A stretch of 64,000 nt of DNA from Janibacter massiliensis (GTDB taxonomy: Bacteria > Actinomycetota > Actinomycetes > Actinomycetales > Dermatophilaceae). Positions 1 to 64,000 of the stretch are shown one piece after another (positions within the stretch are counted from its first letter, which is position 1; each line of letters begins with the position of its first letter). Under the pieces are notes generated by a model that saw nothing but the letters and a program-made list of their open reading frames with translations, ran no database searches and was not told where the DNA came from. The position numbers and the translations under genes were made by a program. The DNA lies in NCBI RefSeq assembly GCF_900289115.1, contig NZ_LT985196.1:554980-618979 (forward strand), written 5' to 3'.

Positions 1-1
1 G

Positions 2-1810
2 GTGACGGACACGTCGGGGAGCGCCGTGCACCAGCGGGTCCGGTGGTGGTCCGCTCTGGCGATGCTGCGGACCCTCGCGTCCTCCCCGGCGGCCGCGGCG
101 GAGACCTTCCGCTCCCGGGCGGCTTCCGTGCAGGCTGAGGACCTGTCGACCGTCGACGCCCTCAGTCGGTCGCGGGTGTTCGACGCGGCGGACGACGAGG
201 CGGTCGAGGGCATGGACGTCTCCCCCGGCGCCGACCCGGGCACCGAGGCCGAGGGGGAACTCTCGTCCGCATCGCGCGAGCGCCGGACGCTGCGGGACCT
301 CGCGCGTCGGGCGGAGGCGCTGCGTGGCCCGACGGAGGACGCGAAGCTCGCCGTGGCGGTGCGCGAGGTCAAGCGCCTGCTCGCCGACGGGTACAACCCG
401 ATCGTGTTCTGCCGGTTCATCCAGACGGCCGAGTACGTCGCCGAGCACCTGAGCAACGCGCTCGGCAAGGGAATCGTCGTCGGGGCGGTGACCGGGACCC
501 TGCCGCCGGCGGAGCGCACCGAGCGCATCGCCGAGCTCACGGCGGACCCGGACAAGCGGCTCGTGCTCGTCGCCACCGACTGCTTGTCGGAGGGAGTCAA
601 CCTCCAGGAGCACTTCCAGGCGGTGCTCCACTACGACCTGGCGTGGAACCCGACGCGCCACGAGCAGCGCGAAGGCCGCGTCGACCGGTTCGGGCAGCGG
701 GCGAGGACGGTGCGGGCGCTGACGCTGTACGGCCCGGACACCCAGATCGACGGCATCGTCCTCGACGTCCTCATCCGACGGCACCGCGCCATCCGCAAGG
801 CGACGGGGGTGAGCGTGCCGGTCCCCGATCAGAACGACTCGGTCCTCGAGGCCCTGATGGAAGGCCTCCTCCTGCGGGGCGCGAGCGGCGACCAGCTGCT
901 GCTCGATGTCGATGTCTCGCGCGCGGACCACGACCTGGAGACAGCGTGGGAGTCCGCGGCGGCCAAGGAGAAGGACACCCGGACGAAGTACCAGCACGCG
1001 GCGCTGAAGCCGGAGGTCGTCGCCGACGAGGTCAACCGGATGCGTGAGGCCATCGGCACCGGCGCGGAGATCGAGCCGTTCGTCCGGTCGGTCCTCGTGG
1101 GGCTCGGCGGTCATATCACCGGCGACGCCGAGGACCGGCTCGAGGTCGCCACCGACACTCTCGACCCCGCGCTGCGGGACCTCCTGCCGCGCACCGGGCG
1201 CCACGGGTCGACCTTCGTCCGCACCGCACCCGCCCCGTCGGGCGCCGCGGCGCTGACGCGAACCGACCCGACCGTCGCCGCGGTGGCCCGCCACGTGCTC
1301 GAGTCGGCCTTGGACGCCAGCGTTCCGGGCGAACGTCTGGCCAGGCGGGCCGGGATCATCCGCACCACCGCCGTGACCGGACGGACGACGCTGCTGCTCG
1401 TGCGCTACCGCTTCCACCTCGATCTGCCGAGCCGGGAGAAGGGGACGCGCACGCTCGTCGCGGAGGACTGCGAGCTCCTCGCCTTCCGCGGAGCGCCGAG
1501 CAGCGCGCAGTGGCTCGACGCGGCGGAGACAAGCGCGCTCGCCGAGGCGCGGCCCGACGCGAACATCCCGCCGGACCAGGCGCGACAGGGCATCGCCACG
1601 ATGCTCGACCAGCTGCACCACGTCGAGGAGCACCTCACGGCACGGGCCGACGAGCGGGCGGCGGAGCTCGCCACCAGCCACGCCCGGGTCCGCGAAGGCG
1701 CGGGCGAGATCATCCGCGCGCTCAAGGTGCGTGCCGAGCACCCCGTCGACGTGCTCGGGGTCTACGTGTACCTGCCCGTCGTGGGCGCGACGAAGGGAGC
1801 CGGTTCGTGA
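2..1810 (+). CDS. drmD: SNF2-type helicase, DrmD-like, 5' truncated by window edge
   Basis: Carboxy-terminal part of a superfamily 2 helicase of SNF2 type. The frame is open to the first base, so the N-terminal ATP-binding lobe (Walker A, DExx) must lie before the window, and the GTG at base 2 is probably internal. After a weakly conserved linker comes the second RecA-like lobe at about residues 118-270: strand IVFCRFIQTAEYV, motif V in ATDCLSEGVNLQ, and motif VI with the arginine finger in QREGRVDRFGQ. A family-specific tail of about 330 residues follows. The layout, and the methylase coupled behind it, match the helicase DrmD of class 1 DISARM, which restricts phage DNA. The stop overlaps the next start as GTGA. 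A generic SNF2 restriction helicase cannot be excluded without the missing half. Confidence 0.8.
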   Translation: MTDTSGSAVHQRVRWWSALAMLRTLASSPAAAAETFRSRAASVQAEDLSTVDALSRSRVFDAADDEAVEGMDVSPGADPGTEAEGELSSASRERRTLRDLARRAEALRGPTEDAKLAVAVREVKRLLADGYNPIVFCRFIQTAEYVAEHLSNALGKGIVVGAVTGTLPPAERTERIAELTADPDKRLVLVATDCLSEGVNLQEHFQAVLHYDLAWNPTRHEQREGRVDRFGQRARTVRALTLYGPDTQIDGIVLDVLIRRHRAIRKATGVSVPVPDQNDSVLEALMEGLLLRGASGDQLLLDVDVSRADHDLETAWESAAAKEKDTRTKYQHAALKPEVVADEVNRMREAIGTGAEIEPFVRSVLVGLGGHITGDAEDRLEVATDTLDPALRDLLPRTGRHGSTFVRTAPAPSGAAALTRTDPTVAAVARHVLESALDASVPGERLARRAGIIRTTAVTGRTTLLLVRYRFHLDLPSREKGTRTLVAEDCELLAFRGAPSSAQWLDAAETSALAEARPDANIPPDQARQGIATMLDQLHHVEEHLTARADERAAELATSHARVREGAGEIIRALKVRAEHPVDVLGVYVYLPVVGATKGAGS

Positions 1811-4800
1811 AGGGCGACTTCTCGACCATCCGCACGGTCGGCACGACCCTCCCGGCGGAGCTCCTCGAGCGGGTCGTCGCCGGGGACACCCAGCTCGGCC
1901 GACTGTCGGCCGCGGACTACCACCTCGCCGCGGGCGAGACCCCCCGGGCGGCGGCGCACCGCGCGTGGTCGTACCTCAAGCAGGCGTGGGTCGGCTTCCG
2001 AGGACAGATCGAGGGCCGCCGGGACGACGACCCGCTCATCGGGGTGACCCGCGACCAGTGGCTGCACGTCGTGCTGCGCGAGCTCGACTACGGGCGGGTG
2101 CCGCAGACGCCGGCCGGCGGCATCGTCGTCGACGAGCGGGCCTATCCCGTCTCGCACGAGTGGGGGGCGCTCCCCATCCACCTGCTCGGGTGGAACGTCC
2201 CCCTGGACCGCAGGTCCAAGGGGGTGCCGGGAGCGGCGGACCGGGCGCCGCACGCGATGGTGCAGGAGCTGCTCAACCGGTCCGAGGATCGCCTGTGGGG
2301 GATCCTCGCGAACGGCCGGAGCCTGCGGCTGCTCCGCGACTCGACGAACCTCACCGGGGTCTCGTACGTCGAGTTCGACCTCGAGACGATGTTCGACCAC
2401 GACGTCTTCAGCGACTTCGTCGTCCTCTACCTCCTGTGCCACCAGTCCCGCTTCGAGGTCGGTGAGGGCCAGCCGCCGACGGCCTGCCCCATCGAGACGT
2501 GGCGGTCCACGGCCCGTGACCTCGGCGTCCGGGCGCGGCAGGAGCTACGCGAGGGGGTTGCCCGGGCGCTCGAGCTGCTCGGCAACGGCTTCCTCACCCA
2601 CCCGGCGAACACCGAGCTGCGACGCCGCCTGTCCACCGGGGAGATGACGCACACCGAGCTCCACCGCGAGCTCATGCAGCTGGTCTACCGGCTGCTCTTC
2701 CTCTTCGTCGTCGAGGACCGCCCCGAGCGGGACCTCATCCTCGATCCCGCGATCACCCCGGCGCAGCGCGAGCGCTGGTCGGTGTACTACTCCAGTCGGG
2801 TGCTCCGGCGCCGCGCCCTCGTGCTGCGCCGGACGCGTCACGGCGACGAGTGGCAGCGGACGTGGACGGTGCTGCGGGGGCTCGGCGGTGACGGGATCCC
2901 GGAGCTCGGCGTCACCGGGCTGGGTGGGCTCTTCGCGCCGACACCGGGCGAGACCCTGGCGGCGGAGGCACTCACTCGGGCCGATCGATCCGCCCCGCTG
3001 TGCCAGATCGGCAACGACTCCTTTCTCGCCGCGGTCCGTGCGCTGTCCGTGATCCGGCTCAAGGGGCAGCCGGAGCAGGTCGTCGACTTCGGTCGCCTGG
3101 GCGCCGAGGAGCTCGGGGGCATCTACGAGTCGCTGCTCGAGCTCGTCCCGCACCTGGACATGTCGACGTGGGCCCTCTCGTACGGCGAGTACCTGGGCAA
3201 CGATCGGAAGACGACCGGGTCGTACTACACCCCGAGCGATCTCATCGACCTCGTTCTCGACGAGGCGCTCGACCCGTTGCTCGACGAGGCGGAGCGCGCC
3301 GACGACCCGGAGGCCGCACTGCTGGCGATGACGGTGTGCGACCCGGCGTGCGGGTCCGGGCACTTCCTCGTCGCGGCCGCCCGACGGATCGCCGAACGGG
3401 TCGCACTGGTGCGTTCGGAGACGCGGGACCTCCTGCCGGGCGACCTCGACGCGGCGATGCGCGATGTCGTCGTCCGGTGCATCTACGGCGTCGACCTCCA
3501 GCCGATGGCCGCCCAGCTCGCGAAGGTCGCGCTGTGGCTCGAGTCGATGGAGCGCGGGAAGCCGCTCGCCTTCCTCGACCACCACATCAAGGTCGGCAAC
3601 TCCCTGCTCGGGGCGACTCCGGCGCTGCTGTCCCGGGGTGTGCCGGACGGCGCGTACGCGGTGCTCACCGGGGACGACAAGAAGGTCGCCGCGGCGCTGA
3701 AGAAGCAGAACCGCACCGAGCGGGTCGCCAAGCAGTCCACCCTCCTCAGCCAGGACGACGACGCCGAGGGGATCGAGATCGCGCCCGAGCGGGTGCGCGC
3801 ACTCCAGGCGGTCGTCCCGCAGCGCACCGCCGCCGAGGTCGCGGCGGTTGCCGAGCGGTTCCGCGCGCTGGAAAGCGACGACGAGATGACGCGCGCCCGG
3901 CGCGCCGCGGACACGTGGTGCTCCGCCTTCACCGCGCCGAAGGTCGATTCCAGCCGGGCAATCACCACGGAGACGGTGCGCAACGCTGCGCACGGCACGC
4001 TGCCGGCTGTGCTAGGCGAGATCGTGTCGGAGGAGGCGACCCGCTACCGCTTCTTCCACTGGCACCTCGAGTTCCCCGAGGTCTTCACCCCGCTGCCGGC
4101 GGACGACATCCCCGACGACGACCCGACCGGCTGGGCGGGCGGGTTCACGGCGATGCTCGGCAACCCGCCCTGGGACCGCGTGAAGCTGCAGGAGAAGGAG
4201 TTCTTCGCGCACCGGGACGCCGCCGTGGCCGCGGCTCCGAACGCCGCCGCACGCAAGCGGCTCATCACCGCGCTCGTGGAGTCGAACCCCACGCTGGCGG
4301 CGGAGTGGCAGGATGCTGTTCACCAGTCCGAGGCGACGAGCGCTCTGCTGCGGGTGTCGGGGCGGTTCCCCCTGTGCGGGACGGGGGATGTCAACACGTA
4401 CAGCGTCTTCGCCGAGCTGTTCCGCTCGTCGCTGTCCCCCGCCGGCCGCATGGGGATCATCACACCGACCGGCCTCGCAACGGATGCGACGACCTCAGCG
4501 TTCTTCGCCGACACGCTCCAGGCCCGGCGCCTCGGGACGTTCTACGACTTCGAGAACGAGGCGAAGATCTTCGCGGGCGTCCACAACCAGTTCCGCTTCG
4601 CGGTGACGTCGATGACCGGTGGAGTTCGTGCTGATCGCACGCGCCTCGCGTTTTACACCCGATTCATCGCCGACGTGCCCGATCGCCGGTTCGAGCTCAG
4701 CGCCGACGAGATCCTCCGGATCAACCCCAACACCGGGACACTTCCGCTGTTCCGTACCCGCCGGGATGCGGAGATCACCCTCGCGGTGTACCGCCGGTTC

Positions 4801-5844
4801 CCGGTTCTCATCGACGACGCGACCGGCACGAACCCCTGGGGTCTGCGCTTCATGCGGATGTTCGACATGGCCAACGACTCTGGTCTGTTCCGGACCGGCG
4901 AGCAGCTCGCGCAGGACGGGGCGGAGTTCGACGGGTGGGCGTGGACCTCCGGCCCCCGGCGCTGGGTCCCGTTGTACGAGGCGAAGATGCTCGGCCACTA
5001 CGACCATCGGTTTTCGACATACCGTGGCGCCACACAGGCGCAGCTGAACAAGGGCACGCTCCCCCACCCCGACGCGGCCGCCCACGACGACCCGTCGATG
5101 GAACCCTTGGCCCGCTACTGGATCCACGAACGCGAGGTCGACAAGCAGCTCGATAATCGCTGGGACCGCGACTGGCTCCTCGGCTGGCGCGACATCGCTC
5201 GCGCTAGCGATGCCCGGACCTGCGTACCGAGCGCAATGCCGATCTCAGCCGTCGGTGGTGGTTTCTACCTTGCGTTCCCAAGGCAGGGCGGCGACGGCCC
5301 TCTTCTTGAGGGCGTGTGGTCGAGCTTTGCGTATGACTTCCTCGCCCGACAGAAGGTGAGCGGCGCTCACCTCAACCTCTCGCCGATGAGGCAGCTGGCG
5401 TGCCCGACGCCGGGCGAGGTCGCGGCATCTCTCCGTGGCGTCGACTCGACGTCATACGCGGGTTGGCTGCGCCCGCGGGTGCTCGAGCTGACGTACACCT
5501 CGTGGCGCATGGCCCCGTTCGCGGTCGACTGCCTAGAGCTCCCCGACGGGACGGACCCCGGCCCGCCATTCCGGTGGATCCCGGAGCGACGGGAGCAGCT
5601 GCGCGCCGAGATCGACGCCGCGATGTTCCACCTCTACGGCATGCCCCGAGAGGACGTCGAGCACGTCATGGGTTCGTTCACCGTGGTCCGGAAGTACGAG
5701 CTGCGCGACCACGGCGAGTTCCGGACGAAGCGCCTCATCCTCGAGATCTACGACGCCATGGCCGACGCCGCCGCCCGCGGCACGGTCTACACCTCACCCC
5801 TCGACCCCCCGCCGGGGCATGGACCTCGGCACGGATCGCGGTAG
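1807..5844 (+). CDS. drmMI: Eco57I-class adenine-N6 DNA methyltransferase, DrmMI-like
   Basis: Large (1345 residues) DNA adenine methylase that would mark host DNA so the defence system spares it. The SAM-binding motif I is DPACGSGHF from residue 512, and the catalytic motif IV is NPPW from residue 786; both are typical of the Eco57I / type IIG class. The N-terminal 500 residues are helical and family-specific, resembling DrmMI of class 1 DISARM rather than a type IIG enzyme, and I see no nuclease motif fused to it. The GTG start at 1807 overlaps the helicase stop, and the following gene begins 9 bases after its TAG, so all are probably one transcript. In DISARM, drmA, drmB and drmC should follow; here they do not. 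Confidence 0.85.
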   Translation: MKGDFSTIRTVGTTLPAELLERVVAGDTQLGRLSAADYHLAAGETPRAAAHRAWSYLKQAWVGFRGQIEGRRDDDPLIGVTRDQWLHVVLRELDYGRVPQTPAGGIVVDERAYPVSHEWGALPIHLLGWNVPLDRRSKGVPGAADRAPHAMVQELLNRSEDRLWGILANGRSLRLLRDSTNLTGVSYVEFDLETMFDHDVFSDFVVLYLLCHQSRFEVGEGQPPTACPIETWRSTARDLGVRARQELREGVARALELLGNGFLTHPANTELRRRLSTGEMTHTELHRELMQLVYRLLFLFVVEDRPERDLILDPAITPAQRERWSVYYSSRVLRRRALVLRRTRHGDEWQRTWTVLRGLGGDGIPELGVTGLGGLFAPTPGETLAAEALTRADRSAPLCQIGNDSFLAAVRALSVIRLKGQPEQVVDFGRLGAEELGGIYESLLELVPHLDMSTWALSYGEYLGNDRKTTGSYYTPSDLIDLVLDEALDPLLDEAERADDPEAALLAMTVCDPACGSGHFLVAAARRIAERVALVRSETRDLLPGDLDAAMRDVVVRCIYGVDLQPMAAQLAKVALWLESMERGKPLAFLDHHIKVGNSLLGATPALLSRGVPDGAYAVLTGDDKKVAAALKKQNRTERVAKQSTLLSQDDDAEGIEIAPERVRALQAVVPQRTAAEVAAVAERFRALESDDEMTRARRAADTWCSAFTAPKVDSSRAITTETVRNAAHGTLPAVLGEIVSEEATRYRFFHWHLEFPEVFTPLPADDIPDDDPTGWAGGFTAMLGNPPWDRVKLQEKEFFAHRDAAVAAAPNAAARKRLITALVESNPTLAAEWQDAVHQSEATSALLRVSGRFPLCGTGDVNTYSVFAELFRSSLSPAGRMGIITPTGLATDATTSAFFADTLQARRLGTFYDFENEAKIFAGVHNQFRFAVTSMTGGVRADRTRLAFYTRFIADVPDRRFELSADEILRINPNTGTLPLFRTRRDAEITLAVYRRFPVLIDDATGTNPWGLRFMRMFDMANDSGLFRTGEQLAQDGAEFDGWAWTSGPRRWVPLYEAKMLGHYDHRFSTYRGATQAQLNKGTLPHPDAAAHDDPSMEPLARYWIHEREVDKQLDNRWDRDWLLGWRDIARASDARTCVPSAMPISAVGGGFYLAFPRQGGDGPLLEGVWSSFAYDFLARQKVSGAHLNLSPMRQLACPTPGEVAASLRGVDSTSYAGWLRPRVLELTYTSWRMAPFAVDCLELPDGTDPGPPFRWIPERREQLRAEIDAAMFHLYGMPREDVEHVMGSFTVVRKYELRDHGEFRTKRLILEIYDAMADAAARGTVYTSPLDPPPGHGPRHGSR

Positions 5845-5852
5845 GGGTACTG

Positions 5853-7046
5853 GTGCTCGTCTATCCCGTCGACGTCGAGTCACACAGCGACGACCTCCTC
5901 TGCACCGCCGTCAGGCAGCAGCTCGCCCAGCCGCTGACCCCCGATATCGGCCCGGTGCCCGCGCTTGACCGTCCGCTGCGTACGCGAGTCCCCGACATCC
6001 TCCTCCGTCTCGGGCTGGTGATGTCTGCGCAGGGACGAACCGGCGGAGGTCGGACACGCTCAACCGACGCGCTGTGGCCGATTCTCAAGTACTTCCACTT
6101 CTTCCGTCGTTCCCGCCGAGGCGGACTGCTGGCGGGACCCGACGCTGCCCGTTATCGACATCACAGCCGCGGCGCCGTCTCAGACGAGCTCGGCATGGCG
6201 TTCAGTCTCCTTGCGGCTGAAAGATGGATCGTGGACGCCGGTCTGATCCCAGGCAACATCGTTGACCTCGAACGCCACCCGGGGCCGCTGGCCCTCAACC
6301 TCGCCAGAGGCCGGCGCCCCGATTTCGGTTACGAGGCATTCGACCTCGGGACCATGACCCCGAGGTGGCTCACAGTCGAGGCCAAAGGAGCATCCGCGCC
6401 CGCGTCCGAGACGCGCGCGGCGAAGCAATTGGCTGACGCGCACGGGCAAATCACAGCGCTGCCCAACATCAGCGGGCTCGCATCGGTGACCTTCACCGGT
6501 CGTGGCCCCGTGTCCATCTGGGCCGTCGCCGCACCCGCGGAGGAACCGCTCGATCCCGTGCTTGCGGATTTCTTCAAGTTCTCTGCAGGTCGACGACGTC
6601 ACCGGCCCGAGGCGCGCCTACGTCATTCGATCAGCGCTCTCGCCGCGTGGTCAGGGGTGAACATGCTTCTAGGTCAGGAACGTGAGGCCCCGGTCGAATA
6701 CACCTCATTACGGGACGAGTGGATGGGCCACCTCGACGTCTACGGCCGCAGAGGGCAGCTCGAGGGTCTGGAGATCTTTCGCGGGATCGATGCCCCCCTG
6801 GCCGAGTCGTTGCTCAAGGGAGACGTCGACATGTACCTCTCCGCACGTGTGCAATTGGCCGAACAGTGGTTCGCACGTCAGTCGAGGATCGATGAAGATG
6901 ACTACCGTGAGCTCTATGAGCCCGGCTCGACAACGTGGGTGACCGCCCTTGCGCCCAACGGTGCGATCCTGGCGATCCGCGGTCGGGTGAAGGTGCCCGA
7001 ACGCGATCCCCGAGCGACGAGACTGGAGGAGATGGACGATGAGTGA
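5853..7046 (+). CDS. Unrecognised defence protein with PD-(D/E)XK nuclease signature
   Basis: I do not recognise the family of this 397-residue protein. It does contain the core order of the restriction-endonuclease fold: a helix with an acidic residue (SDELGMAF, E112), then RPDF with D157, then a beta strand reading LTVEAKG with E176 and K178, i.e. D-(18)-E-A-K, followed by a helix rich in A, K and Q. That is the catalytic PD-(D/E)XK arrangement, so a DNA-cleaving effector is likely (inference). The first 100 residues are basic and may bind DNA. GTG at 5853 is the first usable start after the methylase stop; GTG 6018 or ATG 6021 would drop 55-56 residues. The end overlaps the mcrB-like start by 8 bases (7039-7046), implying co-translation. 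Confidence 0.65.
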   Translation: MLVYPVDVESHSDDLLCTAVRQQLAQPLTPDIGPVPALDRPLRTRVPDILLRLGLVMSAQGRTGGGRTRSTDALWPILKYFHFFRRSRRGGLLAGPDAARYRHHSRGAVSDELGMAFSLLAAERWIVDAGLIPGNIVDLERHPGPLALNLARGRRPDFGYEAFDLGTMTPRWLTVEAKGASAPASETRAAKQLADAHGQITALPNISGLASVTFTGRGPVSIWAVAAPAEEPLDPVLADFFKFSAGRRRHRPEARLRHSISALAAWSGVNMLLGQEREAPVEYTSLRDEWMGHLDVYGRRGQLEGLEIFRGIDAPLAESLLKGDVDMYLSARVQLAEQWFARQSRIDEDDYRELYEPGSTTWVTALAPNGAILAIRGRVKVPERDPRATRLEEMDDE

Positions 7047-9252
7047 GAGCGTGCGCAAGGAAGTTCTGATCGCAGCCCTCATCGACGTCCTCCGTGAGTC
7101 GCACGGGCACCTGCCTGCGTCCCAGGCCATCGAGGCGGTGCGGCAACGCGTCGAGCTGACCGAATACGAGCTCAGCCGGAACCCGAGCGGCCACGAGCGG
7201 TTCGACACCTTCCTCCGGTGGGAGTCCTCCGGGCTCGTCACCCTCGGGTGGATCGTCAAGGAGTACGACGGCTGGGTCGTCACCGAGGCCGGTCGCGCGG
7301 CGATGTCCGCGCCCCGTCCCGAGAACGGCTGGTACCGCTTCTACCAAGAGCTGTACAGGCGCGAGAAGGCCCGCCTCCGGTTGGAGGAGCGACGAACGGC
7401 TGCCGAGCTAACCATCGCCACGGCGCTCGACCTCCTCGAACCTGGCACGTGGACGGGTCTGGACGACCTCGTGAGCTGCGTCGAGACCGACGAGGACGCT
7501 GTCGTGACGTGGCTCGCCGCGCACCAAGGAGCTGCGACGCGACGCGTGCTCGGCGCCGAGGGCCAGGTCCTCGACCGCCCGCGATGGCGACCGGACGACG
7601 ACGCCGACTCCATACGCGCAGCGCTCGTCGCTGAGGGGTTGCAGTTCGACCCGGCCACCGGTCGGGCGAGCCTTGCCGGCCACCTCGGGCGGGAGGACCT
7701 CTTGCCAGACGAGGGAGACCCGGAGACGACGACGCGCGCGTGGCTGGTGCGCGGGTCGAACGTGTCCGGCAAGGACATGGTGCCGACCTGGCTGCGGGAG
7801 TCCTTCGTCTCCCTCGCCGCGACCCACCTCCGCACACTGAGCCTTCCGGTGGAACGGCGGCAGATCGCCGAGGCCGTCGAGATCGATTACGCGTCGCAGT
7901 CGTACAACCAGCGGTCCAACCGCTTGCGGTCGTTCGACCTGTTTCTCAACCGGATGTCGATCGACGACGTCGTCGTGACGGTGAAGGGGAGCGACCTCGT
8001 CATCGGCCATCTGATCAGCGAGCCGACGCAGGTCGCCTCGTCCGGCGGGCTGAGCAACCTGAGGCGTGAGGTTCGGTGGGAGAACCCCGATCGACCGGTG
8101 CCGTTCAGCGACCTACCCGAGGGCGTCAAGGCACGGCTGAAGTCCCAGGACGACGTCATCGACCTGACGACCCAGCTCGACGCCCTCCGCGAGCTCGCGG
8201 GGGAGACGACTAAGGACGAGACGGCCGAGGTCCCGGACGCCCCGCAGACCGCAGACCTCCAGGACCCGACGCAGGACCTCGCCGACGAGCTGCACGTCGA
8301 CCTCGAGTGGCTGCAGAAGACGACCCGGTTGCTCCGCCAGCGGAAGCAGATCATCTTCTACGGGCCCCCAGGCACGGGGAAGACGTACGTCGCGCAGAAG
8401 CTTGCCGAGGCCGTCACCGACGCGGACGCCGTGAAGCTCATCCAGTTCCACCCGGCGTACACGTACGAGGACTTCTTCGAGGGGTACCGCCCGACGCCGA
8501 ACGCGGCTGGCGACGGGGTCCAGCTCGCACTCCGGCCGGGGCCGTTCCGCAAGCTCGTCGACCGCGCCTCGGACAACCCAGGCACGGCCTACATCCTCAT
8601 CGTCGACGAGATCAACAGGGCCAACCTCGCCAAGGTGTTCGGTGAGCTGTACTTCCTCCTGGAGTACCGCAAGCACCCGATCGACCTGCTGTACGCCGAG
8701 CCCGATGCCGAGCCGTTCATCATGCCGCCGAACGTCTTCATCATCGGGACGATGAACACGGCCGACCGATCCATCGCGCTCGTCGATGCGGCCATGCGCA
8801 GACGGTTCGCCTTCCTCCCGATGCACCCGGACGAGCGGCCGACCGCGGGGCTGCTGCGGCGGTGGCTGGCGGCGAAGGGCGGCGACACCGAGCTCGCCGA
8901 CATCCACGACGAGCTGAACAGCCGAATCGACGACGCCGAGTTCAAGATCGGACCGTCGTACTTCATGCGGGATGAGGTCGCCGAGGAGGGCGGGCTCGAG
9001 CTGATGTGGGAGACGTCGATCGTCCCGCTGCTCGAAGAGCACTACTTCGGGGACTCTCAGGTCGACGTCGGTAGGCGGTTCTCGTTGGACGACGTTCGCA
9101 GGTCTGCGCGCCGTCTCCGCGAGCCGTCCGCCTCGCCGGCCGAGGGATCGACCGAGGGCCAGTCGTTCGATAGCACCGGCGGGGCAGCTGGCGCTCCGGA
9201 GCCCGGCGACGTTGACGCGCCCGGTGTGGACGAGGGCGCCGGTGACGCCTGA
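7039..9252 (+). CDS. mcrB: McrB-like AAA+ GTPase with N-terminal winged helix and EVE/PUA-like reader
   Basis: Motor subunit of a modification-dependent (type IV) restriction system, 737 residues. Residues 1-90 look like the Mrr-type winged helix. About 232-385 resemble an EVE/PUA-superfamily module: AWLVRG near the start, a ..FDLFLNRMSIDDVVVTVKG.. core with a bulky-acidic-VV pattern, then REVRWE and a closing VKARLKSQDDVI. Such modules flip out and read modified bases. The AAA+ domain has Walker A GPPGTGKT at 442-449, Walker B ILIVDEIN with D523 and E524, and the McrB signature GTMNTADRS near 570-580 followed by RRRF. The last 50 residues are acidic and disordered. ATG 7039 overlaps the previous gene by 8 bases, and mcrC starts inside its 3' end. 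Confidence 0.85.
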   Translation: MSESVRKEVLIAALIDVLRESHGHLPASQAIEAVRQRVELTEYELSRNPSGHERFDTFLRWESSGLVTLGWIVKEYDGWVVTEAGRAAMSAPRPENGWYRFYQELYRREKARLRLEERRTAAELTIATALDLLEPGTWTGLDDLVSCVETDEDAVVTWLAAHQGAATRRVLGAEGQVLDRPRWRPDDDADSIRAALVAEGLQFDPATGRASLAGHLGREDLLPDEGDPETTTRAWLVRGSNVSGKDMVPTWLRESFVSLAATHLRTLSLPVERRQIAEAVEIDYASQSYNQRSNRLRSFDLFLNRMSIDDVVVTVKGSDLVIGHLISEPTQVASSGGLSNLRREVRWENPDRPVPFSDLPEGVKARLKSQDDVIDLTTQLDALRELAGETTKDETAEVPDAPQTADLQDPTQDLADELHVDLEWLQKTTRLLRQRKQIIFYGPPGTGKTYVAQKLAEAVTDADAVKLIQFHPAYTYEDFFEGYRPTPNAAGDGVQLALRPGPFRKLVDRASDNPGTAYILIVDEINRANLAKVFGELYFLLEYRKHPIDLLYAEPDAEPFIMPPNVFIIGTMNTADRSIALVDAAMRRRFAFLPMHPDERPTAGLLRRWLAAKGGDTELADIHDELNSRIDDAEFKIGPSYFMRDEVAEEGGLELMWETSIVPLLEEHYFGDSQVDVGRRFSLDDVRRSARRLREPSASPAEGSTEGQSFDSTGGAAGAPEPGDVDAPGVDEGAGDA

Positions 9253-10468
9253 GCCGCTCGAGCTGCAGGAAGGGGTCGCCCGAGACGACTGCGATCTCAC
9301 GGTCGAGCAGGCGTTCGCACTCGACGCGTCCGGGTGGCTGACCGTGACGCGGTCCCCCGGCGGGCGGTGGACCGTCGCACCGAGGACATGGGTCGGATCT
9401 GCGCGAATCGGTGATCTCGACGTCGTCATCCGCCCCAAGCTGCCGATCCGGAGGGTGTTCTTCCTCCTCGGGTACGCGGCCGGGAACGACCGGTGGGACG
9501 CGACGCCTACCGCCATGGCGACGACGGATGACCTCGTCGATGCGATGGCGAGCGCGTTCGTCGCCCAGGCGGAGCGAGCGATCGGCCAGGGCTTGCTGCA
9601 GGGGTACCGCACGGTCGAGGACGCGCTGCCGGTCGTCCGCGGGCGGATACGGCTCGCCGACCAGATGCGGCAGCACTTCGGGTTGGCGCTCCCGGTCGAG
9701 GTCACCTACGACGAGTTCGACACCGACATCGCCGAGAACCAGATTCTCAAGGCGGCGGCGACGGTGCTGCTCCGCCTGCCGATGGTGCGGCAGGACACGC
9801 GGCGGCGACTCGCCCGGGTACACCGCTCGCTGGCGGACGTCTCGCCGCTCGTGCGCGGGAGCGTCCTGCCTCACTGGTCACCGACGCGCCTCAACGCGAG
9901 ATACCACGTGGCGGTGCCGCTCGCCGAGCTCGTGCTCCGATCGTGCTCTGTCGAGCAGGCCGCGGATCCGACCCAGCGGACGGCGGGCTTCATGATCAAC
10001 ATGGCGACCCTGTTCGAGGACTTCCTCGAACGTGCGCTCCGCGAGGCGATCGAAGGTCGGTTCGGTGGCGGGCTGAAGGGCCAGGACGGGCAGTGGCTCG
10101 ACACCGGCCAGTCCGTGTGGGTCAAGCCCGACCTCGTCTGGTACCCGACCGGGTCGTCGACGGCAGGGGCCGTGATCGACGCGAAGTACAAGGCGGAGAA
10201 GCCGTCCGGGTATCCGAACGCGGACCTGTACCAGATGCTCGCCTACTGCACGATCCTCGGCCTCGACCGGGGACACCTCGTGTACGCGAAGGGTCAGGCC
10301 GAGCCAGCGCACCGAGTCGTCCGCAACGCGGGCGTCACCCTGGTCCAGCACGCCCTCGACCTAGACCAGGAACCTGACGCGCTGCTAGTGCAGGTCGGAC
10401 ATCTCGCGACTAGGGTCGTCGCACGGGAGTCGGGCGTCAAGCCACGTAGGTCGGGGGACTCGAACTAG
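9242..10468 (+). CDS. mcrC: McrC nuclease subunit of the McrBC-type restriction complex
   Basis: Nuclease partner of the McrB-like AAA+ protein, 408 residues. The N-terminal half carries the McrC pattern VRGRIRLADQM and DEFDTDIAENQILKAAA. The C-terminal PD-(D/E)XK domain shows KPDLVWYP with D297 and VIDAKYKAE with D313 and K315, the usual D-x(n)-D-A-K form of McrC. GTG 9242 is chosen because it overlaps the mcrB end by 11 bases and gives the family length; TTG 9212 is the only longer alternative of note. In known McrBC, the AAA+ ring translocates DNA after the reader finds a modified base and McrC makes the cut. Here the reader differs from the classical McrB N domain, so the recognised modification is unknown. 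Confidence 0.88.
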   Translation: MTPEPLELQEGVARDDCDLTVEQAFALDASGWLTVTRSPGGRWTVAPRTWVGSARIGDLDVVIRPKLPIRRVFFLLGYAAGNDRWDATPTAMATTDDLVDAMASAFVAQAERAIGQGLLQGYRTVEDALPVVRGRIRLADQMRQHFGLALPVEVTYDEFDTDIAENQILKAAATVLLRLPMVRQDTRRRLARVHRSLADVSPLVRGSVLPHWSPTRLNARYHVAVPLAELVLRSCSVEQAADPTQRTAGFMINMATLFEDFLERALREAIEGRFGGGLKGQDGQWLDTGQSVWVKPDLVWYPTGSSTAGAVIDAKYKAEKPSGYPNADLYQMLAYCTILGLDRGHLVYAKGQAEPAHRVVRNAGVTLVQHALDLDQEPDALLVQVGHLATRVVARESGVKPRRSGDSN

Positions 10469-10502
10469 TTCCGGCGGAAGCCGCGACGAGAACTTAGGGG
10501 CA

Positions 10503-11423
10503 GTGGTGGTCCGAGCGGAATTCGAAGAAAAAGAGTATGAAACCTTCGCGAATGTTGAATTGTACCAACTAGGGCGTCGGGGGCCACTGCCTCCCCTATG
10601 GACGCCCGGCCAGGTCCTCGAAGCAACTTTGGGCTACGACGCCGCGGCGAACGTGCGCCTAAATAAATCGCTTCGCCGAGCAATGGCGCTCCCGCCTAGG
10701 CGGCACGCGCGAATGGACGGCGTGACCACCGCGGCAATCTATCCCGCGCGTGGGCAGTATGCGAACATTCCACGATTTGTGGCGAGCCTATTTATCCAGT
10801 ATAAACGGCCTGACAGGATGAGCGGTCGAGGCCAGTCAGCACATCTCTGGAACGGCCAACGCTACTACCGTGCTCGAATCGAAACCGATTCCAACCAGTA
10901 TAGAATCCTCCGTGATCTCGATCAGATGGTTCATCCGAGGGCAGTCGTCCGCTATGCCGCGCCAGCATTCCACACTCGAACCGAACTCTTCGCATCTGCG
11001 TCGACCCACGCGGTCCTGGAACGGACAGCATTTCTTCGACCGGTTCGACTGAAGGACCAGCACACCTACTGGACCTACCGAATGCCTGGTAGCATGGGGC
11101 TGTGGAACCCCGCGGGGGATGCCTCCTATGCGGAGAGCATCGACCAAATGGTCGAAAACCTGTCGGATAGGCAGGAATCAGAAACACTCCAGTCCCATTT
11201 GAGAGAACTTTTTCTATCAATTGCAGAGGCCGATCACCTTGGCTTAACGGACAGCGACCGCCGCCTGCTAGATGCGTTCCTAGCGCCTAATGCGCGCATC
11301 GGGCGGCATTCGCAAGCGAGAGCGATACTCGCGATTTCCGGGTGGGTAGTGCGCCAACGCCTCACTTGGCGGCTGATAGCCCAACCACACGATCGCTACC
11401 GTGCTGGGATGATCGGGGCATGA
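10503..11423 (+). CDS. Unrecognised island protein, possible Q-x-K nuclease-like fold
   Basis: I cannot name this 306-residue protein. Its base composition is clearly more AT-rich than its neighbours, with codons such as aaa, gaa, tat and tta, which suggests a separate acquisition. An acidic first helix (EFEEKEYETF), then a GYD (D50), and then the strand LFIQYKRP with Q99 and K101 imitate the E / D / (E,Q)-x-K order of PD-(D/E)XK enzymes. It may therefore be a third nuclease-like component or an inactive relative; this is tentative. It lies 34 bases after mcrC. Its TGA overlaps the purB ATG at 11420, so ribosomes may pass from the island into purB. GTG 10503 is preceded by a TTAGGGG stretch usable as a ribosome site. 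Confidence 0.6.
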   Translation: MVVRAEFEEKEYETFANVELYQLGRRGPLPPLWTPGQVLEATLGYDAAANVRLNKSLRRAMALPPRRHARMDGVTTAAIYPARGQYANIPRFVASLFIQYKRPDRMSGRGQSAHLWNGQRYYRARIETDSNQYRILRDLDQMVHPRAVVRYAAPAFHTRTELFASASTHAVLERTAFLRPVRLKDQHTYWTYRMPGSMGLWNPAGDASYAESIDQMVENLSDRQESETLQSHLRELFLSIAEADHLGLTDSDRRLLDAFLAPNARIGRHSQARAILAISGWVVRQRLTWRLIAQPHDRYRAGMIGA

Positions 11424-12844
11424 CCTCGACGCCGCGTGCCTCTCTCGCCGACATCACCCCGCCGATCGCCCTCGGCGCGCTCGACGGGCGCTACCGCCCC
11501 GCCGTGTCCGACCTCGTCGACCACCTGAGCGAGCCGGCGCTCAACCGCACCCGCGCGCACGTCGAGATCGAGTGGCTCATCCACCTCACCGACCGGCAGG
11601 TCGTCCCGAACGTCCGGGCGCTCACCGACGACGAGAAGGCGAAGCTGCGCGCCGTCATCACCGAGTTCGGCGCGCGGGACATCGACGAGATGGCGACGAC
11701 CGAGCGCGTCACGCAGCACGACGTCAAGGCCGTCGAGTACTACCTCAAGGAGCGGCTGCACCGGATCGCCCCGGCGCCGGAGGACCGCGGCCTGGCCGAG
11801 CTCATCCACTTCTGCTGCACGTCCGAGGACATCAACAACCTCTCCTACGCGCTCATGGTCCAGGGCGCGATCGAGCAGGTGTGGCTCCCCCGCGCGACGA
11901 CCCTCGTCGAGGCCCTCGCGACGATGGCGAGCGACCTGCGGGACGTCCCCCTGCTGGCCCACACCCACGGCCAGCCGGCGACCCCGACGACGATGGGCAA
12001 GGAGCTCGCGGTCCTCGCGTTCCGCCTCCAGCGCCAGCTGCGCCGCATCGAGGACGCCGAGTACCTCGGCAAGCTCAACGGCGCGACCGGCACGTACGGC
12101 GCGCACCTGGCTGCGGTCCCCGGCGCCGACTGGCAGGACATCAGCGAGTCGTTCGTCACTGGGCTCGGCCTCACGTGGAACCCGCTGACGACGCAGATCG
12201 AGTCGCACGACTGGCAGGCCGAGCTGTACGCCGACGTCGCGCGCTTCAACCGCGTCCTGCACAACCTCTGCACCGACGTCTGGACGTACATCTCGATGGG
12301 CTACTTCGCCCAGGTGCGTGGGCAGGGCACGGTCGGGTCGAGCACGATGCCGCACAAGGTCAACCCCATCCGCTTCGAGAACGCCGAGGCCAACCTCGAG
12401 GTGTCGAACGCCCTCCTCGACGTCCTCGCAAGCACCCTCGTCCAGTCCCGGCTCCAGCGGGACCTCACCGACTCCTCGATGCAGCGCAACATCGGCGTCG
12501 CGCTCGGCCACGGCCTCCTCGCGATCGACAACGTCACCCGCGGGCTCGCGGGGCTGGACGCCGTGCCCGAGGCGATGGCGGCCGACCTCGACGCGAACTG
12601 GGAGGTGCTCGGCGAGCCGATCCAGACGGCGATGCGAGCCCTCGGCGCGCAGGGCGTCCCCGGCATGGAGAACCCGTACGAGCGCCTCAAGGACCTCACG
12701 CGCGGTCGGCGGATCGGCCAGCCGGAGCTCGTCGAGTTCGTCCACGGGCTCGGGCTGCCGGCCGAGGTCGAGGAGCGACTCGCGGCGATGACGCCGGCGA
12801 CGTACGTGGGCCTGGCGCCCGAGCTCGTCGACCACCTCGACTGA
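11420..12844 (+). CDS. purB: Adenylosuccinate lyase
   Basis: Cytosolic purine-synthesis enzyme that splits SAICAR to AICAR and adenylosuccinate to AMP, releasing fumarate. The 474 residues match the E. coli-type PurB subclass, with the opening ALDGRYRPAV, TSEDINN, HTHGQPATPTTMGKE, and the fumarase-superfamily signature GSSTMPHKVNPIRFENAE that carries the catalytic serine loop. ATG 11420 is chosen because upstream in-frame codons do not look like PurB and because it forms an ATGA overlap with the end of the defence island. No purB promoter is obvious in the preceding gene, so expression may come partly through the island or from a promoter hidden inside it. Confidence 0.97.
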   Translation: MTSTPRASLADITPPIALGALDGRYRPAVSDLVDHLSEPALNRTRAHVEIEWLIHLTDRQVVPNVRALTDDEKAKLRAVITEFGARDIDEMATTERVTQHDVKAVEYYLKERLHRIAPAPEDRGLAELIHFCCTSEDINNLSYALMVQGAIEQVWLPRATTLVEALATMASDLRDVPLLAHTHGQPATPTTMGKELAVLAFRLQRQLRRIEDAEYLGKLNGATGTYGAHLAAVPGADWQDISESFVTGLGLTWNPLTTQIESHDWQAELYADVARFNRVLHNLCTDVWTYISMGYFAQVRGQGTVGSSTMPHKVNPIRFENAEANLEVSNALLDVLASTLVQSRLQRDLTDSSMQRNIGVALGHGLLAIDNVTRGLAGLDAVPEAMAADLDANWEVLGEPIQTAMRALGAQGVPGMENPYERLKDLTRGRRIGQPELVEFVHGLGLPAEVEERLAAMTPATYVGLAPELVDHLD

Positions 12845-12901
12845 GGGCCTCGGCCGGCCCCGCTTCGCGGCGGGATGTGATGGCCGACCCCCCTTGTGCA
12901 T

Positions 12902-12917
12902 TCGAACAGGTGTTCGA
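12902..12917. promoter_or_regulatory. LexA-type SOS box
   Basis: TCGAAC-AGGT-GTTCGA is a perfect 6-4-6 dyad matching the actinobacterial/mycobacterial LexA consensus TCGAACnnnnGTTCGA. It directly abuts a TAACGT -10-like hexamer at 12918-12923, and GTG 12930 follows 6 bases later. Bound LexA would cover the promoter, so the HNH gene should be DNA-damage inducible. Confidence 0.88.
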
Positions 12918-12929
12918 TAACGTTGGGGC

Positions 12930-14405
12930 GTGGCCATCGCGGCGCTGGATCTGCAGGCCCCGGGCGGGGGGATGCCCGGGGCGATCGGTGATGCGCACGC
13001 GGCGGTGGACGCTGCCCTGGCCGCGGGGGCCGGTGGGGTGGGGTCGTTGGCCGAGCTGCGCGCGGCGTTGGGTGAGGCGGAGCGGCTGGTGCGGCGGGCG
13101 GAGGCGGTGCGGTTGGCGGTGATCCGGGAGATCGACCGGCGTGGGGCGGCCGCGTCGGCGGGGCACACGGACACCGGGTCGTTCGTCGCGATGGTGACGA
13201 ACACCGACCGGGTCAAGGCCGCGGGTGCGGCGCGGTTGGCGGCGGACCTGGAGGCGAGCGCGACGGGTGCGGCGCTGGCGCGGGGGGAGATCTCCAGCGA
13301 GCACGCGCGGGTCATCACCCAGGCGTTGGCGGACCTGCCGGGGTCGGTGGACGAGGCGGGGCGGGCGGTGGTCGAGGAGTCGCTGGTGCGGGCTGCGGGT
13401 GGGATGAACCCGAGGAGCCTGCGGCGGTTCGGTCGGCGGGCGATCGAGGCGGTCGAGCCGGATCCGGTGGTGGTGGACGAGCACGAGAACTCCCTGGTGG
13501 AGGCGCAGGAACGGGCGGCGTGGGAGAACACGACGTTCTGGATGCGGGATGCCGGTGACGGCACGACCCATGGCCGGTTCACGGTGCCGACGGTGCAGGC
13601 GCACGCGGTGAAGAAGGTCCTGGACGCGATGACCGCGCCGCGGCGGCGCACGGACGACACCCCGGAGGCGTACCGGGACGACGCGCGTGCCGGCGGGTCA
13701 CCGGCCGACGCTGCCGACGTGGGGCTGGCGGGGCCGTTCGACGCGGACCCGGCGATGTTGACGCCGCAGCAGCGGGAGGTCGCGGACCTGCATGCGGCGT
13801 ACTCGACGGCGTGGAACGAGACCGGTGACCAGGGGCGGCGGTGGCAGCAGCTGCGGGGTCAGGCGTTCGCGTCGTTGATCGAGCGGATCCCGACCGACCA
13901 TCTGCACGACAAGGTCGCGGCCACGGTCGTGGTCCATGTCGATCTGGCAACGCTGCGCGGGGAGCACGCGAAGGCCTCGAGCACCGACACCGGGGAGCTG
14001 ATGTCTGCCGGGGAGCTGCGGCGGTGGGCGGCCGGGGCGGGGATCATCCCGGGCGTCCTGGGTGGGGAGTCGGTGCCGCTGGACCTGGGGCAGGGGAGCA
14101 GGTGCTTCACGACCCACCAGCGGCTGGCGTTGGCGAAGGTCTACGAGGAGTGCGCCGCGGAGCACTGCGGCCGGCCGTTCGCGTGGTGCGAGATCCACCA
14201 CGACCACCCGTGGAAGGACGAGGGCCGCACGAGCCTGGACAACGCGATCCCCCTCTGCCCGTTCCACCACCGGCTCATCGACCAACGACCACACGTCGTC
14301 GAACCCGCCGACCCGCCGCAGGATCCACGAGATCCACGAGATCCCAGCGGCCGATCACGCGAGCGGACGGAACGGAAGGTGGTGCGCTTCCACGACCAGA
14401 CCTAG
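12930..14405 (+). CDS. DUF222 / 13E12-family HNH endonuclease
   Basis: A 491-residue member of the actinobacterial 13E12 repeat family. A long DUF222 region (about 25-330) rich in A, E and R is followed by a C-terminal HNH nuclease at about 405-455: a cysteine pair around CAAEHCGRPFAWC, then EIHHDHPW, an N in LDNAIPLC and a closing CPFHHRLID. Such proteins are multicopy in actinobacteria, and several mycobacterial relatives are known LexA targets. That fits the perfect SOS box just upstream. GTG 12930 sits 6 bases after a TAACGT hexamer, with no ribosome site, so a leaderless transcript is likely. The natural substrate of the family is not established. Confidence 0.9.
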   Translation: MAIAALDLQAPGGGMPGAIGDAHAAVDAALAAGAGGVGSLAELRAALGEAERLVRRAEAVRLAVIREIDRRGAAASAGHTDTGSFVAMVTNTDRVKAAGAARLAADLEASATGAALARGEISSEHARVITQALADLPGSVDEAGRAVVEESLVRAAGGMNPRSLRRFGRRAIEAVEPDPVVVDEHENSLVEAQERAAWENTTFWMRDAGDGTTHGRFTVPTVQAHAVKKVLDAMTAPRRRTDDTPEAYRDDARAGGSPADAADVGLAGPFDADPAMLTPQQREVADLHAAYSTAWNETGDQGRRWQQLRGQAFASLIERIPTDHLHDKVAATVVVHVDLATLRGEHAKASSTDTGELMSAGELRRWAAGAGIIPGVLGGESVPLDLGQGSRCFTTHQRLALAKVYEECAAEHCGRPFAWCEIHHDHPWKDEGRTSLDNAIPLCPFHHRLIDQRPHVVEPADPPQDPRDPRDPSGRSRERTERKVVRFHDQT

Positions 14406-14453
14406 CGCTGGTCGACCCGCGCGGGGGCCCAGGCAGTACGCGGGACCCAGGCA

Positions 14454-14489
14454 GCGGGCGGGGCTCGGTCAGCGGGCGGGGCTCGGTCA
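14454..14489. repeat. Two tandem 18-bp units spanning the bfr stop codon
   Basis: The 18-bp unit GCGGGCGGGGCTCGGTCA occurs twice in a row between the convergent HNH and bfr genes. On the minus strand each copy begins with TGA, so the second copy places another in-frame stop 18 bases after the bfr stop. Confidence 0.8.
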
Positions 14490-14975
14490 GGCGGGGTTGA
14501 CGGAGACGTCGACCTGCTGCGCGAGGTAGTTCTGCACGCCCGTGGCCCGGATGGCGTCGAGCTGCGACTCGAACCAGTCGGCGTGCTCCTCCTCCTCGCG
14601 GGCGGACTCCTCGAAGACGAGGGCCGTCGCGTTGTCGCCGAGCGCGTGACACTCCGAGGCCGCCGAGTTGAACAGGCGGACCGCCGAGACCTCGCTCTCG
14701 AGTGCGAGGCGGAGCATCTCCTCGGGCGTCTCCCCGACCTGGATGTGACCCAGGCGCTGGACGTTCGGGTGACCGTCGAACATGAGAATCCGCTGGATGT
14801 AGGCGTCCGCGTCCTTCATCTCGCCGATCGACAGGTCGTAGAAGACCTTGCCGAGGCGCGGCAGGCCCCAGTTGTCGAGCATCCGCGCGTTGAGGAAGTA
14901 CGCGTTGGTGACCGTCAGCTCGAACGTGAGCGCCTCGTTGAGCAGCTCGACGACACGGGGGCTAATGGGCTGCAT
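14487..14975 (-). CDS. bfr: Bacterioferritin
   Basis: Iron-storage protein of 162 residues that would form a 24-mer shell with haem between subunits. The N-terminal half aligns well with E. coli Bfr (FELTVTNAYFLNARMLDNWGL, then GEMKDADAYIQRIL). E19 and E52 correspond to ferroxidase ligands E18 and E51, M53 to haem ligand M52, and EEEEHADW near 127-134 supplies the later E and H. The H54 ligand, however, is D55 here, so the di-iron site should differ from the classical one. ATG 14975 is chosen over the longer frame because it starts in the family pattern and overlaps the bfd 3' end by 14 bases, placing both in one iron-regulated operon. Confidence 0.93.
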   Translation of the reverse strand: MQPISPRVVELLNEALTFELTVTNAYFLNARMLDNWGLPRLGKVFYDLSIGEMKDADAYIQRILMFDGHPNVQRLGHIQVGETPEEMLRLALESEVSAVRLFNSAASECHALGDNATALVFEESAREEEEHADWFESQLDAIRATGVQNYLAQQVDVSVNPA

Positions 14976-15192
14976 GGGCGATCTCCCGGTGGAGGCCGGC
15001 ATCGATCCCGGTGCCGGTGAGGACGGTGGCCACCTCATGCTGGCACTGAATGGCCTTCACCGCGAACACGCACCCGCCGCACTCGGAGCCGGCGCCCGTC
15101 CGCTGGCACACCTCGGCGAGGGAATCGGCCCCGGCGTCCACGGCAGCGCGGATCTGCTGGTCGTTGACGACCCGGCAGTGGCACACGATCAC
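14962..15192 (-). CDS. bfd: Bacterioferritin-associated ferredoxin (Bfd-like)
   Basis: Small 76-residue [2Fe-2S] protein. Cysteines C4 and C6 (CHC) and C38 and C41 (CGGC) form the C-x-C / C-x2-C cluster pattern of Bfd. In known systems Bfd docks on bacterioferritin and passes electrons to reduce stored ferric iron for release. The gene lies directly upstream of bfr and overlaps it, which supports that job. The start is GTG 15192, 54 bases downstream of an iron box. The last 20 residues beyond the Bfd core are less conserved. Confidence 0.88.
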   Translation of the reverse strand: MIVCHCRVVNDQQIRAAVDAGADSLAEVCQRTGAGSECGGCVFAVKAIQCQHEVATVLTGTGIDAGLHREIAHAAH

Positions 15193-15246
15193 GGACGGTC
15201 CTCGGCGCGCTGGGAGGGGATGCGAGCGGCGGACCGCCCGAATACT

Positions 15247-15265
15247 TTAGGTGTGCCTTACCTAA
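15247..15265. promoter_or_regulatory. DtxR/IdeR iron box of the bfd-bfr operon
   Basis: TTAGGTGTGCCTTACCTAA is a near-perfect match to the 19-bp DtxR/IdeR consensus TTAGGTTAGSCTAACCTAA. On the minus strand it runs into a TAAAGT -10-like hexamer, so bound iron-loaded regulator would cover the promoter and repress bfd-bfr. Confidence 0.88.
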
Positions 15266-15386
15266 GCACGAGCGGGCCGGGGGTCGCAACCTCCGTCCGG
15301 CGCCCGGCATGGACGCCTCGACCCGCTCCCAGCGTGGTCGATTACCGTGATCGGGCGACAAGTTTCCGAGCCTCCGGAGGTCTCCC

Positions 15387-16319
15387 ATGCGTCGCACGAC
15401 CGTCTCCACGTCCCGGGGTGTCACGTCCCGACGGGTCGCGTCGCGTCGCGGCGCGTCCGTCCTCGTCGCCGCCCTCGCGGTCGCCACCCTCACCGCGTGC
15501 GGGGACACCAACGACGACGCGCCGGCCCCGACGCCCCTGAGCGCGACCTCGACCGCCCCCGACAGCACCGCCACCAGCAGCGGCACCAGCTCGGACGATG
15601 ACTGGACACCGGCCACCTTGACCTCGGGCGGCACCGGTTCCGGCGGGAAGGACGGCGACGGGAAGGCATCGGCCAGCACCGGTTCGGCCGGCTCCACGAC
15701 CCGCCCGACCGGCGACAAGATCGACCCCGACGAGCTGAGCTCACGGATGACCGCCGCCGTCGCGAAGTTCCCGACGGCCCGCGTCCGCGGCGACGTCGAC
15801 GGCGGCAGCGACGGCCTCACGCTCACGGTGGAGGGCGACGAGCAGATCGCCTCCTCGCCACAGATGGACCTCGACGTCGAGCTCGAGGACACCACGGCAC
15901 GGGTGATCGAGACCGGTGGGCAGGTGTACGTCCGCGCAGGCCAGGGCGACTGGATCGCCTTCGCCTCCGACGACGACAGCCACCCGGTCGCGCAGCAGTT
16001 CGGGCCGATCATCAAGCGGCTCCGGATCGGCGACACCCTCGACGCCCTGGCTGCGGGCACTCGCGAGGTGCGCGAGCAGGGCACGGTGACCGTCGACGGC
16101 GTCCGAACGACCAAGTACGCCCTCGTCGTCGACAGCCGAAAGATGATGGCCGCCTACGGGGACACGATCCCGGACAGCGCGCCCGACACCGTGATCTTCA
16201 CCGTGTGGCTCGACTCGCGAGACCTGCTGCGGAAGGCCGACTACACGGTCGGCACGACCCACGCCGTCATCCGGACCGACCAGTGGGGCAAGAAGGTGTC
16301 GATCTCGGCCCCGAGCTGA
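15387..16319 (+). CDS. Secreted lipoprotein, LppX/LprG-like fold (putative)
   Basis: Exported lipoprotein of 310 residues. A basic N-terminus and hydrophobic stretch (VLVAALAVATLTAC) end in a lipobox, with the lipidated cysteine near residue 34. A low-complexity S/T/D/G linker to about residue 110 is followed by a 200-residue beta-rich domain (RVRGDVDGG, GGQVYVRAGQGDW, DSRDLLRKADYTV) resembling the LppX/LprAFG or related lipoprotein folds of actinobacteria, which bind lipids or probe the envelope. GGAGG lies just before ATG 15387, and a TACCGT hexamer at 15343-15348 is a plausible -10. It diverges from bfd. The assignment rests on general pattern only; ligand unknown. Confidence 0.7.
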   Translation: MRRTTVSTSRGVTSRRVASRRGASVLVAALAVATLTACGDTNDDAPAPTPLSATSTAPDSTATSSGTSSDDDWTPATLTSGGTGSGGKDGDGKASASTGSAGSTTRPTGDKIDPDELSSRMTAAVAKFPTARVRGDVDGGSDGLTLTVEGDEQIASSPQMDLDVELEDTTARVIETGGQVYVRAGQGDWIAFASDDDSHPVAQQFGPIIKRLRIGDTLDALAAGTREVREQGTVTVDGVRTTKYALVVDSRKMMAAYGDTIPDSAPDTVIFTVWLDSRDLLRKADYTVGTTHAVIRTDQWGKKVSISAPS

Positions 16320-16366
16320 GCTGGGGCGATCCGGGGCGACGACGGGCAGCCGTCATCCGGTGTGCG

Positions 16367-17263
16367 TCAGGGTGAGTCGACGCCGCCGTTGACGTTGAGC
16401 GTCTCGCCGATGACGTAGCTGCTCTCCGCCGACGCGAGGAAGACGTACGCCGGGGCGAGCTCGACCGGCTGACCGGCACGGCCGATCGGCTGCCCGACGC
16501 CGAACTTCGGCAGCTTCTCCTTCGGCTGGCCCTCGACGACCTGCAGCGGCGTCCAGATCGGGCCCGGCGCGACGAGGTTGACGCGGATCCCCTTCGGCGC
16601 GAGCTGCTTGGCCAGCCCCTTGCCGAAGGTGTTCATCGCGCCCTTGGTCATCGCGTAGTCGAGCAGGTGGTCGCTCGGGGAGTACGCCTGGATCGACGTC
16701 GTGAGGATGATCGACGCGCCCGCCTCCAGGTGCGGCACGACGTCCTTGAGCAGCCAGAACATCCCGTAGACGTTCGTCTTCACGGTCTCGTCGAACTGCT
16801 CGTCGGTGATGTCGGTGATCGCCGGGCGGCTGACCTGCTTGCCGGCGTTGACGACGACGACGTCGAGGCCGCCGAGCTCGGCGATCGCCCGCTCGACGAG
16901 CTCGGTGTTGAACTGCCGGTCCCGCACGTCACCGGGGATCGAGACGCCCGTGCGGCCCTCGGCGCGGATGAGCTCGACGATCTTGTCCGCGTCGGGCTGC
17001 TCGTCCGGCAGGTGGGTGATCACGACGTCGGCCCCCTCCCGGGCGAAGGCGATCGCCGTCGCGGCGCCGATGCCCGAGTCGCCGCCGGTGATGAGCGCGC
17101 GACGGCCCTCGAGCCGGCCGGTGCCTCGGTACGACGTCTCGCCGAGGTCGGCCTTCGGGTCGAGCTTCGCGTCGAGACCGGGGAAGTCCTGGTCCTGCGG
17201 GTCGGGCGTGATCTTCGGGTGCCGGTCGACGGGATTGTCCTGGGACAGCTGGTCGTTGGTCAT
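16367..17263 (-). CDS. Short-chain dehydrogenase/reductase, YghA / general-stress type
   Basis: NAD(P)-dependent oxidoreductase of 298 residues. A 45-residue N-terminal extension typical of the YghA/YdaD subgroup is followed by a Rossmann fold with ITGGDSGIG (dinucleotide binding), VVNAGKQ (NNAG variant), the serine in TTSIQAYSP, and the catalytic pair in YAMTK. Members of this subgroup are often stress-induced; the substrate is unknown. It is convergent with the lipoprotein gene at 48 bases and divergent from copZ, 110 bases away. Confidence 0.93.
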   Translation of the reverse strand: MTNDQLSQDNPVDRHPKITPDPQDQDFPGLDAKLDPKADLGETSYRGTGRLEGRRALITGGDSGIGAATAIAFAREGADVVITHLPDEQPDADKIVELIRAEGRTGVSIPGDVRDRQFNTELVERAIAELGGLDVVVVNAGKQVSRPAITDITDEQFDETVKTNVYGMFWLLKDVVPHLEAGASIILTTSIQAYSPSDHLLDYAMTKGAMNTFGKGLAKQLAPKGIRVNLVAPGPIWTPLQVVEGQPKEKLPKFGVGQPIGRAGQPVELAPAYVFLASAESSYVIGETLNVNGGVDSP

Positions 17264-17373
17264 GAGGTGGACGATAGGTCCACGGTGTGTGCGTCACATC
17301 ACCCCGATGGGGGTGCGAGCGCGCCGCCAGACCCGACGACCCGTTGTCGGATCCCTACGAGAAGGTGGAGCAC

Positions 17374-17646
17374 ATGAGCAGCGCTGGCGGATCGACCGAG
17401 AACCAGACCACGCCCGTCGTCGTCACGGGCATGACGTGCGGTCACTGCGTCGCGGCCGTCACCGAGGAGCTGTCGGCGATCCCGGGTGTCACCGACGTCG
17501 CGGTCGACCTCGTCGCCGGGGGTGACTCGCCGGTGACCATCACGAGCACCGGGCCGATCGAGCACGACGCGATCGTCGCCGCCGTCGAGGAGGCCGGCTA
17601 CACCGTCGCACGGGGCGGCGAGGCGCCGACCCCGAACCACCCGTGA
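17374..17646 (+). CDS. copZ: CopZ-like copper chaperone
   Basis: Ninety-residue heavy-metal-associated domain protein. The metal-binding motif GMTCGHC (two cysteines) lies at residues 19-25, followed by the usual beta-alpha-beta pattern to YTVARG. It would carry Cu(I) in the cytosol and hand it to the membrane pump encoded next. ATG 17374 follows a GAAGGTGGAG ribosome site. The stop overlaps the copA GTG as GTGA, so both are co-translated. No CsoR-type regulator gene is adjacent. Confidence 0.93.
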   Translation: MSSAGGSTENQTTPVVVTGMTCGHCVAAVTEELSAIPGVTDVAVDLVAGGDSPVTITSTGPIEHDAIVAAVEEAGYTVARGGEAPTPNHP

Positions 17647-20105
17647 GCGGCGACCCGGGCTCCCCCGGGTTCGCGGACACCGAGCCGCGCGAGGTCGATC
17701 TCGCCATCACCGGGATGACGTGCGCCTCGTGCTCGGCCCGGATCGAGCGCAAGCTGACCCGGCTGGGGACCGACACGAACGTCAACCTCGTCACGGAGAA
17801 GGCCCACGTCGTCTTCCGTGAGCCGCTGACCGTCGACGACCTGATCGGCACCGTGCGCGGCATGGGCTACGGCGCGACCGAGATCGTCCCGGCCTCCGCG
17901 CGAGCGCGGGCGAAGGCGACGGACCGGGCCGGTGCTGGCGCTGATGGCCCGAGCACCGGCGAGTCGGCCGACGCCGATGCCGTGGCGCACCCGGCCAGCG
18001 AACCCGGGGTCGCCGACGACGCGAAGCGGCCGATCGATCCGCGCGCGCGGCTCGCCATCGCCGCCGTCCTGACGATCCCGGTCCTCTTCCTCGCGATGTC
18101 CCCCGGCTTCGACGTGCCCTGGAACCCGTGGGCGCAGCTCGTCCTCGCGACGCCCGTCGCCCTGTGGTGTGCGTGGCCGTTCCACCGGGCCGCGGCCCTC
18201 AACGCCAAGCACGGCAGCTCGACGATGGACACCCTCGTGAGCATCGGGGTCATCGCCTCGTGGGCGTGGTCGGTCGTCATCCTGCTCGGCTGGGCGACCG
18301 GCTGGTGGGGCACGCACGCCGACGGCGGGCACGCGCTGCCCCACCTGTGGTTCGAGACCGCCGCGGTCGTCACGACGTTCCTGCTGCTCGGCCGCTACCT
18401 CGAGGAGCGGGCGAAGAACGCGGGCAAGTCGGCGCTGACCTCGTTGGCGTCGCTGTCCGTGCGGGACGTCGCCGTCGAGCGGATCGACGCCCGCACCCGC
18501 GCCACGACGGCCGTCCGTATCCCCATCGAGGACCTCGCCGTCGGGGACACCTTCATCGTCCGGCCCGGCGAGCGGCTCGCGACCGACGGCATCGTCCGGG
18601 AGGGCACGAGCGCGGTCGACGCCTCGCTCGTCACCGGCGAGTCGGTGCCCGTCGACGTCGTCGCCGGGGACGAGGTCGTCGGGGGTTCGCTCAACGTCAA
18701 CGGGCGCCTGACCGTCGAGGCCCGCGCGGTCGGCGCGGACACGACGCTCGCCTCGATCACCCGCCTGGTCGAGCAGGCGCAGAACGGCAGCTCGCCCGCG
18801 CAGCGGCTCGCCGACCGGGTGAGCGCGGTGTTCGTGCCCGTCGTCCTCGGGCTGGCGCTGCTCACCCTCGCCGGGTGGTGGATCGGCACGGGAAGCTTCG
18901 CGACCGCGCTGTCCGCGGCCGTGGCCGTGCTCGTCATCGCCTGCCCGTGCGCGCTCGGGCTCGCGACCCCGACGGCGCTCGTCGCCGGGACCGGCCGGGG
19001 CGCCGAGCGGGGGATCCTCATCAAGGGTCCCCAGGTCCTCGAGGACACCCGCGCCGTCGACACCGTCGTCCTCGACAAGACCGGGACGGTGACGACCGGC
19101 CACGGTCGGCTTGTCGACGTGACGGCCGCTGGTCGGCTCGACCCCGACGCGGCGCTGCGGGCGGCTGCGGCCGTCGAGTCGGGCAGCGAGCACCCGATCG
19201 CACGGGCGGTCGTCGCCGGTGCCACCGAACGCGGCCTGAGCATCCCCGCCGCGACGGGGGTCGAGGCGCTGCCCGGCAGCGGCGCCCGGGGAACGGTGAA
19301 CGGGACCGAGGTCGTCGTCGGCAAGCCCGAGCTGTTCACCGAGGTTCCCCAGGAGCTGCGGGAGCCGGCGGACGATGCGGAGCAGGCGCACGACGCGGTG
19401 CAGGCGAGCCCGCCGGACGGCGCCGCCGGCACGCCGGATCGGGTGGCTGACGCCTCGCGTCTCGTGGCTGACGCCTCGGATCGGGTGGCTGGCACGCGGG
19501 TGCTCGTCGGCTGGGGCGGCGTCGCGCAGGCGGCGCTCACCGTGGCCGACGACGTCCGGCCCGAGGCGGGAGAGGCGATCGCTGCCCTCCGCGCGCGGGG
19601 GATCGACGTGCGGCTGCTCACCGGCGACTCCGAGCGGGTCGCCCGCGCCGTCGCCGCGCAGGTGGGCATCGACACGGGCGACGGTGGTTCCGTCGTCGCG
19701 CAGGTCCGGCCGGAGGACAAGCACGCCGCGATCGAGGCGATGCAGCGCGAGGGTCGGGTCGTGGCCATGGTCGGCGACGGCATCAACGACGCCCCCGCGC
19801 TCGTCCAGGCCGACGTCGGGATCGCGATGGGCGGCGGGACCGACCAGGCGAGCGCCTCGGCCGACGTCGTGCTCGTCCGGGACGACCTGCGGGCCGTCGA
19901 GGAGGCGCTCGACCTGTCGACCCGCACCGTCCAGGTCATCCGCCAGAACCTCGTGTGGGCGTTCGGTTACAACGTCATCGCGATCCCGATCGCGATGTCC
20001 GGCCGGCTCGACCCGATGATCGCCGGGGCCGCGATGGCGCTGTCGAGCGTCACGGTCGTCGGCAACTCGCTCCGGCTGCGCGCGTTCCGTCGCCGCTCCC
20101 GCTGA
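17643..20105 (+). CDS. copA: Copper-translocating P1B-type ATPase
   Basis: Inner-membrane copper exporter of 820 residues. An N-terminal HMA domain has GMTCASC at 24-30. Eight predicted membrane segments include the intramembrane CPC at 434-436. The phosphorylated aspartate is D478 in DKTGT, the hinge GDGIND is near 711, and the HP dipeptide (SEHPIARAV) marks the nucleotide domain. Residues about 567-620 hold an alanine/aspartate-rich insertion containing in-frame repeats (VADASRLVADASDRVAG), not usual for the family. The stop codon is followed by a tandem array giving three more in-frame TGAs. Translational coupling with copZ supports copper rather than another metal. Confidence 0.94.
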   Translation: MSGDPGSPGFADTEPREVDLAITGMTCASCSARIERKLTRLGTDTNVNLVTEKAHVVFREPLTVDDLIGTVRGMGYGATEIVPASARARAKATDRAGAGADGPSTGESADADAVAHPASEPGVADDAKRPIDPRARLAIAAVLTIPVLFLAMSPGFDVPWNPWAQLVLATPVALWCAWPFHRAAALNAKHGSSTMDTLVSIGVIASWAWSVVILLGWATGWWGTHADGGHALPHLWFETAAVVTTFLLLGRYLEERAKNAGKSALTSLASLSVRDVAVERIDARTRATTAVRIPIEDLAVGDTFIVRPGERLATDGIVREGTSAVDASLVTGESVPVDVVAGDEVVGGSLNVNGRLTVEARAVGADTTLASITRLVEQAQNGSSPAQRLADRVSAVFVPVVLGLALLTLAGWWIGTGSFATALSAAVAVLVIACPCALGLATPTALVAGTGRGAERGILIKGPQVLEDTRAVDTVVLDKTGTVTTGHGRLVDVTAAGRLDPDAALRAAAAVESGSEHPIARAVVAGATERGLSIPAATGVEALPGSGARGTVNGTEVVVGKPELFTEVPQELREPADDAEQAHDAVQASPPDGAAGTPDRVADASRLVADASDRVAGTRVLVGWGGVAQAALTVADDVRPEAGEAIAALRARGIDVRLLTGDSERVARAVAAQVGIDTGDGGSVVAQVRPEDKHAAIEAMQREGRVVAMVGDGINDAPALVQADVGIAMGGGTDQASASADVVLVRDDLRAVEEALDLSTRTVQVIRQNLVWAFGYNVIAIPIAMSGRLDPMIAGAAMALSSVTVVGNSLRLRAFRRRSR

Positions 20106-20160
20106 CCCACGCGCGTCCGCTGATCCGCTTGCGTCCGCTGACCCGCTTGCGTCCGCTGAC
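20103..20160. repeat. Tandem 18-bp array carrying repeated in-frame stops after copA
   Basis: The copA stop and its context are repeated with an 18-base period (unit about GCGTCCGCTGACCCGCTT). TGAs stand at 20103, 20121, 20139 and 20157, all in the copA frame. Confidence 0.85.
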
Positions 20161-20194
20161 CCGCTGCGGCGCCCGTGTGCGTCTGCTGCGCTCC

Positions 20195-20257
20195 CGCCGA
20201 GATACGGGTTTCGGCTCCCATCGCCGTCCGATGAGGACCGAAAGCCGTATCTCGGCG
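20195..20257. terminator. Long hairpin between convergent copA and VOC genes
   Basis: Two 20-base arms, 20195-20214 (CGCCGAGATACGGGTTTCGG) and 20238-20257, are complementary at 19 of 20 positions around a 23-base loop. The position between two converging genes fits a bidirectional, U-tract-free terminator or RNA-stabilising stem. It is stronger than any other hairpin noticed here. Confidence 0.65.
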
Positions 20258-20299
20258 TGGTGGGAGAGGCCGGTGCGGGACGCTGGGATCGGGCCGAGC

Positions 20300-20399
20300 G
20301 GGTCAGCTGGGTGCCTGGGTCAGCTGGGTGCCTGGGTCAGCTGGGTGCTACGCGGGTCAACTGGCTGCGCGGGTCAGGTGGCTGCGCGGGTCAGATGGT
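20300..20399. repeat. 17-bp tandem repeats at the 3' end of the VOC gene
   Basis: Three copies of a 17-base unit (GGTCAGCTGGGTGCCTG) are followed by three of a related unit (CGCGGGTCAGGTGGCTG). On the minus strand every unit contains TGACC. Stops fall at 20391, 20374, 20357, 20337, 20320 and 20303, mostly 17 apart and so spread over all frames. Confidence 0.8.
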
Positions 20400-21032
20400 G
20401 ACGGGGCCCTCAGGGGTGTTGAAGACGACCTCGAGCAGGCCCGGCGTGCCGTGCGGCGCGACGAAGGTGAAGTCGATGACCGAGCTCGTCGCGTCGGCCG
20501 GCAGGCCCAGCCAGTCGCGCACGCGCCCCGGGTCGCCCGCGAGCGTGAGGGAACCGATCGTCACCTCGGTGCCCGGTGCGACGTCGGCCGACGGGTGCGG
20601 CGAGAGCTCCAACCACTGGATGAAGTACGGCAGCTGCGCGTCGGCCATCATCCCCTTGACGCCGATCTGGCACCAGCGGAACTCGCGACCGTCCGGGGTC
20701 CGGCGGCCGCCGTCGACCGACTGGCGACCCAGCCGCTCCTCGATGGGCGCCATGTCGTCGACGCGGACGACCCACCCCATCCACCCGCCACCGGCCTCCG
20801 ACCGGGCGCGGACCGCCTGGCCGAAGGGGGCCTTGTCGGCGCTGGGGTGGTCGAGCACCTCGACGACCTCGACGTAGCGCTCGTGCGCCAGCGGGAGGAT
20901 GACGTTCCGCGTGCCGAACCGGGGGTGGAGCCCCCCGTCGACCGGTTCCACGCCCAGCTGGTCCGCCAGCCTGCGGGCCGTCGCCTCCAGACCGTCCCGC
21001 TCGGCGGCGTACGACACGTGGTCCACTCGCAT
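20391..21032 (-). CDS. VOC-superfamily (glyoxalase-like) protein
   Basis: A 213-residue vicinal-oxygen-chelate protein of the two-module 'glyoxalase-like domain' type. It opens with VDHVSYAAERDGLEATARRLADQLG, has HPRFGTRNVILPL (substrate-loop pattern) and a second half ending in VDFTF-like FTFVAPHGTPGLLEVVF. Such proteins are often annotated as unknown metal-dependent enzymes or resistance-like proteins; no substrate can be inferred. ATG 21032. It stands alone, upstream-facing the methyltransferase gene, with its 3' end inside a tandem repeat. Confidence 0.8.
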   Translation of the reverse strand: MRVDHVSYAAERDGLEATARRLADQLGVEPVDGGLHPRFGTRNVILPLAHERYVEVVEVLDHPSADKAPFGQAVRARSEAGGGWMGWVVRVDDMAPIEERLGRQSVDGGRRTPDGREFRWCQIGVKGMMADAQLPYFIQWLELSPHPSADVAPGTEVTIGSLTLAGDPGRVRDWLGLPADATSSVIDFTFVAPHGTPGLLEVVFNTPEGPVTI

Positions 21033-21104
21033 GCGGTAATCGTGACACGGGCCGGAGGCGCCGGTGACACGGGTGCCCCCGCCGGGGTGAGGGCCAGCCT
21101 GCGC

Positions 21105-21950
21105 TCACCCCGGGTGGGAGTCCTGGCCGGAGAGCCCGCGGCTGCGGTGCCGCAGCGCCTCGTACGCGACGATCGCCGCCGAGGTGGCGACGTTGAGCGA
21201 GTTGACCACCCCGTGCATCGGGATGCGGATCCGCTCGTCGGCCGCCTCGAGCGCGGCGTCGGTGAGCCCGTACTTCTCCGTGCCGACCGAGAACGCGACC
21301 GGCCCCGACCAGTCGACATCGGTGTGCACGGTCTCGGTGTCCGGGGTCGTCGCGAGGTGCCGGACGCCGTGGTCGGCGAGCCACGCGATGGTCTCGCCGA
21401 GCGTCGCCGAGGCGACCGGCACCGAGAACACCGTCGCCTTGCTCCCGCGCACGACGTTCGGGTTGCCCCAGTCGGTCACCGGGTCGACCGCGACGACGAG
21501 GTCGATCCCCGCGGCGTCGGCCGTGCGGAGCATCGCCCCGAGGTTGCCGGGCTTCTCGATGCCCTCGCACAGCAGCACGAGCGGGTCGGGCGGCAGGGTC
21601 ACCTGCGCCAGCGGCAGCCCGGGCGTCGGGACGACGGCGAGGAAACCGTCCGGCCCCTCGCGGTAGGCGGTCTTCTCGAAGGCCGCGCGGGCGACCTCCC
21701 ACGTCTGCGCCCCGAGCGACCGGGCGCGCTCGACGAGCAGCAGCTGCGCGGCCGGGTCGAGCATGAGCTCGGCGCAGTGGAGGACCACCTCGGGGATCGC
21801 GCCGGCGTCCATCGCGAGCGCGAGCTCTTCGTAGCCCTCGACGAGGCAGGTGCCCGAGTCCTCCCGCTCCCGACGCCGACGCAGGGCCGCCACCCCCTTG
21901 AGGCGAGGGTTCGCGGGCGACGTGATCTGCAGGTCGGCTGCCGGGGTCAG
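21105..21950 (-). CDS. TrmH/SpoU-family RNA 2'-O-methyltransferase
   Basis: SAM-dependent RNA ribose methylase of about 281 residues. The substrate-binding N domain starts ITSPANPRLKG and VEGYEELALAM. The knotted SPOUT domain holds motif 1 EGIEKPGNLGAMLRTADAAG, motif 2 FSVGTEKYGLT and motif 3 IPMHGVVNSLNVATSAAI. Target RNA unknown. No ATG, GTG or TTG exists in frame before the conserved N-terminus, going back well into the upstream gene. CTG 21950, which overlaps the upstream stop as CTGA, is the best candidate, implying translational coupling. A GTG at 21893 would remove conserved residues. Confidence 0.88.
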   Translation of the reverse strand: MTPAADLQITSPANPRLKGVAALRRRREREDSGTCLVEGYEELALAMDAGAIPEVVLHCAELMLDPAAQLLLVERARSLGAQTWEVARAAFEKTAYREGPDGFLAVVPTPGLPLAQVTLPPDPLVLLCEGIEKPGNLGAMLRTADAAGIDLVVAVDPVTDWGNPNVVRGSKATVFSVPVASATLGETIAWLADHGVRHLATTPDTETVHTDVDWSGPVAFSVGTEKYGLTDAALEAADERIRIPMHGVVNSLNVATSAAIVAYEALRHRSRGLSGQDSHPG

Positions 21951-22777
21951 GACGTGCTCCCGGTAAGGGAGTCGAGGACGTCGGCCAGGCCGTCCTCGAG
22001 GACGTCGCCGGTCACCTCGTCGGCCGCGGCCTTGACCTCGTCGGGCGCGTTGCCCATCGCAACCCCGCGGGCGGCCCAGCGGAGCATCTCCAGGTCGTTG
22101 CGCTGGTCCCCCACCGCGACCGTGTCGCCCGGCTGGACGCCGAGCTGCCGGCGCAGCTGCTCGAGCGCCGACCCCTTCGAGACGCCCTCCGGGTTGATGT
22201 CCAGCCAGGCCGACCAGCCGACGGCGTAGCTCACCTCGTGAAGCCCGATCTGGTCGATGAGCTCGTCGAACTCGGCGCTCGTCGACTCCGGCGAGCGGAT
22301 CGTCACCCGGGTCACGGGCTCGGCCATGAGCTCCTCCCACGGGACGACCCGCAGCCGGCCGTCGAGCTCACCGTCGGGGAACGGTGCCGACAGCTTGAAC
22401 CCGACCCCGAGCTCCTCGACCGCGACGACCGGCACGGGCGAGCCGTCCGGCCAGCGCTCGCGGATGACGGTGAGGGCGGGGCGCGGGTCGAAGGTCACCG
22501 CCTCGAGCACCTCGAAGCCCTCCTCTCTCGACGGATCGAGCGCGACCGTCACCGCACCGTTCGAGCACACCGCCCGGCCGGTGGTGATCCCCAGCTGGCG
22601 GACGATCGGCATCGTCGCGACGACCGCCCGACCGGTCGACATGACGACGTGGTGGCCGGCGTCGACGACCCGCCGGACGGCGTCCCGCACGCGCGGGCTG
22701 AGCACCTGGTCGTGCGTGATCGTCGTGCCGTCGATGTCGAGGCAGATCATCAGGGGGCGCGAGCCGGTGCTCTCCAT
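21947..22777 (-). CDS. Cof-type HAD hydrolase
   Basis: Cytosolic haloacid-dehalogenase-fold phosphatase of 276 residues, Cof subfamily (type IIB cap). Motif I is LDIDGTT (nucleophile and acid/base aspartates), motif II MSTGRA, motif III the lysine in SKGSAL, and motif IV GDQRNDLEML. Such enzymes dephosphorylate sugar phosphates or cofactors; the substrate cannot be read from sequence. It overlaps the downstream RNA methyltransferase. It starts 30 bases beyond the siderophore operon and may be read through from it. Confidence 0.9.
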   Translation of the reverse strand: MESTGSRPLMICLDIDGTTITHDQVLSPRVRDAVRRVVDAGHHVVMSTGRAVVATMPIVRQLGITTGRAVCSNGAVTVALDPSREEGFEVLEAVTFDPRPALTVIRERWPDGSPVPVVAVEELGVGFKLSAPFPDGELDGRLRVVPWEELMAEPVTRVTIRSPESTSAEFDELIDQIGLHEVSYAVGWSAWLDINPEGVSKGSALEQLRRQLGVQPGDTVAVGDQRNDLEMLRWAARGVAMGNAPDEVKAAADEVTGDVLEDGLADVLDSLTGSTS

Positions 22778-22807
22778 GCCGCCGACCCTAACGGCGCGTT
22801 CCCCGCG

Positions 22808-23677
22808 TCACGGGCGCGGGCGCCCCAGGCGCCAGTAGCCGCTGTGACTGATCCGCCGCCGGTCGAGCCCATGCCCGCGCATCACGTGCCTCCGGGCTGC
22901 GGCGACCATCGACCCCTCCCCGCAGATCCACGCGTAGCCGAGACCGGGGATCGGTTCCTGCGCCAGCACGTCGAGCACCGCGGACCCCGGCGCCGCGTCC
23001 CCGCGTTCGTGGACGAGCGCGCCGGCCGGGATCGACTCGACCCCAACCGTCTCGACCGAGGGGACCTCGACGTGGACGAGGCTCACGGGCCGGCCCGGCC
23101 CGTTCCCGAGCCATTCCTGGATCGCGCACACCGCGGGCAACGCTGTCTCGTCCGCGACGAGCAGCTGGACCCGGTCGACCGCTGCGGCGTCACCGGGCCG
23201 CCACCCCGCGTAGACCGACCCCGCCGAGCGCACCCCGACCTCGTCCCCGACGCCGACCCGGCACGCCCACGCCGATCCCGGGCCGCTGTCACCGTGGCGC
23301 ACGACGTCGACGTCGATCTCCCCGGCCTCGGGCCGGTGCGCACGGATCGTGTACCACCGCAGCGCGGGGCGCTCGCCCTCCGGCATCGCCGCGACGGCCG
23401 CGCGCGGGTCGGGCCGGTCGGCTGGCATCACGAGGCGTGCACCCCGCTCGGGCATGAGGAGGCCGACGTACTCGTCGGGGCCGCTGCGCTCGAAGGTCCG
23501 GAGGGTGTCGGCGGCGATCGTCAGACGGCGGGTCGCGGTCCCGAGGTCCCGGACGGCGACGACGCGCGCGACCGTCTGCACCTGCTCCTTCCGGGCGGGG
23601 GCGAGCGCCATCGTCAGGCCGGCGGCGCGGTGCACGAGGGCGACGGCCCCCTTCTCGATCAGGCCTCCGGTGCTCAT
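22808..23677 (-). CDS. Siderophore-interacting protein (FAD-dependent ferric reductase)
   Basis: A 289-residue ViuB/SIP-family flavoprotein that reduces ferric siderophore in the cytosol to release iron. The FAD-binding N domain has the characteristic RWYTIRAHRPEAGEIDVDVVRHG (RxYT and HG motifs), and the C domain has LLVADETALPAV and WICGEGSMVAAARRH. It is the last gene of the uptake operon, starting with an ATGA overlap on the ATPase gene. Expression should follow the iron box near 27711. Confidence 0.94.
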   Translation of the reverse strand: MSTGGLIEKGAVALVHRAAGLTMALAPARKEQVQTVARVVAVRDLGTATRRLTIAADTLRTFERSGPDEYVGLLMPERGARLVMPADRPDPRAAVAAMPEGERPALRWYTIRAHRPEAGEIDVDVVRHGDSGPGSAWACRVGVGDEVGVRSAGSVYAGWRPGDAAAVDRVQLLVADETALPAVCAIQEWLGNGPGRPVSLVHVEVPSVETVGVESIPAGALVHERGDAAPGSAVLDVLAQEPIPGLGYAWICGEGSMVAAARRHVMRGHGLDRRRISHSGYWRLGRPRP

Positions 23678-24603
23678 CGGGGCTCCTGCGCGATCGGTCG
23701 GGGCGCACGGCCCCCGTGGGCTGGTGGGTGGGCGGGGACGACGAGGGGGGTGCCGGTCACCGGGTCGGGGACGACCTGGACCGTCAGCCCGAGCGTGCGT
23801 TCGAGGACGGCTGGCGTGAGGACGTCCGCTGGCTCGCCCTGCGCCACCACGCGACCGTCGTGCATCGCGACGATCCGATCGGCGTAGCGGGCGGCGAGGG
23901 CGAGGTCGTGGAGGACCATGACGATGGTCGTGCCGGTGGACCCGAGCCGCCGGACGACGTCGAGCACGTCGATCTGGTGGGCGAGGTCGAGGAAGGACGT
24001 GGGCTCGTCGAGCAGGAGCACCGGCGCCTGCTGAGCGAGGACGAGCGCGAGCCACACCCGCTGCCGCTGGCCGCCGGAGAGCTCGCCGACGCCCCGGTCG
24101 ACGAGGTCCCGGGTCCCCGTGACCTCGAGCGCCTCGGCGACCGCGGCGTCGTCCGCAACGGTCCATCGGCCGAACCAGCCGCGGTGGGGGTGCCGGCCGC
24201 GCGCGGCGAGCTCGGCGACGGTCGTCCCGGCCGGGACGACCGGGTGCTGCGGGAGGAACGCGATCTGCCGCGCGAGCGCCTTCGCGGGCACATCGGCGAC
24301 GTCCCGCCCGTCCAGCGTGACCCGACCACCCGCGAGCGGCACGAGTCCGCGTACCGCGCGCAGCAGCGTCGACTTGCCGCAGCCGTTCGGACCGATGATC
24401 GCCGTCACGGCGCCGGGCTCGACGTCGAGGTCGACCCCGTCGACCGCCGCCGCGCTCGCCCCCGGGTGGACGAACCGCACGCCGCTCGCCCGCAGCTCCG
24501 GCGGCGCGACCGGCGCGCCCCGGGCGACGCACGTGGCGCTCCGCGCGTGCGCGGAGTGCCACTTCTCGGCGTGGGGGCTGGTGGCCATGGGGGTGGTGGT
24601 CAT
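23674..24603 (-). CDS. Siderophore ABC transporter ATP-binding protein (FepC-like)
   Basis: Cytosolic ATPase of a Fe(III)-siderophore importer, 309 residues. Walker A is GPNGCGKST, the Q-loop lies in FLPQHPVVP, the signature is LSGGQRQR, Walker B LLLDEPTSFLD, and the switch histidine is in VLHDLALA. An extra 35 residues precede the fold, including histidine-rich AEKWHSAHARS; ATG 24603 forms a 4-base overlap with the permease stop, so this start is preferred despite the extension. It pairs with the two FecCD-type permeases upstream. Confidence 0.94.
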   Translation of the reverse strand: MTTTPMATSPHAEKWHSAHARSATCVARGAPVAPPELRASGVRFVHPGASAAAVDGVDLDVEPGAVTAIIGPNGCGKSTLLRAVRGLVPLAGGRVTLDGRDVADVPAKALARQIAFLPQHPVVPAGTTVAELAARGRHPHRGWFGRWTVADDAAVAEALEVTGTRDLVDRGVGELSGGQRQRVWLALVLAQQAPVLLLDEPTSFLDLAHQIDVLDVVRRLGSTGTTIVMVLHDLALAARYADRIVAMHDGRVVAQGEPADVLTPAVLERTLGLTVQVVPDPVTGTPLVVPAHPPAHGGRAPRPIAQEPR

Positions 24604-25649
24604 CGGACCTCCGTCGGTCGTCGGGTGATGAGCCAGATGAGGAAGGGAGCGCCGATCGCGCCGGTGACGACGCCGACCGGCAGGTTCGTGCCGGGCAGGG
24701 CGTAGGCGGCGACGTGATCAGCGGTGACGAGGGTGATCGCGCCGACGAGCGCGGCGGCGACGACCGTCGGCCGACCGCGCAGCAGCCGCCGGGCGATCGG
24801 ACCGGACAGCAGCGCGACGAACGCGATCGGTCCCGAGAGGGCGCACACCGCCGCGACGAGGAGGACGACGAGGACGAGCACGGCCGCGCGGGTCCGCCGC
24901 AGGTCGACGCCGAGCCCGGCAGCGAGGTCGTCGCCGAGCGCGGTGACCTCGCTCACCCTTCCGACGGCGACCGCGAGCGGCAGCAGGGCGAGCGTCGTGA
25001 GCGCGAGCCACCGGATGCCGTCCCACGTCGCCGCGCCGAGGCTGCCCGTGACCCACAGGAGCGCCTCGTGCGCCCCCGTGATGCTCGAGCGGAGCAGCAC
25101 CCACTGGACGAGCGCATGGCACGCGGCGGCCGTCGCGACGCCGCCGACGATCAACCGGGTCGAGGCCCGCGGGCCACGTCCGGCGAGGCCAACGACGAGC
25201 GCGGTGGCCACGACCGCGCCGGCGAGGGCGCACCCCGTGACGGCCGGGCCCCGCAGGTCGAGGACGACGGCACCGACGACCGCCCCGAGCCCCGCGCCGG
25301 AGGTGACCCCGAGGACATCCGGGCTGGCGACGGGATTGCGCACGTGGTCCTGCAGCAGCGCGCCCGCCGCGCCCAGGCACATCCCGCCGAGCAGTGCGGT
25401 GACGGCGCGCGGCAGCTTCGACTCCATGACGACGAAGGTCGCGACGGGGATCATCTCGCCGCGCAGGATGCGGACGAGGTCGACCGGCGTCACCGTGTAG
25501 TCACCGAGGAGCACGCGCACCGCCAGGACGCCGACGAGCGTGGCGAGCAGGCCACCGAGGACGACGCCGGTGGTGCGTCGACGGCGCCGGCGCGCGAGGG
25601 CGAGCGGCGAACCACAGCCCGGCGACCGGGCGAGCGCGGGCGTGCTCAT
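24600..25649 (-). CDS. FecCD-family siderophore permease (second subunit)
   Basis: Membrane permease of 349 residues with about ten hydrophobic segments. Family patterns are RAVTALLGGMCLGAAGALLQ, NPVASPDVLGVTSGAGLGA, the conserved G in LIVGGVATAAACHAL, LWVTGSL, and the ATPase-contact region GLGVDLRRTRA followed by GPIAFVALLSGPIARRL. It would form the transmembrane pore together with the gene upstream. ATG 25649 overlaps the first permease stop (ATGA). The basic N-terminus (ARRRRRRT) is longer than usual. Confidence 0.93.
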   Translation of the reverse strand: MSTPALARSPGCGSPLALARRRRRRTTGVVLGGLLATLVGVLAVRVLLGDYTVTPVDLVRILRGEMIPVATFVVMESKLPRAVTALLGGMCLGAAGALLQDHVRNPVASPDVLGVTSGAGLGAVVGAVVLDLRGPAVTGCALAGAVVATALVVGLAGRGPRASTRLIVGGVATAAACHALVQWVLLRSSITGAHEALLWVTGSLGAATWDGIRWLALTTLALLPLAVAVGRVSEVTALGDDLAAGLGVDLRRTRAAVLVLVVLLVAAVCALSGPIAFVALLSGPIARRLLRGRPTVVAAALVGAITLVTADHVAAYALPGTNLPVGVVTGAIGAPFLIWLITRRPTEVR

Positions 25650-26590
25650 GCGAGCGTCCGTCGGCGCAGGAGCAGGACGAGGGCGGGCGCCCCGACGAGC
25701 GCGACCGTGATGCCCGCGGGCACCTCCCCCGGGGGTGCGAGGACCCGCCCGACGACGTCCGCGATGACGACGAACGCGGCTCCGCACCCGGCCGAGGCCG
25801 GGAGAACCGCGAGGTGTCCCGTCCCGACGAGCGGCCGCGCGGCGTGCGGTGCGAGGAAGCCGACGAAGCCGAACGGTCCGGCGACGGCCGTCGCACCAGC
25901 GGTGAGCAGTGCCGCGGCCAGGAGCGCCAGGCCGTGGAGCCGTCCGACGTCGTGCCCGAGCGCGGACGCGGCCTCGTCCCCGAGCGCGAGCGCGTCGAGG
26001 CCCGGGGCGAGCGCCAGGGCCAGGACCACCCCGCCGAGCAGGAGCAGCGCGACCGGCAGGAGCACACCGACCGACCGCCCGGCGGACGAGCCGACCTGCC
26101 ACGACCTCAGCTGGTCGAGGGCGCCGCGGTCGGTCAGGAGGATCCCCGTCGCGGCCGAGCTGCACACCGCGGTGAGCGCGGCGCCGACGAGCACGCTCGT
26201 CTCGGGTCGTCGGGCGACCGGCACCCGGCGCGTCGCGAGGTGGACGAGCACCCCGACCACGAGCACCCCGACGACGGCGAGGACGCCGACGAGCGAGGAC
26301 GACCCGATCCCGAGCACGGCGGTGGCGACGACGACCGTGAGCACGGCACCCGCGGTGAGGCCGAGCAGGCCGGGGTCCGCCAGCGGGTTGCGCGAGCTGC
26401 CCTGGAGGGTTGCACCGGCCAGACCGAGCGCCGCGCCGACGACCAGCCCGACGACGGTGCGATCGGTGCGGGCCTGCAGCACGCCGGACGTCGACAGCGC
26501 GCCCGCACCCACCGCAACCGAGAGCGTGACCGCCGCACCGAGGGCGAGCAGCATCACCGCCGCCGCGACCGCACGGCTTCGGCCGCTCAC
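25646..26590 (-). CDS. FecCD-family siderophore permease (first subunit)
   Basis: Membrane permease of 314 residues. FecCD landmarks are RTVVGLVVGAALGLAGATLQG, NPLADPGLLGLTAGA, WQVGSSAG, and ALGHDVGRLHGLAL with GFVGFLAPHAARPLVG. It forms a heterodimer with the second subunit to move ferric siderophore inward. The GTG start at 26590 overlaps the binding-protein stop (GTGA). It is shorter at the N-terminus than many relatives but contains the full set of helices. Confidence 0.92.
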   Translation of the reverse strand: MSGRSRAVAAAVMLLALGAAVTLSVAVGAGALSTSGVLQARTDRTVVGLVVGAALGLAGATLQGSSRNPLADPGLLGLTAGAVLTVVVATAVLGIGSSSLVGVLAVVGVLVVGVLVHLATRRVPVARRPETSVLVGAALTAVCSSAATGILLTDRGALDQLRSWQVGSSAGRSVGVLLPVALLLLGGVVLALALAPGLDALALGDEAASALGHDVGRLHGLALLAAALLTAGATAVAGPFGFVGFLAPHAARPLVGTGHLAVLPASAGCGAAFVVIADVVGRVLAPPGEVPAGITVALVGAPALVLLLRRRTLA

Positions 26591-27690
26591 CGGGTGACCG
26601 GGGTTCCGCCCGCCGCCGTCGCGACCTTCGGCATGAACTTCGTCGCCGCGACCTCGATGGACAGCGGGGTGGGGCTGCTCATCGCGTAGGCGACCGTGCG
26701 GTCGACCGAGGCGACGTACTGCTTCTTGCGGATCGCCGGGATCGCCGAGACGAGCGGGCTGGCGAGGATCCGGTCGAGCTGCTTCGGCTCGTCGAGGTAG
26801 AAGATGAAGACGTCGGCGTCCAGCTCCTCCGCCCGCTCCGCGGACAGCGAGAGGTCGAACGTCTTCTTCGCGCGGGACAGCTCGGCGACGAGCGGCGCGT
26901 CCTTCATCCCGAACTCACGGAGCATCTGCGGCCGGAGGTCTCCCGAGCCGTAGAGCCCGAGCGTGCTCGTGTCCTTCGGGTCGATCCAGCCCCACGCGAC
27001 GGTCTTCCCGCGCAGGTCGTCGAGGTCTTTCTTCGCCCGCTCGATCGTCTCCTCGGTGCGCGCGACCAGATCCTTCGCCGCGTCGGGGCGGCCGACGGCA
27101 GCGCCGATCGTCGTCGTCGAGTCCCGCCACGGGGTCGTCCACGGCATGTCGGGGTAGGCGACCGTCGGTGCGATCTTCGAGAGCTTGGCGTACTCGGCCT
27201 TCGTCATCCCGGAGTTCACCCCGAGGATGAGGTCCGGCTCGAACGTCGCGATCTCGTCGAGCGGCACCCCGTCGGAGTCGTCGTACCGCTCGACGGCGGA
27301 GCCGCTGCTGTTGTTGATGCTCCTGTTCTTGCGGATCTGCTCGTCGAACCAGTCGGTCGAGCCCTTCGCGTTCCCGCCCCAGGTGATCTTCGCGGCCGCC
27401 GCCGGGACGAGGCCGAGGGCGGCGACGACGTCCTGGTCCGACCAGCCGATCGTCACGACCCGCTGCGGCGCGCTCTGCACCGTCGTCGACCCGAAGGCGT
27501 GCTCGAGGGTCACCGGCAGCGCACCGTCCTCGACCTCCCCGCTCGCGCCGGTCGAGCCGCCCTGTCCGTCGGCGGGTCCGGTCGAGCAACCCGCGGCCAG
27601 GAGGAGCGGACTGGCCAGGGCGAAGGAGAGGGCGGTGCGGCGGCGCATCGAGGGGTCCGTTTCGGGGTCGGAGACAGGTCGCTCGGCCAT
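26587..27690 (-). CDS. Ferric-siderophore substrate-binding lipoprotein
   Basis: Extracellular lipoprotein of about 367 residues that captures ferric siderophore for the ABC importer. The signal RRRTALSFALASPLLLAAGC ends in a lipobox cysteine. The mature part is a class III (FepB/FhuD-like) binding protein with RVVTIGWSDQDVVAALGLVP, LDEIATFEPDLILG and IAPTVAYPDMPW. Three starts are possible: ATG 27708 (inside the operator), 27690 (chosen) or 27648 (shortest signal peptide); none has a clear ribosome site. It heads a five-gene operon with 4-base overlaps throughout. Confidence 0.93.
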   Translation of the reverse strand: MAERPVSDPETDPSMRRRTALSFALASPLLLAAGCSTGPADGQGGSTGASGEVEDGALPVTLEHAFGSTTVQSAPQRVVTIGWSDQDVVAALGLVPAAAAKITWGGNAKGSTDWFDEQIRKNRSINNSSGSAVERYDDSDGVPLDEIATFEPDLILGVNSGMTKAEYAKLSKIAPTVAYPDMPWTTPWRDSTTTIGAAVGRPDAAKDLVARTEETIERAKKDLDDLRGKTVAWGWIDPKDTSTLGLYGSGDLRPQMLREFGMKDAPLVAELSRAKKTFDLSLSAERAEELDADVFIFYLDEPKQLDRILASPLVSAIPAIRKKQYVASVDRTVAYAMSSPTPLSIEVAATKFMPKVATAAGGTPVTR

Positions 27691-27710
27691 GACAATGAGG
27701 TTAGCCATGC

Positions 27711-27729
27711 CTAAGTAAGGCTTACCTAA
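27711..27729. promoter_or_regulatory. DtxR/IdeR iron box of the siderophore uptake operon
   Basis: CTAAGTAAGGCTTACCTAA fits the 19-bp DtxR/IdeR consensus well. A weaker half-match (TTAGCCATGCCTAAGTAA, 27701-27718) overlaps it, so two dimers may bind side by side. Iron-loaded regulator would shut off the operon that starts just downstream on the minus strand. Confidence 0.87.
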
Positions 27730-27815
27730 GCAACGTAGCCCGGTGGTGTCAACCGTCGCCAGGGCAGCGCGGTCGGGACCGAGCCGGCCGAGCACCCGGG
27801 CGCGTGACCGAGGCC

Positions 27816-28511
27816 TCAGGACTCGCGGGCGGGGAGGATCCCGTCGAGGAGGACGTCCAGTCCGGGGAGCGGCGGGGCGGCGGCTGTCTCGAGCGCAGCG
27901 GTGAGCGGGAAGTCCGCGGGGTCGACCTGCGCCAGCGCCCGCTCCCCACCGGGGGTGAGGGTGGCACTCGCCTCGAACAGCGCGTGCGCCTGGACGTACG
28001 TCGTCAGGGCGTACGTCGCCGCTGCCGCCCGGGCCGGCTCGAGCCCCTGCGCGGCGAGGAACCGCAGCAGGGCCTCGTTGAGCGCGAGCGCGTGGGGTCC
28101 GACGATCCGTCGACGGGCGAGCACGTCCGCGAGCCCGGGGCTCGCGGTGAGGACCTCGACCGCCGACGCGACGAACCGACCCAGCCGGGCGGGAGCGTCG
28201 GGGACCGACCCGTCGACGGCCAGAGGCGCGAGCGGGATACGTCCGACGAAGGCGTCGCCGACCGCGTTGAGCAGGTCATCCATGTCGGCGAAGTACGTGT
28301 ACATGGCCGTCGGTGTGGCGCCGGCCGCCGCCGCGACCGACCGCAGCGACAGCACGCCCCCTCCCTCGACGAGCCCGACGGCGGCGGCGACGAAGCGATC
28401 GGCGTCGAGGTCTCCGCGCGGGCCCCGACGGGACGCCGGGGACCCGCCCGTCGGCGCAGCGGCGTTTCCGTCGGCTGCCGGGGGCGTTCGTGAGGACTTC
28501 TTGCGGACCAT
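27816..28511 (-). CDS. TetR-family transcriptional regulator
   Basis: A 231-residue repressor-type protein. After a disordered basic N-terminus, the helix-turn-helix lies at about 38-85 (FVAAAVGLVEGGGVLSLRSV, then ATPTAMYTYFADMDDLLN, the typical recognition helix). The C-terminal all-helical ligand domain resembles TetR_C types but names no ligand. It diverges from the CPBP protease gene with only 26 bases between the starts, so one operator could control both. No clear palindrome was found in that gap. GTG 28514 directly before ATG 28511 is an alternative start. Confidence 0.9.
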   Translation of the reverse strand: MVRKKSSRTPPAADGNAAAPTGGSPASRRGPRGDLDADRFVAAAVGLVEGGGVLSLRSVAAAAGATPTAMYTYFADMDDLLNAVGDAFVGRIPLAPLAVDGSVPDAPARLGRFVASAVEVLTASPGLADVLARRRIVGPHALALNEALLRFLAAQGLEPARAAAATYALTTYVQAHALFEASATLTPGGERALAQVDPADFPLTAALETAAAPPLPGLDVLLDGILPARES

Positions 28512-28537
28512 CACTCACCACGGTAGCGTCCCGATTT

Positions 28538-29443
28538 GTGCAGCGAACAAACAGCGTGCCTCGGATCACCGGTCGGGCCGCGGCCGGGCTGGTGCTCGGG
28601 TACCTGCTCGCGCTCGCGGGGATGGTCGCGCTGTGCGCCGGATTCGCCGCTGGCGGGCACGACATCCCGCCGTGGGCCATCGCGGTCGGCCGATGGATCC
28701 CGGCCCTGGCGAGCCTTCTCGCGCTGCTCGTCGTCCCCCTCGTCCCCCGACGCGGACGCGCGGCCGAGCAGACCGACGGCTCCCGAGCAGAGGGCCGGCC
28801 GACGCGCCTGGCGGACATCTGGCGACTGCGCCCGGGCGGGTGGAGGGGCCTGCTTCGTGCGTGGTACGCCGCGATGGCCGTGACGGCGGTCGCGACGATC
28901 GTCCCGGCGATCGTCGCGGGCGTCGTCACGGGCACCATGCCGAAGGGGCCCCTGCCGCTCGCGTCGGTCGTGCCCCTGCTCGTCATCGGCAGCAGCCTGC
29001 TCGTCGTGAGCACGATCGGCGAGGAGGTCTTCTGGCGCGGCCACGCCCACACCGTCCTGCGGGCGCTGGGGTTCTGGCCGATGGCGCTCGTCGTCGCGAT
29101 CGCGTGGGCCGCGTGGCACGTCCCGATGCAGTGGCTCTACTGGCGCCAGGGCACGTTCACGGCCACGGAGTCGATCGCGCTCACGGTCGGGATCGCGGCG
29201 TGGGCGCCCCTGCTCGCCGCCCTCGTCGAGCGGTTCGGGTCCGTCTGGCCGGCTGCTGCCGCCCACGCCGTGCCCTTCTCCGCGGGCAACCTCCTACGGG
29301 AGGGCGCGATGGACGAGACCGCCCCGTTCTGGGTGGTCAACGCGCTCACCTGGGTCGTCATGCTCGCCCTCGCCGCGGTCGTGATCCGCTGGCGCGGCGG
29401 CGGGCGCGAGGAGGTCGGTGCCCGGGAGCCGACCCCCTCGTAG
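28538..29443 (+). CDS. CPBP-family intramembrane metalloprotease
   Basis: Multi-pass membrane protein of 301 residues with the CAAX protease / bacteriocin-processing (Abi) domain. EEVFWRGHAH supplies the EExxxR motif, AAWHVPMQWLYW the histidine motif F/H-xxxH, and AAAAHAVPFSAGN the final H-xxxN/D. It has about eight hydrophobic segments. Actinobacterial relatives are mostly of unknown substrate. GTG 28538 lies 8 bases after TAGCGT (28524-28529), with no ribosome site, so the mRNA may be nearly leaderless. GTG 28556 is an alternative start. Confidence 0.88.
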   Translation: MQRTNSVPRITGRAAAGLVLGYLLALAGMVALCAGFAAGGHDIPPWAIAVGRWIPALASLLALLVVPLVPRRGRAAEQTDGSRAEGRPTRLADIWRLRPGGWRGLLRAWYAAMAVTAVATIVPAIVAGVVTGTMPKGPLPLASVVPLLVIGSSLLVVSTIGEEVFWRGHAHTVLRALGFWPMALVVAIAWAAWHVPMQWLYWRQGTFTATESIALTVGIAAWAPLLAALVERFGSVWPAAAAHAVPFSAGNLLREGAMDETAPFWVVNALTWVVMLALAAVVIRWRGGGREEVGAREPTPS

Positions 29444-29452
29444 GCTGGATCC

Positions 29453-30835
29453 ATGCCGGAAGCGAGCGTCCCCGCCGCGTTCGAGCGGTGGGAACGCCCC
29501 GCCCCGCCGATCGGGCGCCGCGACATCGGCCTGAGCGTCGTCGTCGGCATCCTCGCGATCGTCCTCCTCGAGCTCGTCCGTCGCCTCGGCGCCCTGGAGA
29601 CGGTCGGCGCGGACCCGTGGGTCCAGCGCGCCGCCACGCTCGCGGTCGCCGCCCTCCTCGTGGCCCGGCGTCGTCACCCGCTCGTCGTCGCCGGGCTCGC
29701 GGCCGCGCACATGTTCGTCGTCGGCGTGACGATGCCGCTGGTCATGGCGCAGATGAGCCTGCAGGTCGTGTACTTCGTCGCGTTCTTCTCGGCCACGGCC
29801 TGGGCCAGGGACCGCGCAGCGGCAGCGATCGTGTGCACCGGGATCGTCCTCGTCATGGCCCTGTGGATCGCCTGGAACTTCGCGTACGGCTCGGGGGTGG
29901 AGGACATCGTCGACGCGAACCAGGGTGCACCGACCGGTGGCGGGGTCGCCACCGCAGCCATCCTCATCACGGTGATCATCAACGTCCTCTACTTCGGGGG
30001 CGCCATCCAGCTCGGCCGGGTCACGTGGCGGGCGGCCCGGGCCCGCGCGGTCCTCGCCCACCAGGCGGAGACGATCGCCGACCAGTCCAGCCGCCTGCGT
30101 ACCCAGGCGGTCGTCGACGAGCGGCTGCGGATCGCGCGTGAGCTCCACGACGTCGTCGGCCACCACATCGCGGGCGTCGGCCTCCACGCGGGGGCGGCCC
30201 GCCGGCTCGTGCGCACCGACCCGGTCGCCGCCGCCGAGGCGATGGCGACCGTCGAGTCGAGCGCCACCGACGCCGTCGCCCAGCTGCGCGGCCTGCTCGG
30301 GGCGCTGCGGATGCCCGATGGTGACGGGGACACGGGCCGGGTGGACGAGACGGGCCGGACGAACGTCACGAGCGACACGAACGAGGGCCAGCTCGAACCG
30401 GGAAAGCAGCCCGACCGGTCGCCCGGACCCGCGCTCGCTGACCTGCCCGCGCTGCTCGATCAGGTGCGCGACCGGCTCGACGTCGAGCTGACGACCGCGA
30501 GCGAACCGCCCGGCGCGCTCGAGGACGTGCCGCCGGCGGTCGGGGCCGCGCTCTACCGGGTCGTCCAGGAGTCGCTGACGAACGTCCGGCGGCACAGCAC
30601 GGCCGACTCGGCACGCGTGGCGCTGCGGTGCGTCCGCCACGGCAGCAGCCCGCACGTCGAGGTCGAGGTCACCGACTCGGGTCGACCCCGCAATGGCACC
30701 TCCGGCTCCGGGCTGGGGCAGCTCGGGATCCGCGAACGGGTCGCCGGGCTCGGTGGCACCGTCGACATCGGGCCCCGCGTCACCGGGGGCTACCGCGTGC
30801 GCGTGCGCATCCCGCTGGCAGGCTCGCGGTCGTGA
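29453..30835 (+). CDS. NarL-type sensor histidine kinase
   Basis: Membrane kinase of 460 residues. Six hydrophobic segments lie between about residues 25 and 200. Then comes a HisKA_3 dimerisation helix, ERLRIARELHDVVGHH, with the phosphorylated histidine H232, and a HATPase_c domain (VVQESLTNVRRHS, VTDSGRP, GSGLGQLGIRERV). Between them is a poorly ordered insertion (about 283-325, TGRVDETGRTNVT..). It partners with the response regulator that overlaps its stop. ATG 29453 sits 6 bases after TAGGCT, suggesting a leaderless message for the four-gene cluster that continues to an ABC exporter. Confidence 0.95.
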   Translation: MPEASVPAAFERWERPAPPIGRRDIGLSVVVGILAIVLLELVRRLGALETVGADPWVQRAATLAVAALLVARRRHPLVVAGLAAAHMFVVGVTMPLVMAQMSLQVVYFVAFFSATAWARDRAAAAIVCTGIVLVMALWIAWNFAYGSGVEDIVDANQGAPTGGGVATAAILITVIINVLYFGGAIQLGRVTWRAARARAVLAHQAETIADQSSRLRTQAVVDERLRIARELHDVVGHHIAGVGLHAGAARRLVRTDPVAAAEAMATVESSATDAVAQLRGLLGALRMPDGDGDTGRVDETGRTNVTSDTNEGQLEPGKQPDRSPGPALADLPALLDQVRDRLDVELTTASEPPGALEDVPPAVGAALYRVVQESLTNVRRHSTADSARVALRCVRHGSSPHVEVEVTDSGRPRNGTSGSGLGQLGIRERVAGLGGTVDIGPRVTGGYRVRVRIPLAGSRS

Positions 30836-31587
30836 GCACGCAGGGCACGCAGGTCGCGCCGGACCCGCAGGACGGCTCGAACCGCACCGACGGGGGGCCG
30901 CTGCGCGTCCTCGTCGCCGACGACCAGCCGATCGTCCGATCCGGCCTGACGATGGTGCTCGGGACCGAGCCGGGGATCGAGGTCGTCGGCGAGGTCACCG
31001 ACGGGGCGCAGGCGATCGAGCTCGCCCGCCGGCTGGCCCCCGACCTCGTCCTCATGGACGTCCAGATGCCCGGCACGGACGGCATCGAGGCCACCCGGAC
31101 GATCACCTCGAGCAGCGACACCAGGGTCGTCGTCCTCACGACCTTCGACCGAGACGACTACCTCTTCGCCGCGCTCGAGGCCGGGGCCAGCGGCTTCCTC
31201 CTCAAGACCGCCGGGAGCGACCAGCTCGTCGAGGCCGTCCTCGCCGTCGGGCAGGGGCACGCGCTGCTCGCCCCCGAGGTGACGGCGCGGGTCATCCGCC
31301 GCACCCTCGCCGCGCGGGCCGCCGCCCCGACCGGGAGCACCACCTCCCCCGGGGTCGTCACCGATCCGGGGCTCTCGCTGCTTACCGGCCGCGAGCGCGA
31401 GGTGCTCGGTCTCGTCGGGGCCGGGCTGTCGAACGCCGAGATCGCCGCCGAGCTCGTCATCGGGGAGGCAACGGTGAAGACCCACGTCTCGAACGTGCTG
31501 GCCAAGCTGCACCTGCGCGACCGCGTCCAGGCCGTCGTCCGTGCGCACGAGTGCGGCATCGTCGCGGGCACCCGACCGCGCGGCTGA
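30832..31587 (+). CDS. LuxR/NarL-family response regulator
   Basis: DNA-binding response regulator of 251 residues. The receiver domain starts RVLVADDQPIVRSGL, with phospho-acceptor D76 in LMDVQMPG, T in VLTTFD and K in LLKTAG. The LuxR-type helix-turn-helix is LTGREREVLGLVGAGLSNAEIA..ATVKTHVSNVLAKL at about 185-240. GTG 30832 overlaps the kinase stop (GTGA), so kinase and regulator are made together. The adjacent ABC exporter genes are the likely targets. Confidence 0.95.
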   Translation: MSTQGTQVAPDPQDGSNRTDGGPLRVLVADDQPIVRSGLTMVLGTEPGIEVVGEVTDGAQAIELARRLAPDLVLMDVQMPGTDGIEATRTITSSSDTRVVVLTTFDRDDYLFAALEAGASGFLLKTAGSDQLVEAVLAVGQGHALLAPEVTARVIRRTLAARAAAPTGSTTSPGVVTDPGLSLLTGREREVLGLVGAGLSNAEIAAELVIGEATVKTHVSNVLAKLHLRDRVQAVVRAHECGIVAGTRPRG

Positions 31588-31676
31588 GTCGTCCCCCGAC
31601 GGGCGGAGGAGAGCACCGCCGAAGATCCGCCGCGCGACGGATCCGGCCCGGGGCGCTCGTCCGTAGCGTCGAGGGC

Positions 31677-32597
31677 ATGGACATCACCACCAGCGCGAAC
31701 GAGATCAGGGCAGAGCACCTGACCCGCCGGTTCGGGGACGTCACGGCCGTCGACGACGTGTCGCTGACGATCCCGGGCGGGCGGATGACGGGCTTCGTCG
31801 GCGGGAACGGCGCCGGCAAGACGACGACGATGCGGATGATCATGGGCGTCCTGCAGCCCACCGAGGGCGCGGTCCTCTGGCAGGGCCGACCGATGACCGC
31901 CGACGACCGCCGCACGTTCGGCTACATGCCCGAGGAGCGCGGCCTCTACCCCAAGCAGAAGGTCGGCGAGCAGCTCGTCCACCTCGCCCGCCTGGCGGGG
32001 CTGTCCGCGGCCGACGCCCGGGCGAGCGTGGAGGAGCACCTCGAGCGTCTCGGCCTGGCCCACCGCGCGGGTGACCCCGTCGAGAAGCTCTCGCTCGGCA
32101 ACCAGCAGCGGGTGCAGATCATCGCCGCGGTGATGACGCGCCCCGCGGCCCTCGTCCTCGACGAGCCGTTCTCCGGCCTCGACCCCGACGCCGTCGACTC
32201 GATGGCCGACCTGCTGCGCGAGCACGTCGCCCGCGGGATCCCCGTCCTCTTCTCCAGCCACCAGCTCGATCTTGTCGAGCAGCTGTGCGACCGGCTCGTC
32301 ATCCTCTCCGGCGGCCGCAAGCGCGCCGAGGGAACGGTCACCGAGCTCCGCAGCGCCGGGGCCCAGCGGCACCGGGTCACCCTTCGTGGGGACGCCGGCT
32401 GGCTGCGGGACCTGCCCGGCCTGGACGTCGTCGACGTCGACGGGCGCGAGGCGGTGCTCGAGCTGCTCGGCGACGAGACGCAGCGCCGCGCCACCCTCGA
32501 CCGGCTCCTCACCGAGGCGACCGCTCGCGGCGGCCTCGACGCGATCGCCCCCATCGTCCCCCGCCTGAGCGACATCTACCGAGAGGTCACGGCATGA
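31677..32597 (+). CDS. ABC exporter ATP-binding protein
   Basis: ATPase subunit of 306 residues of the ABC-2 / NatA type. Walker A is GGNGAGKTTT, the Q-loop region FGYMPEERGLYP, the signature a degenerate LSLGNQQRVQ, Walker B LVLDEPFSGLDP, and the switch histidine SSHQLDLV. A C-terminal extra domain (DUF4162-like) follows. It couples with the NatB-like permease next. ATG 31677 lies 7 bases after TAGCGT (31664-31669), so this pair may also have its own leaderless promoter inside the cluster. Confidence 0.94.
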   Translation: MDITTSANEIRAEHLTRRFGDVTAVDDVSLTIPGGRMTGFVGGNGAGKTTTMRMIMGVLQPTEGAVLWQGRPMTADDRRTFGYMPEERGLYPKQKVGEQLVHLARLAGLSAADARASVEEHLERLGLAHRAGDPVEKLSLGNQQRVQIIAAVMTRPAALVLDEPFSGLDPDAVDSMADLLREHVARGIPVLFSSHQLDLVEQLCDRLVILSGGRKRAEGTVTELRSAGAQRHRVTLRGDAGWLRDLPGLDVVDVDGREAVLELLGDETQRRATLDRLLTEATARGGLDAIAPIVPRLSDIYREVTA

Positions 32598-33829
32598 GCA
32601 CGCAGACGACCCCGACCCCGAGCAGCGCGAACCGGACCACCCCGGCCCAGACCCCGCGCGCCTCGGCCCGCGGCGCCTGGCGGCTCATCGCCCAGCGCGA
32701 GATCCTCGTCAAGCTGCGGGACAAGAGCTTCATCTTCTCGACGTTCCTCACCCTCGCGATCATCGGTGCGTCGATCGGCTGGCAGGCGTGGAACGCCGAC
32801 CGGCACCGCGACTACACGATCGTCGCGGTGGCCGACGACGCGGCGATGGCCGACACGATCGCCACGGCCGCGGAGCAGTCCGGCGACAACGTCGGGATCA
32901 CGGTGACGCGCGTGCCCGACGGCGGCGCCGCCAAGGCGGCTCTCGCCGACGGGTCGGCCGACGGGTGGCTCCACGAGGACGGCGGCACGTGGACGCTCAC
33001 GGGCCAGCGAGAGGTCGACGACCGGCTGGAGGGTCTGACGACGGAGACGGTCGGCGGGGTCGTTCGGGCGCAGAACGCCCAGCGCGCGGGCACCGATCTC
33101 GCGGCCATCGAGAAGGGCACGGAGGTGAGGACCGCCCTCGTCGTCGGCGACCAGAAGGAGCAGCTGGTCGCGAAGGTCGTCGGCCTGGCGATGACGTTCC
33201 TCTTCTCCTTCGCGGCGCTGCTCTTCGGGATCGCTCTGGCGACGAGCGTCGTCGAGGAGAAGCAGTCGCGGATCGTCGAGATCATCACCGCCTCGATCCC
33301 CGTCCGGCAGCTGCTGCTCGGCAAGGTCGTGGGGAACGTCCTGCTCGCGATCGGCCAGCTCGTGCTCTACACGACCGTCGCGCTCGTCGGGGTGTCGTTC
33401 ACCCCGTTCGCGTCGATGATCCCCGCGATGTCGAGCGGCCTGCTGTGGTTCGTCCTCTTCTTCGTCGTCGGGTTCACGGTCATCGCGACGCTGTACGCCG
33501 TCGCGGGGGCGCTGGCCAGCCGGACCGAGGACGTCCAGTCGACGTCGGTGCCCGTGACGATGCTCGTCATGCTCATGTTCTTCGGGGCGATGTTCCTCGA
33601 CGGGGCGCCGAAGACGGTCGCCTCTTTCGTCCCGCCCCTGTCCGCGGTGCTCATGCCGATGCGGATCGTCGAGGGGACGGCGCAGTGGTGGGAGCCGGTC
33701 CTCGCGCTCGCCCTCCTGCTCGGGGCCGGTCTCGGGGTCGTGCTCGCCGCGGAGCGGATCTACCGCCGGGCGCTGCTGCAGACCGGCGGCAAGCTCACCG
33801 TCCGCCAGGCGTGGACCGCGGAGACGTGA
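32594..33829 (+). CDS. ABC-2 type permease, NatB-like
   Basis: Membrane half of the exporter, 411 residues. One N-terminal membrane segment (FIFSTFLTLAIIGASIGWQ) is followed by an extracytoplasmic loop of about 150 residues. Five or six further segments follow, including TSVVEEKQSRIVEIITASIPVRQLLLGKVVG, the coupling region typical of the NatB/YhaP group. NatAB proteins export sodium or toxic compounds; the real substrate here is unknown. ATG overlaps the ATPase stop (ATGA). Confidence 0.92.
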   Translation: MSTQTTPTPSSANRTTPAQTPRASARGAWRLIAQREILVKLRDKSFIFSTFLTLAIIGASIGWQAWNADRHRDYTIVAVADDAAMADTIATAAEQSGDNVGITVTRVPDGGAAKAALADGSADGWLHEDGGTWTLTGQREVDDRLEGLTTETVGGVVRAQNAQRAGTDLAAIEKGTEVRTALVVGDQKEQLVAKVVGLAMTFLFSFAALLFGIALATSVVEEKQSRIVEIITASIPVRQLLLGKVVGNVLLAIGQLVLYTTVALVGVSFTPFASMIPAMSSGLLWFVLFFVVGFTVIATLYAVAGALASRTEDVQSTSVPVTMLVMLMFFGAMFLDGAPKTVASFVPPLSAVLMPMRIVEGTAQWWEPVLALALLLGAGLGVVLAAERIYRRALLQTGGKLTVRQAWTAET

Positions 33830-33859
33830 CGGCCGGCCGACGGGCGACGTGACCGTCGG

Positions 33860-33865
33860 TTGACA
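33860..33865 (+). promoter_or_regulatory. -35-like TTGACA of the SRPBCC-tetR operon
   Basis: A consensus TTGACA lies 17 bases before TTCACT (33883-33888). The latter is within the big dyad and ends 7 bases before GTG 33896. Together they form a plausible promoter giving a leaderless transcript. Confidence 0.5.
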
Positions 33866-33870
33866 CCGAT

Positions 33871-33912
33871 CGGCTAACAGTGTTCACTCAGTGAAGTGAA
33901 CACTGTTAGCCG
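33871..33912. promoter_or_regulatory. Perfect 18-bp-arm operator over the SRPBCC-tetR start
   Basis: Arms 33871-33888 (CGGCTAACAGTGTTCACT) and 33895-33912 are exact inverse complements around CAGTGA. An inner dyad TTCACT-C-AGTGAA (33883-33895) nests inside. The element spans the likely -10 and the GTG start at 33896. Its size and context fit an operator for the TetR-type protein encoded in the same operon (autorepression, inferred). Confidence 0.8.
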
Positions 33913-34423
33913 AGTCCTCGTCACCGTTCCCGTGGCCCTCGTCGCCGTCGTCGCGACCTCCTGGGTCTGGAGCCGGACCCACCCCCATGTCATCCGCACC
34001 GAGCGCGTCATCGACGCCCCGCCCGAGCGGGTGTGGGCCGTCCTCGAGGCGAACGAGCGCTGGTCGGAGTGGAACCCGTCGATCGTCCGGAGCAGAGGTC
34101 GCTTCGTCGAGGGCGGCACGGTGACGAACACCGTCCGCTCGGGCGACGGGACCATGACGTTCACCCCGACGATCCTCTCGCTCGAACCCGACCGCGAGCT
34201 GCGGTGGCGCGGGACCTACTACGTGCGTGGCCTGGCCGACGGCGAGCACTCCTTCGTCCTCGAGCCGCTGCCGGGTCGCCGGACCTGGCTCGTCCAGGAG
34301 GAACGCTTCGTCGGTGCCCTCGTCCCGTTCGCGGGCCGCACGCTCGACCTCGAGGACGACTTCGAGGCGGTGAACGAGGCCCTCGCGCGACGGGTCGAGG
34401 CGGACGTACCGTCCACCCCGTGA
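33896..34423 (+). CDS. Membrane-anchored SRPBCC (START-like) protein
   Basis: A 175-residue protein with one N-terminal hydrophobic segment (VLVTVPVALVAVVATSWVW) and a polyketide-cyclase-2 / SRPBCC fold: VIRTERVIDAPPERVWAVL at its start, ERWSEWNPSI, and a final long helix. Such folds bind hydrophobic ligands. GTG 33896 lies inside a perfect operator dyad. The stop overlaps the TetR gene (GTGA), so this protein and its regulator are probably co-expressed. Function unknown. Confidence 0.82.
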   Translation: MNTVSRVLVTVPVALVAVVATSWVWSRTHPHVIRTERVIDAPPERVWAVLEANERWSEWNPSIVRSRGRFVEGGTVTNTVRSGDGTMTFTPTILSLEPDRELRWRGTYYVRGLADGEHSFVLEPLPGRRTWLVQEERFVGALVPFAGRTLDLEDDFEAVNEALARRVEADVPSTP

Positions 34424-34983
34424 CCCGCACACCCCCCGGCACGCTGCCCGAACCGGCCGTTCCCGAACCGGCCGTTCCCGAGCGCAGCGCCCGGGTGGCC
34501 TCGATCGTCGGGGCCACGCGCGCGATCCTCGTCGAGCAGGGTTGGGAGGCGGTCTCGATGCGGACCATCGCCGCCGCGCTCGGGATCACCGCGCCCTCGC
34601 TGTACAAGCACGTGAAGAACAAGGACGCCCTCGCTGCGCTCCTCATCACCGACGGCCTGCTCGCCATGGGCACCGGGCTGCACGCCGCGATCGCTCGCGA
34701 CCCGTCACCCGCGGCGCTGCTGCCCGCCTACCGCCGGCTGGCGCTCGGCGACCCCGAGGTCTACCGGCTCGCGACGAGTGGCCCGCTCGATCGCGACGCG
34801 CTGCCCGACGGGCTCGAGGAGTGGGCCGGCTCGCCGTTCTTCCTCGTCACCGGCGACCCGCACCGCGCCCAGGCGCTGTGGGCCTGCGCGCACGGCATGG
34901 CGATCCTCGAGGTCGACGGCCGCTTCCCCGACCCGCGCGAGCTCGACTCCACGTGGGAGGCCGCCGCGCGGCAGTTCGCCTGA
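34420..34983 (+). CDS. TetR-family regulator (autoregulatory candidate)
   Basis: A 187-residue TetR-type repressor. The N-terminal tail contains an exact in-frame duplication (PEPAVPEPAVPE). The helix-turn-helix at about 28-70 reads GWEAVSMRTIAAALGITAPSLYKHVKNKDAL. The C-terminal domain (TetR_C / WHG-like: LPAYRRLALGDPEVYRLAT, HGMAILEVDGRF) binds an unknown ligand. It is translationally coupled to the SRPBCC gene, and the 42-bp dyad upstream of that gene is the natural target. It ends 2 bases from the convergent serS stop. Confidence 0.93.
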   Translation: MTRTPPGTLPEPAVPEPAVPERSARVASIVGATRAILVEQGWEAVSMRTIAAALGITAPSLYKHVKNKDALAALLITDGLLAMGTGLHAAIARDPSPAALLPAYRRLALGDPEVYRLATSGPLDRDALPDGLEEWAGSPFFLVTGDPHRAQALWACAHGMAILEVDGRFPDPRELDSTWEAAARQFA

Positions 34984-34985
34984 CG

Positions 34986-36254
34986 TCAGGCGGGCGCGAT
35001 GACGTCGAGGCCGACGAACGGGCGCAGCGCCTCGGGCACGACGACCGAGCCGTCCGCCTGCTGGTGGTTCTCGAGGATCGCGACGAGCCAGCGCGTCGTC
35101 GCGAGCGTCCCGTTGAGCGTCGCCGCGACCTGGGTGCGGCCCTCGGCGTCGCGGAACCGGGTGTTCAGCCGCCGCGCCTGGTACGTCGTGCAGTTGCTCG
35201 TCGAGGTCAGCTCCCGGTGCCGGCCCTGGGTGGGGACCCACGCCTCGCAGTCGAACTTCCGGGCCGCCGGACCGCCGAGGTCGCCGGCCGCCGTGTCGAT
35301 GACCCGATAGGGCACCTCGATGCGCGCGAGCATCTCCTTCTCGAACCCCAGGAGCTGCTCGTGCTCGGCCTGCGCCTGCTCCGGGTCGCAGTAGACGAAC
35401 ATCTCGAGCTTGTTGAACTGGTGGACGCGGATGATGCCGCGGGTGTCCTTGCCGTACGAGCCGGCCTCGCGCCGGTAGCACGTCGACCAGCCCGCGTACC
35501 GCCTCGGGCCGTCCGACAGATCGAGGATCTCGTCCGCGTGATACCCGGCGAGCGCCACCTCGGAGGTCCCCGTGAGGAAGAGGTCGTCCGCGGGCAGCTG
35601 GTAGACCTCCTCCTCGTGGGCGTCGATGAAGCCCGCGCCGGCCATGACGTCGCGCCGCACGAGGGTCGGGGTGATCATCGGGACGAAACCACGCTCCACC
35701 GCGAGCTGCAGCCCCATCTGGAGCAGCCCGAGCTCGAGCCGCGCACCCGGCCCGGTGAGGAAGTAGAAGCGGCTGCCGCCGACCTTCGTCCCGCGCTCCA
35801 TGTCGATGGCACCGAGCGCCTCGCCGAGCTCGAGGTGGTCCTTGGGCTCGAAGCCCTCGGCGGCGAAGTCCCGAGGGGTGCCGACCTCCTCGAGCACGAC
35901 GTAGTCGTCCTCGCCCCCGGTGGGAACGCCGTCGACGATGACGTTGCCGACCCGCCGCAGCAGCGCGTCGAGCTCGACCTGGGCCTCGTCCTTCGCGGCG
36001 TCGAGCTCCTTGACCCGCGCGGCGACCTCCTTGGTCCGCGCGAGCAGGGCCTGCTTCTCCTCGCCCCGGGACTTCGCCACGGACCTGCCCATCGCCTTCT
36101 GCTCCGCGCGCAGCGCCTCGAACTCGGCGATCGTCGCCCGGCGTCGCTCGTCCCCCGCGAGGATCTCGTCGATGAGCCCGGGGTCCTCCCCGCGGGCGCG
36201 CTGGCTGGCGCGGACGACGTCGGGGTTCTCGCGCAGGAGCTTGATGTCGATCAC
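34986..36254 (-). CDS. serS: Seryl-tRNA synthetase
   Basis: Class II aminoacyl-tRNA synthetase of 422 residues, the usual length. The N-terminal coiled coil (about 30-105) begins [21 protein letters not shown]. Catalytic motifs are [10 protein letters not shown] (motif 1 region), the [12 protein letters not shown] serine-binding loop, motif 2 [25 protein letters not shown], and motif 3 [21 protein letters not shown] 36254 is chosen; it overlaps the antiporter stop (GTGA). It charges tRNA-Ser (and tRNA-Sec if present). Confidence 0.98.
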
Positions 36255-37627
36255 GCGGTCGAGGTTACCGGCGCGCCCGCGCCCGCCCCGCTCTCGCCGG
36301 GTCCACCCGGCCCGCGCGGTCGCACCTGCTTGCCCCGCTCCTTCCGGCGCTTCTCCAGCCGGGCCATCGCCGGTGTCGCGAGCACCCCGTGGAGGATGAC
36401 CGACAGGACGATGGTGAACGCGACGGTCGACCACAGCCACCGCTGGCCGTCGAAGGCAGCCGCCCCCGTCGCGTACGCGAGGTAGTAGAGCGAGCCGATG
36501 CCGCGCACCCCGAAGAACGCGGTGACGAGCCGCTCGCGGGAGTCGAGGCCGGAGACCTCCTTCGCCTTCGCGTGCCCCACGCGGAGCGCGAGGAGCGCCG
36601 AGAGGGGCCGCACGACGAGGACGAGGACGAGCGCGAGGAGGGCGCCGCGCCAGTCGAGGTGGGCCAGGAGCCCGTGGGTGAGCGCCATCCCGAGCAGGAG
36701 GAGGACGAAGAGGGTCATGAGCCGCTCGAGCCGCTCGACGACCTGGTGCATGTGCTCGTGGTACTCGTTGCCGCGTTCGGCGGAGCGGAGCGTCATCGCG
36801 GCGACGAAGACGGCGAGGAAGCCGTACCCGTGGAGAACCTCGGACGTGCCGTACGCGAGGAGCAGCGCGGCGAACGCCAGGAGCGGCTCGCCCTGCTCGG
36901 CCATCCGCAGCGATGGTGACGGGGCCCGGAAGGCGATCTTCGCCAGCACCCACCCGACGGCCAGGCCCGTGAGCACGCCGACCGCGACCTTGCCGACCAG
37001 CTCCCACCCGAACCACCCGGCGCCCCAGCTCGCGAACGCCCCCTCCGTCGCGGCGAGGATCGCGGCGTAGACGAACGGGAAGGCGAGCCCGTCGTTGAGC
37101 CCCGCCTCGGAGGTGAGCGCGAAGCGGACCTCGTCCTCCTCGTCGATCTCGTCCTCGTGGCCCTCGGTGACGGGCCCCTCGACCTGGATGTCCGAGGCGA
37201 GGACGGGGTCCGTCGGCGCGAGGACGGCCCCGAGGAGGAGCGCGGTCGCCGGAGCGAGCCCGAGCAGACCCCAGCCGAGGAGTGCGACCGCCCCGATGCA
37301 CAGCGGCATCGCGAGGAGCAGCAGCCGCCAGGTCACCGACCAGCGGCGGATGCTGCTCCAGCTGCGGAGATCGAGCGGACGGTCCAGCGCCAGCCCGACA
37401 CCCATGAGCGCGAGGAGGACGGTGACCTCCGTGACGTGCTCGACGACCGCGCGGTTCTCGACGGGGTCGAGGACGAGGCCGTCCGGGGTGGGGAGGAGCC
37501 CGATGAGCATGCCCATCGCGAGGAGCACGATCGGCGCGCTGATGGCGGCCTTGTGCAGGAGCGAGGGGAGGACGACCGCGGCGAGGAGGGCGATCCCCGA
37601 CACGAGGAAGACGACGTCGGCGGTCAC
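36251..37627 (-). CDS. CPA1-family Na+/H+ antiporter
   Basis: Membrane cation/proton antiporter of 458 residues with about twelve hydrophobic segments. Signature residues are [11 protein letters not shown] in the unwound helix and the ion-binding pair N-D in [12 protein letters not shown], followed by [14 protein letters not shown]. The acidic loop [13 protein letters not shown] precedes the N-D motif. A basic C-terminal tail ([15 protein letters not shown]) may be regulatory. It is translationally coupled to serS. Physiological role: pH and sodium homeostasis (family knowledge). Confidence 0.93.
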
Positions 37628-37712
37628 CGCGTCACCCTACGTCGCCGATCCGGCGCCGCCATCCCCCCGAAGGGAGGGGCCGCCCGCGGGGGGCGGGGGG
37701 TACCGTCGCCGC

Positions 37713-38957
37713 GTGCCCGGATCCTGGACCGCCCTCGCCCTCGTCGCGCTGCTCGAGGCCGCCCTCGTCGTGCTCGCGATCGTCGTGACCGAGTCCACGA
37801 CCCGGGCGGCGCTGGGCCGCCCCCGGACCGAGCCGGGTCGGCACGCCCGGCCGCGCCCGTCCCGCGGGGTCTTCCGCCCCGCGGCTGCTCGCCGGGGGCT
37901 GGCCGGGAAGGGGGCGCCCGCCGGGAAGGACGTGGCCGAGCCCGTGCGGCTCAAGCGGGCGGCCGTCATCGTCAACCCGACGAAGTTCGCCAGCGCGGCG
38001 GCGCTCGCCGGCGTGCGCGCGCGGCTGGATCGGGTGTGCCGGGAGCAGGGCTGGAACGTGCCGCTCGTCCTGGAGACGACCGCCGAGGACCCCGGGACGG
38101 GTCAGGCCCGCGAGGCGCTGCAGGCCGGGGTCGACGTCGTCTGCCCGCTCGGTGGCGACGGGACGATCCGCGCGGTCGCGGCGGCGCTGGCGGGGACGAG
38201 CACGCCGATCGGCCTGCTGCCGGGCGGGACCGGCAACCTGCTGGCCCGCAACCTCGGTGCGCCCGTCGACTCGATCGAGGCGGCGATGGTGACGGCGTGC
38301 ACGGGCCGCAACCGACCGATCGACGTCGGCTGGCTGCGGATCGACCCGCCGGAGGGGGACACCACCGACGACGAGGGCCACGCCGACGAGCCGCAGCGCG
38401 GGCCGGAGCTCGACGCGCATCTCTTCCTCGTGATGGCGGGGCTCGGGTACGACGCCGCGATCATGGAGGAGACCTCGGAGGCCTCGAAGAAGCGCTTCGG
38501 GTGGCCGGCGTACGTGCTCACGGGGCTGCGCGAGCTCGGACGGGCCCGCTTCCCCGTGCGGGTGACGGTGGACGGCGAGCCGCCGGTGGGGCGACGGGTG
38601 AAGACCGTGCTCGTCGGCAACTGCGGCCGGGTCCAGGGTGGCGTGGCGCTCCTGCCGGAGGCGAAGGTCGACGACGGGCGGCTCGATGCGCTACTGCTCG
38701 CGCCGAAGGGCCCGCTGTCGTGGCTCGAGATCGCGACGTCGATCATCACCCGCGGCGCGACCGGCTCGTCCCGGATGAAGGTGCTGCAGGGGTCGCGGAT
38801 GGAGGTGCGCACGCCGCGCCCCCAGGCGATCGAGATCGACGGCGACGCGATCGGGACGGCGAGCCACGTCATCGCGACGGTCCGACGACGAGCCCTCCTC
38901 GTCCGCGTCGAAGCCCTCACCCAGAGCGCCGCCAAGACCGACAAACCCGGCACCTGA
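37713..38957 (+). CDS. Diacylglycerol-kinase-family lipid kinase
   Basis: A 414-residue protein with an N-terminal membrane segment (residues 5-25), a basic low-complexity linker and a DAGK catalytic domain from about 83. It has AAVIVNPTKF, the GGDGT ATP-binding loop (PLGGDGTIRAVAAAL), LLPGGTGNLLARNL, and LVGNCGRVQGGVALLPEAKVDDG; the second domain ends in EIDGD. It would phosphorylate diacylglycerol or a related lipid at the inner membrane face. GTG 37713 is 6 bases after TACCGT, so the transcript is probably leaderless. Confidence 0.92.
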   Translation: MPGSWTALALVALLEAALVVLAIVVTESTTRAALGRPRTEPGRHARPRPSRGVFRPAAARRGLAGKGAPAGKDVAEPVRLKRAAVIVNPTKFASAAALAGVRARLDRVCREQGWNVPLVLETTAEDPGTGQAREALQAGVDVVCPLGGDGTIRAVAAALAGTSTPIGLLPGGTGNLLARNLGAPVDSIEAAMVTACTGRNRPIDVGWLRIDPPEGDTTDDEGHADEPQRGPELDAHLFLVMAGLGYDAAIMEETSEASKKRFGWPAYVLTGLRELGRARFPVRVTVDGEPPVGRRVKTVLVGNCGRVQGGVALLPEAKVDDGRLDALLLAPKGPLSWLEIATSIITRGATGSSRMKVLQGSRMEVRTPRPQAIEIDGDAIGTASHVIATVRRRALLVRVEALTQSAAKTDKPGT

Positions 38958-38960
38958 TTC

Positions 38961-39035
38961 CTGCATTTGCGCGCGCAATTGCAATCTGCGCGCCGAGTAT
39001 CACGCGCAGATGTCACCGATGGCGCGCAGATCTCG
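38961..39035 (+). repeat. 75-bp palindromic intergenic repeat, copy 1
   Basis: Lies between convergent lipid kinase and efeB. It has a TTGCGCGCGCAA-type palindrome, then AATCTGCGCGC facing GCGCGCAGAT twice. Five copies are present in the window (others at 41583, 41781, 61997, 63752). Confidence 0.85.
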
Positions 39036-39071
39036 AACCTTCGATGCGGCTCGCCCGTCGTTCGAGGTGGG

Positions 39072-40373
39072 TCAGCCGAGCAGCTGCGTGCCCCAGTCCT
39101 CACCCTCGCCGAGCCCGCCGGGGCAGGCGAAGACCGCCGATCCGGTGTGCTCGATGTACTCGTTCAGCAGGTCCGAGCGCGACAGCGCCCGCTGAATCGG
39201 GACGAATTGCCGTCCCACGTCCCGGCAGAAGGCGATGAAGAACAGCCCCGCGTCGAGGTGCCCCAGCCCGTCGCTGCCGTCGATGAAGGTGTACCCGCGC
39301 CGCAGGATCCGCCGCCCGCCGTGGCTCGACGGGTGGGCCAGCCGCACGTGCGAACGGACGTCGATCGCGCTCGCGCCGTCGGTACCGGGCCTGGTGAAGT
39401 CGGGCTGCTCGAACTCGTCCTTCCCGCCGAGCGGGGCACCGCTGAGCTTCGCCCGACCGATCGACGCCTCCTGCTCCTGCAGGGTGCTGCGGTCCCAGAC
39501 CTCGATGTTCATCCGGATCCGCCGCGCGACGAGGTACGTCCCGCCGGTCATCCACGACGCTCCCGGGACGTCCTGCGCCTGGACCCAGACGTGGTCCTGC
39601 AGCGCGGCGCCCTCCTCTGCCTTGATGTTGCTCGTGCCGTCCTTGAAGCCGAAGAGGTTGCGCGGGGTCGCCTGGCTCGTCGAGGTCGACGAGGTACGGC
39701 CGAACCCGAGCTGGCTCCACCGCACCGCGACCGTGCCGAACCCGAGCCGGATGAGGTTGCGCACGGCGTGGACCGCGACCTGCGGGTCGTCGGCGCACGC
39801 CTGGATGCACAGGTCGCCGCCCGAACGCGCGGGATCGAGGTCGTCACCGCCGAACCGCGGGAGGTCCTCCAGGCCCGCGGGCCGACGCGTCTCGAGCCCG
39901 AACCGGCGGAAGAGCGAGGGCCCGTACCCGATGGTGATCGTCAGTCCGGCCGGAGGGAGGTCGAGCGCCTCGCCGGTGTCCGTCGGGACGCCGTGGGGTC
40001 CGAGGCCGACAGCACCGCCCGGCGCGGCCTCGGCTCCGGCGACCATCCGCTCGGCCGCCCGGGTCCACGCCCTCAGCATGTCCTGCAGCGCCTGCCGGTC
40101 GTCGGTCGTCACGTCGAGCGCCACGAAGTGCATGCGATCCTGCGCCGGGGTCGTCACCCCGGCCTGGTGGTCACCGCGGAAGGGGTGGGTCCGACCAGCC
40201 GGGTCGTCCCCGCCGTCCGCCGGGGCGGCCGGCGCCTGCTGCCCGGGACCGCCGAACGCCTGCGCCGCCGCAAGACCACCGGCGAGAGTTGCCCCCGCGG
40301 CCGTGGCGAGGAGGTGCCTTCGTCGAGGCCCGGCCGCACCGCTGGCCGTCGTCCGATCCGTCGACCCGCTCAT
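39072..40373 (-). CDS. efeB: Deferrochelatase / dye-decolourising peroxidase EfeB
   Basis: Haem peroxidase of 433 residues exported by the Tat route: the twin-arginine-like PRRRHLLATAAGATL leads the signal. The DyP landmarks are GFKDGTSN (GxxDG, catalytic aspartate), a VRWSQLGFGR arginine region, and the distal RGYTFIDG..GLFFIAFCRD region with the proximal haem histidine expected earlier (HVRLAHPSSHGGRRILRRG). It works outside the membrane with EfeO in ferrous iron uptake. ATG 40373 overlaps the efeO stop (ATGA). Confidence 0.95.
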   Translation of the reverse strand: MSGSTDRTTASGAAGPRRRHLLATAAGATLAGGLAAAQAFGGPGQQAPAAPADGGDDPAGRTHPFRGDHQAGVTTPAQDRMHFVALDVTTDDRQALQDMLRAWTRAAERMVAGAEAAPGGAVGLGPHGVPTDTGEALDLPPAGLTITIGYGPSLFRRFGLETRRPAGLEDLPRFGGDDLDPARSGGDLCIQACADDPQVAVHAVRNLIRLGFGTVAVRWSQLGFGRTSSTSTSQATPRNLFGFKDGTSNIKAEEGAALQDHVWVQAQDVPGASWMTGGTYLVARRIRMNIEVWDRSTLQEQEASIGRAKLSGAPLGGKDEFEQPDFTRPGTDGASAIDVRSHVRLAHPSSHGGRRILRRGYTFIDGSDGLGHLDAGLFFIAFCRDVGRQFVPIQRALSRSDLLNEYIEHTGSAVFACPGGLGEGEDWGTQLLG

Positions 40374-41515
40374 CGTGTCCCGACGACGCCCGCGACCTTC
40401 GCGACCTCCTCGCTCAGGGCGTCGAGGGCCTTCGAGAGCGCCTTGACCTCGTCCGTGCTCAGGTCGGTGTACGGCGCCCAGCCGTCCCCGCGCTGGTGCT
40501 TCGCGAGGAGCGTCTCGAGGGCCTTCGTCCGCTCGTCGATCCGCTCGACGAGCTCCGGGTCCTCCTCCTCGAGGTAGGGCCGCAGCGCCTGGATCGCCGC
40601 CGTGCTCCCGTCGAGGTTGGCGTCGAAGTCCCACAGGTCCATGTGGCTGTACCGCTCCTCCTCGCCGGTGATCTTGCCGGTGGCGATCTCGTCGAGGAGG
40701 GCCTTGCTCCCGTTCGCGAGCTGCAGCTCGTCGAGCTCGACCTCCTTCGCCCTCGACACCAGCGTGCGCACGTCCTCCAGGAGCTGGTCGGCGATCGTCG
40801 CGCTGTCCTCCCTCAGGCCGGTCTTCCACAGGTCGCGCTCGAGGCGGTGGTACCCGGTGAACCGCATGCCCTCGTCGATGACGTCCTCCCGGCCGTCGAT
40901 CTTCGGGTCGAGGTCGCCGAACGACTCGGCGACGGGCTCGATCCGCTCCCAGTAGACCCGCGCACGCGGGTACAGCCGCTTGGCCTCGGTGACGTCCCCC
41001 CGCTTGACCGCGGCGACGAACCTCTCCGTCTCGCTCTCGAAGGCGTCCGCCTGGCTGCTCACGTAACGCTGGTACGCGTCGGTGGCCTCGACGAGGCGCT
41101 CGTCGTCGGTCTTGTCGACCGCCTCGCCCGTCACCGTGAACGGAGCCCGGATGCCCTGGCCGACCAGGCCCGGCTTGCACGCCGTCTCGTACGTCCCCGG
41201 CTCGTCGAGGCGGACGAGGAAGCGGCGCTCGAGGCCGGGGCCGATGTTCTCGACCTCGCCCATGACGCGGTCACCCTCGGCGTAGACGTAGAACTCGTTG
41301 ACCTTCGTGCCGGTGTTGCGCACCGTGAACTCGATCTGACCCGCCGGGGCCTCGGTGCGGGCGACCTGGCACTCGCTGTCGGTGGCGGTGACCGCGATGG
41401 CGCCCTCGGCGCCCGTCCTCCCCTCCGTCAGGCCGCACCCGGCGAGCACGACGGCCGCGGTGGAGATTCCTGCGAGGGAGCGGACGACGGTGCGAGGGCG
41501 GGACGAGGTGGGCAT
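40370..41515 (-). CDS. efeO: Iron uptake lipoprotein EfeO (M75 peptidase-like)
   Basis: Exported lipoprotein of 381 residues. The signal ends in VVLAGC (lipobox). An N-terminal cupredoxin domain (about 40-125, with EFYVYAEGDRVMGEVENIGPG) is followed by the imelysin-like M75 domain with GYHRLERDLW (HxxE metal motif) and YSHMDLWDFDANLDG. It collects ferrous iron for the EfeU permease and acts with EfeB. No efeU gene lies next to it; upstream is a repeat-rich gap and then a DoxX gene on the other strand. Confidence 0.95.
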   Translation of the reverse strand: MPTSSRPRTVVRSLAGISTAAVVLAGCGLTEGRTGAEGAIAVTATDSECQVARTEAPAGQIEFTVRNTGTKVNEFYVYAEGDRVMGEVENIGPGLERRFLVRLDEPGTYETACKPGLVGQGIRAPFTVTGEAVDKTDDERLVEATDAYQRYVSSQADAFESETERFVAAVKRGDVTEAKRLYPRARVYWERIEPVAESFGDLDPKIDGREDVIDEGMRFTGYHRLERDLWKTGLREDSATIADQLLEDVRTLVSRAKEVELDELQLANGSKALLDEIATGKITGEEERYSHMDLWDFDANLDGSTAAIQALRPYLEEEDPELVERIDERTKALETLLAKHQRGDGWAPYTDLSTDEVKALSKALDALSEEVAKVAGVVGTR

Positions 41516-41582
41516 GCGGGTTCCTCCGGATCGGGCGGTCGGGCACGCGGCCGGCGCGCCGACCAAGGTGAGGCCCTCCTTC

Positions 41583-41657
41583 CTGCAGTTGCGCGCGCAT
41601 TTGCCATCTGCGCGCCGAACATCGCGCGCAGATGGCAGCGTCGACGCGCAGATCTCG
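41583..41657 (+). repeat. 75-bp palindromic intergenic repeat, copy 2
   Basis: Same layout as copy 1: TTGCGCGCGCA block, CATCTGCGCGC, then GCGCGCAGAT and ACGCGCAGAT. It lies upstream of efeO. Confidence 0.85.
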
Positions 41658-41780
41658 AGCCCCGGCCCGGACGTTGGCAGCGGCAGCCAGACCGTGGCTG
41701 GCATGGCGATGCAGTGCCGACCGGCGTGGCCGGGGTCGCCGGGTGGAGCCACGGATCCGCACGCGGATCGGGCGGGCTGA

Positions 41781-41855
41781 CGGGATCTGCGCGTCGAATG
41801 AGACATCCGCGCGTGAAATACCGCGCGCAGATGTCAGTTGCGCGCGCAATTGCGG
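41781..41855 (-). repeat. 75-bp palindromic intergenic repeat, copy 3
   Basis: Inverted relative to copy 2. It ends 14 bases before the DoxX-like start, so the repeat lies in the 5' region of that gene. Confidence 0.85.
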
Positions 41856-41869
41856 GGAGGATGGGGGGT

Positions 41870-42265
41870 ATGCGCGCGACGACGAAGTTCCTCAGCGGGA
41901 TGTACGCGGTGACCGGGGTGCTGCACCTTGCCGTGCCGCGGGTCTACGACGACATCATCCCCGTCCCCCTCGGCCGCTGGGACCGGGAGCTGACCTACCT
42001 CTCGGGCGTCGCCGAGCTGGCCTGCGCCGCCGGCCTCGCCCACCCCCGCACCCGACGTGGCGCCGCGTGGGCCAGTGCCGCCCTCCTCGTCGCCGTCTTC
42101 CCCGCGAACGTCCAGATGGCGGTCGACCTCGTGCCCCGCGCGGCACGCCGACCGACCGGCAAGCGGGTCGCCGCCGCCGCCACGGCGATCGCACGACTCC
42201 CCGGCCAGTGGCCCCTCATCGCGTGGTCCCTCGCCGAGGCTCGCCAGCCGCACGGCGCGCGCTGA
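41870..42265 (+). CDS. DoxX-like small membrane protein
   Basis: A 131-residue integral membrane protein with about four hydrophobic segments, resembling the DoxX/COG4270 group: GVLHLAVPRVYDDIIPVPLGRWDRELTYLSGVAELACAAGL is the family core. The group is linked to redox or stress roles but has no firm function. ATG 41870 is preceded by GGGGAGG and ATGGGGGGT; ATG 41861 would add three residues. A repeat copy sits immediately upstream. Confidence 0.82.
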   Translation: MRATTKFLSGMYAVTGVLHLAVPRVYDDIIPVPLGRWDRELTYLSGVAELACAAGLAHPRTRRGAAWASAALLVAVFPANVQMAVDLVPRAARRPTGKRVAAAATAIARLPGQWPLIAWSLAEARQPHGAR

Positions 42266-42346
42266 CCGAGACCCGGGGACCGGGCCCGCCGAATCGGCCC
42301 CGGGCACCGAGCACCGGACTGGGTATCGGGATGGGTACGCGCACCC

Positions 42347-43759
42347 ATGACCGACGACACCGGCGCGTCGAGACTCGACGGCATGACGAGCCTCGCCCTC
42401 CCCCGCACCGCGACGAGCGCCACGACGAACCCCGCGTCGACGGCCCCCACGGCCCCGTCGACGGCCACCGACCCGCACCCCGCCCCGCGGCGCGACCACC
42501 TCATCGACCTCCTGCGCATCGCCTCCGCCGGCGTCGTCGTGACGATGCACTGGCTCTCGACCCGGGTCTGGGTCGACGGCGACGGCATGCACTCGACCCT
42601 CGCCCTCGAGGGACGGACGATCTTCGTCCTCGGCTGGCTCCTGCAGGTCATGCCAGTCCTGTTCATCGCGGGCGGCTTCGCGAACACGAAGGTCGTCGAC
42701 TCCTGCCGCGCGAAGGGCCAGAGCGCGACCGACTACCTCGGCATCCGCGCCCGGCGGCTGACCACGCCCCTGGTCCTCCTCGCCGCGGTCATCGTCCCCG
42801 TGACGGTCGTCGGCAACCTCATGGACCCCTCGATCGGCGCGATGCTCGGCGACCAGGCCGCCCGGCCGCTGTGGTTCCTCGCCGTCTACCTCGTCATCAC
42901 CGCCGCCGCGCCGCTCATGGTGCGTGCGCACGACCGGTCCGGCCTCGCCGTCCCCGCCGCGCTGGTGCTCCTCGCACTCGGGCTCGACCTGGTCCGCTAC
43001 GAGGTGGGCACGCTCGGCGGTGTCAACGTCGGCATGCTCGCGATGTACACGAACCTCGTCGTCGTGTGGCTCTTCGTCCACCAGCTCGGCATCATCCACG
43101 CCCGCGGCGTCTTCGCGCGGGTGCCGGCGTGGGGGCTCGTCGCGGTCGCCGGCGCCGTCGCGGCGCTCATCACGGTCATGGTCGACCTCGGCCCCTGGCC
43201 CGCCGCGATGGTCGGCACCGCCGAGGACCGCGACACCAACCTCCTTCCCCCGACCGTCATCATCGGCCTCCTCGGCCTCGTCCAGATGATGGTCATCGCC
43301 CTCGTCTCCCGCGCCACCGCCCGCTGGAACCCCTCGACGAGCACGGTGCAGCGGATCGGCGTCCTCAACGCGCTGATGATGGTCGTCTACCTCTGGCACG
43401 TCCCGGTCATCGCGACGGCCATCGGCATCGGCCTCCTCGCTCCCGACACCCTCCTGCCCTCGGACGAGGCGACCTGGTGGGCCATGCGCCCCGGCTGGTT
43501 CCTCGCCTGCGGCCTGCTGCTGCTCGGGATCACGCGGCTCGCCGTCCGCTGGGAGCTGTTCTGCGCCCGCTTCGCCGTATCGCGCCAACCGGTCCGGGTC
43601 GTCCTCGGCGCCCTCGCGGCGACCGCCGGAACCTTCCTCGTGTGGCAGTACGGCCTGCTGACGACCGACCCGCTGGCGGTCACCGGCCTCGCCCTCGTCC
43701 TCCTCGGCGCTGCGGTGCTGACCACCCGTGAGCGCAAGGCGCCGGTCCGGCTCGCCTGA
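42347..43759 (+). CDS. Acyltransferase-3-family membrane protein
   Basis: Membrane O-acyltransferase-type protein of 470 residues with about ten to twelve hydrophobic segments. After a 45-residue S/T/P-rich N-tail, the domain opens HLIDLLRIASAGVVVTMHW with the conserved R and H. It continues with GRTIFVLGWLLQVMPVLFIAGGFAN and RARRLTTPLVLLAAV. Family members acylate cell-envelope glycans or lipids. Neighbours give no substrate hint. Confidence 0.88.
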   Translation: MTDDTGASRLDGMTSLALPRTATSATTNPASTAPTAPSTATDPHPAPRRDHLIDLLRIASAGVVVTMHWLSTRVWVDGDGMHSTLALEGRTIFVLGWLLQVMPVLFIAGGFANTKVVDSCRAKGQSATDYLGIRARRLTTPLVLLAAVIVPVTVVGNLMDPSIGAMLGDQAARPLWFLAVYLVITAAAPLMVRAHDRSGLAVPAALVLLALGLDLVRYEVGTLGGVNVGMLAMYTNLVVVWLFVHQLGIIHARGVFARVPAWGLVAVAGAVAALITVMVDLGPWPAAMVGTAEDRDTNLLPPTVIIGLLGLVQMMVIALVSRATARWNPSTSTVQRIGVLNALMMVVYLWHVPVIATAIGIGLLAPDTLLPSDEATWWAMRPGWFLACGLLLLGITRLAVRWELFCARFAVSRQPVRVVLGALAATAGTFLVWQYGLLTTDPLAVTGLALVLLGAAVLTTRERKAPVRLA

Positions 43760-43806
43760 GTCGCCACGATCGAGACCACGCGCCCGGTCTTCGTAGGCTG
43801 GGCACC

Positions 43807-44643
43807 ATGACCGCCCCCGCCCCGACGACGGCCTTCGTGCTCGGCGGGGGCGGTGTGCTCGGCGCCACCCATGTCGGGATGCTCTCGGCGCTGATGTCCA
43901 GAGGGATCACCCCCGACATCGTCGTCGGCACGAGCGTCGGCGCGATCAACGGGGCGTTCGTCGCGGCCGACCCCGGCCTGCACACCGTCGGCCGGCTCGA
44001 ACGGCTCTGGACCGAGGTCACCGAGCGAGGGGTGCTGCTGGAGAACCCCGTGCGCCAAGCGGCCCGGTTCGCCCGCAGCCGGACCCACCTCGTCTCCGCC
44101 GACCCGCTGCGCGAGATCCTCGAGACCCACCTGCCCGTCACCCACATCGAGAACCTCGTCGTGCCGTTCCAGTGCGTCGCCGCGGAGATCGAGGGAAGCC
44201 GGTCCCGCTGGTTCGACGAGGGTCCGCTCGTCGGCCCCATCCTCGCCTCGTGCGCGGTGCCGGGACTGTTCGCCCCGGTCGAGATCGACGGGCTGCACTA
44301 CCTCGACGGCGGGCTCGTCCACTCCATCCCCGTCGGGCGGGCGCTGCAGCTCGGCGCGCGCCGCGTGTTCGTCCTCCAGGTCGGGCGCGTCGAGAACCGG
44401 CTCGAACCGCCGAAAACGCCGTGGGAGCTGGGGCTCGTCGCGTTCGAGATCGTCCGGCGGCACCGGTTCGTCGAGGAGATCGAGGCGGTGCCCGACGACG
44501 TCGAGCTGCACGTCCTGCCGAGCGGGGTGAGCGCGTCGTCGCCGATCGCCACCCTCCGGGTGGCCAGGGGCGACAGCGTCCCCGAGCGGATCGAGCGGGC
44601 GCGCGAGGCGACGCTGGCCCACCTCGACAAGGTCGGGGCCTGA
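43807..44643 (+). CDS. Patatin-like phospholipase (RssA/NTE type)
   Basis: A 278-residue serine lipid hydrolase with a Ser-Asp dyad. The oxyanion loop is LGGGGVLGATHVG, the nucleophile serine sits in GTSVG, and the aspartate in DGGLVHSIP. Residues 60-110 form the helical lid. It would cleave phospholipids or lysophospholipids at the membrane surface. ATG 43807 is 7 bases after TAGGCT (43794-43799), which indicates a leaderless mRNA. Convergent with pheA. Confidence 0.94.
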   Translation: MTAPAPTTAFVLGGGGVLGATHVGMLSALMSRGITPDIVVGTSVGAINGAFVAADPGLHTVGRLERLWTEVTERGVLLENPVRQAARFARSRTHLVSADPLREILETHLPVTHIENLVVPFQCVAAEIEGSRSRWFDEGPLVGPILASCAVPGLFAPVEIDGLHYLDGGLVHSIPVGRALQLGARRVFVLQVGRVENRLEPPKTPWELGLVAFEIVRRHRFVEEIEAVPDDVELHVLPSGVSASSPIATLRVARGDSVPERIERAREATLAHLDKVGA

Positions 44644-44700
44644 CCAGCGGGAGGCTGCGAGCCCGAGGGCGCGGCACGGCCGAGCCGGCCCGGCCGACGG

Positions 44701-45750
44701 TCAGCCGGTGATCGAGCGCAACCAGTCGCGCGCGTCCTCGAAGGCCTGCGCCCCCGTCGAGGCGGTGACCGTCGGCGTCGTCGGGTCCGCGCTCGGGTAC
44801 GAGCCGAGGAAGCGGACGTGCGCGCACACCCGGTACAGCCCCATGAGCGCCTCGGCGACCCGCGGCTCGCTCACGTGGCCCTCGATGTCGACGGAGAAGC
44901 AGTAGCTGCCGAGCTCCTCCTTCGTCGGCCGCGACTCCAGGCGCGTCATGTTGATGCCGCGGACGGCGAGCTGCTCGAGCAGGGCCAGGAGCCCGCCGGG
45001 CTGGTCCAGCCGCTGGAAGAGAACGACCGTCGTCTTGTCGGCGCCGGTCGGGGCGGGCAGCCGACCCGGGCGCGCGACGAGGACGAACCGCGTCACCGCC
45101 CCGGTGTTGTCGCCGATGTCGTTGGCGAGGACGACGAGCCCGTGGTCCGCGGCGGCGCCGGGGGCGCAGACCGCGGCGTCGAAGCCGCCCGAGGGGGTCT
45201 GGGCTTCGCGGGCCGCGCCCGGCGCGGCACCTGCCCCCAGGGCGGCTGCCGCGGCGGCGGTCGAGAGCGTGGGGACGTAGTCGACGTCGGGCAGGTGCTC
45301 GGCGACGAACCGGCGGACCTGCGCCCAGGCGTGGGAGTGCGTGCCGATCGTGCGGACGTCCGCGAGCGCGGTCCCGGTGGGGGCGGCGAGGACGAAGGTG
45401 ACGGGCACCCGGACCTCGGCGACGACGACGAGGGGCTCGCCGTGCGCGAGGGAGTCGAGCGTCGCGGACACGCCGCCCTCGACGGAGTTCTCGATCGGCA
45501 CCATCGCCGCGTCCACCTCGCTCGCGAGGAGGGCCGCCAGGGCCGCTCCGACGGACGGGAACGGGATCTCCTCGACCGGTGGGTCGACGGACGACGCGCC
45601 CGACGCGTTCGACTCGTCCGAGGGGCTCGCCGAGGCGAGCCACGACCGCAGGGCCTGCTGGGTGAACGTCCCTGCTGGCCCGAGGTACCCGAGCCGTCGG
45701 GGTACCGACCAGGCGTCGGCCTGCTGCTCGGGACTGCGCTGCTCGGTCAT
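44701..45750 (-). CDS. pheA: Prephenate dehydratase
   Basis: Phenylalanine-pathway enzyme (prephenate to phenylpyruvate), 349 residues. The catalytic domain has YLGPAGTFTQQAL, PIENSVEGGVSATLDSL, THSHAWAQ and the TRF triplet (GAVTRFVLV). A regulatory ACT domain follows from about 255 (FQRLDQPGGLLALLEQLAVRGINMTRLESRPTK..GSYCF), which binds phenylalanine. An insertion of A/G/P-rich sequence (about 178-205) interrupts the catalytic part. ATG 45750 overlaps the mannosyltransferase stop (ATGA). Confidence 0.96.
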   Translation of the reverse strand: MTEQRSPEQQADAWSVPRRLGYLGPAGTFTQQALRSWLASASPSDESNASGASSVDPPVEEIPFPSVGAALAALLASEVDAAMVPIENSVEGGVSATLDSLAHGEPLVVVAEVRVPVTFVLAAPTGTALADVRTIGTHSHAWAQVRRFVAEHLPDVDYVPTLSTAAAAAALGAGAAPGAAREAQTPSGGFDAAVCAPGAAADHGLVVLANDIGDNTGAVTRFVLVARPGRLPAPTGADKTTVVLFQRLDQPGGLLALLEQLAVRGINMTRLESRPTKEELGSYCFSVDIEGHVSEPRVAEALMGLYRVCAHVRFLGSYPSADPTTPTVTASTGAQAFEDARDWLRSITG

Positions 45751-47135
45751 CGGGTCGCCTCCGCCGTCGCGGGCTGATCGGTCGGGGTCCGGGCCGGGAC
45801 CGCCTGGGCCGCCGGATCGAAGTCGTGGTCGTCGGCGAGGACACGGCCCGGCGGGTCCTCGTCGTCCCGCTCGTCGCGACGGAAGGACCACCACATGAGG
45901 GCGATCGTCGCGATCCCGGCGAGGAAGTACGCGTTCTCGAGCATCACACCGACCGGCTGCACCGGCAGCCGCCGGACCATCCACTCATGACCCCAGTACG
46001 GCACGTGGATGGCGAAGACGACGCCGATCGCCACGACCGCGAGGATGCGGCGCCGGTCCTTGAGCGGGTCGGAGCCGAGGATGGCGAAGAAGGCGACGGC
46101 GAGCCAGTGGAAGTGGTGCACCCAGGCGACCGGCGAGAGCATGCACGCCATGAGGCCGACCGCTGCGACCTCCGTGATCGAGTCGCCCCGGCGCCACGCC
46201 CGGCTCGCAAGCCAGAAGCCGACGACCGCGACGATGACGCACAGCACCGCCCAGACGAGGGTCTGCGTCAGGCCGCCGTCGCCGCCGGGGTCGGTCGGCT
46301 CGCCGGGCCAGATCCGCATGAGGACGCCGCGAATCGACTGGTTCGAGGGGCCGGCGTTCGGGCCGAGCCGTCCGGGGTCCTGCAGCGCCCCGCCCCAGAA
46401 CGCCACCGAGGCCTCGGGGAGGAGGAGCGCGGCGCCGATCGTCGCGAGCGCGGCCGTCCCGACGGCGGTCGTGAGCTCCCGCCAGCGCCGGTTCACCGCG
46501 TAGTGGATGAGGAAGACCCCGGGGGTGAGCTTGACGGCGGTCGCGAGGCCGACGAGGACGCCCGGCGGAACCCGGCGCAGCACCCGGGGCCGGGGGATGC
46601 GCAGGTCCATGAGGCAGGCCAGGACGATGAACGCGTTGACCTGGCCGAAGCGCAGGCCCTCGGCGACGGGCTGGATCCACCACAGCGGCGCGACGAGGAG
46701 GGCGAGCGTCACCGGCAGCCAGCGGCCCGTGCGGTGGGTCAGCCGGAAGGCGGCGTACCAGACGATGCACGTCGTCGCGAGGATCTGGGCGACGAAGGCG
46801 ACCCAGCCGACGGCACCGAACGGGATGAGGCCGAGCGGCACCGACAGCAGCGCGGAGAACGGCGGGTAGGTGAACGGCAGGAGCTGCGGCGGCTCGGTCA
46901 GGTGGTCGTAGATCGGTCGACCCATGAGGACCGACCGGCCGGCCTCCCGGTAGACCTCCACGTCGACCTGCCACTGGTCCTGCGGCCAGCGGAGGAGGTA
47001 GTACCACGCCGACGGGATCGCCGAGGCGACGAGGATCGCCGCGCCGAGCAGCCACCGGGAGACCGACGGTCGGCGCGGGTCGACGCGCGCGCCGGGGCGC
47101 GCCTTCGCCGGCGGGGGCGCGGGAGCGGGGGCCAC
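45747..47135 (-). CDS. GT87 (DUF2029) polyprenol-phosphate mannosyltransferase-like
   Basis: Integral membrane glycosyltransferase of about 462 residues with roughly ten hydrophobic segments. The catalytic-loop pattern of GT-C enzymes appears as WQVDVEVYREAGRSVLMGRPIYD (D-x-D-x-Y region) with FTYPPFSALL, then RFGQVNAFIVLACLMDL and AVKLTPGVFLIHYAV. Actinobacterial relatives extend mannan in lipomannan or related envelope glycans using polyprenyl-phosphate mannose. GTG 47135, 6 bases after the upstream stop, is chosen. The C-terminal tail is cytosolic and acidic. Confidence 0.9.
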   Translation of the reverse strand: MAPAPAPPPAKARPGARVDPRRPSVSRWLLGAAILVASAIPSAWYYLLRWPQDQWQVDVEVYREAGRSVLMGRPIYDHLTEPPQLLPFTYPPFSALLSVPLGLIPFGAVGWVAFVAQILATTCIVWYAAFRLTHRTGRWLPVTLALLVAPLWWIQPVAEGLRFGQVNAFIVLACLMDLRIPRPRVLRRVPPGVLVGLATAVKLTPGVFLIHYAVNRRWRELTTAVGTAALATIGAALLLPEASVAFWGGALQDPGRLGPNAGPSNQSIRGVLMRIWPGEPTDPGGDGGLTQTLVWAVLCVIVAVVGFWLASRAWRRGDSITEVAAVGLMACMLSPVAWVHHFHWLAVAFFAILGSDPLKDRRRILAVVAIGVVFAIHVPYWGHEWMVRRLPVQPVGVMLENAYFLAGIATIALMWWSFRRDERDDEDPPGRVLADDHDFDPAAQAVPARTPTDQPATAEATR

Positions 47136-47140
47136 CGGGA

Positions 47141-48025
47141 TCAGCGGAGCGTGATCTGGCGGCTGAGAAGACCGCTGCGGGCTCGCCGCTCGTCGGCCGT
47201 GAGCGGCTCGTCGACGGACAGCGCCGCGTCGTACCGGGCGAGGACGGCGGTGAGGGCCTCGACGTAGCTGCCCGGCTCGGCCTGGGGGTCGAGCTCCCAG
47301 ACGGGCACGAGCAGGCCGGACGTCCGGAAGGCACCGAGGAGCTTCGTCTCCCCACCCAGGCTCGTCTCCCCCGCGGCCTGGAGCCGGGCGAGCGCGGTCG
47401 TCGCGGCGTCCTCGTCCTCGGCGAGGAGGACACGGACGTAGGTGCGTTCCCCGATCCGGCACCAGAACGCCGAGCGGTCGACGTCGATGCGGACGGTCGG
47501 CACGACGCTCTCGTTCGCGCGCTCGAGGGACTCCTTCGCGGCGCCCTCGGCCTCCTGGTCACCGATCCAGTAGTCGAAGCCGTCGTGGACCTGCGCGCGG
47601 GGGTCGCTCGCGGGGGCGAGGAGGTCCTGCAGGCGAGGGGTGTCGGCCGTCACCGGCGGCGCGGTCGTCAGGGGGGCGCCGGGCTCGAGGGCGACCGCGG
47701 CGAGGATGCGCCCTGCGAGGTCTCGGCTCGCGTCGCCGCTGTGGCTGCCGGCCTGCGTGGCGACGAGGACCTCGCCGTCGTCCCGACGCAGCGCGGGCCA
47801 TGCCAGCGGCAGGACGGTCGAGATCGTCACCGTCGTCGGGGCACCCTCGGGCAGCTGGTCGCCGGACAGCTCGACGGTCGCGGTGGCGGCGGGCAGGACC
47901 TCACCGAGCGCGACCCACTCCGTCTCCCCCGGCAGACCCTCGAACGGCCGTCGGGCGAACGGCACCTGCGCCGCCCGGGACGGACGTGCGTCGGCGGTCT
48001 TCTTGCGTCGAGATGCCTTGCCCAT
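47141..48025 (-). CDS. DUF5926 family protein
   Basis: A 294-residue actinobacterial protein of unknown function, sometimes mislabelled as topoisomerase- or preprotein-related. A lysine/arginine-rich N-terminus (GKASRRKKTADARPS) is followed by the family body with PFEGLPGETEWVALGEVLPAATA, VATQAGSHSGDASRDLAG and HDGFDYWIGD, ending in LTADERRARSGLLSRQITLR. ATG 48025 matches the family start. The mannosyltransferase gene follows within 6 bases and pheA overlaps that, so the three form one operon. No mechanism can be inferred. Confidence 0.88.
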   Translation of the reverse strand: MGKASRRKKTADARPSRAAQVPFARRPFEGLPGETEWVALGEVLPAATATVELSGDQLPEGAPTTVTISTVLPLAWPALRRDDGEVLVATQAGSHSGDASRDLAGRILAAVALEPGAPLTTAPPVTADTPRLQDLLAPASDPRAQVHDGFDYWIGDQEAEGAAKESLERANESVVPTVRIDVDRSAFWCRIGERTYVRVLLAEDEDAATTALARLQAAGETSLGGETKLLGAFRTSGLLVPVWELDPQAEPGSYVEALTAVLARYDAALSVDEPLTADERRARSGLLSRQITLR

Positions 48026-48070
48026 GGGGGTAGAGGGTAGTTTGCCGGGGCCGACGGCGCCCTGCGTGGC

Positions 48071-48556
48071 TCAGGTCGTGACGCGGCGCCGGGACGGCCC
48101 GCCGACGCACGCCCAGACGATCCGCCCGTGGGGATCGTCCAGGACGCCCCACTCGTGGGCGACGCTGCGGACGATCCGCAGGCCCCGACCCTGGGTGGCC
48201 CACGGCGCGAGGGGGCTGGGTCGCGGGGTGGTCGGTGCCCCACCGTCGCCGACCTCGATGTCGACGGTCTCGCCCTGGACCCGCCAGCGGACGCGGACGC
48301 AGCCGTCGGTCAGGGGTGCGGCGTGCCGGACGGCGTTGGCGACGAGCTCCGTGACGACCAGGCGCGCGTCGTCGATCACTGCGGGGTCGACCCCCCGGGC
48401 GGCGAGGTCGGCCGCGAGCGCGCCCCGGACGAGGGTGGCGGCCTCCGGGGTCGCGGGCGGGCGGACGATCCGCGCCGCGCCCGTGCCGGGGGCGACGCCG
48501 AAGGCGTCGAGCCCGTCGCCGACGTCCGTCGTCGCACGGGCGATCTCGCTGGTCAT
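48071..48556 (-). CDS. RsbW-like ATP-binding regulatory protein
   Basis: A 161-residue GHKL ATPase-domain protein of the anti-sigma / serine-kinase type. The N box is DDARLVVTELVANAVRHA, the G1-like box VGDGG and the G2-like box QGRGLRIVRSV, ending in VWACV. Such proteins act alone as anti-sigma factors or phosphorylate antagonist proteins. It diverges from an ECF sigma gene with 78 bases between the starts, so a link to that sigma is possible but unproven. Confidence 0.9.
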   Translation of the reverse strand: MTSEIARATTDVGDGLDAFGVAPGTGAARIVRPPATPEAATLVRGALAADLAARGVDPAVIDDARLVVTELVANAVRHAAPLTDGCVRVRWRVQGETVDIEVGDGGAPTTPRPSPLAPWATQGRGLRIVRSVAHEWGVLDDPHGRIVWACVGGPSRRRVTT

Positions 48557-48634
48557 CGGGCACCTCCCGCTGCCTCGCGTGGTTCTCTGGACCCTCCACC
48601 CTCACACATCCGACCCACCGGACGTTGTACCGAC

Positions 48635-49120
48635 GTGACCACGACCCGCCTGCCGCCGTTCCAGCGGCTCGTCGACGACCACTGGCGCGACGTCGACCGT
48701 CTGGCCCGCGCCCTCGCCGGCTCGGCGGGGGAGGACGTCGCGCAGCAGGCCTGGGTCCAGGCGCTCGCCGCATACCCCCGGTTGACCTCGGCCCGCAACC
48801 TCCGGTCGTGGTTGCTGACGATCACCCACCGATGCGCGATGGACCACCACCGGCGTCGCTCGGGCGGCCCGGTGCCGACGGACGAGCCCGCCGCGCTCGA
48901 GGCCGCTCCGCTCGCCCCACCGGCCGATGCAGGGCTCCTCGACGAGGAGCTGTGGCAGCGGGTCGGGGCGCTGCCGCCGCGCCAGCGCGAGGCGATCGTC
49001 CTGCGCTACGTCGGCGACCTCGACCACGCCTCCGTCGGCCGCGCGCTCGGCACCACACCCGCCGCGAGCCGTCGCCTCGTCAGCGACGCGCTCGCGACCC
49101 TCCGGAAGGACCTCGCATGA
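48635..49120 (+). CDS. ECF-type RNA polymerase sigma factor
   Basis: A 161-residue sigma-70 family factor. Region 2 (about 15-75) contains GEDVAQQAWVQALAAYPRLTSARNLRSWLLTITHRCAMDHHRRR. Region 4 (about 105-160) contains LPPRQREAIVLRYVGDLDHASVGRALGTTPAASRRLVSDAL. Its stop overlaps the ogt start (ATGA), so it is made together with a DNA-alkylation repair protein and may control an alkylation or genotoxic-stress regulon (inference). The adjacent RsbW-like gene is a possible antagonist. Confidence 0.94.
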   Translation: MTTTRLPPFQRLVDDHWRDVDRLARALAGSAGEDVAQQAWVQALAAYPRLTSARNLRSWLLTITHRCAMDHHRRRSGGPVPTDEPAALEAAPLAPPADAGLLDEELWQRVGALPPRQREAIVLRYVGDLDHASVGRALGTTPAASRRLVSDALATLRKDLA

Positions 49121-49779
49121 CCGACCCCACGCCGCCGAGCCCCCCGCCGCTCCGCCTCCCGACCGATCGCACGACGGGCGAGGAGTCCGTCGTCGAGGCC
49201 CGGCTGCGGCGGATGATTGCCGAGGCCGAGGGACACCCTCCGGTGCTCGAGCCCGTCACGGGCGCCGTCTCCTACCGGCACCTGGACACCCCGATCGGTC
49301 GGATGCTGCTCGCGCGGCACCCGGGCGGACCGCTCGTCGCGTCGACGTTCGCACCGGACGCCTCGACGACCGAGCGCATCCTGCAGCGCATCGCCGAGCG
49401 CATCGGGCCGGTCATCCTCCACCGCCCGCGGGACCTCGACGAGGCGAGCACCCTGCTCGAGCAGTACCTCGACGGGCACCGCACGGACCTGCCCGTCGCG
49501 GTCGACCTCGTTCTCGCGACGCCGTTCCAGCGATCGGTCTACGCCGCGCTCGACGGCATCGGGTACGGCGAGCGGGCGACGTACGGGGCGCTCGCGGCCC
49601 GGCTCGGGCGGCCCTCGGCCGGCCGGGCGGTCGGGGCGGCGCTCGGCGCGAACCCCGTGTGCGTCGTCGTGCCCTGCCACCGGGTCGTCGCCTCGTCCGG
49701 CTCGCTCACCGGGTACGCCGGGGGGCTGGCGGCAAAGGAGTATCTGCTCGACCTGGAGGCGGGTGCGGACCGTGATTGA
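49117..49779 (+). CDS. ogt: Methylated-DNA--protein-cysteine methyltransferase
   Basis: Suicide DNA-repair protein of 220 residues that takes the alkyl group from O6-alkylguanine onto its own cysteine. The active site is PCHRV within NPVCVVVPCHRVVASSGSLTGYAGG. The DNA-binding helix with the arginine finger is GRAVGAALGANP. A 35-residue disordered N-terminal extension precedes the domain. ATG 49117 overlaps the sigma factor stop. The truncated TauE gene follows within 10 bases. Confidence 0.95.
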   Translation: MTDPTPPSPPPLRLPTDRTTGEESVVEARLRRMIAEAEGHPPVLEPVTGAVSYRHLDTPIGRMLLARHPGGPLVASTFAPDASTTERILQRIAERIGPVILHRPRDLDEASTLLEQYLDGHRTDLPVAVDLVLATPFQRSVYAALDGIGYGERATYGALAARLGRPSAGRAVGAALGANPVCVVVPCHRVVASSGSLTGYAGGLAAKEYLLDLEAGADRD

Positions 49780-49787
49780 CTGAACGG

Positions 49788-50195
49788 GTGACCCTCGCGC
49801 TCGCCGTTCTCACCGGCCTCGCGGTCGGCGTCATCATGGGCGCGCTCGGCGGGGGCGGCGCGATCCTCGTCGTTCCGGTGCTGCTCTACGGGTTCGCCAT
49901 GGAGCCCCACGCCGCGACGACCGGCTCGCTCGTCGTGGTCGGGATCGGTGCCATCGCCGGGGCGATCTCCCACGGTCGTCGCGGCGAGACCAACCTCACG
50001 CAGGGGACGGTGTTCGGGCTCGGCGGGTTCGTCGGGACGACCGTCGGGGTGCTCGCCTCGGCCCACGTCGCGCCGTGGGTGCAGACCGGGTCGTTCGCGC
50101 TGCTGCTCCTCGTCGTCGCGACCGTCATGCTCCGGAGATCCCGGCCCGAGGGCGACGACGACACCAGCGGCCCTCCGCCGCTGGTCGCCTTCTCC
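49788..50195 (+). pseudogene. TauE/SafE-family exporter, 3' part lost to an IS remnant
   Basis: The N-terminal half of a TauE/SafE anion-exporter gene: [49 protein letters not shown] and GTVFGLGGFVGTTVG are typical, covering about four membrane segments. Homology ends near 50195, where ISL3-type sequence begins on the other strand. The open frame runs on to 50273 through foreign sequence. Full-length relatives have seven or eight segments (about 250 residues), so this copy is very probably dead. GTG 49788 or TTG 49776 (overlapping the ogt stop) are the candidate starts. Confidence 0.82.
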
Positions 50196-50603
50196 CCCGT
50201 CCGCTTCGCGCGTGGCTCCGACGCGGCGCTGGTGTCCTGGCGCCACACGTGTCCGCAGTCTGCACAGCGGTAGCGGCGCACTACAACTTCCAGCACGGTC
50301 GGTCGCCAGCCCAGCGGCTCGTGGGCCAACCGCCGGATCACGGTGTCACGAGCGGCGCCTTCGCTGCCGCACCGTCGGCACCACTGATCTGGTTCCACCA
50401 CGCGGCACGCGAGGACCGCACGATCCGGTTCAAGTCGTTGCCCGATCACGCTCAGACCGAGGCCGTCGAGTCGAGCGAAGGCGGTCAGGTCAGGGCGGCC
50501 GAAGCCGGGCGGCGGGGTAGCGTCGGGCACGTCGAGGTCTTTCCGATGGATGGCGTAGGAACCTCCATCGTCGGGAGACCTCGACGTCCATCTGCGGACC
50601 GAC
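50190..50603 (-). mobile_element. ISL3-family insertion sequence remnant (5' end)
   Basis: The right-hand end of an ISL3-type element, comprising about 70 bases of non-coding end (with a strong stem CGTCGAGGTCT / AGACCTCGACG) and the first 110 codons of the transposase. The 129 bases 50475-50603 recur at 52227-52355 with six mismatches. The element is cut at about 50195 inside the transposase and joined to tauE. Confidence 0.8.
50196..50530 (-). pseudogene. ISL3-family transposase, N-terminal zinc-binding part only
   Basis: From GTG 50530 the frame reads PDATPPPGFGRPDLTAFARLDGLGLSVIG-type sequence. It then gives the zinc-binding domain (CRRCG, 33 residues later YRCADCGHVWRQD), which is the DNA-binding head of ISL3 transposases. 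The catalytic DDE part is absent; the frame passes into antisense tauE. Non-functional. Confidence 0.82.
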
Positions 50604-50637
50604 TCGGCGGGGCGCGATCGTCTCGTGCGCTGGCGGA

Positions 50638-50949
50638 CTACGGGAGCTTGGACGCGAGGACGTCGGCCGCCAGGATCTCGGGTGCTGCGCCGAGGAGGTG
50701 CTGGTTGGCCATCAGGGCTGCGACGATGGCGCCGTTGGCGTGGGCGTCTCGAGCGTCCTCGTCGGGGAATGCATCGAAGATCCAGAAGGTGTCGGCGTAG
50801 GTCCTGACCGCGAACCAGACAATCGTTCCTACTTCTTCGTTGGCGAGTGCGACAGCGCCGGCGAGCAGATCGGCGAGCGCGTCGTGCTGTCCATCGGCCG
50901 CGACGATCTTGGCGACGAAAGCATACGGAAGTGATGCGGGTGTTGACAT
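50638..50949 (-). CDS. Antibiotic-biosynthesis-monooxygenase (ABM) fold protein
   Basis: A 103-residue ferredoxin-like dimer protein of the ABM / quinol-monooxygenase type: FVAKIVAADGQHDALADLLAGAV, EEVGTIVWFAVRTYADTFWIFDAFPDEDARDAHANGAI. Relatives oxidise quinols or act as small-molecule sensors; the substrate is unknown. It diverges from a GlxA-type regulator and both lie between two ISL3 end remnants, with lower GC than the surroundings, so they look like a transferred pair. ATG 50949. Confidence 0.88.
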   Translation of the reverse strand: MSTPASLPYAFVAKIVAADGQHDALADLLAGAVALANEEVGTIVWFAVRTYADTFWIFDAFPDEDARDAHANGAIVAALMANQHLLGAAPEILAADVLASKLP

Positions 50950-51056
50950 GAGGGACTCTCCTTGAGGTCGTGGTTCTTCGTGGGACGAGTTCAGCGTATA
51001 ACGAGCGAGGGCCGGTGGGGAGTGGCGTATACGGCAGTATTGCTACTGTTTACGTC

Positions 51057-51998
51057 ATGCGTATTGGACTGATCGCGATCGACGGCTGCTTCGGTTCGGC
51101 TATCGCGTCGATCATCGACATCGTGCGGGTGGCCGACGGAGCCCGCGGCGATGTCGACCCGCGGATCGACCCGATCGAACTCGCCATCCTCGGACCGAAA
51201 CGGAGAGTGACCACGACGGCATCGATGACCCTGTCGGTGGACCACCCGCTGTCGGAGTCCGCAGAGTTCGACGTGGTCGTCGTCCCTGCACTTGGAACCC
51301 TTACGGCCGCCGCTACCAATGACGCCCTCCAGAGCCGAGATGCTCGTTCGGTCATCGCCTCGCTCGGGCGCCTCGACGAGGCGACCACCCGGATCGCCGC
51401 GGCGTGCACCGGCGTGTTCGCTGTCGCCGAGACCGGACGGATGCATCATCGGCGGGCGACGACCAGCTGGTTCCTGGGACCGGAGTTCCTGAAGCGCTAT
51501 CCGACCGTCGCCCTCGATCTCGACACCATGGTCGTGGTCGACGGGAACCTCGTCACCGCCGGCGCAGCGTTCGCCCACATCGACCTCGCGCTCTCACTCG
51601 TGCGATCGATCAGCCCCGACCTGGCCCAACATGTCGCCAAGCTCCTCATCATCGACGAGCGTCCGTCGCAGGCGGCCTTCGTCGCCTACGAACATCTCCG
51701 GCACGAGGACCCGATCGTCGTCGAGTTCGAACGCTTCGTGCGCGCCCGCCTGGACGAACCGTTCAACGTCGCCTTCGTCGCGCAGTCGCTCGGCACCAGC
51801 CGGCGCACCCTCGAACGACGAGTCCGTGCGGCGCTCAACCTCACTCCGCTCGGCTTCGTCCAACGGCTTCGCATCGAACGAGCTCGGCACCTCTCAGCAA
51901 CCACGGACCTCACCTCCGCGGAGATCGCGCTCCGGGTCGGCTACGCGAACGCCGAGACCCTGCGCTCCCTCCTGCGCAGGGAGCGACGCCGTTCCTGA
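51057..51998 (+). CDS. GlxA-family AraC-type regulator with DJ-1/PfpI domain
   Basis: A 313-residue transcriptional regulator. The N-terminal DJ-1/PfpI-like domain (1-180) reads MRIGLIAIDGCFGSAIASIIDIVRVA, with the cysteine nucleophile-elbow position in IAAACTGVFAVAETG. The C-terminal AraC double helix-turn-helix is at about 215-313 (FVAQSLGTSRRTLERRVRAALNLTPLGFVQRLRIERARHL and EIALRVGYANAETL). It probably controls the divergent ABM monooxygenase. ATG 51057 is 7 bases after TACTGT (51044-51049), giving a leaderless mRNA. Confidence 0.93.
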   Translation: MRIGLIAIDGCFGSAIASIIDIVRVADGARGDVDPRIDPIELAILGPKRRVTTTASMTLSVDHPLSESAEFDVVVVPALGTLTAAATNDALQSRDARSVIASLGRLDEATTRIAAACTGVFAVAETGRMHHRRATTSWFLGPEFLKRYPTVALDLDTMVVVDGNLVTAGAAFAHIDLALSLVRSISPDLAQHVAKLLIIDERPSQAAFVAYEHLRHEDPIVVEFERFVRARLDEPFNVAFVAQSLGTSRRTLERRVRAALNLTPLGFVQRLRIERARHLSATTDLTSAEIALRVGYANAETLRSLLRRERRRS

Positions 51999-52226
51999 CC
52001 TATCGCCATGCCTGTAGCTTGTGTCCTAGCGCTCGGTTGGAACCACCTCTCAGCACGTCGCGTCGACGCTCCTACGTCGCCCCTGGACTACCCACTCGAC
52101 ACGCCCGCAGCACAGCTCATGTGACGTGCCCCGGCTTCCCGGACGGTCGGGGTTGGGTGGCTGTGATGTCGCTGCGTTCTCGTCGAGAGGGTCAGCAGAC
52201 CCGATCAGAGCCGATTGGGATGAGCC
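51999..52226. other. Gene-free scar between glxA-like gene and second IS end
   Basis: No gene supported. The composition differs from the flanks, and it may contain leftover IS or cargo sequence. I see no complete inverted repeat or target duplication. Confidence 0.5.
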
Positions 52227-52903
52227 GCGAAGGCGGTTAGGTCAGGGCGGCCGAAGCCGGTCGGCGGGGTAGCGTCGGGCACGTCGAGGTCTTTCGGATG
52301 GATGGCGTAGGTACCTCCATCGCCGGGAGACCTCGACGTCGATCTGCGGACCGACGCGCCCGGCCGACCTACACCTTCATCTGGAAGAGCCCGGTTGCCG
52401 GCGCGCTGCCCGAGGACGGACTCGACGAGCTCGATCTCCTCGACGTCCCACCACGGGCCCTCGTAGGTGTCGAGCACCCGCAGCCACCGCGCCGCCGACA
52501 CCGCCCGGCGCGGACGGGCGAGGGTCAGGTGCGGGACGAACCGGCGCCCGTCCGGCGGCGCGCCGACGACCGCGAGCGCGTTCCGCGAGCCCTCGGCCAG
52601 CCGCGGGAGGTCCGACTCGCCACCCACGACGCCGAGCCAGAGGACCCGCGCGGCGAGGGCGTCGGGGAAGCACCCGCCGCCGCGGAGGCGGAGCGGGAAG
52701 GGGTCGGTCGAGGCGGCGAGGCTCGTCAGACGCTCGGCGAGGTCGTCCAGGCGGTGCTCGGGCATCGTCGCGGCGAAACCGAGCGTGAGGTGCCACTGCC
52801 CCGGCGACGTCCACGGCATCCCGGCGCGGGGCTCGAGGAAGTCGACGAGGTCCTCGACCGCGTGCAGCGCGGGCCGGACGGCGACGAAGACCCGCGCGCT
52901 CAC
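52205..52903 (-). CDS. thpR: RNA 2',3'-cyclic phosphodiesterase (2H family), C-terminus altered
   Basis: LigT/ThpR-type 2H phosphoesterase. The two catalytic motifs are HLTLGF and HLTLAR, about 100 residues apart. The natural domain ends near residue 178 (WWDVEEIELVESVLGQRAGNRAL). The frame then runs about 55 residues through the IS remnant (from roughly 52370). In another frame the same bases read LFQMKV and a TAG at 52368-52370, which looks like an ordinary end, so a small indel may have occurred. GTG 52903 overlaps the marR stop (GTGA). The catalytic core seems intact. Confidence 0.88.
   Translation of the reverse strand: MSARVFVAVRPALHAVEDLVDFLEPRAGMPWTSPGQWHLTLGFAATMPEHRLDDLAERLTSLAASTDPFPLRLRGGGCFPDALAARVLWLGVVGGESDLPRLAEGSRNALAVVGAPPDGRRFVPHLTLARPRRAVSAARWLRVLDTYEGPWWDVEEIELVESVLGQRAGNRALPDEGVGRPGASVRRSTSRSPGDGGTYAIHPKDLDVPDATPPTGFGRPDLTAFAAHPNRL
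52227..52355 (-). mobile_element. Second copy of the ISL3-type element end
   Basis: 129 bases matching 50475-50603 at 123 positions, same orientation: the start of the transposase (PDATPPTGFGRPDLTAF) and the stem-forming end. It stops directly before the original thpR 3' end, and the thpR frame now runs through it. Confidence 0.82.
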
Positions 52904-53388
52904 CGCGTCCCGACCCGGGTCTGGTGCCCGTCGTCGAGCAACGCCCGCAAGGTCGCCAGGGTCACGTCGAGGCCGGCCCGCTGCTCGGCCGAGAGGACCT
53001 CGATCCGACCGACGAGCCACGTCTGCCGCCCCTCGCGCGCCTCGCGCAGCGCGACCTCGCCGTCGGCGGTGAGGTGCAGCACCATCCGGCGCCCGTCGGC
53101 CTCGTCCCGGTCGGCCCGGACGAGACCGGCCGTCCGAGCCGCGGCGACGGTGGAGTTCATCGCCTGGGGGCTGACGAGCTCGGCGCGCGCGAGGTCCGAG
53201 GACGTCATCGCCGGGGTCGCGTGGAGCCGGGCGAGCACCGCCTGCTGGGCGAGCGGCAGCTCGGAGCGTGTCGTCTCCGCGCGCAGCCGCCGGAGGAAGG
53301 CCCACATCACCTCGGCGAGCTCCGTGGCGAGCTCCCCGTCGGCCACCGAGAGGTGGGCGCCGTCGCGCGGCGCGTTCTCGCCCGTCAT
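52900..53388 (-). CDS. MarR-family transcriptional regulator
   Basis: A 162-residue winged-helix regulator. The core is ELPLAQQAVLARLHATPAMTSSDLARAELVSPQAMNSTVAAARTAGLVRADRDEADGRRMVLHLTADG, i.e. recognition helix plus the D-x-R wing. ATG 53388 has a GGGGGG ribosome site; ATG 53406 is an alternative. It diverges from a membrane protein gene across a short gap carrying CAACT-T-AGTTG, its probable operator, so it likely represses that gene and itself. Confidence 0.93.
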   Translation of the reverse strand: MTGENAPRDGAHLSVADGELATELAEVMWAFLRRLRAETTRSELPLAQQAVLARLHATPAMTSSDLARAELVSPQAMNSTVAAARTAGLVRADRDEADGRRMVLHLTADGEVALREAREGRQTWLVGRIEVLSAEQRAGLDVTLATLRALLDDGHQTRVGTR

Positions 53389-53406
53389 ACCCCCCGACGA
53401 TACCAT

Positions 53407-53417
53407 CAACTTAGTTG
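53407..53417. promoter_or_regulatory. Probable MarR operator
   Basis: CAACTTAGTTG is a perfect 11-bp dyad. A wider imperfect dyad ATCAAC..GTTGAT spans 53405-53432. It lies between the divergent marR and permease genes. Confidence 0.6.
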
Positions 53418-53455
53418 TTAAACCTCGTTGATTGCTTCCCCGTCACGAGATCCTC

Positions 53456-54517
53456 GTGTCCCACTCCGCCATCGCGCCCGGGCAGCACGTCCCCATGCGC
53501 ACCGTGCTCGGCCACCTCTGGCCGCCCCTCCTCATGGGCGCCATCATGACGTTCGCCTACCTGTGGGGGTTCCACGCGCCGAGCCCGCGCCACCTCCCGG
53601 TCGCCGTCGTCGGCCAGGCCTCGACGCCGATCGCGGACGGCCTCGAGCAGCGCTTCGGCGACGGTCTCGACGTCACCGTCGCGGCGGACGAGGCGACGGC
53701 GCGCGACGACCTGGCCCACCAGCGGATCGCCGCCGCGTACGTCCCGGCGGACCCGCGCGGGACGGACGCGACCGCCCGCCTTCTCGTCGCCACCGGCTCG
53801 TCCGAGACGACGACGAACGTCACCGAGAAGATCTTCCGCTCCGTCGCGGAGAAGCAGGGCGCCCGGCTCGCGATCGAGGACACCGCGCCGCTGCACGAGA
53901 ACGACCCCATCGGCCAGAACGGGTTCTTCTACCTCGTCGGTCTCACCATTGCCTCCTACGCGACGTCCATCGCCATCGGCGCCGCGGGCGCGACCCGGCG
54001 GATGCGCGAGCGGGCCCTCCTCGCCCTCGGCGCCTCCGTCGTCATCCCGACCGTCCTCGTCGCGATCGCCTCCACCCAGGGCGTCTTCGCCGGCCACACC
54101 CTCACCGCCTGGGGCCTGTCGGTCCTCTACTCCCTCGGCGTCCTGCTCATCGGGGTGGGGCTGCACCCGATCGTCGGACGGTTCGCCACCGTCCTCTACT
54201 CGGCGCTCTTCGTCGGCTTCAACTTCACCTCCTCCGGCGGCGTCTTCGCCCCGACGATGCAGCCGGCCCTCTTCGCCTGGCTCCACCGGATCTGGATCGG
54301 CGCCGGCTTCATCGAGGCCGAGCGGCGCACCGCGTACTTCCCCCTGATGAGCCGGGCGACCCCCGTCCTCACCCTCCTCGCGTGGATCCTCGTCGGGCTT
54401 CTCGCGATCGGGCTCGGCACCCTCCGCGAGCGCCGTCACCTCGGCCCGATCGACGCGCGGCACGCGCTCGACGCCGACACCGAGGAGGAGATCGAGGAGG
54501 CCTCCGCGGTCGGCTGA
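53456..54517 (+). CDS. ABC-2 / YhgE-Pip-like membrane protein
   Basis: Membrane protein of about 353 residues. One N-terminal segment (PPLLMGAIMTFAYLWGF) is followed by an extracytoplasmic domain of about 130 residues (VAVVGQAST..TTNVTEKIFRSVAEKQGA..). Five C-terminal segments follow, resembling the DUF3533/YhgE permease group. Such proteins accompany drug efflux and are often MarR- or TetR-controlled, fitting the divergent marR. Start uncertain: TTG 53432, GTG 53456 (chosen) or ATG 53495. The acidic tail EEEIEEASAVG precedes an 11-bp tandem duplication containing the stop. Confidence 0.8.
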   Translation: MSHSAIAPGQHVPMRTVLGHLWPPLLMGAIMTFAYLWGFHAPSPRHLPVAVVGQASTPIADGLEQRFGDGLDVTVAADEATARDDLAHQRIAAAYVPADPRGTDATARLLVATGSSETTTNVTEKIFRSVAEKQGARLAIEDTAPLHENDPIGQNGFFYLVGLTIASYATSIAIGAAGATRRMRERALLALGASVVIPTVLVAIASTQGVFAGHTLTAWGLSVLYSLGVLLIGVGLHPIVGRFATVLYSALFVGFNFTSSGGVFAPTMQPALFAWLHRIWIGAGFIEAERRTAYFPLMSRATPVLTLLAWILVGLLAIGLGTLRERRHLGPIDARHALDADTEEEIEEASAVG

Positions 54518-54533
54518 GCGCCGGCTGAGCGCG
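54512..54533 (+). repeat. 11-bp tandem duplication containing the stop codon
   Basis: CGGCTGAGCGC occurs twice in succession, giving TGA at 54515 and again at 54526 in another frame. Confidence 0.85.
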
Positions 54534-54587
54534 GACCGACGCGGGCGGCCCTGACCCGCTCGCGCAGGGTCCGCGATGATGGGCCGC

Positions 54588-55040
54588 ATGCACGCGTACG
54601 AGGTCCAGCCGCTCGTCCTCGCCGGGGCCCTCATGGTGCTCGCGTCCCTCGTCGGGTGGGGGCTCCTGCTCGCCGCGGCGGCGCGTGAGCGCCGCTACGG
54701 CGGGGCGCGGCGGGCCACCGGCCGCGTCGTCGAGCTCGTGCGCGACCCCGGCACCGAGTACACCCAGATGGGGCGGATCGACGCCGGTCGCCTGGTCCCG
54801 ATGCTCCCCCGGGTCGAGTGGGTCGACGAGGGCGGCACCCGCCACACCTTCATCTCCCGGATCGCCACCACGCCCCCGCCGGCCGTCGGGTCCGACATCC
54901 CCGTCCGGCACCTGCCGGGCCGCCCCGAGACGGCGCAGGTGGGGACGACCGCCGCCCGCGCCCTGTGGTTCGTCGTCGGCGGGGTGCTCGGACCCGTGAT
55001 GACCGTCGTCGGGCTCGTGCTCGTCCTCATCGGCGGCTGA
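54588..55040 (+). CDS. Small membrane protein, DUF3592-like
   Basis: A 150-residue protein with a membrane segment at each end (PLVLAGALMVLASLVGWGLLLAA and LWFVVGGVLGPVMTVVGLVLVLI) and a soluble beta-rich middle (GRVVELVR.., PRVEWVDEGGTRHTF, GSDIPVRHLPGRPETAQVG). This is the DUF3592 layout. Function unknown. ATG 54588 is preferred over ATG 54576. The photolyase gene starts 5 bases downstream and is probably co-transcribed. Confidence 0.75.
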   Translation: MHAYEVQPLVLAGALMVLASLVGWGLLLAAAARERRYGGARRATGRVVELVRDPGTEYTQMGRIDAGRLVPMLPRVEWVDEGGTRHTFISRIATTPPPAVGSDIPVRHLPGRPETAQVGTTAARALWFVVGGVLGPVMTVVGLVLVLIGG

Positions 55041-55045
55041 GTGCC

Positions 55046-56509
55046 ATGGCGCGCACGGTGACCGACCGGGCGAGCGGGCGGCCGACGAGCGGGCGGCCGA
55101 CGAGCCTGCTGTGGTTCCGCCGCGACCTGCGGCTGACCGACCACCCCGCGCTCCTCGCGGCGATCGAGGACGGCGAGGTGCTGCCGGTCGTCTGCCCCGA
55201 CGACGCCGCGCTCGCCGCCGGCGAGCTGCCGCGGCTGCGCTGGACGGCTGCCGCCCGCAGCCTGTCCGAGGACATCGCCGCGCAGGGCGGGAGGCTCGTC
55301 GTCGCCGCCGGAGACCCCGAGCACGCCCTCGCCCGGCTCGCCGCGCGCGTCGGGGCGCAGCGGGTGCACGTCACCCGGGAGACGGACCCGCCGGCGGCCG
55401 CGCGCGACGCCCGGGTCCGCGAGCGCCTCGCCGCCGACGGGGTCGAGCTCGTCGGGACGGGCACCCCCTACGCGGTGGGGCCGGGCCTGGTGATGACGAA
55501 GCAGGGCACGCCGTACGCCGTCTTCACCCCCTTCTCCCGGGCCTGGCGCGAGCACGGCTGGCCCGGTCCCGCACCGGCCCCGAGCACGCCCCCCTGGGCC
55601 GCGGTCCCCGACGACGCACTGTCCGACGGCGAGGCACTGTCCGACGGCGAGCTGCCGAGCGTCGACGACCCACGCATCGACCCCGCGACGCTCGGCGAGC
55701 GCGCCGCGCTGGATCGGCTCGCCGCCTTCCTCGTCGACGACCTGGCCCGCTATGCGGACGAGCGGGACCGGCCCGACCTCGACACGACGAGCCGGCTGTC
55801 GGTGCCACTGCGGCACGGCGAGATCCACCCCCGGACGATCCTCGCCGCGATCGACGAGGCGACCGCCGGCTGGCGCGACGTCCGCGCCGATGCGGCCGAG
55901 AAGTTCGTCACCGAGCTCGCGTGGCGCGAGTTCTACGCGGACGTCCTCCACCACGACCCGGTCTCGGCGTGGGAGGACCTCAGGGGCACGCTCCTCGATC
56001 TGCCGTACGACGACGCGGACGAGCCAGCAGTCGCGCGACGGGTCGAGGCGTGGCGCGAGGGCCGGACGGGGTACCCGATCGTCGACGCGGGGATGCGACA
56101 GCTGCGCGACTCGGGCTGGATGCACAACCGTGTGCGGATGATCACGGCGAGCTTCCTCGTCAAGGACCTGCACGTCTGGTGGCCGGTCGGCGCGCGGCAC
56201 TTCCTCGACCACCTGCTCGACGGCGACCTCGCGTCGAACAACCACGGCTGGCAGTGGGTGGCCGGGACGGGGACGGACGCCTCGCCGTTCTTCCGCGTGT
56301 TCAACCCGACGCTCCAGGGGACGAAGCTCGACCCGTCCGGGGAGTACGTCCGGCGCTGGGTGCCCGAGCTCGCGCACGTCCGCGGCAAGGGCGTGCACAC
56401 GCCGTGGAAGACCGACGGCGCGTACGACGAGGGCTATCCGCGGCCGATCGTCGACCACGACCTCGAGCGACGCGAGGCGCTGGCCCGCTACGAGGCAACC
56501 AGGCGCTGA
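55046..56509 (+). CDS. phrB: Deoxyribodipyrimidine photolyase (cryptochrome/photolyase family)
   Basis: Blue-light DNA repair flavoprotein of 487 residues. The N-terminal antenna domain opens SLLWFRRDLRLTDHPAL. The FAD domain holds EKFVTELAWREFYADVL, TGYPIVDAGMRQLRDSGWMHNRVRMITASFLVKDL, NNHGWQWVAGTGTDASPFFRVFNPTLQG and the Y-R-RWVPEL end. It reverses cyclobutane pyrimidine dimers. Two in-frame tandem duplications stand out: SGRPTSGRPTS at residues 11-21 and ALSDGEALSDGEL near 190, both in non-conserved linkers. Confidence 0.96.
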   Translation: MARTVTDRASGRPTSGRPTSLLWFRRDLRLTDHPALLAAIEDGEVLPVVCPDDAALAAGELPRLRWTAAARSLSEDIAAQGGRLVVAAGDPEHALARLAARVGAQRVHVTRETDPPAAARDARVRERLAADGVELVGTGTPYAVGPGLVMTKQGTPYAVFTPFSRAWREHGWPGPAPAPSTPPWAAVPDDALSDGEALSDGELPSVDDPRIDPATLGERAALDRLAAFLVDDLARYADERDRPDLDTTSRLSVPLRHGEIHPRTILAAIDEATAGWRDVRADAAEKFVTELAWREFYADVLHHDPVSAWEDLRGTLLDLPYDDADEPAVARRVEAWREGRTGYPIVDAGMRQLRDSGWMHNRVRMITASFLVKDLHVWWPVGARHFLDHLLDGDLASNNHGWQWVAGTGTDASPFFRVFNPTLQGTKLDPSGEYVRRWVPELAHVRGKGVHTPWKTDGAYDEGYPRPIVDHDLERREALARYEATRR

Positions 56510-56545
56510 CGCGGGGACGGGCCGGCCGCTGGCAGCCGCGCGTCG

Positions 56546-56989
56546 TCAGTGGCCCATGCAGGTGAGGAACTGCTGGACGAGCGGTCCGCTCACGGCCTGG
56601 GCCAGGCGCTCGCCGAGCCTCGTCGGCAGGCCGCGCACCTCGAGGTCGGTCGTCAGGTCCATCCGCGTGCCGGCCCGACCGGAGACGTCGACCTCCGTGA
56701 GGACGAGGTCGATGTCGATCGTCGCCTTCGCCAGGCCCCGCCTGTCGCTGCCCTCGGAGCGGATGACCGCGTGGTGGTTCTCCTCGTCGGCGACGGCGAG
56801 CTTCCCGTGCCCGACGAAGGACAGGGTGATGAGGCCGATGCCAGCCTTCATCGTCCCGTCGAACTCGTTCCCGCGGACGTCGGTGACCTCCGCCCCGGGG
56901 AAGCAGCGGCCGACGCGGCGCAGGTCCATGAAGTGGTCCCAGACGGTGTCGATCGGGGTCGCCACGGTCTCCGAGTGGGTGAGTCGCAC
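56546..56989 (-). CDS. SRPBCC / CoxG-like protein
   Basis: A 147-residue START-like protein of the CoxG (carbon-monoxide dehydrogenase subunit G) type: VATPIDTVWDHFMDLRRVGRCFPGAEVTDVRGNEFDGTMKAGIG, then a C-terminal amphipathic helix. No CO-dehydrogenase genes are near, so it is more likely a generic hydrophobic-ligand or membrane-associated protein. Start GTG 56989. Convergent with the photolyase at 36 bases. Confidence 0.82.
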   Translation of the reverse strand: MRLTHSETVATPIDTVWDHFMDLRRVGRCFPGAEVTDVRGNEFDGTMKAGIGLITLSFVGHGKLAVADEENHHAVIRSEGSDRRGLAKATIDIDLVLTEVDVSGRAGTRMDLTTDLEVRGLPTRLGERLAQAVSGPLVQQFLTCMGH

Positions 56990-57025
56990 GCCGCCACCCT
57001 AGGGCCGTCGGCCCCCGCTGGTTCA

Positions 57026-58369
57026 ATGACGCGGGTGACGACCTCCGCCCCGGACCCCACCCGACCCGCCGGCTCCCCGGACGAGCAGGCCCGTGCCGCC
57101 GCCGAGGACCTCGGTGCGTTCGTCGCCGCGAGCCCGAGCAGCTTCCATGCCGCCGCGCAGGTCCGGGACCGGCTCGTCGCCCGAGGGTTCAGCGAGCTCG
57201 ACGAGGCCGCCCCCTGGCCGTCGAGCCCCGGCGGGTACGTCGTCGTCCGGGACGGCGGCGTCATCGCGTGGGTCGTCCCGACCGGCGCGGGCCCGACGAC
57301 CCCGTTCACCGTCCTCGGCGCGCACACCGACTCCCCCGGGTTCGTCCTCAAGCCCCGGCCGACGACCGGCCGCGACGGCTGGGTCCAGGCCGGGGTCGAG
57401 GTGTACGGCGGGCCGTTGCTCAACTCGTGGCTCGACCGGGAGCTCGTCCTCGCCGGGCGGCTCGTCACCCGGGACGGTGCCAGCCACCTGACCCGGACCG
57501 AGCCGCTGCTGCGGATCCCGCAGCTCGCGATCCACCTCGACCGCGCGGTCAACGACGGGCTCACCCTCGACCGGCAGCAGCACACCCAGCCGGTGTGGTC
57601 CCTCGGCGACCCCTCCCGCGCCGACCTCCTCGCCGTCCTCGCCGGGGCGGCGGGGATCGACCCCGCTGACGTCGCCGGGTACGACGTCGTCACGGCCGAC
57701 GCCCAGCACCCGGCGGTCTTCGGGGCGGGCGGGACGCTGCTGGCGAGCGGGCGCCTGGACAACCTCGCGAGCGTCCACGCGGGCCTGCGCGCGCTCGAGG
57801 AGATCGGGCCCGAGGGGCTCGGCGGCGACGCCCCGATCGCCGTCCTCGCGGCCTTCGACCACGAGGAGATCGGCAGCGAGACCCGGTCCGGTGCCGCGGG
57901 GCCGTTCCTCGCCGACGTCCTGTCGCGGGTCGGCGCGGGCCTCGGCGCCTCTGCCGACGAGCACCACCGCGCGCTCGCGGGGTCGCTGTGCGTGTCGGCC
58001 GACTGCGGGCACGGCGTCCACCCGAACTACCCCGAGCGGCACGACCCGGCCAACCGCCCGCGGCTGGGCTCCGGCGTCCTGCTGAAGATCAACGCGAACC
58101 AGCGCTACGCGACCGACGGGGTCGGGGCCGCGGCGTGGCACCGGATCTGTGCCGACGCGGCCGCCGACGTCCAGGAGTTCGTCTCGAACAACGTCCTGCC
58201 GTGCGGCTCGACGATCGGCCCGATCACCGCGACCCGCCTGGGCATCCGCACCGTCGACGTCGGACTGCCGCTGCTGTCGATGCACTCCGCGCGCGAGCTC
58301 GCCGCGGTCGAGGACGTCGCCGCGCTCGGTCGGGCGGCCCGCTCGGCCCTGGCTGGCGCCTGGCGCTGA
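57026..58369 (+). CDS. M18-family aminopeptidase
   Basis: Cytosolic zinc aminopeptidase of 447 residues, M18 (aspartyl aminopeptidase-like). Metal and catalytic residues appear in LGAHTDSPGF (H, D), SGRLDNLASVHAGL (bridging D), FDHEEIGSETRSGAAG (E pair), SADCGHGVHPNYPERHDP, and SMHSARELA near the end (last H). It forms large tetrahedral complexes in known members and trims acidic N-terminal residues. ATG 57026. Confidence 0.95.
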   Translation: MTRVTTSAPDPTRPAGSPDEQARAAAEDLGAFVAASPSSFHAAAQVRDRLVARGFSELDEAAPWPSSPGGYVVVRDGGVIAWVVPTGAGPTTPFTVLGAHTDSPGFVLKPRPTTGRDGWVQAGVEVYGGPLLNSWLDRELVLAGRLVTRDGASHLTRTEPLLRIPQLAIHLDRAVNDGLTLDRQQHTQPVWSLGDPSRADLLAVLAGAAGIDPADVAGYDVVTADAQHPAVFGAGGTLLASGRLDNLASVHAGLRALEEIGPEGLGGDAPIAVLAAFDHEEIGSETRSGAAGPFLADVLSRVGAGLGASADEHHRALAGSLCVSADCGHGVHPNYPERHDPANRPRLGSGVLLKINANQRYATDGVGAAAWHRICADAAADVQEFVSNNVLPCGSTIGPITATRLGIRTVDVGLPLLSMHSARELAAVEDVAALGRAARSALAGAWR

Positions 58370-58396
58370 TCGGGCTGTTACCGGTAGCGGGCCCGA
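58370..58396. terminator. Possible hairpin terminator between convergent genes
   Basis: TCGGGC / GCCCGA stem, closing on an inner TACCGGTA palindrome, directly after the aminopeptidase stop and before the convergent esterase stop. No U-tract. Weak. Confidence 0.35.
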
Positions 58397-58400
58397 CGGT

Positions 58401-59456
58401 TCAGAGTCGACGGCGGATCGCGTCGACGGACTTCTCCAGCGCGGCGACGCTCGTCTTCCCGACGCCGGTCGCGTTGACGTAGCCGTGGATGTGGCGCGGC
58501 TCGAGGTCGACCTCGACGTCGTTGCCGGCCTTCTGCGCCCGGCGCCCGTACGCCAGGCCCTCCTCACGCAGGGGGTCGAAGCCGGAGACACCGATGTACG
58601 CCGGGCCGAGGTCGCCGAGGTCGTCGGCGAGCAGCGGGGATGCGTGCGGGTCGGTGCGGTCGGCCGCGTCCGGCAGGTACCGAGCGATGTACCACCGCAT
58701 CTGGTCGCGGGTGAGGAAGTACCCGTCGGCGAAGCGCTCGTACGAGTCGGACTCGTGCGCCATGTCGGTCACGGGGAAGAAGGCGACCTGGAACATCGGC
58801 GCGGGCAGGTCCTCGCCCGCCCGCCGCGCGTCGCGGACCCGCATCGCCGTGACGATCGTCAGGTTGCCGCCCGCGCTGTCGCCGCCGAGCAGGACGCGGT
58901 CGGGTCCGATGCCCCATCCCGGGGCCTGCTGGACCGCCCAGCGGTAGGCCGCGAGCGCGTCGTCCGGCGCCGCGGGGAAGGGGTGCTCGGGCGCGAGCCG
59001 GTAGTCGACCGCGAGCACGGTGATGTTCGCCCGGGCGCAGAGGAAGCGGCACACGGAATCGGCGGACTCGAGCCCGCCGAGGACGAAGCCGCCGCCGTGG
59101 AAGTACACGAGGACCGCGCGGCCGGGGCCGTCCTCGCGCGGGTCGTACCGGCGAGCGGGGACCGAGCCCTCGGGCGTGGGGATGCTCAGGTCCTCGACCC
59201 GTCCGACCTCGGTGCGCTTGCCGAAGACCCACGCCTCGGCGTCGATCTGCGCGCGAGCCTGCTCGAGCGGGAGCGTCTCGAAGCTCGAGGCGGGGACGGC
59301 GTTGAGCAGACGTAGGGCCATGCCGACCTCGGGGTGGACGGTCGTGCCGTGCTCGACGGCGAGATCCCCGGCGATCCGGCGCTGCACCCCCTCGGGCAGG
59401 CGGGAGAGGACGGAGAGGACCCCCTTGGAGACGACGTCGAGCGGGGCGTGCTTCAC
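58401..59456 (-). CDS. HSL-family alpha/beta hydrolase (esterase)
   Basis: A 351-residue carboxylesterase of the hormone-sensitive-lipase group (family IV). The oxyanion motif is FHGGGFVLGG and the nucleophile GDSAGGN. The aspartate is in GFDPLREEG and the histidine in HIHGY. An N-terminal helical cap of about 95 residues precedes the core. GTG 59456 has a GGAGG ribosome site. It acts on short acyl esters; true substrate unknown. Confidence 0.94.
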   Translation of the reverse strand: MKHAPLDVVSKGVLSVLSRLPEGVQRRIAGDLAVEHGTTVHPEVGMALRLLNAVPASSFETLPLEQARAQIDAEAWVFGKRTEVGRVEDLSIPTPEGSVPARRYDPREDGPGRAVLVYFHGGGFVLGGLESADSVCRFLCARANITVLAVDYRLAPEHPFPAAPDDALAAYRWAVQQAPGWGIGPDRVLLGGDSAGGNLTIVTAMRVRDARRAGEDLPAPMFQVAFFPVTDMAHESDSYERFADGYFLTRDQMRWYIARYLPDAADRTDPHASPLLADDLGDLGPAYIGVSGFDPLREEGLAYGRRAQKAGNDVEVDLEPRHIHGYVNATGVGKTSVAALEKSVDAIRRRL

Positions 59457-59547
59457 GGTGGCCTCCTCTGCCGCGGGCATCCTTGCCCGTCCCGGCAACC
59501 CTAGTGGGGGTCGTCGCCGGCCGGGCGTCGTGCGCCACAGTGGGGGC

Positions 59548-60333
59548 ATGACCATCGTGCGCGTCGCCGCCTGCCAGCTCACCGCGACCGAGGACCCGGG
59601 CGCGAACCTCGCCGCGGCGACCGAAGCGATCGGGCGAGCCGCCGACGCCGGGGCGGTGCTCGTCGCCCTCCCCGAGGCCGCGCTCGCCCCCTTCGACGCG
59701 CCGCTTCGGGAGCTCGCCCAGCCGCTCGACGGTCCGTTCGCGACCGGGATCCGCGAGGCCGCCCGGGCGCGGGGGGTCACCGTCGTCGTCGGGACGCTCA
59801 CCCCCGCGGAGTCCGGCGAGCGGGTCCGCAACACGCTCCTGGTCACCGGGCCGGAGGTCGAGGAGCGGTACGACAAGATCCACCTCTTCGACGCCTACGG
59901 GTCGCGGGAGTCCGAGCTCGTCGAGCCCGGCGACCGCGTCGTCACCGTCGACGCCCCGACGCCGAGCGGTCCGCTGCGCATCGGCCTCGCCACGTGCTAC
60001 GACGTCCGCTTCGCCGACCAGTTCACCGCCCTCGGCCGGGCCGGTGCGCAGCTCGTCGTCCTCCCCGCGTCGTGGGGAGAGGGGCCGGGGAAGGCCGAGC
60101 AGTGGGACCTGCTCGTCCGCGCCCGCGCCCACGACGCGCAGGCGTGGCTGCTCGCGTGCGACCAGGCGTGGACCCCGCCGCGGGGGAAGGCCGCGCTCGG
60201 CATCGGCCGCAGCGCGCTGCTCGACCCCTCCGGCGGCGTGCGCGCCCGGCTCGACCACGCACCCGGCCTCCTCGTCGGCGACATCGACCTCGAGGCCGTC
60301 ACCGCGACCCGACGCCGCGTCCCCCTCCTGTGA
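59548..60333 (+). CDS. Carbon-nitrogen hydrolase (nitrilase superfamily)
   Basis: A 261-residue amidase-type enzyme of the Nit/omega-amidase branch. The catalytic triad is E in LPEAALAPF, K in YDKIHLFDAYG and C in LATCYDVRF. LPASWGEG and AQWD-like EQWDLLVRARAHD follow. Relatives hydrolyse deaminated glutathione or alpha-keto acid amides in metabolite repair. It is coupled to a GNAT gene by a GTGA overlap. Confidence 0.94.
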   Translation: MTIVRVAACQLTATEDPGANLAAATEAIGRAADAGAVLVALPEAALAPFDAPLRELAQPLDGPFATGIREAARARGVTVVVGTLTPAESGERVRNTLLVTGPEVEERYDKIHLFDAYGSRESELVEPGDRVVTVDAPTPSGPLRIGLATCYDVRFADQFTALGRAGAQLVVLPASWGEGPGKAEQWDLLVRARAHDAQAWLLACDQAWTPPRGKAALGIGRSALLDPSGGVRARLDHAPGLLVGDIDLEAVTATRRRVPLL

Positions 60334-60818
60334 CCCACGCGGCGCTCGCGGGCCTCACCGTCCGCGCGTACACGCCCGGTGACGCCGTGGCCACCGCCGA
60401 GGTCTTCCGGGCCGCGGTGACGACCACCGCCGCGACGCGCTACTCGCCCGAGCAGATCGCCGCCTGGGTCGGCGGGGTCACCGACCCGGGTGCGTGGGCC
60501 AGAGACCGGTCCGCCGCGTGGACCGCCGTCGCCGAGTCCGCCGGTCGTGTCATCGGGTTCGCCGACCTGACGGAGGACGCGGTGCTCGACATGCTTTTCG
60601 TCCACCCGAGCGCCGCCCGCCGGGGCGTCGGTCGGCGTCTCGTCGAGACCGTGCTCGCCGAGGCACGACGGAGGGGCCTGCACCGGGTCGACACCCGGGC
60701 CAGCCACGTGGCCCGCACGACGTTCGAGCGGACGGGGTTCGTCGTCGACCGCGAGGATGACCGCAACACCGTGAGGGGTGTGCTCGTCCCGAACCTCGCG
60801 ATGCACGTCGACCTCTGA
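60330..60818 (+). CDS. GNAT-family N-acetyltransferase
   Basis: A 162-residue acetyltransferase. The acetyl-CoA binding motif A is MLFVHPSAARRGVGRRLVETVLAEARRRG (R-x2-G-x-G/A type), with motif B near THVARTTFERTGF. The substrate is unknown; relatives include PhnO- and RimI-like enzymes. GTG 60330 overlaps the upstream stop, so it is in an operon with the nitrilase. Confidence 0.92.
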   Translation: MTHAALAGLTVRAYTPGDAVATAEVFRAAVTTTAATRYSPEQIAAWVGGVTDPGAWARDRSAAWTAVAESAGRVIGFADLTEDAVLDMLFVHPSAARRGVGRRLVETVLAEARRRGLHRVDTRASHVARTTFERTGFVVDREDDRNTVRGVLVPNLAMHVDL

Positions 60819-60913
60819 CCGACCCGTGCCGCGAGGCGGGCGTCACGGCGCGCGACCGGTCGTCGGTGGCAGGATCGCCACGGACCCCACCGACGACCAG
60901 GAGGCGTGCAGGC

Positions 60914-61981
60914 GTGTCGACCAAGACCGAGCAGGGCAACTTCTACGAGGACTTCGCGATCGGGCAGGAGATCGTCCACGCGACGCCCCGCACCGTGACC
61001 GAGGGCGACGTCGCGCTCTACACGGCGCTCTACGGCTCGCGGTTCGCGCTGTCGTCGGCCGAGACGTTCGCGCGCTCGATGGGGCTGGAGCGGATGCCCG
61101 CCGACAGCCTCCTCGCCTTCCACCTCGTCTTCGGCAAGACCGTCCCCGACGTCTCGCTCAACGCCGTCGCGAACCTCGGCTACGCCGGCGGTGTCTTCGG
61201 CACGCCCGTCTACCCCGGTGACACGATCACGACGACGTCGACGGTCATCGGTCTCAAGCCGAACAGCAGCGGTAAGAACGGCAACGTCTACGTCCGCTCC
61301 GTCGGGCGCAACCAGGACGGCGAGGTCGTCCTCGACTACGTCCGCTGGGTCATGGTCAACCGCCGCGAGCCCGTCGCCCCCGACGCGATCGGCGAGAAGC
61401 AGGTCCCGGAGCTGCCGGGCGCGGTGGCGGCGGAGGACCTCGTCGTCCCCTTCGACCTGCCGAACGGCTACGGCGAGGAGCTGCAGCAGCTCGCGGGCAG
61501 CCGCCACCTGTGGGACGACTACGAGGTCGGGGAGAAGATCGACCACGTCGACGGCATGACGATCGAGGAGTCCGATCACATGCTCGCCACGCGGCTGTAC
61601 CAGAACACGGCGAAGGTCCACTTCAACCAGTTCGTCCAGAAGGACACGAAGATCGGCCGGCGCCTCATCTACGGCGGCCACGTCATCAGCCTCGCCCGCG
61701 CGCTGTCGTTCAACGGCCTGGCCAACGCCCAGACGATCGCGGCGATCAACGCCGGCACCCATGCGAACCCGACGTTCGCCGGGGACACGATCCACGCGTG
61801 GTCGGAGGTGCTCGAGAAGATCGAGCTGCCCGGGCGGACCGACGTCGGCGCGCTGCGGGTCCGGCTCGTCGCGACCAAGGACCTGCCGTGCGCGGACTTC
61901 CCCTACAAGGGCGAGGACGGCAAGTACCTCCCGAACGTCGTCCTCGACCTCGACCTCACGGTCCTCATCCCCCGCCGCTGA
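60914..61981 (+). CDS. Double-hotdog MaoC-family dehydratase (mesaconyl-CoA hydratase-like)
   Basis: A 355-residue protein with two MaoC hotdog halves. Half 1 holds DFAIGQEIVHATPRTVTEGDVALYTALYGSRFALSSAETFARS. Half 2 holds WDDYEVGEKIDHVDGMTIEESDHMLATRLYQNTAKVHFNQF, with the hydratase D/H region. The length and the second half resemble mesaconyl-CoA (beta-methylmalyl-CoA) hydratase, which acts on branched dicarboxyl-CoA esters; no CoA lyase is adjacent to prove it. GTG 60914. Its last 85 bases recur inverted at the right edge of the window. Confidence 0.85.
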   Translation: MSTKTEQGNFYEDFAIGQEIVHATPRTVTEGDVALYTALYGSRFALSSAETFARSMGLERMPADSLLAFHLVFGKTVPDVSLNAVANLGYAGGVFGTPVYPGDTITTTSTVIGLKPNSSGKNGNVYVRSVGRNQDGEVVLDYVRWVMVNRREPVAPDAIGEKQVPELPGAVAAEDLVVPFDLPNGYGEELQQLAGSRHLWDDYEVGEKIDHVDGMTIEESDHMLATRLYQNTAKVHFNQFVQKDTKIGRRLIYGGHVISLARALSFNGLANAQTIAAINAGTHANPTFAGDTIHAWSEVLEKIELPGRTDVGALRVRLVATKDLPCADFPYKGEDGKYLPNVVLDLDLTVLIPRR

Positions 61982-61996
61982 CCACCCCCGCTCTTC

Positions 61997-62072
61997 CCGC
62001 AATTGCGCGCGCAAGTGACATCTGCGCGCCGAATATCGCGCGCAGGCGCACCATTCGGCGCGCAGATTCGCG
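61997..62072 (+). repeat. 75-bp palindromic intergenic repeat, copy 4
   Basis: Starts 15 bases after the MaoC gene. AATTGCGCGCGCAA block, ACATCTGCGCGCC, then GCGCGCAG and GGCGCGCAGAT. Confidence 0.85.
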
Positions 62073-62183
62073 AGGATCGGGTCGCGCGGCGCGCGAGCGG
62101 ACGTGATCCGGCCGGGGTCGACAACCGCTGACCGGGTCACGAGGTCTCTGTGCTTCACGTCACAGTCCTCTACGCTCCGGCCC

Positions 62184-63581
62184 ATGCGCCGCACCCTTCG
62201 CGTCCTCGGTCGACTCCTCGTCGGCCTGCTCGTCGTCCTCGCCGTCGCGGTTGTCGCCGGGTACTGGTGGCAGCGACCGATGATCCTCACCGGGACCGGG
62301 TACGCCGCGCACAACGAGTGCGCCGTTCGGAACCTCGCGGGTCGCGATGACCCCCTGAGCGACCTGCCCGACAACCCGCTCGTCCCCTACCTCGGCTCGC
62401 GGGTCCACGGCGCGGTGGGTGAGGAGGGCGCGCACGTGACGGCCTCGATGAAGAACACCGGCCTCGCCGGGCAGGAAGCGTTCTTCACCCCCGGGCTGGG
62501 ATGCACGCTCGCTCAGGAGGGCGATCCCGGCTTCGCCCCGCGCGTGAGCGACGCGGCCTCCTTCGGCCCCAACCCGCTCGACGGTGCACCGGTGCGACCG
62601 CTGACCGGTGCACGGAGTTCCGACCTCGACCGCGCGATCGACACCGCGTTCGGCGACGACCTCGACCCTGCGGAGCAGCAGCGACTCGGCACCCGCGCGG
62701 TCGTCGTCGTCAAGGGCGACCGCGTCGTCGCCGAGCGGTACGCCCCCGGCTTCGATGCGGACACCCCGCAGCTCGGGTGGTCGATGAGCAAGAGCGCGAC
62801 GAACCTCTACGTCGGGCGGCTCGTGCAGGAGGGGAAGGTCGACATCCATGCGGAGGGCATCCGCCCCGAGTGGACCGAGGACAAGGCGTCGATCACCCTC
62901 GACGACCTGCTGCGCATGCAGTCGGGTCTGGCGTGGGACGAGACGTACGAGCTCGGCACCCCCATCACCGAGATGCTCTACCGGCAGGACGACATGGGCG
63001 ACTACGCCGCAGCGCGAGACCTCGCGCACCCCGTCGGCGCCCACCGGCAGTACTCGACCGGCTCGACGCAGCTCGTGTGCGACACCGTCCGGCAGAAGCT
63101 CGGGGTGGACGACCGTGACGAGGCCGCCGCGCTGCCCTACCGCTGGCTGCTCGAACCGCTCGGGCTGCGCAGCGCGCGGTGGGAGCCTGACGCGAGCGGG
63201 ACGACGGCGTGCGGCAGCTACCTGTGGATGACGCCGCGGGACTGGGCGGCGCTCGGCATGTTCGCGCGCGACGACGGGCGCTGGGACGGCAAGCAGCTCC
63301 TGCCGAAGGGCTGGATGCGGTCGTCGACGACCGAGGACCCCGCCGAGGGTGAGCCCGAGCCGTACGGATCGACGTGGTGGCTGCGCACCGGCGCCCACCA
63401 GCCGCCGTACTTCCGCTCGCTGCCGAAGGACACGTACTGGATGTCGGGTCACGACGGGCAACGCACCGTCGTCGTGCCGAGCGCCGACCTCGTCGTCGTC
63501 CGGATGGGGTTCAGCCCGACGTACGCCGACCAGGACCCGCGCGTCGAACAGCTCGTGCGCGCCGCGATCGACGCCACCTGA
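62184..63581 (+). CDS. Serine hydrolase, beta-lactamase/transpeptidase fold (class C-like)
   Basis: A 465-residue protein with an N-terminal membrane anchor (VLGRLLVGLLVVLAVAVVAGYWW) and an extracytoplasmic penicillin-binding-like domain. The nucleophile is in SMSKSATN (S-x-x-K) and the second motif is Y-S-T in HRQYSTGSTQ; GHDGQRTVV near the end is the third (H/K-x-G type). Related enzymes include esterases, 6-aminohexanoate-dimer hydrolase and DD-peptidase-like proteins, so beta-lactam resistance should not be assumed. ATG 62184 is 7 bases after TACGCT (62171-62176): leaderless. Confidence 0.9.
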   Translation: MRRTLRVLGRLLVGLLVVLAVAVVAGYWWQRPMILTGTGYAAHNECAVRNLAGRDDPLSDLPDNPLVPYLGSRVHGAVGEEGAHVTASMKNTGLAGQEAFFTPGLGCTLAQEGDPGFAPRVSDAASFGPNPLDGAPVRPLTGARSSDLDRAIDTAFGDDLDPAEQQRLGTRAVVVVKGDRVVAERYAPGFDADTPQLGWSMSKSATNLYVGRLVQEGKVDIHAEGIRPEWTEDKASITLDDLLRMQSGLAWDETYELGTPITEMLYRQDDMGDYAAARDLAHPVGAHRQYSTGSTQLVCDTVRQKLGVDDRDEAAALPYRWLLEPLGLRSARWEPDASGTTACGSYLWMTPRDWAALGMFARDDGRWDGKQLLPKGWMRSSTTEDPAEGEPEPYGSTWWLRTGAHQPPYFRSLPKDTYWMSGHDGQRTVVVPSADLVVVRMGFSPTYADQDPRVEQLVRAAIDAT

Positions 63582-63619
63582 CCCATCGGGCCCGTCGTGC
63601 CTCCCGCACCGTGAATCGG

Positions 63620-63649
63620 CTCGTGGTCATCGGATCCGGTGACCACGAG
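63620..63649. terminator. Hairpin downstream of the serine hydrolase
   Basis: CTCGTGGTCA and TGACCACGAG form a perfect 10-bp stem with a 10-base loop, 39 bases after the stop. Three spaced copies of GAGTCGTTTCGCG follow (63646-63715). Confidence 0.6.
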
Positions 63650-63751
63650 TCGTTTCGCGTGGCGCGGGCCGATCGCGAGTCGTTTCGCGCGGCAGGAGTC
63701 GTTTCGCGCGGCGCGAGCCGGGCGTCCGCGTGGCGATGGCGCAGCCGCCCA

Positions 63752-63826
63752 CGAAATCTGCGCGCCACATGGGGCATCTGCGCGTGAAATATGGCGCGCA
63801 GATGTCAATTGCGCGCGCAATTGCGG
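63752..63826 (-). repeat. 75-bp palindromic intergenic repeat, copy 5
   Basis: Inverted relative to copy 4. It lies at the junction with the artefactual inverted MaoC end, so its distal part may be chimeric. Confidence 0.75.
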
Positions 63827-63926
63827 GAAGAGCGGGGGTGGTCAGCGGCGGGGGATGAGGACCGTGAGGTCGAGGTCGAGGACGACGTTCGGGAGGGACT
63901 TGCCGTCCTCGCCCTTGTAGGGGAAG
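63827..63926 (-). other. Inverted copy of the MaoC gene 3' end, probable misassembly
   Basis: These 100 bases are the reverse complement of 61897-61996 with one mismatch. They end in sequencing adapter and begin at a shared repeat, the expected place for a false join. Confidence 0.85.
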
Positions 63927-64000
63927 CTGGCTCTTATAAACATCTCCGAGCCCACGAGACGGGCTCCCAACCCGTATGCCGTTCTCTTCTTTGCAAAAAA
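63927..64000 (+). other. Illumina Nextera adapter read-through
   Basis: From 63927 the bases follow the Tn5 mosaic end / read-2 adapter (CTGTCTCTTATACACATCT, then CCGAGCCCACGAGAC), with mismatches. An index-like stretch, a corrupted P7 tail (CGTATGCCG..) and poly-A follow. Not biological sequence. Confidence 0.97.

Follow-up and report, generated by a model that had tools for sequence, protein, structure and literature searches.

ARMADA Type I runs in the order YprA helicase, BrxHII/SNF2 helicase and PglX-like methylase (ArmC, ArmA and ArmB), with a fused MZB/DUF1998 part on a YprA protein nearest to DruE (PMC12458937). The system is abundant in Actinomycetota, the phylum of the nearest named relatives of the locus described here, and the Vsr nuclease of ArmC is predicted to be active (PMC12458937). 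The association of an ARMADA-type cassette with McrBC, which the first-pass annotation of this DNA had read as one composite system, is already in print (Bell et al. 2024, PMC11090510; Bell et al. 2025, PMC12458937). Bell et al. 2024 show McrBC with a DISARM-like YprA/SNF2/PglX cassette on the green branch of their Figure 2, where neighbourhood and NxxD-type McrB agree with our locus. The available part of that article mentions the association and defers its study, and contains nothing on nuclease loss, the reader domain or cargo. Class 1 DISARM shares with the locus the relatives of its SNF2 helicase and methylase, DrmD and DrmMI. Druantia III (DruH-DruE) shares DruE, the PADLOC family nearest to the helicase; in place of DruH, the locus carries the SNF2 and methylase genes. 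As far as the available text of PMC8565348 and PMC12409352 goes, the BREX plus BrxU island likewise places a methylase-based system next to a type IV enzyme, but BrxU is of the GmrSD family rather than McrBC and the core is another one. In its accessible sections, a 2026 review (PMC12904381) calls the final phage-DNA restriction step of ARMADA, DISARM and BREX unknown; its table has DNA cleavage as the DISARM entry.

The locus lies at the start of the window (the whole stretch of 64,000 nucleotides that was analysed) and begins upstream of it (Table 1). The five co-oriented genes annotated initially, their overlaps and the single gap were confirmed by ORF and family searches. The armA and armB genes overlap by 4 bases, the PD-(D/E)XK ORF and mcrB by 8, and mcrB and mcrC by 11, while armB is separated from the PD-(D/E)XK ORF by 8 bases. 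The latter starts with GTG at 5853, which an alignment with four relatives supports. According to the ORF listing upstream of the window, 10 bp lie between the end of armC and the start of armA. Catalytic motifs are intact in the SNF2 helicase, the methylase, McrB, McrC and the PD-(D/E)XK protein. A sixth ORF on the same strand (10503-11423), which had been passed over in the annotated interval, follows mcrC.

Table 1 Genes of the locus, in window coordinates (negative numbers lie upstream of the window).
Feature	Position	Strand	Length	Remarks
ArmC-like YprA-family helicase	-6221..-1086	same strand	1711 aa	outside window; G000:C1:548758-553893; L009:758-5893
ArmA-like SNF2/RapA/BrxHII helicase	1..1810 (window part; start -1075)	+	961 aa	
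ArmB-like PglX/Eco57I-type DNA methyltransferase	1807..5844	+	1345 aa	
Predicted PD-(D/E)XK protein	5853..7046	+	397 aa	cargo between armB and mcrB
McrB-like AAA+ protein	7039..9252	+	737 aa	
McrC nuclease subunit	9242..10468	+		PF10117 and motif
Accessory ORF	10503..11423	+	306 aa	fold without assignment

Judged by sequence, the locus consists of an ARMADA-type-I-like cassette with McrBC behind it. ArmC matched the Pfam families DEAD (4e-25), Helicase_C and MZB (3e-8), and DruE is its nearest PADLOC family (DruE3, 1e-94, versus DrmA, 2e-18), which places the protein with its fused MZB/DUF1998 part nearer to Druantia than to DISARM. ArmA was covered by PADLOC family PDLC02853 across residues 7-959 (1014 bits), with lower scores for DrmD (267 bits) and BrxHI (191 bits). 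It matches DrmD, BrxHI and RapA models, none of them above the NCBIfam cut-off (293 bits for DrmD, under the cut-off of 610). ArmB gave matches to Pfam Eco57I (3e-14) and PADLOC DrmMI (2e-60), carries the motifs DPACGSG at 512 and NPPW at 786, and stayed under the NCBIfam cut-off for BREX-2 PglX (6.5e-12) and likewise for the BREX PglX models. The order YprA, BrxHII-like, PglX-like is that of ARMADA Type I, and by these matches the helicase-methylase pair is nearer to ARMADA than to DISARM. DruH was absent from the best 25 PADLOC families for each of the seven proteins scanned.

The first-pass annotation had instead proposed a class 1 DISARM derivative, in which drmA/B/C were lost and McrBC gained. 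The kinship of DrmD and DrmMI with the SNF2 and methylase genes agrees with such an origin; the DrmD score under the equivalog cut-off does not, and the gene directly upstream, the DruE-nearest fused YprA helicase, already contradicts it, so that we consider it very improbable. A check upstream of the window for drmA/B/C, as the annotation had suggested, did not find them there and found the helicase with its MZB/DUF1998 part. Where class 1 DISARM has separate drmA and drmB genes, this locus has one fused helicase gene of another clade. A DrmA model gave no match above cut-off in the whole genome, the sole weak match being ArmC itself; on this search and the upstream helicase gene we rejected a class 1 DISARM standing beside McrBC. 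MZB domains were found in ArmC and in one gene 168 kb away, nowhere else in the genome, and no PLD-type (drmC-like) nuclease was matched by Pfam among the proteins scanned. Of the initial proposal, a single composite unit is supported, and this unit recurs and is co-inherited; "DrmD-DrmMI without DrmAB" is not supported.

The C-terminal Vsr-type domain of ArmC is present at this locus, but a tail alignment revealed that its motif is lost (PD and DGPxH are absent). Since ARMADA Type I is described with a predicted active Vsr on YprA, we file the locus as a variant of this type rather than as a plain member; the run also continues with McrBC, the PD-(D/E)XK protein and the 306-aa ORF. The Vsr fold is retained with a conserved terminal ..SVFG.., and Walker A and DELH are conserved across 38 ArmC sequences.

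We found, as a new observation, that loss of the ArmC Vsr motif is associated with the presence of McrBC or HNH genes downstream. In the discovery table, whose classes were assigned after the tails had been viewed, 27 of 35 loci that have such a gene showed a degenerate motif, compared to 1 of 15 without (Fisher, 4e-6). For seven further loci the outcome was predicted in advance and six agreed (p 0.14 for this test set by itself); both sets combined gave 30/38 versus 2/19 (p 1.4e-6). The association held when doubtful loci were regrouped (p still <=1.3e-4), when AIPR was scored as a module (p 5.2e-5) and when AIPR loci (p 1.9e-5) or HNH loci (p 2.7e-5) were removed. Among about 10 phylogenetically independent pairs, 5-6 were concordant and none contrary (sign test p 0.031-0.0625). 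On a tree of the ArmC relatives gathered in this analysis, motif state changes 9 times, at least 6 of them forced, against a shuffled mean of 18.9. Of the 24 loci in which McrBC follows directly, 8 retain an intact motif, so that replacement is permissive rather than obligate.

The discovery table comprises 50 of 56 ArmC rows; in the other six (4 intact, 2 degenerate) the region was truncated or concealed by the end of a contig. Nine loci had no usable ArmC and were left unscored (L089, L103, L110, L111, L221, L223, L230, L238 and L242). L096 (an mcrB of which the contig end leaves only the start), L219 (McrBC 3 kb past armB) and L224 (EVE-McrB) were scored as McrBC, and L100 and L106 (AIPR), L104 (a DUF4365 gene on the opposite strand) and L232 and L233 (SMC/DUF2326 but no HNH) as having no module. 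The latter class rests on McrBC BLAST and annotation, and for unannotated loci on the ORFs read in the next 5 kb. L104 and L236 have a degenerate Vsr though McrBC and HNH modules are absent, and in L100 and L106, both intact, the place is taken by another defence gene, AIPR. In L239, armA is preceded by a NucS-type gene. An alignment search of viral contigs with ArmA yielded 8 loci, of which the two best (L242, L243) read as ARMADA; Vsr is intact in L243, where BLAST detected no module, L242 is cut, and both stand outside the counts. A search of the viral contigs with McrB gave no match.

The cassette and McrBC recur together elsewhere, as the first-pass annotation had required for a composite system. 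A search with ArmA retrieved at least 7,996 relatives. Among 296 genomes of the class, McrBC lies directly downstream of armB on the same strand at 13 of 25 armA places. Four others have McrBC on the same strand 13-19 kb past the methylase, three are ended by a contig edge and five are without McrBC. In 17 named loci, McrBC was found in seven, an mcrB at the contig end in one and no McrBC in four, the other five being cut or visible for less than 5 kb. The divergence of McrC follows that of ArmA as closely as that of ArmC does when the organism is controlled for: with rpoB partialled out, the rank correlation over 19 of the 20 linked loci (L112, with a fragmentary rpoB match, was left out) was 0.74 for ArmA-McrC (p 0.001) and equally 0.74 for ArmA-ArmC. 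It was weaker for ArmA-ArmB (0.56), ArmA-McrB AAA (0.51) and ArmB-McrC (0.36). This co-inheritance may stem from physical linkage only. McrBC of the same lineage also occurs alone, and the McrC tree, which included 53 of 60 candidates past a length and score filter (all seven removed were unlinked), rules out a single-clade origin of the linked McrBC, with 10 changes of which at least 7 are forced.

Both subunits have the motifs of McrBC, with an NxxD motif in the McrB AAA+ domain and a PD-(D/E)xK motif (PD..DAKYK) in McrC (Pfam McrBC PF10117, 1e-54). McrB matches PRK11331 (7e-47), and its structure model (pLDDT 84.9) matched E. coli McrB in Foldseek (1.5e-17). The protein comprises a wHTH (1-95), an alkyltransferase-like region (135-205), a part at 230-380 that we infer from its pattern to be EVE/PUA-like, and the AAA+ domain (412-694). 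Pfam matched PF01035 in 22 of 30 McrB homologs, the McrB of the window itself being without such a match. The position of the acceptor cysteine is alanine in 21 of the 30 and cysteine in none, and a PDB profile search with the alkyltransferase-like region returned a weak match to Atl1 (E 0.017). The N-terminus resembles a winged helix plus an alkyltransferase-like reader without acceptor cysteine. By this resemblance, McrB likely recognises a mark other than the predicted N6-methyladenine of ArmB, a simple answer to the paradox of a methylase beside McrBC, as writer and reader likely act on different marks.

We think it reasonably probable that the locus encodes an ARMADA-type-I-like cassette in which McrBC, possibly together with the predicted PD-(D/E)XK protein, substitutes as nuclease for the lost Vsr motif of ArmC. 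ArmB would mark host DNA, probably with N6-methyladenine, the helicases ArmC and ArmA would engage unmarked or replicating phage DNA, and the McrBC module would cleave it. An exchangeable reader at the N-terminus of McrB would determine which targets are chosen, and here this reader would recognise a different, possibly bulky, base modification. The paradox of writer and reader would disappear if the two marks differ or if the helicases load McrB. The role of attacker initially given to the nuclease/McrBC module probably holds, from the association with Vsr decay; the helicase core was never missing. The alternative that a Type IV McrBC is a system independent of ARMADA I, the two sharing a promoter or island and complementing each other without physical cooperation, appears rather unlikely to us. 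Here ArmB, ArmA and ArmC would be directed against unmodified and McrBC against modified phage DNA. Such independence would agree with the polyphyly of linked McrC, with same-lineage McrBC found alone and with the complementary BREX and type IV restriction on one island in the available part of PMC8565348. It accounts less well for the overlapping genes, the recurrent same-strand position after armB and a co-inheritance with McrC equal to that within the core, and independent systems do not predict that the core's own nuclease decays in McrBC and HNH loci.

Vsr might also be dispensable, or structural or DNA-binding, in some clades, motif loss and module being non-causal clade markers. The clustering of motif state on the ArmC tree, the single clade formed by all six HNH loci of the discovery table and the conserved fold and terminus point in this direction, as do the inactivated Vsr domains of Druantia I and II (PMC12458937). 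We nevertheless judge this explanation unlikely, in view of the forced state changes, the lack of independent pairs contrary to the association and its survival without the HNH loci. The nuclease of this kind of system is probably interchangeable. More tentatively, ARMADA as a whole might be a nuclease-agnostic platform, in which the core discriminates self from non-self and remodels DNA, an exchangeable cutter docks 3' of armB and Vsr decays repeatedly. This port would take up reader-swapped McrBC in Actinomycetota, Chloroflexota and Deinococcota. In Pseudomonadota it would hold HNH, frequently accompanied by an SMC-like ATPase, and at the window locus the PD-(D/E)XK protein and other cargo. 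The whole system at the window locus would cut via McrC and the PD-(D/E)XK protein only, partly guided by the alkyltransferase-like reader. A rule that ties loss or retention of the built-in nuclease to the presence of a neighbouring one would allow the predicted effector to be named locus by locus. It would explain why McrBC frequently follows the cassette and turn a census association into a testable mechanism.

Two further ORFs belong to the run. The PD-(D/E)XK protein has the conserved residues E111, D157, E176 and K178 (alignments of 5 and 12 sequences), and the 12-sequence alignment and a predicted model place the pattern E..PD..(D/E)xK on a core of helix, three strands, helix and strand. 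Its full length gave no Pfam match, and a fold search with the model gave none at E <=0.001, FokI and MGME1 being among the weak matches. Sequence-based PDB searches with this family and that of the 306-aa ORF returned no useful match. A first search for the PD-(D/E)XK protein recovered only itself, a profile search 14 places in 12 of the 296 genomes of the class. As far as the contigs show, only the one at the window locus is beside ARMADA, and we rejected the protein as a fixed part of the system. The 306-aa ORF was likewise not retained as a constant component: relatives were found in two other genomes of the 296 and in the ARMADA-McrBC locus L097, so that two of the four copies found sit in ARMADA-McrBC loci. 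Its motifs FEEK..E, GQVLE..G.D and Q(Y/F)KRP are conserved, and its GC content is 58% compared to 68-73% in ArmC, ArmA, ArmB, McrB and McrC.

The gene coordinates, overlaps and gap of the first-pass annotation were all correct when the ORFs were rechecked. The SNF2 helicase gene is already under way at window base 1 and encodes 961 aa in full length. Located 10 bp upstream of it is a gene for a 1711-aa helicase with DEAD, Helicase_C and MZB domains, for which PADLOC gave DruE as the best match (1e-94), with DrmA far behind (2e-18). The earlier claim that a DrmAB-like core is absent thus did not hold, as this fused helicase occupies the region upstream of base 1. No DrmA above the model cut-off was found in the whole genome, the single weak match being the 1711-aa helicase gene itself. 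The order corresponds to ARMADA Type I, a defence cassette of armC (YprA-family helicase with a C-terminal Vsr domain), armA (SNF2 helicase) and armB (PglX/Eco57I-type methylase), here with McrBC downstream. PADLOC model PDLC02853 fitted almost the entire ArmA-like helicase (1014 bits); the label of this model, DpdE, is probably wrong for ARMADA helicases. MZB occurs in one other gene of the genome, 168 kb off, as a stronger match in a 769-aa open frame that is probably a plain YprA/MrfA-type repair helicase. The McrC of the window matches PF10117 at 1e-54 and is followed by a 306-aa ORF with lower GC and, from reading the ORF, a putative adenylosuccinate lyase.

A passage of PMC12458937, citing PMC11090510, describes such a cassette as frequently associated with canonical McrBC operons, and a passage of PMC11090510 refers to the association in connection with its Figure 2, leaving it for later study; the composite is therefore already known as an association. 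Searches of 296 genomes of the class gave ArmA matches at 25 places, spread over 24 genomes, and McrC matches in 52 genomes. At 13 of the armA places, McrB and McrC follow the methylase directly and in the same orientation. At three of these 13, DNA separates methylase and McrB (the PD gene, for a predicted PD-(D/E)XK protein, in the window; 4.9 kb in L066; ~1 kb in L074). McrB starts 13-19 kb past the methylase at four further places, three are cut by contig ends and five lack McrBC. Among 17 named GTDB-contig loci, seven carry McrBC, one has mcrB at the contig end, four are without McrBC, and five are cut or show less than 5 kb. The pair is also found on plasmids of Nocardioides, Deinococcus radiodurans and Chloroflexota.

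On the McrC tree, linkage to the cassette needs 10 changes (shuffled mean 16.2; 0 of 500 shuffles as low), and solitary McrBC of the same lineage exists as well, which argues that the module joined or left repeatedly. Partial correlations with ArmA, controlling for rpoB across 19 linked loci, were 0.74 for McrC, 0.74 for ArmC and 0.78 for the middle part of McrB, and weaker for the methylase (0.56) and the McrB AAA part (0.51), which also track rpoB (0.52 and 0.46). The cassette and McrBC units travel together, and physical linkage alone could yield the same. On the conjugative plasmid of Nocardioides sp. JS614 (L213), DISARM drmA/drmB are annotated a few kb upstream of the ARMADA-McrBC run. 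On D. radiodurans R1 plasmid MP1 (L219), the ARMADA methylase reads as three pieces, followed by the McrB and McrC genes, which makes the cassette a natural armB-broken variant in a laboratory species. At L155, a McrBC pair without the cassette is flanked by a fragment of a YprA N-terminus of ARMADA-like type (52% identity over 1-223), perhaps the remnant of a lost cassette.

The usual Vsr motif of ArmC is PDFVY..VFVDGPxHD; according to the alignment, the ArmC of this locus (VPIVY..VFDLRD) has lost it and retained fold and end. We scored, not blind, 50 ArmC tails for which the region downstream could be read. Vsr was degenerate in 16 and intact in eight tails with McrBC directly downstream, and degenerate in all five with McrBC farther downstream and all six with an HNH gene (a single clade, all Pseudomonadota). 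With neither, one was degenerate and 14 were intact (Fisher, any module versus none, 4e-6; direct McrBC alone, 2.5e-4). The prediction was fixed in writing before eight further plasmid loci, of which seven had ArmC: three with HNH were degenerate and three without a module intact. The exception, L236 (Kozakia), is degenerate without a module and carries an IS21 element right after armB. Combined, Vsr is degenerate in 30 of 38 loci with a module versus 2 of 19 without (p 1.4e-6). Regrouping doubtful loci left p at 1.4e-6 to 1.3e-4, and leaving out HNH loci gave 2.7e-5. On the ArmC tree, 5-6 of ~10 independent pairs are concordant and none is discordant (sign test 0.031, range 0.031-0.0625). Functional replacement would predict this pattern, in which Vsr is lost almost exclusively at loci that have a second nuclease; the motif is retained in one third of loci with direct McrBC. 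Among 38 aligned ArmC proteins, conservation of Walker A and DELH reaches 90% or more, so these motor motifs have not decayed along with the nuclease. The parts of PMC12458937, PMC11090510 and PMC12904381 consulted contain no report linking Vsr loss to McrBC; in a passage of PMC12904381 the mechanism of ARMADA restriction is termed unknown.

We propose that ArmB would mark host DNA, with N6-adenine predicted from its Eco57I/PglX type, and that, by analogy to ARMADA and DISARM, the helicases would find unmarked or replicating phage DNA. The cutter would be exchangeable: cassettes lacking a module would use Vsr and others McrBC or HNH, and the cutter in the window would be McrBC, either by itself or together with the PD protein.

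The McrB domain layout was derived from a structure model (pLDDT 84.9) and 30 homologs. It begins with a winged helix (Mrr_N in 20/30 homologs), followed by an MGMT/alkyltransferase-like DNA-binding domain, for which PF01035 matches 22/30 homologs but not the McrB of the window; the acceptor Cys position is Ala in 21/30 and Cys in none. The pattern of the third domain suggests an EVE/PUA-like fold. By structure comparison, the AAA+ part matches E. coli McrB. A single limited literature search found no papers joining 'McrB' and 'alkyltransferase-like'. Other ARMADA-linked McrB proteins carry EVE (L224), DUF4357 (L074) or Mrr_N (L107, L213), which argues for an exchanged reader on a constant motor.

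The site 3' of armB also holds other cargo. Pfam identified an AAA_21 ATPase in L097 (which also has a 306-aa ORF relative), a TIR_2/SEFIR-type protein in L066, AIPR in L100 and L106, and HNH_2 in a previously unannotated gene of L226; in L105, an AAA_21 ATPase sits between mcrB and mcrC. The L066 interval from methylase to McrB holds further ORFs, which look EVE-like (without a Pfam match) and 13E12/HNH-like. Annotated SMC-like/DUF2326 proteins follow the methylase in Pseudomonadota (L227, L228, L232, L233, L234), with a 17-base overlap by annotated ends in L228, L232, L233 and L234 and an HNH gene next in L227, L228 and L234. Alignments of the PD protein show family-wide conserved E, PD and (E)xK, and the core of its model (pLDDT 75.7) fits PD-(D/E)XK, with no significant fold match in structure comparison.

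Positions of the features discussed; negative positions lie upstream of window base 1
Feature	Sequence	Positions
ArmA-like helicase	window	1-1810 (gene from -1075)
PD gene	window	5853-7046
306-aa ORF family	window	10503-11423
306-aa ORF family	L097	18945-19895
306-aa ORF family	L151	9684-10586
306-aa ORF family	L152	9833-10801
Second MZB match	G000:C1 (contig of the window's genome)	384851-385090
Cargo site, methylase to McrB	L066	3600-8700
YprA N-terminus piece	L155	9330-10295
DISARM and ARMADA-McrBC run	L213	1-23736
Methylase in three pieces, McrB, McrC	L219	15829-20858

The four copies found of the 306-aa ORF family, two of them in ARMADA-McrBC loci, share the motifs FEEK..E, GQVLE..G.D and Q(Y/F)KRP, and the family is possibly a QxK variant of PD-(D/E)XK.
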